Positions 1-34,099 of a DNA stretch of 34,099 bases are shown here, piece after piece; the stretch's first letter is position 1, and every line of letters starts with the position of its first letter. The stretch spans positions 1 to 34,099 of IMG/VR virus record IMGVR_UViG_3300046000_002675; one strand, given 5' to 3'. The DNA comes from a virus. The notes under the pieces were generated by a model, which saw only the letters and a list, made by a program, of their open reading frames with translations, was not told the DNA's origin and did no database searches. Made by a program: the position numbers and the translations under genes.

Positions 1-126
1 CTACCCTCTCAATGTTGTTTCTAATCAATGCTAATTTATTAAGTTTAGGCTTTGGCAAAAGTATTAATTCTGCCATTTCGTTTTCTGTTTTTGTTTTAGG
101 AATGTAAACATAGCCGCAAAATTTAC
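1..126. repeat. Terminal direct repeat, left copy
   Basis: This stretch is identical to 33971-34096. Both copies lie inside the same helicase gene, and the reading frame continues across the junction, which indicates that the contig closes on itself. The length is typical of an assembler overlap on a circular or circularly permuted molecule, so it need not be a physical terminal repeat of the virion DNA. Confidence 0.95.
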
Positions 127-1264
127 AAATTACTGAACGAATAGGAATAAGTGCTTCACATTGTTTGCAGGACTTCATTAGTTCTGCCTTTTTCTTTTCG
201 CTTACTTTCTTTTCCAAACTCCAGTATCTATGTGCTTCCCAATATCCGTGTCTTGAAACATTGTTTCCAAAGTCAAGGATAGTAAACTTATTTTTCATTG
301 GTGTTACTCTGCTGCCTCTTCCACACATCTGCAAAAATAATGGTAGTGATGTTGTTGCTCTATAAAGTATAACTACTTCGATGTCTGGTTGGTCATATCC
401 AGCGTTAAGAATTCCGCAATTGCAAATTACTGCGTTAGGTGTGTTTGCAAACCAACTTAGGATTTGAACACGCTCAGCATCTGGAGTGCTCCCATCAATG
501 TGCATTGCCTTAATACCGTTATTATTAAACTCATTGCAAACTTGCTTTGATGAATTAACATTTGATGCAAATAAAATAGCTTTTTTATCTGGTGTTAACC
601 TTTTGTAATTTGCAACAACACCCTCATAAGTTTTGTTTTCTTCATAATATTTTTCCGTGTCATAGTCATCACCTTTGCGCTTTAGTTTTTTTAAGTCAAT
701 CTCAACTCCATAAGTTATTGAATCTGATAAATGGCCCTCACAAATTAAATCTGGAGTGTCAATAGTTTGAATCATATCCGTATAAAAATCGGATAGGGAG
801 TTTTGTTTTCCTTTTCTAAATGGTGTGGCAGTTGCACCAATTACATAGCAAGATTGTGAGAAGTGTGGAAGGAGTTTAGTGAAACTCTCAAGGTGTGCCT
901 CATCAATTATTATTAAGCTACGGGATTTAAGAAATAGTAGGTAGTCATCTAATCTACGGTTAAATGTTTCTACCATTGAAACGTGCAAATCTTTACTGAG
1001 GTCGGGTGCGCTATTAGCAGTTATTAATTCGGGCTTTAAACCAAAGTTACCAAAAGTTTTAGAAGATTGCTTAAGTAATTCCGTTCGATGGGTAAATATC
1101 AGCACCCTGCCACCTTTATCAATTGCATTTTTTACCATGTAGGTAAACATCACAGTTTTGCCGCTGCCTGTTGGAGCGCAAAGAATAACTCTTTTATTGC
1201 CTTTAACAAACGATTGCCTAATATTTGCAATAATAGTTTTTTGATAATCTCTTAATTCTATCAT
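1..1264 (-). CDS. SF2 DEAH-box helicase, N-terminal 421 codons (wraps to right end)
   Basis: Superfamily 2 DNA/RNA helicase, probably used in phage DNA replication or recombination. Read from the ATG at 1264 it shows LRDYQ (Q-motif-like, residues 4-8), Walker A APTGSGKT (30-37), DEAH (121-124), TATP (motif III), and a C-terminal helicase domain ending in a GRGSR arginine-finger motif. A four-cysteine zinc ribbon follows (C366/C369 and C380/C383). The gene runs off base 1 and continues in frame at 33971-33822, giving about 470 residues, normal for this family. Its ATG overlaps the primase stop (ATGA), so the two are translationally coupled. The exact biochemical role (replicative or UvsW/RadD-like remodelling) cannot be told from sequence. 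Confidence 0.93.
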   Translation of the reverse strand, partial: MIELRDYQKTIIANIRQSFVKGNKRVILCAPTGSGKTVMFTYMVKNAIDKGGRVLIFTHRTELLKQSSKTFGNFGLKPELITANSAPDLSKDLHVSMVETFNRRLDDYLLFLKSRSLIIIDEAHLESFTKLLPHFSQSCYVIGATATPFRKGKQNSLSDFYTDMIQTIDTPDLICEGHLSDSITYGVEIDLKKLKRKGDDYDTEKYYEENKTYEGVVANYKRLTPDKKAILFASNVNSSKQVCNEFNNNGIKAMHIDGSTPDAERVQILSWFANTPNAVICNCGILNAGYDQPDIEVVILYRATTSLPLFLQMCGRGSRVTPMKNKFTILDFGNNVSRHGYWEAHRYWSLEKKVSEKKKAELMKSCKQCEALIPIRSVICKFCGYVYIPKTKTENEMAELILLPKPKLNKLALIRNNIERV

Positions 1265-3654
1265 GCGAACTTTGGCCCCTCCTGCGCCTTTAAATCTTCC
1301 CACATTTGCCCCTCATTCTCAACTGTAAACCATCGACCTATTGGAGGTGTATTGCCCTCTTTATATTTATAGTCATAAAATTTACAATATTCCTCCAGCC
1401 ATTGCTTAAATCGTTTTTGGCTTAACCACTTTTTAAAGTCGGCATATTCTTCTAAAAATTCATTGTATTTGTCACGCTTTGAAAGTCTATCGTTAAAGGC
1501 AAAAACTTCATGCGATTTAGTCCATTCGTAAAATTCAAACGAAGTATTTTTAATAAATTTGCGCGTGTGAATGTTTCCAAATTCAGCAGAAACCAAACCT
1601 TTGTTTAGGTAAAATTGAGCGCATTGTATCATGTAGTTATCAAAGCGACCCCATTCAACATCGCTCCATTCATCAAACAGTAACTTTCCAAACTTCATTA
1701 ATGGTGTGTTACCAGCGTTGAAATAATCAGATAGTTCAACTTCAAACTTTCTGCGCTCAAATGAGCCTCCAACACCTCCAACAGTGTAATTAGTTGTAAT
1801 TATAATCTTCGGGCTTTTCTGCACTGGTAGTTTAATAGCATCCTGACCTTTGTACTCAATTGTTATTCCCTCAGTAATTAAAGAGAATAAACGCTCAAAA
1901 TCAAAGTTCTTTTTAACGTCATCAAACACTAATAATTGACAATCGGTACTTACAGTCTGGTAAGGGAACGATTTATTAAAGTCAAATGTTTTACCGTCAA
2001 TGCTGCTTACTTTTTTCAGGTGTGAAAGCGCATTGCAAAATAAACCTTTACCACTTCCTCCATTTGGGTTTTCACTTATTACACTATCATTTAATATTAC
2101 TGCTTTATTGTTTGCAGATGTCTTAAAAGAGTGCATAAGGTAGCCTATTACTGATTTAAAAGTGTTGTATTTTTGTCGGTTTTCGCCTGCAATGTACCAA
2201 ACAAAGCTGCGATATTCCGCTTGATGATGGTCGGCTAAATTGAAATCCCTATCAATTATTTGATTTTTCCAAACATAACCATCAACATCAAGATAATCAA
2301 TCGGTGTAACGGTGTCCTTTGTAATCCTTACAACGCAATTTTTGTAGTAAATAAATATTTCATCCTGAGTGTCCTCTTTAATTTTAATGTTTGCGCTCGA
2401 TAGCAGCCCTAAGAAATCAATGTTAAAAGCCTTAGTGCTTGATGCCATTGAATCATAAGGCATGTATCCAATATCTTTGCGTTCCATTAAATTATTCAGC
2501 ACGTAATCCTTTATTCTTTTCTCATTCGTTTCTTCAACTTGGTTTTGATCTATCTGAATAAAAGTAAATGTTTTGCTTTCGGTTGGAAAGAATTTAGAAA
2601 AGTTGTTATTTTCTAACCAAAATTTATATTTATGTGGGCTTAGTTTAAATTTGCCTTTGTCATCGAATGACCAATAATCTTCAACATCAATAGTTTCGCG
2701 TATTGTTTCAGCCGCTTGCTCAATCTTTTTTTCATCTACATCGGGCATTAACTTTGAAATATCCTTTGCAGTTTTACCCTGCCTAACTTGCTTTTCAATT
2801 TTAAACTTTATGGCATTGTCTTCAAAGAATCTGGTGCCATGTACCTCAGTTTTTTTGTAGGCCGATTTGCATAAGGTTTCAATTTCATTTTCGGTAAAAT
2901 CACTTTCTTGAAATTCCCTTAAAACATTCATTGCCTCATGCTTGCTTATACCAAAGCAATTTAGGGCCATAGCAAGTTTAAAAAGGTTTGTATTTCGGCT
3001 GCCTTTGGTGTTTCCATACTTTTTATTCCACCAAGTTAAAAGGTTTGAAATAATACGGTTATCACTTTTTATTGAGAATATCGGGGTTGGTGTTCCGATG
3101 TCGGTATATTCTGGCTCTTCAACTTCATTATAGATTAATGCCTTTGGATTGATGTAAATGTTAGGATCATAACTTTCATAACACAATCTTGAAATGTTAC
3201 TGCTACTCACATCAAAATAATCAGAATCAAAATAAGTTTTAAGTGAATCAAAATAACCTTTGTAGTTGGCAGCCCCATCTAAAGGTATCTTAATAATCAA
3301 TTTAAAGCCATTACCACGTGGGGAAATAAACATTGCGAACACATACTCATTATCCCTTAAAGAATCCATCAATGCAATCATTTCGGCATTGTCTTTAAAC
3401 TTATCAAAGTCTAATGGCATCAATCCGCTAAATTGTTTTATGCCTTTATCGTTTCGTTCTTTAAAAACGCCTTGAAAATTGATTGCAGGAAGTTGTTTCT
3501 TTAACTCTTGTTGTTTTTCTCCATCAGGTTCGGCTTGTATTTTTTCTATAAGTGCTTTTGACTTACCAGAGCGAATGCGCTCAAACACATAATTAACGTC
3601 ACGTTGGAAGCCATTTGTGACTTCCTTTAAAGATTTGTAAATTGTTACTGTCAT
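1261..3654 (-). CDS. VirE_N-type primase fused to SF3-like helicase
   Basis: Replication protein of about 797 residues that joins a priming-type N-terminus to a ring helicase. The N-terminal third resembles the VirE_N/BT4734 domain common in Bacteroidota mobile elements (GLMPLDFDKF, then SPRGNGFKLIIKIP). A PriCT-like helical segment follows (about residues 195-280). The C-terminal half has a superfamily 3-style ATPase: Walker A NPNGGSGKG near residue 533, Walker B LLVFDD, sensor KIIITTN, and ERRKFEVELSDYF. It ends with a small domain containing NTPPIGRWF that recurs in the upstream 124-residue gene. I chose the ATG at 3654 because the longer ORF from 3678 adds only a hydrophobic octapeptide read through a hairpin leader. 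It is followed by the helicase with a 4-base overlap. Confidence 0.88.
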   Translation of the reverse strand: MTVTIYKSLKEVTNGFQRDVNYVFERIRSGKSKALIEKIQAEPDGEKQQELKKQLPAINFQGVFKERNDKGIKQFSGLMPLDFDKFKDNAEMIALMDSLRDNEYVFAMFISPRGNGFKLIIKIPLDGAANYKGYFDSLKTYFDSDYFDVSSSNISRLCYESYDPNIYINPKALIYNEVEEPEYTDIGTPTPIFSIKSDNRIISNLLTWWNKKYGNTKGSRNTNLFKLAMALNCFGISKHEAMNVLREFQESDFTENEIETLCKSAYKKTEVHGTRFFEDNAIKFKIEKQVRQGKTAKDISKLMPDVDEKKIEQAAETIRETIDVEDYWSFDDKGKFKLSPHKYKFWLENNNFSKFFPTESKTFTFIQIDQNQVEETNEKRIKDYVLNNLMERKDIGYMPYDSMASSTKAFNIDFLGLLSSANIKIKEDTQDEIFIYYKNCVVRITKDTVTPIDYLDVDGYVWKNQIIDRDFNLADHHQAEYRSFVWYIAGENRQKYNTFKSVIGYLMHSFKTSANNKAVILNDSVISENPNGGSGKGLFCNALSHLKKVSSIDGKTFDFNKSFPYQTVSTDCQLLVFDDVKKNFDFERLFSLITEGITIEYKGQDAIKLPVQKSPKIIITTNYTVGGVGGSFERRKFEVELSDYFNAGNTPLMKFGKLLFDEWSDVEWGRFDNYMIQCAQFYLNKGLVSAEFGNIHTRKFIKNTSFEFYEWTKSHEVFAFNDRLSKRDKYNEFLEEYADFKKWLSQKRFKQWLEEYCKFYDYKYKEGNTPPIGRWFTVENEGQMWEDLKAQEGPKFA

Positions 3655-3666
3655 AATATAAAAACA

Positions 3667-3760
3667 AAACCACCACAAACGAGGGATACAGCCGCGTAAG
3701 TAGGTGGTTTGTTGTTGGCATTGCTGCCAATATTATTATTTAGAATCTGTATCATTCTAA
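3667..3760 (-). promoter_or_regulatory. Three-hairpin 5' leader of the primase gene
   Basis: Between the promoter at 3781-3812 and the primase ATG lie three inverted repeats: TTAGAAT/ATTCTAA (3740-3746 with 3754-3760), TTGGCA/TGCCAA (3715-3720 with 3725-3730) and AAACCACC/GGTGGTTT (3667-3674 with 3703-3710). On the transcribed (minus) strand the last is followed by TTTTGTTTTT, which resembles an intrinsic terminator just ahead of the start codon. The leader could work as an attenuator, a translation control element or a small RNA. The repeats are seen directly; the function is inference. Confidence 0.5.
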
Positions 3761-3780
3761 TTGGATTTATAATTAGGTTG

Positions 3781-3812
3781 CAAATATATTAAAAGTTATT
3801 TAATAATGCAAA
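3781..3812 (-). promoter_or_regulatory. Promoter for primase-helicase operon
   Basis: On the minus strand TTTG (3812-3809), 20 bases, then TATATTTG (3788-3781) is an exact fit to the Bacteroidota housekeeping promoter (-33 TTTG, -7 TAnnTTTG). It overlaps the 3' end of the 124-residue gene and would start transcription about 120 bases before the primase ATG. Confidence 0.7.
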
Positions 3813-4163
3813 TGTTCTACCAATAGGAGGTGTATTATTTAATTTAATATAATATCCCTTTTCTTTTGCAAACTTAGCTAATTCCATTTTTACCCTTTTA
3901 GGTGTTATATCTGGGATTATTTCGCTTACCATTGGCAAAAATTCTTTATTCAAATAATGTTTGTTTACCTCTAAGGTTTCAAATATTTGATGTAATTTTT
4001 GCAAATCTTTAATTGAAAAATTAATTAACACCTGCCCATATTCGGGTGTGGGTATTTCTTGAATAGATTTTGCAATTTTTAAAGATGTGGCTTCATACCA
4101 TTCTTTTGAAAACAGGTTTAATGTTTGTTCCTGCAACACTTTTTTAATTTTTAAACAGTTCAT
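3789..4163 (-). CDS. Small protein sharing the primase C-terminal domain
   Basis: A 124-residue protein of unknown function. Its last 40 residues (TPKRVKMELAKFAKEKGYYI, then NTPPIGRTF) align with the C-terminus of the adjacent primase (SQKRFKQWLEEYCKF, then NTPPIGRWF). The two therefore share a small terminal domain, perhaps a winged-helix-like DNA-binding or docking module. The first 80 residues are helical and not recognised. It lies directly upstream of the primase on the same strand and has its own TATATTTG promoter element at 4188-4195. It may be a loader or regulator that competes with the primase tail. The shared motif is direct observation; the role is inference. Confidence 0.75.
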   Translation of the reverse strand: MNCLKIKKVLQEQTLNLFSKEWYEATSLKIAKSIQEIPTPEYGQVLINFSIKDLQKLHQIFETLEVNKHYLNKEFLPMVSEIIPDITPKRVKMELAKFAKEKGYYIKLNNTPPIGRTFALLNNF

Positions 4164-4187
4164 AATATTATATTTTTAATTATTTTA

Positions 4188-4195
4188 CAAATATA
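4188..4195 (-). promoter_or_regulatory. -7 element TATATTTG before the 124-residue gene
   Basis: An exact TAnnTTTG on the minus strand, 25 bases upstream of the ATG at 4163. No clear TTTG lies at the expected -33 position. One AACACATT repeat overlaps it by one base, which would suit an operator. Confidence 0.5.
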
Positions 4196-4370
4196 ACACA
4201 TTTATACGTATTGAAGTGGTGTGTATATTTTATTTATAAACATTGATATTAACACTTTTAAGAATGTGTTAAACCTTTAAAAAAACACATTGAAAGCTAA
4301 AATTTTTAGAAATAATAAAAAACAATAAAATTGCATTTTTGTAATTTATATAAAGAAATAATGGTTTCAA

Positions 4371-4379
4371 TGTGGATAA
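4371..4379 (-). promoter_or_regulatory. DnaA box
   Basis: The minus strand reads TTATCCACA, a perfect match to the bacterial DnaA box consensus, inside the AT-rich intergenic region upstream of the replication operon. Confidence 0.5.
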
Positions 4380-4402
4380 CTGTTTTTTGTAGGCACAATA
4401 AA

Positions 4403-4430
4403 GCCCGCAGCTATTTTATAAACTGCGGGC
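4403..4430 (-). terminator. Terminator of the early operon
   Basis: GCCCGCAG (4403-4410) pairs perfectly with CTGCGGGC (4423-4430) around a 12-base AT-rich loop. It stands 22 bases past the stop of the Gp157-like gene. On the minus strand TTTATTGTG follows, so termination of the early operon is likely. It is the strongest GC-rich hairpin in this AT-rich neighbourhood. Confidence 0.75.
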
Positions 4431-4451
4431 AATTGTTTTAGATCTGTTTTT

Positions 4452-4946
4452 TTACTTTATCTGCAAATTACGATGTGTTTCTATTCTGCATCCAGCAACC
4501 TCAACACCATCCTTAATGGCTGCCTTAATTGCTGCTTTATCGGCTTGTTCGGTTACCTTAACCACCTTGTAAGGTGATGGCAGCAAGTTGACATCATCCA
4601 CCTCAACCGATTCCGACTTCCTAAAATTAATCTTTACCAAAGGTGTTTTAATTTCCTCAATTTGGAATGTATCCATAGCGTGTTTGATGCGATCCTTTAG
4701 ATATTCGGAGGCTTTCTCACGTTGTTTTTTAGCAGCCTGCAACCTCTTAATTTCAGCATCAATAATATCAACATCAGCATCCATTTGCTTGATGACAAAA
4801 GAATAGGCAACTGATTTGTTTTGCAGTTGTTCTTCTGTGATTGCTAACTGTTCCTCAAGAGAGGGGGTTAACTCACCCCCATTCTCTATAAGTTCCTCTG
4901 CTAATTGGTTATAGCTTTGCTCAATCTGATAAATTGTTAATTTCAT
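4452..4946 (-). CDS. Siphovirus Gp157-like protein
   Basis: A 164-residue protein resembling the Gp157 family (first described in Streptococcus thermophilus phages). It has a helical N-terminus, a coiled coil (about residues 50-95, rich in E, K and Q) and a C-terminal beta-rich half with FRKSESVEVDD, LPSPYK, then DKAAIKAAIKDGVEVAGCRI, the order typical of the family. In many phages it sits with recombination and ssDNA-binding genes, as here with the RecT-like and DUF3127 genes upstream. It is the last gene of the early operon, right before the hairpin terminator. Its biochemical role is not established. Confidence 0.8.
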   Translation of the reverse strand: MKLTIYQIEQSYNQLAEELIENGGELTPSLEEQLAITEEQLQNKSVAYSFVIKQMDADVDIIDAEIKRLQAAKKQREKASEYLKDRIKHAMDTFQIEEIKTPLVKINFRKSESVEVDDVNLLPSPYKVVKVTEQADKAAIKAAIKDGVEVAGCRIETHRNLQIK

Positions 4947-4950
4947 GTTC

Positions 4951-5649
4951 TTAGTTGTTAGCCTCGTTAGTAACTGTTTCTGCTGGTGTTAGTTTAGTTT
5001 TCATATCATCTTTAGCAGCTAATACACGTAGGTCAGTTTTTTGATTAAGCGTTAACTTCTTCCACACCGCTTTGATTTCATCAAGTGATACACAAACTTG
5101 AATGTCATTAATAATCTCATCAATAGTGGTGTCAATAACAACGTGTGTTGCTTCCTCAGTTGTTACAGATGGCATTTCTTCGGGAACGTAAACGGGGCCA
5201 CTAAAAACATCAGGGCAATACCATTTAACACCATTACTGATAGCCCTTGCAAATAGCATATTCTTTGGGAACTTATCAATGTTCTTGGTAAGTGCTTTCT
5301 TTGCATCTTCAATAGTGAATGTGCTATTGCCAATCTTTGTGTTACCTTGATAGAAATCAATTGAGCAAACCTTTTCAGATGCCTCAATTACTTTGTAGTC
5401 ATACTTGCCGCTGCCTTTAACACGCGAAGCAATAAGACCAGCGCCAATGGTCGGCTTACCTTGTATAATGTGGATGCCAGTCATTGCAGCGAATGGAGGG
5501 ATGCCGATTTCTTGCCCTGCTTGGATTTTAACTATTGCTTGTGCTGCACTTTTTGTGTCTGCAAACATTCCACTTTCTGCGAATGCCTTTGCCATGTTCA
5601 TCAATTCATTGATTGGCAGTTGTTGTACTGTTGAAACTTGTGTGTTCAT
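4951..5649 (-). CDS. RecT-like recombination protein (candidate)
   Basis: A 232-residue protein with the conserved block KSAAQAIVKIQAGQEIGIPP, MTGIHIIQGKP, then a cluster DKFPKNMLFARAISNGVKWY and PDVFSGPVY. I associate this pattern with phage proteins annotated as RecT-type single-strand annealing or recombination proteins. The acidic, charged tail (from about residue 165) looks like a flexible partner-binding segment. Gp157-like and ssDNA-binding neighbours on both sides, 4 and 25 bases away, support a role in homologous recombination or replication restart. It could instead be an uncharacterised replication accessory protein. Confidence 0.6.
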   Translation of the reverse strand: MNTQVSTVQQLPINELMNMAKAFAESGMFADTKSAAQAIVKIQAGQEIGIPPFAAMTGIHIIQGKPTIGAGLIASRVKGSGKYDYKVIEASEKVCSIDFYQGNTKIGNSTFTIEDAKKALTKNIDKFPKNMLFARAISNGVKWYCPDVFSGPVYVPEEMPSVTTEEATHVVIDTTIDEIINDIQVCVSLDEIKAVWKKLTLNQKTDLRVLAAKDDMKTKLTPAETVTNEANN

Positions 5650-5674
5650 TGTTGTTTGTTTTTAGGGGTTAATA

Positions 5675-6016
5675 TTAAAATTCATCATCATATTTCTTAT
5701 TCGGGTCAAAACCTTGTGTCGGTGCTGCTGGCTCACTAAATGGATTAGCATCTATCTTCCAACAAGCAATGGTGTTAAACACCTTTACTTCTCCTTGCGG
5801 TGATGTCCACTCACGACCACGAATGTTAATGTATGCCTCAATGTCTTGCCCTACTTTGAGGTCATCTGCAAGTGAGCATGCTTTCTGTTGCAGTTCGATT
5901 GATACGATTTGCGGATACTGGTCTGTTGTGGTTAAGATTAGTTCCCTTTTTGAGAACTTACCGTCACTTACTGTTTGCGTTGCGCCTATGCGCTTAATTG
6001 TTCCTTTGATTGTCAT
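5675..6016 (-). CDS. DUF3127 OB-fold ssDNA-binding-like protein
   Basis: A 113-residue protein starting MTIKGTIKRIG, with alternating beta strands (FSKRELILTT, YPQIVSIELQ, GQDIEAYINIRGREW). It ends in an acidic tip, KYDDEF, like the C-terminal tail by which SSB recruits partners. The pattern fits DUF3127, a Bacteroidota family with an SSB-like OB fold. It lies 25 bases upstream of the RecT-like gene, so it probably coats ssDNA in the same recombination module. Confidence 0.78.
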   Translation of the reverse strand: MTIKGTIKRIGATQTVSDGKFSKRELILTTTDQYPQIVSIELQQKACSLADDLKVGQDIEAYINIRGREWTSPQGEVKVFNTIACWKIDANPFSEPAAPTQGFDPNKKYDDEF

Positions 6017-6022
6017 TGTGTT

Positions 6023-6292
6023 TTATTTATTAATTAGTGATTGAAATTCTCTTAAACTTTTCATTCCGCAGGTTCTTATCCTGCGCATTTTATAATCTGT
6101 CAATTGTGCAACGTAAACATAACCGCAATCCATAGCAATTTGTAATACGTTTTTTAATCGCTTGCTCATATCATTCATTTCTTTAAACTCTGCAATAGTT
6201 GTGGTTTCAAAATTAGCCACCTCTGAGTTTACTTGCGCTCGGTATGCCTTGCATACTTCTAGCGCCTCATTATATTGTTGTGCAGTTACCAT
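6023..6292 (-). CDS. Hypothetical early protein, 89 aa
   Basis: An unrecognised, mostly helical protein with a basic C-terminal half (KMRRIRTCGMKSLREFQ). It starts 1 base after the stop of the 106-residue gene and ends 6 bases before the DUF3127 gene, so it is part of the same operon. No catalytic or membrane motif is visible. The basic tail could contact nucleic acid; that is only a guess. Confidence 0.65.
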   Translation of the reverse strand: MVTAQQYNEALEVCKAYRAQVNSEVANFETTTIAEFKEMNDMSKRLKNVLQIAMDCGYVYVAQLTDYKMRRIRTCGMKSLREFQSLINK

Positions 6293-6293
6293 A

Positions 6294-6614
6294 TTAATTA
6301 TGATTAGAATTATTATGTATTGTATCTACTTTCGGCACGTGCAAGAATTGTGAAAGTACTATTGAAAGAAAAGCATTGTTAGGAATAAAGTCCTTACCGG
6401 CTAAATCCATTTCGTTAAATCCTGCAGAAATAAGCGCATCGCATTTTTTTAACAAATCGGCTGCATCATCTTGATAAAATGCGGCTGATATTCTGCCATC
6501 GTCCCAGAAGTAAAATGTTTGCGAATCCGATTCGTGTTCGATACGTTGATTCTGTTGTTTGTTTTCCCACGTAGTGAGGGTGGTAATTGTTTTTGTGATG
6601 TAAATTGAGTTCAT
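6294..6614 (-). CDS. Hypothetical early protein, 106 aa
   Basis: Unrecognised. The N-terminus is beta-rich and polar (ITKTITTLTTWENKQQNQ) and the middle is acidic (AAFYQDDAADLLKKCDAL). Its leader is AAAAACTAAACAACAATG, the A/C-rich start context repeated across this operon. Tight spacing to the next gene (1 base) supports expression as part of the early operon. Confidence 0.65.
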   Translation of the reverse strand: MNSIYITKTITTLTTWENKQQNQRIEHESDSQTFYFWDDGRISAAFYQDDAADLLKKCDALISAGFNEMDLAGKDFIPNNAFLSIVLSQFLHVPKVDTIHNNSNHN

Positions 6615-6644
6615 TGTTGTTTAGTTTTTATTGGGTTTATAATT

Positions 6645-6661
6645 GGGGGTGTTTAGCCCCC
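6645..6661 (-). promoter_or_regulatory. Short GC hairpin in the early operon
   Basis: GGGGG/CCCCC (6645-6649 with 6657-6661) around a 7-base loop between the 55-residue and 106-residue genes. It has no T-run on the minus strand, so partial termination, mRNA end protection or processing is more likely than full termination. Confidence 0.4.
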
Positions 6662-6676
6662 GTTTGGTTTTATTTT

Positions 6677-6844
6677 TTAGGCTTCATTGAGCATTGAAAT
6701 ATAATTTTTAACTGCTTTTTCAAAAACTTCTGATTTCATATACTCAATTAATTCGTTTGCGTTTGTATGTCCTTTTTCAATTGCATCCATAATTACCATT
6801 TGAATTGCAGTTTGTGTTTTTGTTTCGTTGCTTAAATTTTTCAT
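6677..6844 (-). CDS. Hypothetical early protein, 55 aa
   Basis: A small ORF from the ATG at 6844 to a TAA at 6677. It encodes a 55-residue, probably all-helical protein (MKNLSNETKTQTAIQMVIMD at the start). It has the common leader ACTAAACAACATG and is the first gene after a strong promoter at 6883-6913, which supports it as real. No family is recognised. Confidence 0.7.
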   Translation of the reverse strand: MKNLSNETKTQTAIQMVIMDAIEKGHTNANELIEYMKSEVFEKAVKNYISMLNEA

Positions 6845-6882
6845 GTTGTTTAGTTTTTAGTTGTTGTTATTATTTGATGATG

Positions 6883-6913
6883 CAAATGTACACCTAATTT
6901 TCATACCTACAAA
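6883..6913 (-). promoter_or_regulatory. Early promoter inside the minus-strand operon
   Basis: On the minus strand TTTG (6913-6910), 19 bases, TACATTTG (6890-6883): an exact Bacteroidota consensus promoter. It drives the 55-residue gene and the downstream recombination genes independently of the methyltransferase part of the operon. Confidence 0.75.
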
Positions 6914-6938
6914 TTTATTTCACGTTTATATTACTATT

Positions 6939-7148
6939 TTAACAAAATTTAACACAATGTTTCCAAATTTGGAAATGATGTGGCTTCCATTTAGTGACCC
7001 GATCGGTTAACAGATTCTTTACTGACATTGGTGTGCAGTCGAATTTCTCTGCTATTTGGCTAAATGAACCTTTGTGGAAACCCGGGCGGTTAAGTTCCTT
7101 TAATCGTTCAAATTGGGTGTGTAGTTGTGCGGTTGTTGGTTTTTTCAT
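6939..7148 (-). CDS. Small HTH DNA-binding protein
   Basis: A 69-residue basic protein with a probable helix-turn-helix at about residues 27-47 (GSFSQIAEKFDCTPMSVKNL), and a tail of aromatic, histidine and cysteine residues (HHFQIWKHCVKFC). It starts 1 base after the methyltransferase stop and ends 26 bases before the promoter at 6883-6913, so it may regulate that promoter. No phage repressor family can be assigned. Confidence 0.7.
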   Translation of the reverse strand: MKKPTTAQLHTQFERLKELNRPGFHKGSFSQIAEKFDCTPMSVKNLLTDRVTKWKPHHFQIWKHCVKFC

Positions 7149-7149
7149 G

Positions 7150-7974
7150 TTAGAATAGTGTTGGGTTTAATTTTGATAATTCTGTTTTAGCAAATCCAAG
7201 TTCTTTTATTTCTTGTATTGTTGTTTTTTCTTCATCAATCCATTTTTTAGCTGCATTGTAAAAATCTTTTTTTATTTCAAATCCGTATGCTTTACGCCCA
7301 CACCTTTCAGCAGCAACTAATGTTGAACCACTACCAGCGCAAGGGTCAATAACTACATCGCCTTTGTCAGTAAATATTTCAATTAATGTTTTCAATAATT
7401 CAACTGGCTTTTGTGTTGGGTGGATTTTTTCGCTTACATTGTCACGTGGCCAATCCATGCAATTAAATATCATTTTTCCATTATTTCTAAATTTTGGCAA
7501 TTTGTCGCGGTATAAAACTAAAGCATATTCGCAGTTGCCAACAACTTTCATATTTGCTTTTAAAACTTGCGCACTAAAATTTTTGCGAAATACCAAATTA
7601 ATATAATTATTTAAACCGTATCTCTTAGCCAACTCAATCAAATACATTTGTTGGTCAAATGCGCAAAAAACAATCATACAAGGCGCATCTCCTTTTTGCC
7701 TTGCTTCTCCTTCAACTTTTTTTGTTTTAGTTTCTGCCTTTAACATTGTGCTACAAAAGTGCATAAACTCTGCTGGCCTAAAATCATCATCGGTATCGAA
7801 AAAACTTTTACCAGCTAATGCACTTTCTCCATTTGCATTGTTTCCATCTTTATACCATGACGGATTTGAAGCGTATGCATTATTGCCTAAATTATAGGGT
7901 ATATCTGCTATAATTAATTGCGCTTTAGGTATCGCATAACCTTTGTAATTTTGAAAATGGTCTCTGTATATCAT
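7150..7974 (-). CDS. DNA methyltransferase (N6-adenine/N4-cytosine, beta class)
   Basis: A 274-residue amino-methyltransferase that would use S-adenosylmethionine to modify phage DNA. The catalytic motif IV is DIPY (residues 24-27, a DPPY variant) and comes before the SAM-binding motif I DPCAGSGSTL (210-219). That order defines the beta class. KIHPTQKPVELL lies between them, as usual for these enzymes. No restriction nuclease or specificity subunit is nearby, so it is an orphan enzyme, probably for protection against host restriction or for regulation. It is preceded by a (TTAG)4 repeat next to the start codon and is separate from the second methyltransferase on the plus strand. Confidence 0.92.
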   Translation of the reverse strand: MIYRDHFQNYKGYAIPKAQLIIADIPYNLGNNAYASNPSWYKDGNNANGESALAGKSFFDTDDDFRPAEFMHFCSTMLKAETKTKKVEGEARQKGDAPCMIVFCAFDQQMYLIELAKRYGLNNYINLVFRKNFSAQVLKANMKVVGNCEYALVLYRDKLPKFRNNGKMIFNCMDWPRDNVSEKIHPTQKPVELLKTLIEIFTDKGDVVIDPCAGSGSTLVAAERCGRKAYGFEIKKDFYNAAKKWIDEEKTTIQEIKELGFAKTELSKLNPTLF

Positions 7975-7976
7975 GT

Positions 7977-7992
7977 TTAGTTAGTTAGTTAG
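7977..7992. repeat. (TTAG)4 tetranucleotide repeat before methyltransferase start
   Basis: Four TTAG units directly upstream of the methyltransferase ATG (CTAA units on the coding strand). Slippage here would change the leader length and perhaps translation, but not the frame. Confidence 0.7.
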
Positions 7993-7999
7993 TTTTAAT

Positions 8000-8377
8000 T
8001 TATACCTCACTCATTATTATTACTTCATTTATACCTTGTTTCCTCGCCACCTTATAAGCAGCATGTAGTTTAGCCCTAATCTTATCCCTATAAAGTTGCG
8101 CATCTATCCACACGCGAAATTCTTGCGTCCATTCCTGCTCGACTATTTTTGGTTTGTACTTTAGCAGCTCCACAACTGTCGCTAATATTTGCACAACTTC
8201 AAACTTTTTAACATGGTATAACATTGCGATTTCGGCTTGTGTTAATCCTGCATTGTGTTTGAGCCACATCTCCCAATGTCGTGGGTCAATTACATCGGGC
8301 CTAATAACATTAACGTAGGCATCACTAATATAGCGTGCTATCTTTCTGTTGCGTGTTTTAATTGATACCTTTGGCAT
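8000..8377 (-). CDS. Hypothetical HTH-containing protein, 125 aa
   Basis: A basic protein with a recognisable helix-turn-helix-like stretch at about residues 49-68 (GLTQAEIAMLYHVKKFEVVQ), preceded by DPRHWEMWLKHN. It could act as an early transcription regulator or a sigma/terminase-like DNA binder; nothing distinguishes these. It overlaps the upstream gene by about 20 bases and sits 25 bases before the methyltransferase, in the first part of the early operon. Confidence 0.65.
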   Translation of the reverse strand: MPKVSIKTRNRKIARYISDAYVNVIRPDVIDPRHWEMWLKHNAGLTQAEIAMLYHVKKFEVVQILATVVELLKYKPKIVEQEWTQEFRVWIDAQLYRDKIRAKLHAAYKVARKQGINEVIIMSEV

Positions 8378-8525
8378 TGCGTATATTATATTGCATTAAT
8401 ACTAAAGCAGAGTGTATGGCATCTGCATTGCCACCTTTTTGGGTTAATACTGCGCCACCTTTTGGTTTGTACGCATCGGGGTTAGGTCGGTAACCGAAGA
8501 GTAAGCGTTGGATTAGTTGTTTCAT
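8358..8525 (-). CDS. Hypothetical protein, 55 aa
   Basis: A small basic protein (MKQLIQRLLFGYRPNPDAYK at the start), unrecognised. I prefer the ATG at 8525 over 8558 because the longer version would overlap the upstream gene and the shorter one has the usual TCTAACAAAATG leader. Its 3' end overlaps the next gene. Confidence 0.55.
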   Translation of the reverse strand: MKQLIQRLLFGYRPNPDAYKPKGGAVLTQKGGNADAIHSALVLMQYNIRNAKGIN

Positions 8526-8542
8526 TTTGTTAGATTTTAAGA

Positions 8543-8857
8543 TTAAATTGTTTGGCAAGTTTTTATTTTTTCTTTTATAACATCTTCATAATCTTTTCTA
8601 AATATCTCTATGCTTTTTAATAATGTATTAGCAAATAACTCTAAATCTTCAAATCTAACTTCAAACATAAATCCGTTATCTTTATCTTTACCGTACTCAA
8701 GCCATAAAGAATATACGCGAGTACCTTCATCATCAGCCCAACTATTTTCATCTTTAAAAATGTAAATGCCAGAATCTCTTTGAATATCTGATTTTATTTC
8801 ATTGGACAATCTATTGTCATCAAATGCTGCGTTTAATAATTCTAATTTTAGTTTCAT
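8543..8857 (-). CDS. Hypothetical protein, 104 aa, first gene of the early operon
   Basis: An acidic protein of unknown function (WADDEGTRVYSLWLEYGKDK; C-terminus rich in K and E). It is the first gene on the minus strand after the divergent promoter at 8896-8903, with leader AACTAAACAAATG, so it should be among the earliest proteins made. That position is typical of host-takeover or anti-defence proteins, but no motif supports either. Confidence 0.65.
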   Translation of the reverse strand: MKLKLELLNAAFDDNRLSNEIKSDIQRDSGIYIFKDENSWADDEGTRVYSLWLEYGKDKDNGFMFEVRFEDLELFANTLLKSIEIFRKDYEDVIKEKIKTCQTI

Positions 8858-8895
8858 TTGTTTAGTTGTTTAATTGTTAGTTTTAAAAGTTTCGG

Positions 8896-8903
8896 CAAAC
8901 ATA
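8896..8903 (-). promoter_or_regulatory. Early leftward promoter -7 element
   Basis: The minus strand reads TATGTTTG (TAnnTTTG) followed by CCGAAA, 38 bases upstream of the 104-residue gene. The -33 region has only a T-run. It is back to back with the plus-strand promoter at 8929-8958, which has the same TTTGCCGAAA sequence. Confidence 0.6.
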
Positions 8904-8928
8904 CAATTAAATTTTAATATAAAAAATA

Positions 8929-8958
8929 TTTGCACGTAATTATTTTTTTATATCTTTG
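8929..8958 (+). promoter_or_regulatory. Rightward promoter
   Basis: TTTG (8929-8932), 18 bases, TATCTTTG (8951-8958), followed by CCGAAA: an exact Bacteroidota-type promoter 22 bases ahead of the ATG at 8981. It would drive the plus-strand block through the lysis genes. Confidence 0.78.
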
Positions 8959-8980
8959 CCGAAAATAAATAACTAATAAT

Positions 8981-9148
8981 ATGAAAACTGAATTAACTTT
9001 GCACTGGGAATATGAATATCCCGATTTAGAAAACGGTATTAAAGGCGGTTGGGTGCTTACTGACATTACTAACGGTAAGCAACAAGTACATTTAAGCCCG
9101 AAACTTGAACAACTATTAAATGAAGAATTAGATCCAAACAATTTATAA
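8981..9148 (+). CDS. Hypothetical protein, 55 aa, first rightward gene
   Basis: A small acidic protein (MKTELTLHWEYEYPDLENG at the start) read from the ATG at 8981 to a TAA at 9146-9148. It lies directly after the rightward promoter with leader AACTAATAATATG, and 3 bases before the next gene. It is predicted to be a compact beta-rich fold; no family is recognised. Confidence comes from the promoter, the start context and the operon spacing. Confidence 0.7.
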   Translation: MKTELTLHWEYEYPDLENGIKGGWVLTDITNGKQQVHLSPKLEQLLNEELDPNNL

Positions 9149-9151
9149 ACT

Positions 9152-9343
9152 ATGAAAACAAAACTATCTTTAATCTTATGGGCATTATCAGCCCTTTTTA
9201 TGTCCTTTTGGGCAGTCAAATTCGCAATGACTGGCGCAGAAAATGGAAACTCTGACCCTTTAATCTTTACCCTTTCCTTTTGTGCTTCCCTTACAAGTGC
9301 GGTTTGCGGTGCTGGGTTTATGCAACAATGGATGAAAAAATGA
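9152..9343 (+). CDS. Small two-helix membrane protein
   Basis: A 63-residue protein with two hydrophobic segments (about residues 4-26 and 36-57) and a basic tail QQWMKK, so it probably spans the inner membrane twice. It could be a holin-like or superinfection-exclusion protein; its place right after the first rightward promoter, far from the endolysin, makes a lysis role uncertain. The stop overlaps the ATG of the next gene (ATGA), indicating coupling. Confidence 0.65.
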   Translation: MKTKLSLILWALSALFMSFWAVKFAMTGAENGNSDPLIFTLSFCASLTSAVCGAGFMQQWMKK

Positions 9344-9756
9344 AGTTGCTCTGGAAACCGACAAAGCTAACCTGTGACATTGTCATCCCGGACCTTGATA
9401 AGTCACATGGTGTGCAAAAGGTTTGCGGCTTTTCAAGAGGCTGGCATCATTGGAATAGCATCCGTTTAGGCATACGCAAAGAAGACACCTACATTGTGCT
9501 ATATTTCTATGCTTACATTGATGGCAAGCGCATCATCCAGCGTTTAGGAAGATTCGAGATTGGCGAAATAGTATCAGTTGACTTGCAATGGGGCTACTAC
9601 ATTGAATGCAGAGCGAATGACAAATACGCATTTAGAATAGCACCCAAGCGTTCTTTTCCAATTGGTTACAGATTGTATCCCTATGCCGAGAAAGATGGTG
9701 TGAGGGGTCTTGAAGTGCCGATTGAGATTGAGATAAGTAATTTGAGGATTGATTAA
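9340..9756 (+). CDS. Hypothetical protein, 138 aa
   Basis: An unrecognised protein rich in beta strands and aromatic residues (GWHHWNSIRLGI, YIVLYFYAYIDGKRIIQRL, APKRSFPIGYRLYPYAEKDG). I chose the ATG at 9340 because it overlaps the preceding stop as ATGA; earlier in-frame codons would lie inside that gene. The gene ends 5 bases before the left border (GTTAGCACC) of the cassette-like region, so it marks the end of the phage backbone there. Confidence 0.65.
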   Translation: MKLLWKPTKLTCDIVIPDLDKSHGVQKVCGFSRGWHHWNSIRLGIRKEDTYIVLYFYAYIDGKRIIQRLGRFEIGEIVSVDLQWGYYIECRANDKYAFRIAPKRSFPIGYRLYPYAEKDGVRGLEVPIEIEISNLRID

Positions 9757-9760
9757 CGTT

Positions 9761-10144
9761 GTTAGCACCAGTACGGATTATTATGGAAGATTTTAGATTT
9801 ACAACAAAAGAACCACTTGCAACAAATGCAGACACAATGGATTGGTTTTCAAATGAACATTTTTACGAAGTGTTTGATGAAGACGCTATTTTCATAGAAT
9901 ACGATGGGAGTTATGCAGAAGTGCTTGATGGTAAAGGACAAAAATGGGGATTACACGCAAGTGGTGACGGTGATTTTATTAGTCACAGAATTAGATTTGA
10001 AGCACTATCGTAGTATTGGGGCTAACGAATGGTGCTATGAGCAGTAGCGGATTACGAGTGATAAACTTTCAAAATAGAACAAATGATGATACGAGATACA
10101 AAACTTCAAATAACCAGCGAACCCGCTATTGCTTATAGCACGTG
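9761..10144 (+). mobile_element. Integron-cassette-like unit 1 (one small gene plus attC-like site)
   Basis: The unit begins GTTAGCACC (9761-9769), carries one 76-residue gene on the plus strand, and ends in a 135-base imperfect palindrome. Its 3' core GGGGCTAAC (10018-10026) is complementary to its own 5' end at 8 of 9 bases. That is the rule for integron cassettes, because the two halves come together when the cassette circularises. The core boxes fit the classical RYYYAAC/GTTRRRY consensus only loosely. No integron integrase is present in the window. Confidence 0.5.
9783..10013 (+). CDS. Hypothetical protein, 76 aa, in cassette-like unit 1
   Basis: A very acidic protein (MEDFRFTTKEPLATNADTM at the start, later FDEDAIFIEYDGSYAEVLDG), unrecognised. 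I chose the ATG at 9783; the ORF could start at 9759, but that would run through the cassette border. It is the only gene of the unit and lies close to both borders, as single genes in integron cassettes do. The function cannot be inferred; small acidic proteins in phages are sometimes inhibitors of host nucleic-acid-binding proteins. Confidence 0.65.
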   Translation: MEDFRFTTKEPLATNADTMDWFSNEHFYEVFDEDAIFIEYDGSYAEVLDGKGQKWGLHASGDGDFISHRIRFEALS

Positions 10145-10152
10145 TTATCGGC
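10018..10152 (+). repeat. attC-like imperfect palindrome
   Basis: GTGCTATGAGCAGTAGCGG (10032-10050) pairs with CCGCTATTGCTTATAGCAC (10123-10141) at 17 of 19 positions. Outside these lie GGGGCTAAC (10018-10026) and GTTATCGGC (10144-10152), with short unpaired spacers of 5 and 2 bases and a central region of about 72 bases. The order (core, inner arm, variable loop, inner arm, core with GTT) and the length of 135 bases match integron attC sites. Confidence 0.55.
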
Positions 10153-10793
10153 TGCCTTTTCTTTCTCTTTTCCACGCTGATTGTATGGAAATTATGAAGC
10201 AATACCCTGATAAATACTTTGATTTGGCAATAGTTGACCCACCTTATGGTATAAATGCAGGTAAGATGACAATGGGTAGTGGAAAACATAAATTTACTAA
10301 AGGCAAAGAATGGGATAGCGGAATACCAACAGCGGAATATTTTAAGCAACTATTTAGAGTTTCTAAAAATCAAATTATTTGGGGAGGCAATTACTTTACA
10401 GAACATTTAAACCCAAGCCCACATTGGTTAATTTGGGATAAAAAAAACCCCAATTTATCATTTGCTGAAGGTGAAATGGCTTGGGTATATAAAGGCAAAA
10501 ACTTGAGAATATTTGGCAAGTATTCTGCACTTGTTGAAAATGGAGGCAAAATACACCCAACACAAAAACCAACTGATTTATATGATTGGGTTGTGAGAAA
10601 TTACTCTGAAAATGGATTTAAAATACTTGACACCCATTTCGGTAGCGGCTCGATAGCTTTGGCAGTAGATAAAGCAAATCGATTAGATAAAATGAATTTA
10701 CACTTAACAGCGTGTGAAATCGACAAAGAATATATTGAAAAGGCAATCAAACGAATTTCAGAAAGTATCAAACAAGGTACGCTGTCTTTTTAA
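10083..10793 (+). CDS. DNA methyltransferase (beta class) in cassette-like unit 2
   Basis: A second amino-methyltransferase with DPPYGI (residues 52-57) before FGSGS (186-190), so again beta class (N6-adenine or N4-cytosine), with KIHPTQKPTDLYDW between. The first 23 codons of the longest ORF are encoded by the attC-like palindrome. The family-like sequence begins only near residue 29 (LFHADCMEIMKQYPDKYFDL). Inside the unit itself the first ATG is at 10185, which would cut the conserved start. So either translation is fused through the upstream site from 10083/10086, a CTG at 10152 is used, or the N-terminus is slightly truncated. It is not similar in motif detail to the methyltransferase at 7150-7974. 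No endonuclease lies next to it. Confidence 0.85.
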   Translation: MMIRDTKLQITSEPAIAYSTCYRLPFLSLFHADCMEIMKQYPDKYFDLAIVDPPYGINAGKMTMGSGKHKFTKGKEWDSGIPTAEYFKQLFRVSKNQIIWGGNYFTEHLNPSPHWLIWDKKNPNLSFAEGEMAWVYKGKNLRIFGKYSALVENGGKIHPTQKPTDLYDWVVRNYSENGFKILDTHFGSGSIALAVDKANRLDKMNLHLTACEIDKEYIEKAIKRISESIKQGTLSF

Positions 10794-10797
10794 GGTT

Positions 10798-10806
10798 GCC
10801 GATAAC
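10798..10806 (+). repeat. 3' core of cassette-like unit 2
   Basis: GCCGATAAC is the exact reverse complement of GTTATCGGC (10144-10152) at the 5' end of this unit and lies 4 bases after the methyltransferase stop. The rest of an attC palindrome is not found downstream, so the site appears truncated or has decayed into phage backbone. Confidence 0.5.
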
Positions 10807-10855
10807 TACCTTATACACGCTACACAATAACGCTTATACAACAAAAAAACAAATA

Positions 10856-10957
10856 ATGCGCTACTTATTAATATTAATTATGATGCTATTCAATAGCTGC
10901 CATACCACCGAATATAAACAATTTAAAAAGACTACAAGATGCCCACAAAACAGATAA
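10856..10957 (+). CDS. Possible micro-lipoprotein, 33 aa
   Basis: A short ORF with leader AACAAATAATG: MRYLLILIMMLFNSC, then a 18-residue polar tail (HTTEYKQFKKTTRC and four more). The hydrophobic stretch ending in NSC resembles a Bacteroidota lipoprotein signal. It overlaps the next gene by 19 bases. In a lysis region a tiny lipoprotein could act as an outer-membrane spanin subunit, but a fuller spanin candidate is present further on. It could be a chance ORF. Confidence 0.35.
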   Translation: MRYLLILIMMLFNSCHTTEYKQFKKTTRCPQNR

Positions 10958-11136
10958 CCGCCGTTGACTGGCTTGCCAATGAGTTAGACATTCCTAAAGA
11001 GTTGCTCAAACAAGCCAAAGAAATCGAAAAGCAAAACATAATCAATGGCTACCACGTAGGCTATTCAAGGGCTATAATGCCGAAAGAATATAATGCTCAA
11101 GAGTATTATGAACAAAATTTTAATAAAGAAATATGA
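10939..11136 (+). CDS. Hypothetical small phage protein, 65 aa
   Basis: The protein begins MPTKQITAVDWLANELDI and has a charged helix (KELLKQAKEIEKQNIINGYHVGY in part) and an acidic, tyrosine-rich tail EYYEQNF. I recognise this TAVDWL...QAKEIEKQ...YY pattern from many Bacteroidota phages, where its function is unknown. It overlaps the endolysin start by 4 bases (ATGA), so it is coupled to lysis gene expression. Confidence 0.7.
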   Translation: MPTKQITAVDWLANELDIPKELLKQAKEIEKQNIINGYHVGYSRAIMPKEYNAQEYYEQNFNKEI

Positions 11137-11555
11137 AACCAAAAGATGAAACACAACCATTCGAAAGTAGGCTATTAGAAGACCTACACCCTACCCTTGC
11201 ACACGCATACAAGAAAGCAGAAGCGCAATTCAATGCCATCCACAACGATGTTCACGTTATTATCGTTTGCACGTATAGAAACAACGCAATGCAGGAAGCG
11301 TATTTTCGTAAAAGACCGAAAGTTACCAATGCTCGTGCCGGTCAGTCAGCCCATAATTACTATCCATCAAGAGCCTTTGACATTGCATTTGTTAAAGTCG
11401 GTAAGCGTGAACTTGACTATGCGCCAAAGCATTTTAAAGAGTTTTGGGAGTTGCTGCAAGTGGCATCGAATAAGCTAACTTGGGGCGGTAACTTTAAATC
11501 GTTCAAAGACCTACCGCACGTAGAATTAACCAATTGGAAAATGACAATCGTATGA
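11133..11555 (+). CDS. Endolysin, M15-family peptidase
   Basis: A 140-residue enzyme of the M15 type (L-alanyl-D-glutamate endopeptidase or D-Ala-D-Ala carboxypeptidase-like) that would cleave the peptide stems of peptidoglycan. Zinc ligands are visible: H74 and D83 in SAHNYYPSRAFD, and H129 in LPHVEL. WGGNFKSFKD precedes the last histidine, as in phage T5-like lysins. It has no signal peptide, so export depends on a holin. It is followed by ATGA-coupled small genes, a holin-like gene and a spanin candidate, which together form a lysis module. Confidence 0.9.
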   Translation: MKPKDETQPFESRLLEDLHPTLAHAYKKAEAQFNAIHNDVHVIIVCTYRNNAMQEAYFRKRPKVTNARAGQSAHNYYPSRAFDIAFVKVGKRELDYAPKHFKEFWELLQVASNKLTWGGNFKSFKDLPHVELTNWKMTIV

Positions 11556-11737
11556 CAAGAGGCACACGCTACACAAATGGCAAAGAGGTTATAACCTTTG
11601 TTAAGATTGATTTTATAGTAATCGGTGGTCGAAAGATTGACCACGTTTACTTTAAGCGCAAGGATAAAAATGATTTGATAATGCCCTTGTTGGAGTGGAA
11701 TATTAAGGGTAAATTTGAATGGTTAATAATTAATTGA
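11552..11737 (+). CDS. Hypothetical protein, 61 aa
   Basis: A small basic beta-rich protein (MTRGTRYTNGKEVITFVKID at the start). The ATG at 11552 overlaps the endolysin stop (ATGA), which is why I prefer it to the ATG at 11534. Unrecognised; its position between endolysin and holin-like gene places it in the lysis transcript. Confidence 0.55.
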   Translation: MTRGTRYTNGKEVITFVKIDFIVIGGRKIDHVYFKRKDKNDLIMPLLEWNIKGKFEWLIIN

Positions 11738-11738
11738 T

Positions 11739-11948
11739 ATGATGCAAGAAGAATTAAAATCCGCTTTTCGTTATAGATTTAAAATAACCAGTAAACAAAA
11801 CAATTCTACTTTAGGCACAGGGTTTTTTACAGTTAGTAAAAAGATGACAAAAGAAGAACAAATTATTTTTTTACATCAATACAATAATGGTCGTTACTTG
11901 GATAAAGAATCATTTATAACTATTGACATTGTTGAAGCTAACGAATAA
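11739..11948 (+). CDS. Hypothetical protein, 69 aa
   Basis: An unrecognised soluble protein (MMQEELKSAFRYRFKITSKQ at the start; acidic tail TIDIVEANE). It starts 1 base after the previous stop and lies 15 bases before the holin-like gene. The pattern of an N-terminal RYRFKI strand and a central helix might be a small alpha-beta fold; nothing points to function. Confidence 0.55.
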   Translation: MMQEELKSAFRYRFKITSKQNNSTLGTGFFTVSKKMTKEEQIIFLHQYNNGRYLDKESFITIDIVEANE

Positions 11949-11963
11949 AACAAAACTAAAAAT

Positions 11964-12218
11964 ATGAATCTAAAACAAAAGTACCGAAGCCCAGACAATC
12001 GCCAGTTAAAGAAGATTGCAGACTATTTAATTTACGTGTTGCTACCATTTATTCAGACATCGTTAGCACTTGCAGAAACGCAAGGATTAATCACTTTAAA
12101 ACAAGCGTTTTGGGGCGGTTTGGCTGCAACATTCTTGTTGATTAATACCAAGTTTTTAACTAAATTTACAACCGAAACACCTACCACAACTGCGGTTATT
12201 GATGGTGATGGGTGTTAA
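11964..12218 (+). CDS. Holin-like membrane protein
   Basis: An 84-residue protein with a basic N-terminus (KQKYRSPDNRQLKK), two membrane segments (about residues 19-40 and 49-66) and a polar acidic C-terminus ending DGDGC. Size, topology and position 8 genes' distance at most from the endolysin fit a class II holin that would release the endolysin into the periplasm. Families of holins share little sequence, so the call rests on topology and context. The other holin candidates are the membrane proteins at 13220-13396, 13389-13595 and 9152-9343. Confidence 0.6.
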   Translation: MNLKQKYRSPDNRQLKKIADYLIYVLLPFIQTSLALAETQGLITLKQAFWGGLAATFLLINTKFLTKFTTETPTTTAVIDGDGC

Positions 12219-12231
12219 AAATGGAAACAAT

Positions 12232-12459
12232 ATGGATGCAAAAGAGAAATCAAAAGAGTTAATTGATAAGTATAAACCATTGTGCGGTGGTTATTGGGGC
12301 GGTAAAATAAATAAAGAATTTGCCAAACAATGTGCATTAATAGCAGTTGATGAAATAATAAGTGGGTATGAGTTTGATTCTTTAGAAATTGAACATAAAA
12401 GAATAATGGACAGTATAAATTTTTGGGATGAAGTTAAACAAGAAATAAACAACATATGA
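12232..12459 (+). CDS. Hypothetical protein, 75 aa
   Basis: The protein begins MDAKEKSKELIDKYKPLC and contains EFAKQCALIAVDEIISGYEF, a pattern I have seen in many Bacteroidota phages without known function; helical, charged. I chose the ATG at 12232, because the longer ORF from 12199 overlaps the holin-like gene. It ends 4 bases into the spanin gene (ATGA overlap). Confidence 0.6.
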   Translation: MDAKEKSKELIDKYKPLCGGYWGGKINKEFAKQCALIAVDEIISGYEFDSLEIEHKRIMDSINFWDEVKQEINNI

Positions 12460-13022
12460 AACCACACCACCAACTTATCACATTCGCAATCTTATGCCTG
12501 CTATTAGTAATCGGTTTAAGTCATTGCGCCAAAAAACAACCGAAAACCATTCCATTTGATTACAAGTCAGAAGCCGAAATGATGAAAAAGCAATTCGGAA
12601 TCGAACAAGCAATTCTGCTCAATCAACTTGAATCATCCAACAGAAGATTGCAAGTTGCCAATAACGCAAAAGATTCAATTAGGCAGCGTGAAATATCTTT
12701 GAGCAACACTAACATAGCATTACTTAAGAAGTTGCGTGATACGTTACCAAAAGAGTGCGACACAGTGTTTGTTCTATGTGATGAAATAATCAATGTTAAA
12801 GATTCAAGTTATGCTGCATTGTTTACTGCATTTCAAAGTTGTGTTGATGTTTCAACTATTAAGGATTCTTTAATTGTTGCCTACAAGTCGGAAAACGTAA
12901 CGGATAGCACTCTGTTAGCGGTTAGCAAAGCCGAAACCAAACAACAACGCAAAGGTAAGGTAGCAGCGTGGTGTGTTGGTGGTGCTATGTTTATTCTTTG
13001 GCTTGTTGTGGGATTGAAATAA
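12456..13022 (+). CDS. Probable unimolecular spanin (u-spanin)
   Basis: A 188-residue protein with a lipoprotein-type signal (hydrophobic residues 7-21, then LSHC with C24 as the lipidation site), a long polar helical region (about 40-160, with QLESSNRRLQVANNAKDS-type coiled coil) and a C-terminal transmembrane segment (about 168-186, ending in GLK). Outer-membrane lipid anchor plus inner-membrane helix in one chain is the layout of u-spanins such as T1 gp11, which fuse the two membranes at the last step of lysis. The residue before C24 is His rather than the usual Gly/Ala/Ser. No surface-export acidic signal follows the cysteine. Two further cysteines (KECDTVFVLCDE) may form disulfides. It sits at the end of the lysis operon. 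Confidence 0.65.
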   Translation: MKPHHQLITFAILCLLLVIGLSHCAKKQPKTIPFDYKSEAEMMKKQFGIEQAILLNQLESSNRRLQVANNAKDSIRQREISLSNTNIALLKKLRDTLPKECDTVFVLCDEIINVKDSSYAALFTAFQSCVDVSTIKDSLIVAYKSENVTDSTLLAVSKAETKQQRKGKVAAWCVGGAMFILWLVVGLK

Positions 13023-13036
13023 ATTAGTATCTTTGC
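13006..13036 (+). promoter_or_regulatory. Promoter-like sequence at the end of the lysis operon
   Basis: TATCTTTG (13029-13036), the same -7 element and following CC as the rightward promoter at 8951-8958. A TTG 20 bases upstream (13006-13008) is a weak -33. It would transcribe a short leader with a hairpin and the 45-residue ORF. Confidence 0.4.
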
Positions 13037-13068
13037 CACGTTCAATGTTAGTTAAGTTATAAGGTCGA

Positions 13069-13094
13069 AGCCCTTGCAGAAATGTGAGGGCTTT
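13069..13094 (+). terminator. Hairpin after the lysis operon
   Basis: AAGCCCT (13069-13075) pairs with AGGGCTT (13088-13094) around 12 bases, followed by TGTTAT. It lies between the converging plus and minus gene blocks and probably terminates rightward transcripts; the weak T-run makes it a modest terminator, or a leader element for the following small ORF. Confidence 0.5.
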
Positions 13095-13110
13095 GTTATA
13101 AACAAATAAA

Positions 13111-13248
13111 ATGAAAACAAAACAAGATTACTATCTACTTAATATAAAAAATTGGAATAATTTGTCCGATGTAGATAAGTGGTGGTGGATTAAAAAAAAA
13201 CGTAAACATTTAAAGTTTTTTACCGCTCATCAATTATCCCAAGCATAA
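13111..13248 (+). CDS. Possible small protein, 45 aa
   Basis: An ORF from the ATG at 13111 to a TAA at 13246-13248, with the leader AAACAAATAAAATG typical of this phage. The product is very basic (WWWIKKKRKHLKFF), unrecognised, and overlaps the end of the converging membrane-protein gene by 29 bases. A promoter-like TATCTTTG lies upstream. It may be real, but the evidence is limited to start context and composition. Confidence 0.35.
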   Translation: MKTKQDYYLLNIKNWNNLSDVDKWWWIKKKRKHLKFFTAHQLSQA

Positions 13249-13396
13249 CCAACAACGCAATCACACCGCCTTTGAATAGTCTGCCTACGTTCTTGGCAAT
13301 TTCTCTGTACTGATATAGCATTGCAATCAAATAAACAAACAAAATAATAAGTACTAATATCAATGGTTTAACTGCTACAATTTCTTGGTTAGTCAT
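13220..13396 (-). CDS. Small membrane protein, 58 aa
   Basis: The product has a strongly hydrophobic segment (about residues 10-30, VKPLILVLIILFVYLIAML), a basic linker (YREIAKNVGRLFKG) and a second shorter hydrophobic stretch ending GIIDER. I chose the ATG at 13396, which overlaps the previous stop as ATGACTAA. It is the last gene of the minus-strand structural block and could be a holin or antiholin partner of the neighbouring membrane protein. Confidence 0.55.
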   Translation of the reverse strand: MTNQEIVAVKPLILVLIILFVYLIAMLYQYREIAKNVGRLFKGGVIALLVMLGIIDER

Positions 13397-13595
13397 TCTT
13401 GTTTTTCTTTGCAACCCTATAAGAAGCCCACATTGAAACTATCAATGCGCCAAGTTTAGCGCAATCGTAAATCGTGTCATAAACACCAGTTAGTTGTATG
13501 TTGCCAAACCAATCAGAAGTCCACACTCCTGCTTGAATGATGACTGATGTAATGATGACTAATATGCTATTGTCGGGGTGTTGGTGATGTATCAT
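13389..13595 (-). CDS. Small membrane protein, holin candidate, 68 aa
   Basis: Two hydrophobic segments (about residues 10-30 and 43-60) and a basic tail RVAKKNKND, a holin-like topology. It lies downstream of the tail fibre genes, where many phages keep holins, but on the opposite strand to the endolysin. With the holin-like protein at 11964-12218 the genome has two candidates; which one forms the lethal hole is unclear. Confidence 0.55.
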   Translation of the reverse strand: MIHHQHPDNSILVIITSVIIQAGVWTSDWFGNIQLTGVYDTIYDCAKLGALIVSMWASYRVAKKNKND

Positions 13596-13599
13596 AAAA

Positions 13600-13845
13600 T
13601 TAAATTTCGTTATATTGTTTTGGAGTATAAAGTATCAAGGGTAAGTCTTTTACCCACATAAATTCGGGTGTTATTGTTTGTTCAATTTCTTCAACCGAAA
13701 TTACCCAATTATCGTTTAAATCTTGAATAGGATTGTAATACGAATAGGGCGCATACAACTGCCCCACTAACTCATCTTTTTGCAATTCCGTAAGTAAGCC
13801 TACATACAATAGTTTTTCTTCTGCTGTTAATTCTGTTAGTTTCAT
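13600..13845 (-). CDS. Hypothetical fibre-associated protein, 81 aa
   Basis: An acidic protein with the recognisable pattern ELVGQLYAPYSYYNPIQDLN, then NWVISVEEIE and PEFMWVKDLPLI. I associate this pattern with small genes next to tail fibre genes in Bacteroidota phages. It starts 2 bases after the fibre tip gene ends, so it is co-expressed with the fibres. It may be a fibre chaperone or tip cap; this is inference. Confidence 0.65.
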   Translation of the reverse strand: MKLTELTAEEKLLYVGLLTELQKDELVGQLYAPYSYYNPIQDLNDNWVISVEEIEQTITPEFMWVKDLPLILYTPKQYNEI

Positions 13846-13847
13846 AC

Positions 13848-14624
13848 TTATACGTTTCTTGAAAGTGAAGTTTGAAATGCTTGAATTAATGTGTATAATG
13901 TGCTGATTTCTCCAGCAGTTAAACCACTACCAACGTGAGCCATTGCTAATTGCCTTTGTGAAAAATCGGAAGCAGTGCCATTTAAATTTCTTGCACCTAA
14001 ATAAATGTTCAATGCAGGTCTGCCAGTTGAAACCGCAGTTGATGCTAATATTGATGAGCCATTTTTGTAACTTGTATTTAAATTTGATGCAGTTCTACTT
14101 GAAATGTAATGTCCAGTACTCGCAGCATTAGCAACTGTTGGTGTTAATGCTTGATTTATAAATCCATAATAATTTCCAACTATTCTTGCGCCAATATTAG
14201 TAATTTGTGTCGCAGTAGCAGCACCAATATCTGCACCTACATTATTATTTGTTCTTAAATACACACCTAAATGAGCATCGTTTAATGCTAAAACAGTACT
14301 TGGTAAAATTCCAGTATTTGCATAACCATTGAAAGCAGGCAAAGCACCAGTTGCTGAATGTGTCCAACCTCCAAGAAATGATAATGGAAAATTTGCAGTA
14401 TTGATAAAATTAAAAGAGTGTTTAGTATTTGTGCCACCAACAAACGGATATAACGCATTGAATTTACCAGTCAAACTATTCGCATCCAATCCTGCCTCAA
14501 ATGTGTTTAGTGCGTTTAAAATCGTTGTATCTGTTTCGCTTGTTGCTGCTATCCACGCAGTTGTTAGAGGTAGGTAACCTTTTTTCTTACCCATTATAGG
14601 TGTTATAAATGATGGAAGTCCCAT
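13848..14624 (-). CDS. Tail fibre tip / receptor-binding protein (candidate)
   Basis: A 258-residue protein rich in G, S, T, N and A, predicted beta-sandwich. Its C-terminus FSQRQLAMAHVGSGLTAGEI, then TLYTLIQAFQTSL resembles the LamG/concanavalin-like ends of many phage receptor-binding proteins. I chose the ATG at 14624 because it overlaps the fibre stop (TAATG). Immediately downstream of the long fibre gene, it probably forms the distal tip that touches the host surface glycan. Confidence 0.65.
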   Translation of the reverse strand: MGLPSFITPIMGKKKGYLPLTTAWIAATSETDTTILNALNTFEAGLDANSLTGKFNALYPFVGGTNTKHSFNFINTANFPLSFLGGWTHSATGALPAFNGYANTGILPSTVLALNDAHLGVYLRTNNNVGADIGAATATQITNIGARIVGNYYGFINQALTPTVANAASTGHYISSRTASNLNTSYKNGSSILASTAVSTGRPALNIYLGARNLNGTASDFSQRQLAMAHVGSGLTAGEISTLYTLIQAFQTSLSRNV

Positions 14625-15712
14625 TATGCTACTCCAACGCACCTCCATACGCTTGTTAATTCATTCCAAATAAATGCAACATCTAACCTTGTGCTTATTA
14701 CTGTTGTTGTTGGCAATGTTATTGTTGAACTTTCAAAACTTGCGCCCCATGTTATTGCTCTTGCAGTGCCATCGTCTTTTATTGAAATCCACAATGTTTG
14801 CCCTATTGTTGGTGTGCCGCTTAAATTAGTTGTAAACGATGTAATCGCGGCAGCTAATGCGGTTATTGAATAGTAATCTACATTATCAGTGTTTATCGTT
14901 GGTGTTGCATCAGTTACAACCGTTCCTGCTCTTGCAGTTATACGCTTGTTGGTTAGCGTGGTAGTTAAAGAATCAAAATAAGTTTTTAAAGTAGCCTTTA
15001 TATTTGCCCAAGTTATTTTCTTTGCAAGCGAAGCCGAATTATCTACAATTAGCAATCTATCAGCATCTGCTGGTGTTGTCATAGTGTTCAAACTATCAAC
15101 AAAAGTGTGCATATTAGCTGCCGTTAATATTGCTTGATATGTACTTGCAGCAGTGCTTTCCAATAAATAACCTAGTCCAGTAACATAGGTTACTATAGCA
15201 GTCCACACTGGAACTTTAACACTACTTGCAATATCTGCTGTGGATGTTGAAACTGAATAACCTCCATCCTTAATTAACTTTCCAGTTGTGTTATCGTAAA
15301 GCGCAATATTATTATTAACTGCCGATGCTGGGCCAACAACATCACCGCTCCCAGCAATAATATCACTCATCATCGCAAAGGTTTGCGGGCTTGTTGCCTT
15401 ATTTGGTATTCTAAATTCAGTTGGAGTTGTAAGTATTGTAGATGTTATTGATGCTAGACCTCCCAATGTATTTGTAATATCAATAGTGTCATGTTTAATA
15501 GCTATGCTTTCTCCTGCGCCATTATCAACAGCAATTCCTACTGTTGTTGTATTGTTAACAGTTGTTACTTGTTGGAGGCTGGGTGTAGCTTTTAAATTAG
15601 CCACATCCTGCACCGTTGTTTTTTTAGTTACACCACCTTGCACAATCGGCAAAGGCTCTGTGCCTGCTAATGCGCCCGCGCTTGTTAATAAACTTATTTT
15701 AGTATCTGCCAT
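14624..15712 (-). CDS. Tail fibre protein
   Basis: A 362-residue protein with repetitive T/A/V-rich beta-strand sequence, typical of trimeric tail fibres. The N-terminus (KISLLTSAGALAGTEPLPIV) is a virion attachment motif that recurs in the small protein at 27863-28066. The central region has DNTTGKLIKDGGYSVST and KITWANIKATLKTYFDSLT, common fibre segments. The C-terminus (TIGQTLWISIKDDGTARAIT) resembles fibre heads. It overlaps the LysM-like baseplate gene upstream and the tip gene downstream by one base each. Confidence 0.75.
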   Translation of the reverse strand: MADTKISLLTSAGALAGTEPLPIVQGGVTKKTTVQDVANLKATPSLQQVTTVNNTTTVGIAVDNGAGESIAIKHDTIDITNTLGGLASITSTILTTPTEFRIPNKATSPQTFAMMSDIIAGSGDVVGPASAVNNNIALYDNTTGKLIKDGGYSVSTSTADIASSVKVPVWTAIVTYVTGLGYLLESTAASTYQAILTAANMHTFVDSLNTMTTPADADRLLIVDNSASLAKKITWANIKATLKTYFDSLTTTLTNKRITARAGTVVTDATPTINTDNVDYYSITALAAAITSFTTNLSGTPTIGQTLWISIKDDGTARAITWGASFESSTITLPTTTVISTRLDVAFIWNELTSVWRCVGVA

Positions 15713-16206
15713 TATAATTGTATTTTAGATCCATTTTCCTGCAACAAATAAAAGCCATCTTCAAGCAAAATAAAGTAAGGCACAACTGGCGCTTCACTTC
15801 CTGATTGAGTTGCAAATATAGTGTTAAATGGAATATTATTAGGTATTTTAGTAACTTGAATTTCACTACCACCAACCGAAACCGATGTAATATCTAAGCC
15901 TGTAAGTTGACAAAATTCGGCCACTCTGTTAAGGCCATAACCAAACTGCAACGCTAAATCATAAACAGACTGCGTTTGTCTAATGTAATAGGTCTTGTCA
16001 GGTTGTTTTGGTGTGTTCTGTTGCCTTATTGCTGCTGCATCAACATTGCGTTTAATTGATGGGTCAAAAGTTAGTGTAAGCCCCTCAATCGAATCGGTTA
16101 TTGTTAAGTCATTATCGCTGCATAACTTAACCGAATATTGCGCATCACCATAAACGATTATAGCGACATCATAAATCCCTTGACCGTTTTTAACTACGTA
16201 TAGCAT
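15712..16206 (-). CDS. LysM-like baseplate protein
   Basis: A 164-residue protein with two LysM-like blocks: residues 1-55 (YVVKNGQGIYDVAIIVYGDA) and 70-115 (YYIRQTQSVYDLALQFGYGL). Such proteins connect the tail tube or hub to other baseplate parts (P2 gpX-like) and may contact peptidoglycan. The C-terminus has ILLEDGFYLLQENGSKIQL, a repeat also seen at the end of the neck protein at 28068-28643. It sits between the gp25-like wedge gene and the fibres, consistent with a baseplate role. Confidence 0.7.
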   Translation of the reverse strand: MLYVVKNGQGIYDVAIIVYGDAQYSVKLCSDNDLTITDSIEGLTLTFDPSIKRNVDAAAIRQQNTPKQPDKTYYIRQTQSVYDLALQFGYGLNRVAEFCQLTGLDITSVSVGGSEIQVTKIPNNIPFNTIFATQSGSEAPVVPYFILLEDGFYLLQENGSKIQL

Positions 16207-16495
16207 CTACATCAAAGTTTGAACTATTAGTATCGCTAAAATTAACGGTTATTGAACTGAATCCATCCTGCGCTAATTGCAATAATATTTGTTTTTTGAG
16301 TTGCAATTGTGCGCCACTACTATTTAGGTAATTATCAATACCAACACCGCAAAAGATGTACTCTTTCCAATCGCCTTGTGTTGAATTAATTATATCAACA
16401 ATATGGTCTTCATCACTGGCACCGATAACAAAATCGTTGTTCATTATTAGCGCATCTCCATCGCTATTTTGTAAGAAGTCTTTAGCCGTTGCCAT
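16190..16495 (-). CDS. Baseplate wedge protein, gp25/gpW-like
   Basis: A 101-residue protein with DGDALIMNNDFVIGASDEDH at the N-terminus, then INSTQGDWKEYIFCGVGID, the pattern of small baseplate wedge subunits (T4 gp25 / P2 gpW family). It overlaps both neighbours (17 and 14 bases), as expected for stoichiometric baseplate subunits, and follows the spike-like gene. Confidence 0.75.
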   Translation of the reverse strand: MATAKDFLQNSDGDALIMNNDFVIGASDEDHIVDIINSTQGDWKEYIFCGVGIDNYLNSSGAQLQLKKQILLQLAQDGFSSITVNFSDTNSSNFDVDAIRS

Positions 16496-16961
16496 GTTTA
16501 ACTTTTAGGTTTTCTATTTCTGTTATTGTTGTTGGTGTTAATGGTGGCAATGTTAGCGGTGGTGTTACTGTTAATGCCCACACACCTATTGCGTTTAGTT
16601 GCGCCTCAATAGTATTTAATTTAGTTACCAATGGAATAACCTTTACCAACCCCCCATTCGCATCACCTGCAATGTACACTTGGTCAACTTTGCTAACCAT
16701 TGAAACGTATGCCGTAGCTTGCGATGTTTGTTGCACTATTACCACACTTCCATTTGCAGGAATTAACGTAAATCCTTTATCAGCATCGGCATTTAACAAC
16801 ACATCGTAAAATTCAGCATCGCCATTGGTCGGGGTGCAAGTGCAAGTGAACGTAGCCAAATCAATGTCGCTCACATTGCACAATACACCCTCATATTGCA
16901 GGTCGTTTAAACCGCTTAATGATTGAATTGCTTGTCTTATATCCGTTACTTGTACGCTCAT
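16482..16961 (-). CDS. Baseplate spike-like protein (gpV/gp45-like candidate)
   Basis: A 159-residue protein with an OB-fold-like first half (VLCNVSDIDLATFTCTCTPT, then LIPANGSVVIVQQ) and a GGLVKVIPLVTKLNTIEAQL helix followed by a proline-rich strand region. Its order after the hub gene matches the spike position in P2- and Mu-like tails. No metal-binding HxH tip motif is visible, so the puncturing tip may be another subunit. Confidence 0.6.
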   Translation of the reverse strand: MSVQVTDIRQAIQSLSGLNDLQYEGVLCNVSDIDLATFTCTCTPTNGDAEFYDVLLNADADKGFTLIPANGSVVIVQQTSQATAYVSMVSKVDQVYIAGDANGGLVKVIPLVTKLNTIEAQLNAIGVWALTVTPPLTLPPLTPTTITEIENLKVKHGNG

Positions 16962-16962
16962 T

Positions 16963-17952
16963 TTATGCTATTCTACGTTCTAATTCGATTGTCTGTTTAC
17001 CGCCCTCCGATGTGCTTACTTCAGTTATAACTGATTTTATTAAGTATTTGCCTTTGCGCTCGGGGTACTTCCAACTATCAATAACTGCATAATCACCCGG
17101 CACAACTAACGGCTCTAAAAATGTTTTGAAGTTGCCATAATAACCAGTGTAGTTTGACTGCTCTAAAAATGAATTACAACGCAAATCTAAATCTGCTTTG
17201 GTTCCACCGTATTGAAAAACTGTGCGAGTGTCACCTGTTGGATCGCCGTAAATTATTGGGTCTTGAAATACTCCATTCTTAATTAACACACCCTTTACTT
17301 GCACCTTAACATCATCTTTCTTTAAATAAGTTAAATTTATGCCGTCCTTAACCATCAACTCAAATAAAAACACCGCTTGTTTTGCATCGGCAGGGTAGAA
17401 AGCAAGCCCAACGCGCAATATTCCATCAACAAAATAACTGTAAAGCCCGTACTGGTCGCGCAGGACTTGCAGCACTTTGCCAACACTTGCGCCCGATAGT
17501 CTGAATTGTCCTAATTCAGCGTTGATTGCTTTGAATGGTATATTGGTATTAGTTAACATCTTTGCCACAAGTGTGCGCAAATTAACCGACTTTGGAAATA
17601 CAAGGTTTGGCGCAATAGTTTGTTTCAATAAAAACATTTCATCCTCGCACAATATTTCAATAGGCACGTTGTTGTTAATCTTTGAAATGTAGCCTGTAAA
17701 TATTACGGTTTCATTTGGGAAGTATGCCGCAATGATTTTAATCTTATCGCCTCTGCGCATTATTGCATTTGGCCCCTCGTAAATGTTTTTTTTATTGTAC
17801 TGAACATTTCGCGGCAATATTACTGATGCCGTTTGTGTTTGCTTGTCGTATGAGCGCGTAACTGTTGCCTTGTTGACAAAGTTAAAGTAAAGCGCATCTG
17901 AACGCCCATCACCTTGTTGTTCTATTTCGATGCGTAGTACAACTCTAAACAT
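16963..17952 (-). CDS. Baseplate hub protein, gpD/gp27-like
   Basis: A 329-residue protein beginning with a beta-barrel stretch (LRIEIEQQGDGRSDALYFNF), RRGDKIKIIAAYF, IEILCEDEMFLLKQ, then SGASVGKVLQVLRDQYGLYS and a C-terminal half with VPGDYAVIDSWKYPERKGKY. This order is the late-control D / hub family. The hub sits at the tube end and carries the spike. The gene overlaps the DUF6046-like gene upstream by 8 bases. Confidence 0.75.
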   Translation of the reverse strand: MFRVVLRIEIEQQGDGRSDALYFNFVNKATVTRSYDKQTQTASVILPRNVQYNKKNIYEGPNAIMRRGDKIKIIAAYFPNETVIFTGYISKINNNVPIEILCEDEMFLLKQTIAPNLVFPKSVNLRTLVAKMLTNTNIPFKAINAELGQFRLSGASVGKVLQVLRDQYGLYSYFVDGILRVGLAFYPADAKQAVFLFELMVKDGINLTYLKKDDVKVQVKGVLIKNGVFQDPIIYGDPTGDTRTVFQYGGTKADLDLRCNSFLEQSNYTGYYGNFKTFLEPLVVPGDYAVIDSWKYPERKGKYLIKSVITEVSTSEGGKQTIELERRIA

Positions 17953-18598
17953 TTGCTTCTGTTTCTAAAATTACAAAAGTATCATCACTTAAGCAATTAA
18001 TTTGAAAGTATTGCACATTTCTAAGTCCTTGTTGCTGGCTTAATGAATAACTCTCAACCACAATATTGTTAATCCCAAATACATCATTTAAAAACGCGTT
18101 TGCAATACTTAATGCAATAGGTGCTTTTAAATAATCTTCTAATAATTTAGTTGAATCAATCGGGTATAAATCAGGATGCTTAGTTGCAACAAATCCGCGT
18201 ATTGTTATTTGAAAATCGCTTTCTGAAATGTACTCTTTTATTGATCCTTTGTAATCAACAACATCTGTTTTTATAATATTCTTTGCCTGGGCCACATCAA
18301 TAATACAATTATCCAACTGCAAACCTCCCTCCACATTTGTTTCAAGTGTAATATCTTTAGTAACATATTGCAACGTATCGGGGTTAAATTTGCTTACTTG
18401 ATAGGTTGCTGATTTTATAAAAACTTTGCCATAAAAGGGAGTGCCTAACAGTTTACTTCTGCCATCGGGTTCATCCGCAGGCTCGGCTTCTATATTTCCA
18501 ATTATAGCACGTTGCACCAATGGCAATCCAAAGCCCTTAGCTAATGTTCTTAGGTTTTGCTTTGCTGCTGGGTTTGGTATGTTGAAGTTTACGCTCAT
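17945..18598 (-). CDS. DUF6046-like tail protein
   Basis: A 217-residue protein located between tape measure and hub. Its sequence (GTPFYGKVFIKSATYQVSKF, SESDFQITIRGFVATKHPDL, PIALSIANAFLNDVFGINNI) is like an uncharacterised Bacteroidota tail family (DUF6046) and structurally reminiscent of tube-baseplate adaptor (gp53-like or LysM-adaptor) proteins. The role as tail completion or adaptor protein follows from position. Confidence 0.6.
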   Translation of the reverse strand: MSVNFNIPNPAAKQNLRTLAKGFGLPLVQRAIIGNIEAEPADEPDGRSKLLGTPFYGKVFIKSATYQVSKFNPDTLQYVTKDITLETNVEGGLQLDNCIIDVAQAKNIIKTDVVDYKGSIKEYISESDFQITIRGFVATKHPDLYPIDSTKLLEDYLKAPIALSIANAFLNDVFGINNIVVESYSLSQQQGLRNVQYFQINCLSDDTFVILETEANV

Positions 18599-20013
18599 TA
18601 TTTAGTTGCCATTAGTTGGAAATCATTAACTGCTTCAATTAGTGCTTGGGCCACTTGTTCTTTGATTTGACTTGCACCCTCTTTTACACTTGCCGCTTGT
18701 ATGTTAATATTTTCAACAAGTTTATTAATATCAATATTAAAATTCTGCACCCCTCTGCTTTCAACTACATTTGTAGATGTGCCACCTTTAGCTTTGGTTG
18801 TGGATGTTGGTGGTGGCGCGACTGCACCTCCCGCTTTCATTGGATTAATTGCTTTAGTTGCTGACCCAGCACCTACACCACTTTCTACCGATTTGTTTAA
18901 TGAATCTTGCGCTGATTTTGCGGCATAAATACCAACTGCTAACGCGGCCACACCTGCTGCTGCTACTGCAAACAAACCAACACCGCTTAATCCTGCAAAG
19001 AAAGCGGTTGCAGTGTTTAACAACCATTGCGCAACTGTAACACCCTCTAATGCTGCTGCAAGTGACCAAATGCCATAAATAAATTTAGCACCTGAATAAA
19101 TTGCAGCTATTTTCATATAAGTATTGTAAACCAATACCGCGCCTGCCAATGTAGTAAATGCTGCTGCTAATCCCGCAATCACTCCAATGTTATCTCTTAC
19201 GAAATTTGCAAAGCCCATTAACAAATCAATTGCACCTTGTATCACTGGCATAAACAATTCTCCAAGCGTTAACTTTAACTCTAAAATTGAATTGTTCATT
19301 AAATTTAATTTAGAAGTCAAACTTTCTGTTGCTGCTGACATACCGCCTGCAAATTCTGTTTTTAATTGTGCAGCAAATTTAGGTATGAAATCCTCTGCCA
19401 TCAACTTACCATCTGCAACAAACTTATTTAACTGCTTTGTGGTCATATCCATAGCTTTTGCTGCTATTCCAAATGCACCCTTTAAACCTGCATCACCTAA
19501 TTGACCACGCAATTCTTCCATTGACACAACACCTTTGCCTGCCATATCTGACAATGCTTTAAATGCCTGTGCGGTTTGTTGTGCGCTCATGTGATTTACG
19601 GTAGAAGCCATTGCCATACCCTCAAACACATCTCTTACTGCTTGCCCCTCTATTGATGTTCCCTTAAATGATGCTGCTAATCCAACAAAACCATTTGTTG
19701 CGCTTAATAAATCCAATCCCATCTTTTGCGATGTTTCACGCAAATATTCAAAATCTCGGCCGCCTTGTTGCACCGAACCGCTTGCAAAGTTTAATTGATT
19801 TTGCAAGCCCTCCATTGCGGCAGTTACGTTCACAATTTCACGAACAATAAGTCCTGCACCAATAGCACCAATAGCCGAACCTAAACCAAGCGCAGACCTT
19901 TGCGCTATGTTCATTTCACCATTCAACTTTTCAGTATTAGAAGTAGCACTTTTAATGCCACTGCTAAACTTATCTTTGAGGCTTAATACGTATTCAACAC
20001 TATTGTTTGCCAT
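18598..20013 (-). CDS. Tape measure protein
   Basis: A 471-residue protein with the tape-measure N-terminal domain (SALGLGSAIGAIGAGLIVRE, VNHMSAQQTAQAFKALSDMA, GVVSMEELRGQLGDAGLKGA) and two hydrophobic regions (about 268-300 and 315-365) that could insert into the host membrane. It scaffolds the tail tube and fixes tail length. At the usual rule of about 1.5 angstrom per residue, the tail would be short, near 70 nm. It follows the frameshifted chaperone gene, overlapping its extension by 14 bases. Confidence 0.9.
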   Translation of the reverse strand: MANNSVEYVLSLKDKFSSGIKSATSNTEKLNGEMNIAQRSALGLGSAIGAIGAGLIVREIVNVTAAMEGLQNQLNFASGSVQQGGRDFEYLRETSQKMGLDLLSATNGFVGLAASFKGTSIEGQAVRDVFEGMAMASTVNHMSAQQTAQAFKALSDMAGKGVVSMEELRGQLGDAGLKGAFGIAAKAMDMTTKQLNKFVADGKLMAEDFIPKFAAQLKTEFAGGMSAATESLTSKLNLMNNSILELKLTLGELFMPVIQGAIDLLMGFANFVRDNIGVIAGLAAAFTTLAGAVLVYNTYMKIAAIYSGAKFIYGIWSLAAALEGVTVAQWLLNTATAFFAGLSGVGLFAVAAAGVAALAVGIYAAKSAQDSLNKSVESGVGAGSATKAINPMKAGGAVAPPPTSTTKAKGGTSTNVVESRGVQNFNIDINKLVENINIQAASVKEGASQIKEQVAQALIEAVNDFQLMATK

Positions 20014-20188
20014 TTTTCTTGTCTTGAATTGTTCCGTTAAACTTTAAAACCCACATAATGCTCTCAATAGCTTCACTCCATTGATCATCATTCATTGCAT
20101 TTGGGTCTTGTTGGTAATAGAAACGGATGAGTGCATTTTGACGCGCAAACTCATCCGTTTCAAGTAATCGTTTTGCAGAATCTAATTT
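20000..20188 (-). CDS. Tail assembly chaperone -1 frameshift extension
   Basis: The -1 frame is open from the A9 tract to a TAG at 20002-20000, coding KLDSAKRLLETDEFARQNAL, then FYYQQDPNAMNDDQWSEAIE and a short basic tail. It has no ATG of its own near the 5' end and lies exactly between chaperone and tape measure. The fused product would be 161 residues (99 from the zero frame plus 62), like lambda GT or P2 E+E'. Confidence 0.85.
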   Translation of the reverse strand, partial: KLDSAKRLLETDEFARQNALIRFYYQQDPNAMNDDQWSEAIESIMWVLKFNGTIQDKKNGKQ

Positions 20189-20484
20189 TTTTTTAACTCA
20201 CCTGCTTCGGATTCTAACATCGGCAGGATGGTTCTTGCTGCGCTGCGTAACGCTTTGAAATCATTAATAATAGCATTCACATCGCCCTCAACACAAAGTG
20301 TTCTTAAAAACGATTCTACACCCATTAATTCATCTTTAGCAATTAACGCGCTTACTGTTTTGTAAGCAAGTCTATCCATTTCACGTAAGTAAACTGTCAA
20401 AGGCGCACCTTGTCTGTTGTTTACCGTTAGTGTGTAGATTTCAACACCAGCGTGCTTTGATTTTAATTCTTCAATATTTGTCAT
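20182..20484 (-). CDS. Tail assembly chaperone (G/gpE-like), zero-frame product
   Basis: A 100-residue protein (LKSKHAGVEIYTLTVNNRQG, then TVYLREMDRLAYKTVSALIA) located between tube and tape measure, the position of tail assembly chaperones in almost all long-tailed phages. It ends ELKKN at a TAG right after a run of nine A, the slippery site for a longer fused form. Chaperone and fusion bind the tape measure and recruit tube subunits; neither is kept in the virion in studied phages. Confidence 0.85.
   Translation of the reverse strand: MTNIEELKSKHAGVEIYTLTVNNRQGAPLTVYLREMDRLAYKTVSALIAKDELMGVESFLRTLCVEGDVNAIINDFKALRSAARTILPMLESEAGELKKN
20186..20194 (-). promoter_or_regulatory. A9 slippery sequence for -1 frameshifting
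   Basis: On the minus strand TTA AAA AAA AAT TAG: a run of nine A just before the zero-frame stop, containing the A AAA AAA heptamer. A -1 slip continues into the 62-codon extension. Confidence 0.8.
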
Positions 20485-20506
20485 TTGTTTTTTGATTTGG
20501 TTTGCG

Positions 20507-20514
20507 CAAATTTA
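20507..20514 (-). promoter_or_regulatory. Possible -7 element before chaperone gene
   Basis: TAAATTTG on the minus strand, 22 bases upstream of the chaperone ATG and just after the tube gene's stop. No proper -33 TTTG at the right distance. It may be chance in AT-rich DNA. Confidence 0.25.
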
Positions 20515-20943
20515 CTAAACAAATTCGATATGTGAAATAATTAACTCCAAATCCATAGGAATAGAAGTGTCACCAGTTGCAGAAGTGATCATGTTTGTTT
20601 TAAATCTGCAATTGCGGATTTTGTGAACAACAGGAATCAAATTAACATCGGTAAACGTAACAATAATATCAAACTCTGGAATGTCTTGTATGCGACCATT
20701 TGGTGCTACTGATACAATATTCATTACTTCGTTCATTAATATTGTAACGCTTGCAGTTGGCTCAATTTGACCATAACCACGCGCAACAGGATAACGACCC
20801 GTTGCGTAGATGTTTTCACTGTTGTCAGTTTCTCCGTATTCGATGGCAGTTACTCCAAGAATAGGTGTTCCAAGAATAACGCAAGTAATATCTGCGAATT
20901 CATACGCTTTGCCGTTTATTAACGGTAGTCCATTTAATGCCAT
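20515..20943 (-). CDS. Tail tube protein
   Basis: A 142-residue protein located directly after the sheath gene, where tube proteins lie in contractile-tailed phages. Beta-rich sequence: NGKAYEFADITCVILGTPIL, ENIYATGRYPVARGYGQIEP, and the C-terminus SIPMDLELIISHIEF typical of Bacteroidota tube proteins. It would polymerise into the inner tube around the tape measure. Confidence 0.8.
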   Translation of the reverse strand: MALNGLPLINGKAYEFADITCVILGTPILGVTAIEYGETDNSENIYATGRYPVARGYGQIEPTASVTILMNEVMNIVSVAPNGRIQDIPEFDIIVTFTDVNLIPVVHKIRNCRFKTNMITSATGDTSIPMDLELIISHIEFV

Positions 20944-20946
20944 GTT

Positions 20947-22494
20947 TTATACTGATTTTACAAATCCAACATTTACTTTAATGATACGCGCAACGCCTAA
21001 AGGAACATTTTGTAATGTCAATTCAAGTGTTGAGGTAGCAAGTACATCTTGGGCGGGGTTAATAATTATTTTATGTGCTGACAATTCGTTGTCGGCCTCC
21101 ATCTGAACTAATGGATTGTTTGCTAATGTTTCAAAGTAACCAATTGTGGCATTTGTTAGCGTTCCATCTGCATTTACTTTCAATGGTGAACTTAATGCAG
21201 GTAACATATTAGCACGTACAACACGCGTAATCTTTTGATACACTCTGTTGTTTTCGATTGTAGCATAATCGCTTGTTGGTGTAACAGTTGTTTTGCTATC
21301 ACTCCAATAAGAACCTGCGATGTTTACTATTTTGCGTAAAAACACATAAGAGTAGTTATTTAGGCTCTCAAATTGACTATCAGCAAGCGCAGTATAGAAT
21401 TGACCGTTGCTGAATGCGATTGTGTCTAACTCTGTGCCTAATGCCATGTTAAACTTACCTACCCACGCAATTGATTCAGATACAACTGCAAACGATACTG
21501 CCCCTAACATTGCACCTATTGAACCTACTGATTTGCCAGTTGCTTTGTAAATGTAATATCCAGCATTTGCGCCATCCTGCGCTATACATACTGATACATT
21601 TGGCGCGGTTTGTGTTGATAAATCTACTAATGTAGCCACACTTCCTGTTGCACTGATTTCAGCGTTCAACATAATTTGCATCGGTTTGTAAACCGCTTCG
21701 TTAGCCGTTGCAATAGCTTGCAAAGCCGCGCATTGTGCTGCTGCGAATGCTACGTTCTTTTCAAACACTGCCATCTGCTTAATAGCACCCACCGCGTAGG
21801 TTTGCATCAATGTTAACGCTGCGAATGTGTATGTGCTTGCTTCTTCTTCGTATAGGCCTACGTACAATTCGCCTTTAGCTTGTATTCTAAAGTATTCGCT
21901 AATGTGGTAGTATAAGGTATCAATCCAACTTGCAACACCTAAAACAGTTGAACCGCTGCCTGTTGGTTGTGTCCATGTTCCTGTTGTGCCTCCTGTAATT
22001 GTTGAAGCGTATGGTGTTCCGCTATTCGGGAAAATACCCTCACCGCCTTTAGTTGTTACTAATAAAGATGCAGTTGAATTTGTTGCACTAAATCCATGTG
22101 TTTGCGTTCCTGCGTTGATAGCTGCGGCAAGTGCTGCGGCTGCGGTTGTAGTGCTTACAACATCAGCAGCTACCATTGTGTAAGTTGATAAAACTGTTTC
22201 AATGCCTAATATTCCTGTATAGGTTATTGCAACGGTATCGCCAACGGCAGGAGTTCCACCAACTACCATCTTTGCAACGGCTTTAGTTTCTCCTAAATGC
22301 GTATCTGTGATACCTAATGTTTCAGCATCGGCTACTGAAAATATTTTTTTAATTCTATCGCTGGAAGTAAAGCCTGTTGGTAACGTGCCACCACTCGGAT
22401 AGTAATGTGCATATCCCGAAACGTAATCTGTGCCGGGTAATGCTCTGCCTAAACCGCTTGTGCTTTTGACAAAGTTTATATTTGGTAATGCCAT
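20947..22494 (-). CDS. Tail sheath protein (DUF2586-like)
   Basis: A 515-residue protein. The N-terminus ALPNINFVKSTSGLGRALPG, then the segments FSVADAETLGIT, YVGLYEEEASTY and AWVGKFNMALGTELDTIAFS, and the C-terminal LSSPLKVNADGTLT resemble DUF2586, the Bacteroidota family of contractile sheath proteins. A variable insert of about 90 residues (T/A/G-rich, roughly 75-165) looks like the surface-exposed outer domain found in sheaths. The sheath plus gp25 and J-like wedge genes show that the virion is a myovirus. Confidence 0.8.
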   Translation of the reverse strand: MALPNINFVKSTSGLGRALPGTDYVSGYAHYYPSGGTLPTGFTSSDRIKKIFSVADAETLGITDTHLGETKAVAKMVVGGTPAVGDTVAITYTGILGIETVLSTYTMVAADVVSTTTAAAALAAAINAGTQTHGFSATNSTASLLVTTKGGEGIFPNSGTPYASTITGGTTGTWTQPTGSGSTVLGVASWIDTLYYHISEYFRIQAKGELYVGLYEEEASTYTFAALTLMQTYAVGAIKQMAVFEKNVAFAAAQCAALQAIATANEAVYKPMQIMLNAEISATGSVATLVDLSTQTAPNVSVCIAQDGANAGYYIYKATGKSVGSIGAMLGAVSFAVVSESIAWVGKFNMALGTELDTIAFSNGQFYTALADSQFESLNNYSYVFLRKIVNIAGSYWSDSKTTVTPTSDYATIENNRVYQKITRVVRANMLPALSSPLKVNADGTLTNATIGYFETLANNPLVQMEADNELSAHKIIINPAQDVLATSTLELTLQNVPLGVARIIKVNVGFVKSV

Positions 22495-22514
22495 TTATTT
22501 TTTAGTATTAAAAA

Positions 22515-22544
22515 AGGCCTACCTACATTATAGCGGGTAGGCCT
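22515..22544 (-). terminator. Intrinsic terminator after the major capsid gene
   Basis: AGGCCTACC (22515-22523) pairs perfectly with GGTAGGCCT (22536-22544) around 12 bases; on the minus strand it is followed by TTTTTTAAT. A textbook terminator between capsid and sheath genes, likely leaky so that capsid mRNA is made in excess over tail mRNA. Confidence 0.85.
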
Positions 22545-22567
22545 CTTTAGTTTATAATTATTTTAGA

Positions 22568-23503
22568 TTAAGATACCCAAGTTTGAACCAACGCTGCAAC
22601 ACCTTTCATATCAGCACGCAAAATTGCACTACCTAACATTACTTCCATGTTGAAGATTGAACCTAAATATTCAGGCTTACCGTTACCATTTGAACCACTA
22701 TCATACAAAGGGGTCATTGAACCTAATGCACGAGCAACAGTTGTTGAATGGAAAGCGATGCAAGCAAGGTTATCAGTTGTTGCAGTTGCAGCACCGAAAG
22801 CCTTAGGTGTGGTTACTGTATTTGCGTAAACTGATACCACAGGGCGCATCATTATTTCAAATCCGTAAAGCATAGCAACGATACCGTTAGCTAATACATT
22901 TGGTTGGTTTTGGAATCCGTTGTAAGATGCACGAATTACATCACTGATTTGGAATAACTCCCAAAACATATCAGTACTCATTAACAACTTTCTGTTTTGA
23001 CGTGGAACATTGTCCTTGTCTAACTTGCTTGCTAATGAAGCAATGTCAGCAAGTGTAACTGCTTTACGTGTTCCTGTTGCACCCGGTGCTAATGATGTAG
23101 CAACTGCTGAACCTGTTGTGCCAACGATGTTAGCAGCACCTGTTGCAGACCAAGAGATAGCAACCTCATCACCTATACGTTGTGTAAGTGTAGTGATTTG
23201 TTGACCTAAAACTGATTGACGCTTGTCATAACTGATTTGCAATTCATCAAGGTTGCTAATCAATGTTGGCTCTAAAGCAAATTGATTAAGTGCGTAAGTT
23301 CTATCAGTATCTGTTCTCTCGCTGATAGCTAAAGGGAAAGTTGCAGGATTCTTAACCACCGTTGGGTTTGAACCTGATTGTGGAACGTGTACTGTTCCAA
23401 ATGCGATATACGCTGAATGGTCTACCGAATACGGTAAAAAGTCTGCATTTCTATTTAATGCTTCTTGTACATCTTGTACCCAAATTTCTTTTATTAATGC
23501 CAT
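22568..23503 (-). CDS. Major capsid protein
   Basis: A 311-residue protein of HK97-like type: MALIKEIWVQDVQEALNRNA, then NPATFPLAISERTDTDRTYA, TLISNLDELQISYDKRQSVL, TLADIASLASKLDKDNVPRQ, RKLLMSTDMFWELF. The pattern of an N-terminal arm, an extended loop-like region, a spine helix with DLDKDNVP and GFEIMMRPVVSVY in the P/A domain fits major capsid proteins of Bacteroidota phages. It is just downstream of the protease-scaffold and decoration genes and is followed by a strong terminator. Its leader (AAAACAACAAAAATAAAATG) is A-rich, suited to high expression. Confidence 0.85.
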   Translation of the reverse strand: MALIKEIWVQDVQEALNRNADFLPYSVDHSAYIAFGTVHVPQSGSNPTVVKNPATFPLAISERTDTDRTYALNQFALEPTLISNLDELQISYDKRQSVLGQQITTLTQRIGDEVAISWSATGAANIVGTTGSAVATSLAPGATGTRKAVTLADIASLASKLDKDNVPRQNRKLLMSTDMFWELFQISDVIRASYNGFQNQPNVLANGIVAMLYGFEIMMRPVVSVYANTVTTPKAFGAATATTDNLACIAFHSTTVARALGSMTPLYDSGSNGNGKPEYLGSIFNMEVMLGSAILRADMKGVAALVQTWVS

Positions 23504-23531
23504 TTTATTTTTGTTGTTTTAAAGTTTATAA

Positions 23532-23867
23532 TTAATCAATTTGAATTTTTGCGCCACATGGTAAAAAGATAGTTCCATCATACCAAAATGATTGACACCA
23601 TGTTTTACCAGCTGAACCTGTAACTGTTGGAGCATCAATCCCAGTACCAAAAGTAAAGGTTTCAGATCCGTTTGTTTTTACTTTTAAATGCAATGCTGCT
23701 CCTGCCTTTAACTCGCTTGAAAGCGTTAAGTCAAGTACTGCATTTCCTGTTAACGTAGTCAATGCAGAAACTACTGTTTCATTATTGCTAATTGTTGCGG
23801 TTGTTGTACCGGTGGCAGCAATCGTTAACGTGCCTGCTGCGCCAAATGGGTTGTTGATTGTTGCCAT
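23532..23867 (-). CDS. Head decoration-like protein
   Basis: A 111-residue, T/A/G-rich beta protein (NNPFGAAGTLTIAATGTTTA, then SSELKAGAALHLKVKTNGSE). Position between protease and major capsid genes is the place of decoration proteins (lambda gpD-like) that stabilise the expanded head. The call rests on composition and context. Confidence 0.6.
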   Translation of the reverse strand: MATINNPFGAAGTLTIAATGTTTATISNNETVVSALTTLTGNAVLDLTLSSELKAGAALHLKVKTNGSETFTFGTGIDAPTVTGSAGKTWCQSFWYDGTIFLPCGAKIQID

Positions 23868-24055
23868 TATTTTTTATTTGTTTTTATTGGTTTGTTTTCT
23901 ATTTGATTGTCTTCTGTTTCTCTAATCTTAACGATGTAATGCATATTGGTTGACTGCGCGTAACTTGCTGCCTCACTGTGTTTGATAAAGCAGTTGCCAT
24001 CCTCAAAACAATATAGCATATTAACAGTTGGGTTTGCGTTCCAAATTGCTTCCAT
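23867..24055 (-). CDS. Hypothetical head-region protein, 62 aa
   Basis: A small protein (MEAIWNANPTVNMLYCFEDG at the start) with a short lysine-rich tail (NKPIKTNKK). Unrecognised. It starts 2 bases after the protease stop and overlaps the decoration-like gene by one base, so it belongs to the head transcript. Confidence 0.6.
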   Translation of the reverse strand: MEAIWNANPTVNMLYCFEDGNCFIKHSEAASYAQSTNMHYIVKIRETEDNQIENKPIKTNKK

Positions 24056-24057
24056 GA

Positions 24058-25167
24058 TTAAAACTTTTTATCAGTTGCAGGATTGTAGTTGTTGCTCAAA
24101 TTACTTGGCAACTTGCTAATTAATGCCTCAAAACTTGCTGCATCGTTTGCTCTCATTTCTGCTAATCCTTGTGGGTCTTTTTTTGACCAATCGTTGAAAG
24201 TCCAAGACTCACGACCTGCAACTGCTGCTGGCACGTTTGCTTTGTTTTCAAATATTGGTGTGTATGCAGGTGTAAGCTTGCTAAATACATCTTTCAATTC
24301 TTCGTTAGATTTGTTTGATGTTAAGTAAATTTCTTTACTTGCTGATGCAATTTTACCCTCTTTTACTGCATTCTCAACAAGTTCAACTTTCGCTGCTTGG
24401 ATAGTTGCATCGTTAGCATCTTTCAACGCTTGTAATTCATTGCTTTGTGATTCGATACTTGCTTCTAATTCAGCAATACGTGCATCTTTAGCGTTCACCG
24501 CTTCAATGATTGATTCTTCGGAAGCCTCATTTGATAGCTTTAATAAATCAGTTAATTTATTCATTTTGGTTTCTGTTTTGATTATTACTTTATTATAAAT
24601 AGCGTGTAACTCGCGCACATTTGCGTTCATTGTCGGCTTCATTTTCTTTGTTTCTATGATTTCATCAACAATGCCTAAATTCATACATTCATCGGCAGTC
24701 ATCCACGTTTCTTTTGCCATCAAATCTTTGCACTTATCTAATGTTAGATTTGTATTGCGCTCAAATATCTTTGCTAAACTATTTGTGATTAAATTCAACA
24801 CTTCTTCATCACTTCCACCATTTGCATTGTGCATCATAAACGTGCCATAATCGGCCATGTATTTCTTTTGGCCACAAATAGCAATAACACCAGCCATTGA
24901 ATAGGCCATGCCATCAATATAAGTGTTGCAAGGTATAGCACTGTTAAGAATTGCACTAACAATTGAAAGACCATCGGCAACACTTCCACCGATTGAATTG
25001 ATGCGAATGTTGATGCACTTAACTTGGTCTGAATAGTTATCGTTAAGCATTTGAATATCTTGAGCAATCCAATTACCATCAATGCCCATGCCCATATCGT
25101 CAATGTTGCCGATGTGCTTATAAATAAGCATTGTTGCGGTGTCGTTGGATATGTTTGTGATTTTCAT
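24058..25167 (-). CDS. Head maturation protease (ClpP/S14-like) fused to scaffold
   Basis: A 369-residue protein. The first half is a ClpP-like serine protease: INSIGGSVADGLSI, GMAYSMAG with nucleophile S90, MMHNANG with H113. The second half (from about 190) is a coiled-coil scaffold (KDARIAELEASIESQSNELQ) followed by a C-terminal segment (ESWTFNDWSKKDPQGLAEMR) that resembles capsid-binding ends. It would build the procapsid and then be processed out. I chose the ATG at 25167 instead of 25194, because residues before it are not conserved in the family and lie in the regulatory region of the divergent plus-strand gene. Confidence 0.85.
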   Translation of the reverse strand: MKITNISNDTATMLIYKHIGNIDDMGMGIDGNWIAQDIQMLNDNYSDQVKCINIRINSIGGSVADGLSIVSAILNSAIPCNTYIDGMAYSMAGVIAICGQKKYMADYGTFMMHNANGGSDEEVLNLITNSLAKIFERNTNLTLDKCKDLMAKETWMTADECMNLGIVDEIIETKKMKPTMNANVRELHAIYNKVIIKTETKMNKLTDLLKLSNEASEESIIEAVNAKDARIAELEASIESQSNELQALKDANDATIQAAKVELVENAVKEGKIASASKEIYLTSNKSNEELKDVFSKLTPAYTPIFENKANVPAAVAGRESWTFNDWSKKDPQGLAEMRANDAASFEALISKLPSNLSNNYNPATDKKF

Positions 25168-25187
25168 TGTACAAAAATGGTTACATA

Positions 25188-25221
25188 TTTGCACTTGAAT
25201 TCAAATAAGTTACTAATTTTG
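25188..25221 (+). promoter_or_regulatory. Promoter of the ribbon-helix-helix gene
   Basis: TTTG (25188-25191), 22 bases, TAATTTTG (25214-25221), on the plus strand, 26 bases before the ATG at 25248. The -7 element sits inside the inverted repeat at 25208-25236. Confidence 0.65.
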
Positions 25222-25236
25222 TAGTGTTTAGTAACT
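25208..25236. promoter_or_regulatory. Operator-like inverted repeat AGTTACTAA / TTAGTAACT
   Basis: A perfect 9-base inverted repeat (25208-25216 with 25228-25236), 11 bases apart, straddling the -7 element of the plus-strand promoter. This is the geometry of an autoregulatory operator for the adjacent ribbon-helix-helix protein. Confidence 0.65.
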
Positions 25237-25247
25237 AATATTTTACA

Positions 25248-25427
25248 ATGGCTAATCCAAAAAACGATATTCAAGAGAAAAAACAAGCCACGAAAGCCCG
25301 CGTAACTGCTCATTTATCGGGCGAATTAAAAAAGAAATTCTTTGATGAAGTCGAAAGGACTGGCACCAAAGAATCTTATTTGCTCAAAGAAATATTATCA
25401 GAGCATTACGGGAAAAATAGGTTTTAG
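25248..25427 (+). CDS. Ribbon-helix-helix DNA-binding protein
   Basis: A 59-residue basic protein: disordered N-terminus (MANPKNDIQEKKQATK), then a probable beta strand ARVTAHLS, helix ELKKKFFDEVERTG, turn, and helix ESYLLKEILSEHYGK, the pattern of Arc/MetJ/CopG repressors. It is the only plus-strand gene inside the minus-strand structural block, with its own promoter, a perfect inverted-repeat operator and a terminator. It probably represses itself and may control the divergent head gene promoter region. It is too short for many gene finders. Confidence 0.75.
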   Translation: MANPKNDIQEKKQATKARVTAHLSGELKKKFFDEVERTGTKESYLLKEILSEHYGKNRF

Positions 25428-25431
25428 CAAT

Positions 25432-25455
25432 AAAGCCCCGAATTAACGAGGCTTT
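25432..25455. terminator. Bidirectional terminator between converging genes
   Basis: AAAGCC (25432-25437) pairs with GGCTTT (25450-25455), with an inner CG/CG pair, followed on the plus strand by GAAGTTTTATTTT. It separates the plus-strand regulator gene from the minus-strand fibre gene. Confidence 0.7.
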
Positions 25456-25466
25456 GAAGTTTTATT

Positions 25467-26315
25467 TTAAACATCTGCTTTTTCTAATTCAGCCGTAATT
25501 TGACCATAAATCTGTATGCCTGTGCCTATTGTCCAAACTCCGCTTGGCAATGTAAAGTTTATATCCTTTGAACCTGAAATAGTAAAACCAATCGCAAAAC
25601 CTTTAGTTGGGCTTCCTGCTAAATTCTCATAATAAGAACCGTTGTTAAATTGACTTTTAAAGTTAGCATTAAAAGGTAAACTTAATGTTATTGCAGTTGC
25701 ATTACTTCCTGCTAATGTCATTGGGCCTATTGCATAATCAATCCAAATAGTTCTACCCTCTTGTCTATATTTAACATCCCAATCTGCTGCGCCTCCAGGC
25801 AATGTTAATGTTCCGCTTGAAGAAGATATGTAACTTGAATTAAATGCAATGGTATTCCATTGACCATACAACAACAAGTCATCTAAATCAAAATCACCAC
25901 TCCCGCTTGCACCTGCGCTCCATACAATTCTTCTTATTTCATGAACATTATTACTTGTTCCATCACTAAATATTACGGGGTCATAATTTGTTGCGGTTGC
26001 GTATGTTGTAGTAATATTACCTACAACTACTTGACCGAATCCAAGCACTACTGTTTGAGCAACCGCCCTAAATATTTCATCTCCATAAACTACACAACCG
26101 ATAGATATTGCACCAGTTCCAGAATTAAACCTACAACCATACATAATTCGAGCAGGTAATGCAGCAGGATTTACTTCTGTGTCATTTTGCGCTATTAACA
26201 TTTGAATCATATCTAATTCATCTTCTCTGTACGCACTTTGCAAATGGTCTAAACTGCCCGATTTTAAAGGCATCGCACTGCCTACAATAATGTCTGTGGT
26301 TTTTATTTTTTTCAT
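25467..26315 (-). CDS. Tail fibre-like protein
   Basis: A 282-residue protein with a charged N-terminal part (SLDHLQSAYREDELDMIQML) and G/S/T-rich beta sequence after residue 60. The C-terminal half (VKYRQEGRTIWIDYAIGPMT, SGSKDINFTLPSGVWTIGTG) looks like a fibre head domain. It follows the baseplate wedge genes and is the last gene before the terminator at 25432-25455. Together with 13848-15712 it gives two separate fibre loci; this one, next to the wedges, may be a short side fibre. Confidence 0.65.
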   Translation of the reverse strand: MKKIKTTDIIVGSAMPLKSGSLDHLQSAYREDELDMIQMLIAQNDTEVNPAALPARIMYGCRFNSGTGAISIGCVVYGDEIFRAVAQTVVLGFGQVVVGNITTTYATATNYDPVIFSDGTSNNVHEIRRIVWSAGASGSGDFDLDDLLLYGQWNTIAFNSSYISSSSGTLTLPGGAADWDVKYRQEGRTIWIDYAIGPMTLAGSNATAITLSLPFNANFKSQFNNGSYYENLAGSPTKGFAIGFTISGSKDINFTLPSGVWTIGTGIQIYGQITAELEKADV

Positions 26316-26319
26316 TTTC

Positions 26320-27024
26320 TTAGTATGTTATAATTTCGTATTGAATCCCTGCATAAACATACAGGTCGGCTATTTGCCTAATAATATTTTCATTGTTTGC
26401 GCTGATATTTGGTGCAATATCTGTTGTTGGTGGAGTAGTCAAAGCATTAGCCACACCAATAGGCACATTAATATTAAACGATACACCCGCGCTTGCTAAA
26501 TCTAATGCTTGTATGTACGCAGTTGCTTCGGGTTCGTCATAAACTACATAACTACTTTCAGTTGGTGATATGCCTACATAAAACGCGCCTAAATCTGCAC
26601 CCGCAGTATCAATATAAATATCACTCGCACTTGGTGTATTCACAAACGTAGTGCCAAACCATTCATTTAATGCCCATTCAAACAATAGGTGTTGCGCATT
26701 GTACTTGCATCGCGGTTCGATGCCTACAAACTTGTCTTGTACCTTAAACCAATAGTTTGTGTTCGTTGGTAGGTTGCCAGTGCTTGCTACCCAGCATTGA
26801 TAGATAGCCTTATCTGTGTACTTTACTTGATTGCCAACCGCGTAAGCAGTTGCACCGTTGTATATCGCTGCTGCATTCCCATATTGAAATGTGCCAAACA
26901 TAGTGTTGTATAGCACTTGCAATGGTTTTAGCAGTGTTTTAGTCCAAGCCTTGTATATCGGCAGCCGCTTCTTTGGTGGCAAGAAGTTGACCGCAAATGT
27001 ATCGGTGTTTATTATTGAACTCAT
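26320..27024 (-). CDS. Baseplate gpI-like protein with carbohydrate-binding-like insert
   Basis: A 234-residue protein directly after the J-like wedge gene, where gpI or its equivalent lies. N-terminal LPPKKRLPIYKAWTKTLLKP and the middle KYNAQHLLFEWALNEWFGTT suit a wedge/fibre adaptor. Residues about 55-95 (YNGATAYAVGNQVKYTDKAI, then NYWFKV) have the spacing of CBM5/12-like chitin-binding modules; a similar segment occurs in the gp36-like neck protein. It would connect baseplate to the following fibre. Confidence 0.6.
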   Translation of the reverse strand: MSSIINTDTFAVNFLPPKKRLPIYKAWTKTLLKPLQVLYNTMFGTFQYGNAAAIYNGATAYAVGNQVKYTDKAIYQCWVASTGNLPTNTNYWFKVQDKFVGIEPRCKYNAQHLLFEWALNEWFGTTFVNTPSASDIYIDTAGADLGAFYVGISPTESSYVVYDEPEATAYIQALDLASAGVSFNINVPIGVANALTTPPTTDIAPNISANNENIIRQIADLYVYAGIQYEIITY

Positions 27025-27863
27025 TATTGTACTTGATAAGTTAACGTGTCACCAAAGGTATGTGTTGCAGTTGTTTCCTCTTCTACATAGCCCGCAATGG
27101 TTTGATATTGCACGCTATCAACACCTGTTGAAAGGTTATACAATGTTACACCTGCGCCATAAGCAACGGAATGTTTGCGCACTAATATACGTGCTAAACT
27201 AACCGAAATTACACCCTCCACCGCTTGCATTGCATCAACTACCGCTTGCGTGCTAATCACACCGTTAAATGGTAAGTTAGCCATGTAATTGTTTAACGCT
27301 GCTACTACGTTGGTCGCAATAACTGCTGAATATTGACCGTTATAGTAAATCGTTGCAGCCACTTCCATTTTATCACTATTATCATTGATTAATGTGAATG
27401 CTATGCCAGCAGGATTAAATGTTTCAACGTAGCTTTGTAATTCGGCTAATTCTCCAACTGATACTGGTGTTGGTGGATCTGATTTAGCAACCTTAATTAA
27501 TACCGTTCTATTTGGCGCGGTAATTACTGCGCAACGTGTCAATATTTGATTTGCAGTATTAATTGTTGGATATTCAATAACAAATGTTGTTGTGTTTAAT
27601 TCAGCAACATCGCCTTTTTGATACTTTAACACTTTATTACGTGTCCATTGCGGTGTGCTTGGTGCTGCGGTGCTTGCTATGGTTTCTAATTCTGTTTTAA
27701 ATATGTCTTGCAGTTGCTCAAAGATAGCAATGCAAGAGGCTACAATAAAATAATATAGATTCCATTTCGCGGTTTGACTTGTTGAGGTCAATGTGCTTAA
27801 TGTCGGGTCTGCATTCTTTGCATCCAACATTGATTGTTTTATCTGTTGTACGGTGCGTGCCAT
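27024..27863 (-). CDS. Baseplate J-like wedge protein
   Basis: A 279-residue protein with a helical N-terminus (VQQIKQSMLDAKNADPTLST), ENTIASTAAPSTP-like loop (ETIASTAAPSTPQWTRNKVL), and the domain order of baseplate J/gp47 proteins: LAELQSYVETFNPAGIAFTL, then VVAALNNYMANLPFNGVIST and AVVDAMQAVEGVISVSLARI. It builds the wedge ring that controls sheath contraction. One-base overlaps with both neighbours indicate coupled translation. Confidence 0.75.
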   Translation of the reverse strand: MARTVQQIKQSMLDAKNADPTLSTLTSTSQTAKWNLYYFIVASCIAIFEQLQDIFKTELETIASTAAPSTPQWTRNKVLKYQKGDVAELNTTTFVIEYPTINTANQILTRCAVITAPNRTVLIKVAKSDPPTPVSVGELAELQSYVETFNPAGIAFTLINDNSDKMEVAATIYYNGQYSAVIATNVVAALNNYMANLPFNGVISTQAVVDAMQAVEGVISVSLARILVRKHSVAYGAGVTLYNLSTGVDSVQYQTIAGYVEEETTATHTFGDTLTYQVQ

Positions 27864-28066
27864 TAGCTGATTGCAGTTATAATGCCATTAACTACTGTAA
27901 TACTTGTCGGGTTGGCAAACGTACCACTCACACCGCCTTGTTTAACATAAATCGCAACTGCATTAACAGTAGTTAACGATGTAACTGCGTTTTGATTTAC
28001 TATTACTTTCTCTGTGCCTGTTAGTGATGTTGCTACCGGTAACTCTGATATTTTTTGCTCTGCCAT
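27863..28066 (-). CDS. Small protein with tail-fibre attachment motif, 67 aa
   Basis: The product begins AEQKISELPVATSLTGTEKV, the same pattern as the N-terminus of the long fibre (KISLLTSAGALAGTEPL). It therefore looks like a free-standing copy of the fibre attachment domain, ending in GGVSGTFANPTSITVVNGII. It may cap the baseplate or help in fibre attachment. Located between neck and J-like genes. Confidence 0.6.
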   Translation of the reverse strand: MAEQKISELPVATSLTGTEKVIVNQNAVTSLTTVNAVAIYVKQGGVSGTFANPTSITVVNGIITAIS

Positions 28067-28067
28067 T

Positions 28068-28643
28068 TTATTGTTGTATTATAAGTTGATAACCTTGTTC
28101 GCTTAATAATTCGTAACCTGCCTCTGATGTTAGCACTATTGCATCGGGTATAAATCCAGTGCGAATAATTGCGTTGTCAAGTTGTGGGCTATTATTGGTG
28201 ATTAACGTGTTTACATCTGCTAATGTTGTTGGTAAGCTACTTGCAGAATAATCAAAACCTTGCATAGTGTAAGTAATGATAAACTCCTGAATGTTGGTAT
28301 GGTCGTTGCTTTGCACTTCACTTCTGCGCAGAAACTTACTGTTGTAAGGTGTTGACCAACCATGTATCAATGAATTTAGATCCTGTTTCAGTTGCAATAT
28401 ATCGGTGTCTTCTGTCTTGTAGCTTTCAAAACCTAAATGCAAAGCTATGGTCATTGTGCCTTGTTGCTGGCCTTGTAAGTTTTCAATGTAATCGGCAGCA
28501 GGAAACTCAATAAAGCAGTTTGGATAACCAAACGCTACGTTTTCGTTTTCGCGCTCGTATTGGTTGTTCCATAGTGCAACATACTTCAACGATTGAAGTG
28601 TGCTAATACGTGCCTTTAATTGGTTATATATTGCTAATTGCAT
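28068..28643 (-). CDS. Neck/tail terminator-like protein (Mu gp37-like position)
   Basis: A 191-residue protein following the gpG-like gene. The first two thirds (YNQLKARISTLQSLKYVALW, ENVAFGYPNCFIEFPAADYI, TMTIALHLGFESYKTEDTDI) resemble tail-terminator or tail-completion folds in Bacteroidota Mu-like prophages. The C-terminus ends in VLTSEAGYELLSEQGYQLII, a repeat motif also at the end of the LysM-like protein. Function by position. Confidence 0.6.
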   Translation of the reverse strand: MQLAIYNQLKARISTLQSLKYVALWNNQYERENENVAFGYPNCFIEFPAADYIENLQGQQQGTMTIALHLGFESYKTEDTDILQLKQDLNSLIHGWSTPYNSKFLRRSEVQSNDHTNIQEFIITYTMQGFDYSASSLPTTLADVNTLITNNSPQLDNAIIRTGFIPDAIVLTSEAGYELLSEQGYQLIIQQ

Positions 28644-29104
28644 TATGTGAATACCTTATCTAATCGTTTAACTATTACTGCTTTTACTTTCTCGTTTAGG
28701 TTGTAACTATCGCCGATGAATTGACGTTTGGGCATATTAAAACCCTTGCCGCGCCCTGCTCTTAACCCATCATTGTGAACCTTTGCATAAACTAAATCAG
28801 TGCTAATCTTAACCGTTAACGCGGCACGATTGGCAGGGTTACGGATTATTGACCGCCTTAAATCGCCCGTCTTAACTAATATTGCGCGTGTTGTGTCATC
28901 AACTACCTTGCCTCTTTTAGTTTTATACGTTGTTCGCTTTCTCGGTTTCCACTTTTGCACCGTTTTGTCATCAAACCCTTGCTTCCTAAACGATTCAACA
29001 AAGAACACCTTTGCAGTGTTCCCAACATCTACAATAGCAGCCTCCAACGCTTTTCGCGCTTTTTGCTCTGATTGTTTTAAGTTGAATTTATTGCTCTTTG
29101 CCAT
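28643..29104 (-). CDS. Virion morphogenesis protein (Mu gpG-like)
   Basis: A 153-residue basic protein with KQGFDDKTVQKWKPRKRTTY, VKTGDLRRSI and LVYAKVHNDG, the pattern of the phage virion morphogenesis (Mu gpG / tail completion S) family. I chose the ATG at 29104 because it overlaps the MuF stop (TAATG); the longer ORF from 29128 lies inside MuF. It acts at the head-tail neck. Confidence 0.8.
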   Translation of the reverse strand: MAKSNKFNLKQSEQKARKALEAAIVDVGNTAKVFFVESFRKQGFDDKTVQKWKPRKRTTYKTKRGKVVDDTTRAILVKTGDLRRSIIRNPANRAALTVKISTDLVYAKVHNDGLRAGRGKGFNMPKRQFIGDSYNLNEKVKAVIVKRLDKVFT

Positions 29105-29886
29105 TATGATAACGGTGGTAAATTCCAATTAACTTTAGCTGCTTCCTTATCTCCTTTCGCAATGTCAAAATATGGGTGCTTATCCTTGCCTTTGCTTTTA
29201 AACACATAGCCATCTTGTCCTGCATTCATACGAAACAATGGCGGCACATCTTCGGGCGGTGTGAACTTGCTCAAATCTGTTTCTTGCCCCTCTGATAGTT
29301 GTATTACGGTACAACGACAACGCCATCCGTTTGGTGGATAGTATTGTTTCCAAAAGGGGTCGCTTATTGGGCGAATGATGTTGTCTAATGCTGCGTGTGT
29401 TGGTCTTACTCTGCCATCACCAACGGTTTGATATTGTAATAATGGCAACACATCGGCATCTATTTCAATACGCTTCCAGTCCGATGCCATCCTTGCTGAT
29501 GCTTTGGCGGTTTGATATTCGGCTTGTAAATAGTCTTGGTTATAGATGCCAAATATAGGCTCTGCTGCGCGTTTAAATGCGTAAAAGTTGCTTTGATATT
29601 CAGGCACTGCTAACAATGCAGTTAACGCTTTGGTTTGTTGGTAGGTTTTCGCACCACTAAACACGTAGATGTTATTCAACAGGTCAGCAGTCAACACCTC
29701 ATCCACAACTGGTGCAAGGTCAATGCCATCTTTTAAATACTTTGCAGTCTTCAAATAGATTCCTGTTGGCAACTGTTGTGGATTAACCGCACCTATCCAC
29801 ACATCGTTAGAGAAACGATTGAAGTCGTTTTCATCGAATGGGGTTGGTGGGTCAACTTCCTTACCTACGTTGCAAAATCCGCACAT
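29104..29886 (-). CDS. Minor head protein, MuF-like
   Basis: A 260-residue protein with AEYQTAKASARMASDW and the signature VRPTHAALDNI, then PPNGWRCRCTVIQLSEGQ, typical of the Mu gpF-like minor head / morphogenesis proteins. The N-terminus has two cysteines (MCGFCN). It is injected or acts at the portal in related phages. Downstream of the portal and overlapping it by one base, as in Mu-like phages. Confidence 0.88.
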   Translation of the reverse strand: MCGFCNVGKEVDPPTPFDENDFNRFSNDVWIGAVNPQQLPTGIYLKTAKYLKDGIDLAPVVDEVLTADLLNNIYVFSGAKTYQQTKALTALLAVPEYQSNFYAFKRAAEPIFGIYNQDYLQAEYQTAKASARMASDWKRIEIDADVLPLLQYQTVGDGRVRPTHAALDNIIRPISDPFWKQYYPPNGWRCRCTVIQLSEGQETDLSKFTPPEDVPPLFRMNAGQDGYVFKSKGKDKHPYFDIAKGDKEAAKVNWNLPPLS

Positions 29887-31106
29887 TACTTATAAAGGTT
29901 ACGCAGTTTGTTTTCTACCTTAATTACTTCTTCTTCTTCATTGGCTTCGGGCAGTTCATCCATTATCTCAACACCGTATTTGTGTTCTAAATATTCGTGT
30001 TCTAACTTAATGCCTGCTTGCAAGAAAGATACATCAATCTTTGCTTGCTCTGCTAACGGTAAACTTTCGCTTTCATCATATTTAAAGGTGCAACCAGTTA
30101 AGTCAAAACCGTTTCTAATCATCATCGGCACTAACTGGTCTTCAATGATAAACTGCATCTTTAACGTGTCTTGTTTCGCTATCATAGCAGCAACACTTTC
30201 GTGAACATTCGCAGAACCGCTATAACTCTTTTCATCAGTTGTGCCTGTTTGCCCTAATATAATCTTACTGATTTCTGAATTGCAACGCTCCACCATTTTA
30301 TCGAATACTGCATAGGCATCTGTTCTGCTTGCTTGCATCAATTCGATGTTATCGTTTAAATCCAAAACCGCCCACGAAGCTACACCCATATTGCGCAACA
30401 TATTCTCCATGTTTTTACGTGTCAATTCATCACGCACATCGGTCTTGCCAACACGTATAGGGCTGCCGAATACCTCTGCAAACTCTGCCCACGCTGCCAT
30501 TGCATTTTTTTTCCAAATAACGTATGGTGCTAAATACATCATTAATCCTAAATCTTTCTTTTCGCCTACTCCGATGCACCAGTTGTTGTATGGTGCTTCA
30601 TCAAATCTTTTACCCTCTGTTACCGTTGCAGTGTTGGTGCGAACTAAACTAAATTCAGGCACTACATAAATGCGCGGTATTAGGTCAACACTTGTATATC
30701 TATCGTTAACGATTGCGCCAAATTGCACACAACTGAAACCCCAAAAGATTGAATCTAAAGCAAGGTTTTGAAAATCATAAAACCACTTTTGATTGAAGTA
30801 AGCGGTTTTGGTTTCATCCATTTCGCCATCTGCTCCACAAACCATAAAACGCTTGCACAATACCTTTGATTTACGCTGCAACATTGCCGATTGCACCTGC
30901 CCATCTAACACAATTTGTTGATAGGTTTGCATTAACAAGAAGCGGTTTGGGTACATTGGCGATTCGGCCGCCTGTAATGCTATGTTGTACTTTGTCGCAT
31001 CCTGCCTTACACGTTGCAACTGTTGCTCAAAGTCAATAGTCTTGCGTATGTTCGCCTTTTGTGGCTGCGGTTTGTTGAAGTTAAATATATCGTTATACCA
31101 AGCCAT
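29886..31106 (-). CDS. Portal protein, Mu gp29-like (DUF935)
   Basis: A 406-residue protein: LMQTYQQIVLDGQVQSAMLQ, ALDSIFWGFSCVQFGAI, VGVGEKKDLG-like GVGEKKDLGLMMYLAPYVIW, KKNAMAAWAEFAEVFGSPIR and QTGTTDEKSYSGSANVHESV are the family blocks of DUF935 portals. It forms the DNA entry ring of the head. The acidic C-terminal stretch EANEEEEVIKVENK is a feature of many portals. Order terminase - gp36-like - portal - MuF follows. Confidence 0.9.
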   Translation of the reverse strand: MAWYNDIFNFNKPQPQKANIRKTIDFEQQLQRVRQDATKYNIALQAAESPMYPNRFLLMQTYQQIVLDGQVQSAMLQRKSKVLCKRFMVCGADGEMDETKTAYFNQKWFYDFQNLALDSIFWGFSCVQFGAIVNDRYTSVDLIPRIYVVPEFSLVRTNTATVTEGKRFDEAPYNNWCIGVGEKKDLGLMMYLAPYVIWKKNAMAAWAEFAEVFGSPIRVGKTDVRDELTRKNMENMLRNMGVASWAVLDLNDNIELMQASRTDAYAVFDKMVERCNSEISKIILGQTGTTDEKSYSGSANVHESVAAMIAKQDTLKMQFIIEDQLVPMMIRNGFDLTGCTFKYDESESLPLAEQAKIDVSFLQAGIKLEHEYLEHKYGVEIMDELPEANEEEEVIKVENKLRNLYK

Positions 31107-31780
31107 TATTTAAAGAAATTATCCTGTTTGTCTAAACTGTTACCGTAACGAATACTAAAACCCTCGCTATCGGTTGTATTGATGTTCAACACCTCAGCGG
31201 TGTCTGTGCCACTTGCCCACGCATCTAACTGATCTAATGCCTCGCGGTTGCGCTCAATTCTTAATTCTGGAATGTTTCTCGGGTTAATCCGTGCGTGTAG
31301 GTTGTACAATGTCATATCCATTGCCAACTCAACAAACATAGGGTATCTGTTATCACCAACTGTCCAATAAGTTGCGTTGCTTGTTAGCACGTTAACCATT
31401 GGTGACCAGTACGCGGTTAATGTTAGCTTTTGGTTTGTGCTTGCTGCTATGGCGGTGTAAACATAGCCATCGTTATCGGTTACAATATCGCCAATAATGT
31501 ATTCGGTTGTTTTATCCCATCTGTTGAAGTCATTAACGTGTGTAATAACTTCGCCTGCAATAACTCTGTCGCGTGTTCTGTAATGGGTTGCTGCTGAATA
31601 GGCATCCATTGTGCCTAATTCGATGTCCACCATGTAACGCTGCACTAACTTTGTGCGCATTCTTGAAATGGCCTTAACCTCGCTATCGTATAAGTTTTGC
31701 GGTGTGTTCTCGGTTATTTGATTGAGGTCAACCGTTTGAATTATTGAAAGATAGTCGGAGGTTTTTAAGAATCGTGCCAT
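31106..31780 (-). CDS. Neck protein, gp36-like (DUF1320) with carbohydrate-binding-like segment
   Basis: A 224-residue protein with an N-terminal helical part (FLKTSDYLSIIQTVDLNQIT, SEVKAISRMRTKLVQRYM) and a C-terminal part (FVELAMDMTLYNLHARINPR) like DUF1320 head-tail connectors. Between them, residues about 80-130 (WDKTTEYIIGDIVTDNDGYV, then AYWSPM) carry a CBM5/12-like repeat inserted into the connector domain. It overlaps the portal by one base. It follows the terminase after 45 bases without a clear promoter. Confidence 0.7.
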   Translation of the reverse strand: MARFLKTSDYLSIIQTVDLNQITENTPQNLYDSEVKAISRMRTKLVQRYMVDIELGTMDAYSAATHYRTRDRVIAGEVITHVNDFNRWDKTTEYIIGDIVTDNDGYVYTAIAASTNQKLTLTAYWSPMVNVLTSNATYWTVGDNRYPMFVELAMDMTLYNLHARINPRNIPELRIERNREALDQLDAWASGTDTAEVLNINTTDSEGFSIRYGNSLDKQDNFFK

Positions 31781-31825
31781 GCTGCAAAATAATATAATAA
31801 ATTTTGATATTTGGTAAATATGTAA

Positions 31826-33204
31826 CTAAAATCTACTAACTGATTTATACTCTGCATCTCTACCAACAACAACAAGCGGTTTGATAATGCCTGTTTGAAA
31901 GCGTGCGTATTGTGAAGCGAAAACTGTTGTAATCAAATAACGTGTTAAGTCAACAATATGCGAATATGGTTGGTAGCTTACCTTTGTCACTGGATCGGTT
32001 ACCGTTCTTTTATCTGGTTTACCGTTTTTGTCTTCTTTTGTGTTTTCAAAGTCTAATATAGCAACTCTGCAACTTTCATCCACAACAAAGCTAATGCCTT
32101 GCTCATTATACTCTAAAATAGCATTAAAGAAGTCAGCACTTGGTCGCACATTCGGGTTTGATTTCGATACGCGCCTAATCGGTTTAACCTCATCCAATTC
32201 GTTAATCAATAGTCGAAACAAGTCAAAGCCTTTCTCCTGCTTAACATCATCCTTTTGGCTGGTACTATCACCACAAACGTAAACAAATCCGCTATGCCTC
32301 CATTGTCGAAGTTTGGCTAATATTGTGCGCCCCATTACCTTAGTGGTGTTATCGGGATTTTTTAAAGCAATGCAATCAATCATTCTAATTTCGTTTTCAT
32401 CTGATATTTGGAAGATGCCACATGGGAAGTAAGGGTTTACGTTTTCATCAAATGAAAGCCAAATGGCTAATGATGGGTCGTAAGGAACTATTAAGGTATG
32501 CTTAATAGTTGACCATGACTTCAAAAACTCGCCACCGAAATCTACTTTGCCCCATTCGCCCAAAACATAAACTTTGTGCAGGTTTGGGTTTGCTTTTACC
32601 CTTTCGGTTAAGTGGTAGATGTAATCGGCATCGAGGAATGAATTGTCTTTGTAGGTCGTATGTAATATCAATGTTTCGGTGTCGGGTACATCAAAGAACC
32701 TACGCTTTAACCAGTGTTGCTCACTAATGGGGTTAAATGTGATAATAAACTGTTTGTAGTTTTCGGTTTCGCCTCGCACCCTTAACTCCAACTGATTGAA
32801 ATCTAATTCATCCAACTCGGTAGCTTCCTCGCACCAAACAGATGTGATGCCTGCAATGGATTTAATCTTTTCGGGGTCATCCATACCAGCACAAAGTATT
32901 TCGTTTCCTGTTGCGTTGTGAGTAAAACGCATCTCGGACTTGTTTATGGTAAATTCGCTAAATATATCGTACTCTAATAGCTTATCTACCAACAACTGAT
33001 AGATACTGTTACGAATAGTTGTTGCCACCTTTCTAATGCACAATATACGATGTCCGCGCTCGGTTGTAACTCGCAGGATTATCTTTTGGACTGCTGCGAT
33101 TGATTTGCCACTGCCAATCAGCCCGCCCCGCCTTTCAATACCAAGTATCTATGTTGGCTTTGAATAGCGGGGCGATATGCTTCATTTAGTTTTACTTTTG
33201 TCAT
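31826..33204 (-). CDS. Terminase large subunit (PBSX-like), reading frame split at the P-loop
   Basis: The ATPase-nuclease that packages DNA through the portal. The true 5' end is the ATG at 33204: MTKVKLNEAYRPAIQ, then HRYLVLKGGAG, 28 codons, closed by TGA (33120-33118). The rest continues in the -1 frame as SGKSIAAVQKIILRV from 33112 to 31826 (428 residues), with Walker B-like SVWCEEATEL, then FIITFNPISEQHW and the nuclease half with VYVCGDSTSQKDD. The canonical P-loop GGAGSGKS is therefore broken by exactly 8 bases between the second GGC and AGT. A combined product would be 456 residues, normal for the family. Either a recoding event (an 8-base hop between two GGC codons, or a -1 shift giving GLIGSGKS), a real lesion or an assembly error explains it. 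Confidence 0.85.
33113..33123 (-). other. 8-base interruption in terminase P-loop with matched GGC codons
   Basis: On the minus strand GGC TGATT GGC: a Gly codon (33123-33121), a stop codon TGA plus TT (33120-33116) and a second Gly codon (33115-33113), followed by AGT GGC AAA. Matched take-off and landing codons around a stop are the layout of translational bypassing (as in T4 gene 60, though much shorter here). Confidence 0.6.
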
Positions 33205-33454
33205 CAACAAATTCTAATTGCCATAATTTTATTTGTTCTCCTTTCGTAGTCAAATCAGCATTAACCGATGTTGGTATCAATTTGGCTGCTAACTTGTAAA
33301 ACTCGGTTGTGTTTTCTTTGGCCCAATTTGCAAGGTTTGCATCTGAATCGTCTTGCAGTTGGTTAAACGCAACTTCAAACGCTTCTTTAACCGATTTGGT
33401 CAGTTTGTTTGTTGCTCCCTTTGGTTTGCCTTTATTGCCTTTAGTAAAGCCCAT
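33182..33454 (-). CDS. Small terminase-like protein, 90 aa
   Basis: The product begins with a basic, glycine-rich segment (GFTKGNKGKPKGATNKLTKS), then a helical part (EAFEVAFNQLQDD, LANWAKENTTEFYKLAAKLI). This GNxGxPxGxxN pattern followed by a helical domain is typical of small genes directly upstream of phage large terminases (DUF5681-like). It probably serves as terminase small subunit or DNA-recognition factor. Its 3' end overlaps the terminase start at 33204 by 23 bases. Confidence 0.7.
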   Translation of the reverse strand: MGFTKGNKGKPKGATNKLTKSVKEAFEVAFNQLQDDSDANLANWAKENTTEFYKLAAKLIPTSVNADLTTKGEQIKLWQLEFVDDKSKTK

Positions 33455-33505
33455 TTGTGTGTATTTTCGTGTAATTTACACGCTTTCATACCACAAAGAT
33501 AAGTA

Positions 33506-33838
33506 TTATTTTAATAAGTTAAGTATTAGCATCTGAAACTCCTCAAGTGACCGAATGATGTGATACTGGAAGCCTTGACTTATAGCTAATGCTGCCCACT
33601 CTTTTTGACCAACTGACTGCGACCCATCTGATGTTTTAAACTCAATCATAAAAGCATTGCTTTGGTAGTAAAGCACCATATCACTTCGACCTGCTATTAA
33701 ACCTTTAGCTTTGTTTCTTGCACCATCAATCTTGTTCTTAGAATTGTTAAGGTTATAACACAATAAGCCACGCAAATGTGGGTAGGTGTTATGAAACCAA
33801 ACGTAACAATCTTGGTGTAGTTTATCTTCTGAGTACAT
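33506..33838 (-). CDS. VRR-NUC nuclease
   Basis: A 110-residue PD-(D/E)XK-type nuclease: GLIAGRSDMVLY with D53, then FMIEFKTSDG with E66 and K68, and QSVGQKEW, the full VRR-NUC signature. Stand-alone VRR-NUC enzymes in phages are thought to cut branched or recombination intermediates, or to help packaging. The gene overlaps the helicase 3' end by 17 bases and leads into the small terminase-like gene after 51 bases, linking replication and packaging modules. Confidence 0.88.
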   Translation of the reverse strand: MYSEDKLHQDCYVWFHNTYPHLRGLLCYNLNNSKNKIDGARNKAKGLIAGRSDMVLYYQSNAFMIEFKTSDGSQSVGQKEWAALAISQGFQYHIIRSLEEFQMLILNLLK

Positions 33839-34099
33839 TAAATCTATCTTTATTAAAGTGAATCCAACCTTTTTTATATCCCATCATTGTAATAAACTCA
33901 ATTGCATCATCGTAATCAGTTAGTGAGTGTAATATAAACGCGGGCTTAACTAATTTAGCTTTGCACATTGCTACCCTCTCAATGTTGTTTCTAATCAATG
34001 CTAATTTATTAAGTTTAGGCTTTGGCAAAAGTATTAATTCTGCCATTTCGTTTTCTGTTTTTGTTTTAGGAATGTAAACATAGCCGCAAAATTTACTCT
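33822..34099 (-). CDS. SF2 helicase, C-terminal part (continues from base 1264 to 1)
   Basis: This is the 3' end of the helicase gene. Bases 33971-34096 duplicate 1-126; the unique part 33970-33822 adds 49 residues (MCKAKLVKPAFILHSLTDYD, then MMGYKKGWIHFNKDRF). An apparent ATG at 34046 is an internal methionine of the gene, not a start. The last three bases of the contig (34097-34099) differ from 127-129 and would change the zinc-ribbon cysteine C380 to serine, so they are probably an end artefact. Confidence 0.9.
   Translation of the reverse strand, partial: SKFCGYVYIPKTKTENEMAELILLPKPKLNKLALIRNNIERVAMCKAKLVKPAFILHSLTDYDDAIEFITMMGYKKGWIHFNKDRFNVLRR
33971..34096. repeat. Terminal direct repeat, right copy
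   Basis: Identical to bases 1-126. The three bases after it (TCT) differ from the left copy (AAA). Removing one copy closes a circle of about 33,970 bp. Confidence 0.95.

Follow-up and report, generated by a model that had tools for sequence, protein, structure and literature searches.

A two-cassette array with an attI-like site in a phage genome, probably part of an integron-like system of Bacteroidota and their phages

Positions 9757 to 10842 of the phage sequence examined here very probably constitute an array of two gene cassettes with an attI-like site, belonging to an integron-like system of Bacteroidota and their phages. The sequence (IMG/VR record IMGVR_UViG_3300046000_002675) was analysed over its whole length of 34,099 nucleotides, referred to below as the window. 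Sites of the kind found in the window occur in about half of the sampled Bacteroidota genomes and in other phages, and phages thus seem to exchange protective genes by the same style of system as their hosts. The open-access literature yielded no description of the present system, which is apparently undescribed so far; its novelty is not certain, because preprints and most subscription papers were outside the scope of the literature search.

Anatomy of the phage array

All parts of the array lie on the plus strand. Its left border, placed by comparison with 65 relatives, is the stop codon TAA (9754-9756) of the upstream phage gene at 9343-9756. The next four nucleotides, CGTT (9757-9760), are a leftover of the left end of cassette 1, the palindrome of which has been deleted here, as comparison with the related loci L025 and L026 revealed. 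Read directly from the sequence, the core that opens cassette 1, GTTAGCACC (9761-9769), is complementary at 8 of 9 positions to the core that closes it, GGGGCTAAC (10018-10026). The gene between them (9783-10013) encodes a product of 76 amino acids that matched no known family and that has relatives in other surroundings at L025 and L026.

Cassette 2 begins with a recombination-site hairpin, attC-like but of reverse polarity, at 10019-10152, which was recognized by covariance model R1 and by covariation. In its stem, 17 of 19 positions of the arms (10032-10050 with 10123-10141) are paired, with two G.T pairs in addition. The core 3' of the hairpin, GTTATCGGC (10144-10152), and the core closing the cassette, GCCGATAAC (10798-10806), were located by sequence reading and by a repeat search; they are complementary at all nine positions, and the repeat search extends the match to 15 nt at 87%. 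The cassette gene (10083-10793) encodes an N6/N4 DNA methyltransferase (PF01555; phrog_67; alignment A1), the reading frame of which is open from the hairpin loop onward and has conserved ends and a hypervariable middle.

To the right lies the attI-like site, AAC-TACCT-TATACACGC (10804-10820), half of which is contributed by the end of the last cassette and which recurs as the same motif at phage arrays and recombinases. It overlaps a conserved “tail” (10807-10842) with which arrays of this phage family terminate at two different genomic sites. A preliminary description made from the sequence alone had read both genes as cassettes of an integron-like system in which the start of each unit matches its own end; this reading held, and its core pairs, palindrome, stem pairing and coordinates proved exact. 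It had also supposed a last attC, partly lost, at the right end, where the attI-like site and the conserved tail were found instead.

No recombinase was detected in the 34-kb record, which may be incomplete, and because of this absence the activity of the cassette system in the window phage may be past.

The mobile unit and its insertion sites

Relatives delimit the unit that moves. In viral contigs carrying relatives of the methyltransferase, it comprises AAC|G-hairpin-GTTATCGGCTGCC-gene-GGTTGCCGATAAC, and the flanking DNA is unrelated on both sides; the methyltransferase unit was seen in ten contexts and the 76-amino-acid unit in three, with differing flanks. The right arm of the hairpin codes for N-terminal residues of the methyltransferase, and the left arm varies in step with the right (for example, in L002, L004, and L006). 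The relatives of cassette 1 in L025 and L026, with 84% and 83% protein identity, have a full palindrome between AACG/AACA and TGTTAGCACC, upstream of the gene. In the window this hairpin is gone, TAACGTT-GTTAGCACC being all that remains, and cassette 1 is therefore probably immobile. Since the hairpin travels with the gene that follows it, the phage cassette consists of a hairpin and the gene downstream, and the palindrome in the window thus belongs to the methyltransferase. The palindrome does lie between the two units, as had been described, but its assignment as the 3' attC of the 76-amino-acid cassette was rejected, given its coinheritance with the methyltransferase across relatives.

The stop codon of the upstream gene is an insertion hotspot. 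Several of the 65 relatives of this gene have other hairpin-gene units right after the stop and many are empty, so that the proposed comparison with close relatives revealed presence and absence at the same site; R1 matches occurred in only about one-quarter of the 65. In L047, L084, and L097, the array instead follows a second gene, the equivalent of window positions 11534-11737. Arrays at both genomic places end in the common tail of about 36 to 40 nt, AACTANCWTATATGCGCTACATTTACACGCTTATACAACAA, which a scan of the viral collection found in 14 stretches, all of the inspected ones being occupied by cassettes. The variants TGA|C (L026 and L097) and TAA|T (L002) suggest AA|C as the crossover point. 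With arrays at two sites in this phage lineage and complete systems in other phages (see below), this array is not the product of a single accident.

Within the methyltransferase family (L001-L011), DNA identity is 91 to 92% over the first 37 and last 53 codons and 48 to 58% in the middle, the pattern expected if the target-recognition part were exchanged between conserved ends, and one pointing to such exchange. At L003 (3001-3900), two methyltransferase cassettes of this family apparently stand in tandem.

The hairpin site and its distribution

Rfam gave no match. The arms of the window hairpin pair as described, but the folding energy did not exceed expectation (z, -0.6), because the loop is about 70 nt long; energy being uninformative, related sites were compared. 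A simple palindrome detector reported 52 such palindromes in the first related loci, a handful of them chance matches, whereas 143 kb of shuffled sequence yielded none. Covariance model R1 was built from 26 aligned hairpins and gave the window hairpin a score of 125.7 bits (E, 3e-23), the window site itself being among the training sequences.

In the alignment of 74 chromosomal R1 matches, which was fitted to the structure and thereby flatters the count, 93.7% of cells were paired, versus 65% in shuffles and 32 to 50% in slid controls. Changes on both sides were seen at 18 of the 19 stem pairs; the remaining pair is a G.T mispair in all 74 sites, which corresponds to C.A on the other strand and could serve as an orientation mark. 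The distance from AAC to GTT falls mostly into two classes, of about 117 and 83 nt. AAC and GTT are invariant, and YTAACG/TGTTAR is typical. The other core letters often depart from RYYYAAC/GTTRRRY, a consensus to which the cores, described earlier as poor fits, conform only in part. Cassette arrays, imperfect palindromes, and cores that match the ends of their own cassettes are all present, as in integrons.

R1 sites (E up to 1e-5) were found in at least 143 of 296 genomes of the phylum Bacteroidota, a lower bound obtained with a limited number of candidates scored per genome, versus 1 of 200 genomes of Pseudomonadota.

Recombinases adjoining the arrays

A tyrosine recombinase of 359 to 438 amino acids is encoded about 1 to 9 kb from one array end in genomes G191, G278, G064, G062, G199, and G203, adjoining seven arrays in the six genomes. 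Recombinase fragments occupy that place in G117 and at the second arrays of G064, G191, and G199. A search of Bacteroidota for the palindrome beside an IntI gene had been suggested; chromosomal arrays do adjoin a tyrosine recombinase, but not IntI. With the seven array-adjacent proteins (alignment A4) as the search profile, a full-length recombinase was found in 52 of the 296 genomes, and R1 sites were present in 49 of these 52 (odds ratio, 26; p, 1e-14). The 94 site-bearing genomes without a full-length recombinase of this type perhaps reflect decay or fragmented assemblies, or possibly the use of another recombinase.

The array-adjacent proteins match the integron integrase model TIGR02249 at 195 to 211 bits, below its cut-off of 265, and in two stretches; matches in the genome searches skip about positions 181 to 238 of the model. 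The spacing from the first catalytic arginine to HxxR is 91 to 94 residues in 38 of these proteins, compared with 133 in three IntI proteins and 91 to 101 in Xer-type proteins. Judging from this short spacing and the split, sub-cut-off match, the IntI-specific domain is absent from the array-adjacent recombinases. Phylogenetic trees recovered IntI as a clade of its own (support, 100/100) with the array-adjacent recombinases outside it. In a second tree some of these grouped with IntI at 96/87, and a single clade of chromosomal and phage members without IntI was rejected (p-AU, 0.004). With few IntI rows and long branches, the grouping with IntI is a lead, not a result.

The best or near-best sequence matches of the array-adjacent recombinases are XerA-type tyrosine recombinases (NF040815; PDB 5hxy), from which the chromosomal members (L134-L140) differ in adjoining hairpin arrays and in having an extra N-terminal region of about 60 to 110 amino acids. 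In comparison with HARP and DUF5710 this region gave only weak matches; it might contact folded DNA. Genome G203 encodes several tyrosine recombinases of equal PF00589 score, some of them near arrays (C1:1242001, 2684159, 2688384, 2933422, and 2936884), and at L156 (G162 C170:27027-29327) the recombinase lies on the opposite side of the nearest site, unlike the rest.

The attI-like site and phages with the complete system

As in integrons, a conserved site separates the array from the recombinase: a motif, YAAC-TNNNTTATA, that resembles attI in position and that the tail of the window phage matches. At chromosomal loci the last cassette ends in AAC, which is followed by T-NNN-TTATA near the recombinase (about 20 of the loci read). 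Recombinase-bearing phage contigs have AAC-TATTATATAT at the same place (about 25 phage recombinases), and the tail of the window family has AAC-TACCTTATAYRCGC, a motif seen at 11 other phage arrays. The loose motif has a background rate of 18% in windows of this size, so that single cases are weak and the argument is carried by position and common letters.

Among the 80 best viral loci with an A4-related recombinase, 44 also carry R1 sites, and all 214 R1 sites in those loci are on the recombinase strand, nearly all of them upstream of the recombinase. The 126.8-kb contig behind L191 (G306) has genes for a T4-type topoisomerase II (both subunits), a Dda-like helicase, an RNA ligase, and a DNA transfer protein, and is on this account a phage, clearly T4-like. 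Of 29 contigs checked, 7 gave terminase matches, of which two were weak. GenBank phages held no relative of the phage recombinase above about 40% identity, and no convincing R1 site was seen near the GenBank phage relatives tested.

Between adjacent sites, the longest reading frame shares the strand of the site in 47 of 48 units from recombinase-bearing phages and in 18 of 19 from the window family (65/67 together), versus 2 of 33 chromosomal units, the other 31 having it on the opposite strand. Chromosomal arrays therefore follow the layout of classical integrons, and that layout is inverted in phage cassettes. These reading-frame counts overturned an earlier assignment, based on the strand of the model match, in which chromosomal cassette genes read toward the recombinase. 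A phage cassette gene begins within or just past the hairpin and stops about 6 nt short of the next site. Units have a median length of 385 nt in recombinase-bearing phages, versus 1122 nt in chromosomes.

DNA methyltransferase families (N6_N4, C-5, and D12) account for 8 of the 10 longest phage cassette genes scanned, and a Dam-type methyltransferase is among the next ten, making four Pfam families overall; the scan of phage array units revealed no transposase. The window encodes a second N6/N4 methyltransferase on the minus strand (7150-7974), outside any cassette.

Proposed mechanism and alternative explanations

From these sequence comparisons we infer recombination at the hairpin sites, in a model in which a cassette would be a single gene with a single hairpin recombination site. 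The tyrosine recombinase would fold and cut one strand of the hairpin, which would be joined at its AA|C core to the double-stranded attI-like site (YAAC-TNNN-TTATA-nrCGC). New cassettes would thus enter next to attI, and existing ones could be excised or shuffled. The window phage would supply the attI-like site and cassettes, and the recombinase would come from the host chromosome or a coinfecting phage. Because the gene is inverted in phage cassettes, it reads toward attI and in the direction of phage transcription. What the phage probably gains is a variable repertoire of modification enzymes that counter host restriction, since the larger recognizable cassettes encode mostly DNA methyltransferases.

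More broadly, we lean toward the view that a second kind of integron operates in Bacteroidota and their phages, with recombinases that lack the IntI-specific domain and from the radiation of which classical IntI possibly arose. Phages would have a version with inverted genes, either complete or reduced to an attI-like site and cassettes, by which methyltransferases and other accessory genes are swapped.

Capture of ordinary IntI/attC cassettes through a classical host integron integrase, as for other phages and as the preliminary description proposed, is unlikely, although phage attC clusters with methyltransferase cassettes have been published (PMC9892861), classical IntI above the cut-off was found in 84 of the 296 Bacteroidota genomes, and weak R1 matches (up to 35 bits) of the polarity expected for attC lie near some IntI genes. 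Across these genomes, R1 sites are not accompanied by more frequent IntI (odds ratio, 0.56), none of eight classical IntI genes has a strong R1 site within about 8 kb, and a classical attC near one IntI gene, at 60 nt, is different from the R1 hairpin. The recombinases at R1 arrays, with the spacing of 91 to 94 rather than 133, are a family other than IntI.

Stem-loop ends with a fixed mispair are typical of single-strand transposons, and the units might accordingly be palindromic mobile elements moved by other means, such as IS200/IS605-like or REP-type single-strand transposition, with a secondary link to the recombinase. This is very improbable: no transposase turned up in the scanned phage units, each unit is bounded by matching cores and not by two dissimilar hairpins, and the array end, the attI-like motif, and the recombinase consistently lie side by side. 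The slimmest chance is given to hairpins acting as expression elements, either 5' leaders or terminators, of genes spread by homologous recombination. The phage genes do begin inside the hairpin or directly behind it, and homologous exchange is clear in the methyltransferase family, but chromosomal genes lie on the strand opposite the same hairpin (31/33), which rules out a single leader role, and the matching ends and attI-like junctions are left unexplained.

Relation to known systems

The arrays resemble integrons (IntI, attI, attC) in their one-gene cassettes with matching ends and in the imperfect palindrome between AAC and GTT; in the chromosomal arrays, as in integrons, the gene reads away from the recombinase and has the hairpin at its 3' end. 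They differ in that the recombinase lacks the additional domain of IntI and falls outside its clade, that the hairpin has a near-continuous 19-bp stem, two main lengths, and the invariant G.T, and that, in phages, the orientation of the gene with respect to the site is reversed. The phage integrons and CALINs described by Qi et al. 2023 (PMC9892861) likewise include phage-borne cassettes with DNA methyltransferases, but there the sites are classical attCs, and IntI1 recombined five of six. R1 found no site in the 16.6 kb tested of Polaribacter phage P12002S, which is related to the P12002L of that study.

Existing catalogues treat integrons as rare in Bacteroidota. For Bacteroidetes proper, IntegronFinder 2.0 (PMC9024848) listed a single complete one, that of Salinibacter ruber, and Bacteroidetes are not among the taxon-specific attC models in PMC8352920. 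Should the hairpin arrays prove functional, a large pool of cassettes has gone unnoticed, since detection tools target IntI and classical attC. If a recombinase lacking the IntI-specific domain nevertheless serves such arrays, tests of how single-strand attC recombination originated would become possible, and the phages' own copies of the system, together with recurring cassette methyltransferases, suggest modular renewal of protection against restriction. Classical IntI itself, in 84 of 296 genomes (including L177-L180 and L281-L287), was commoner than published complete-genome surveys suggest.
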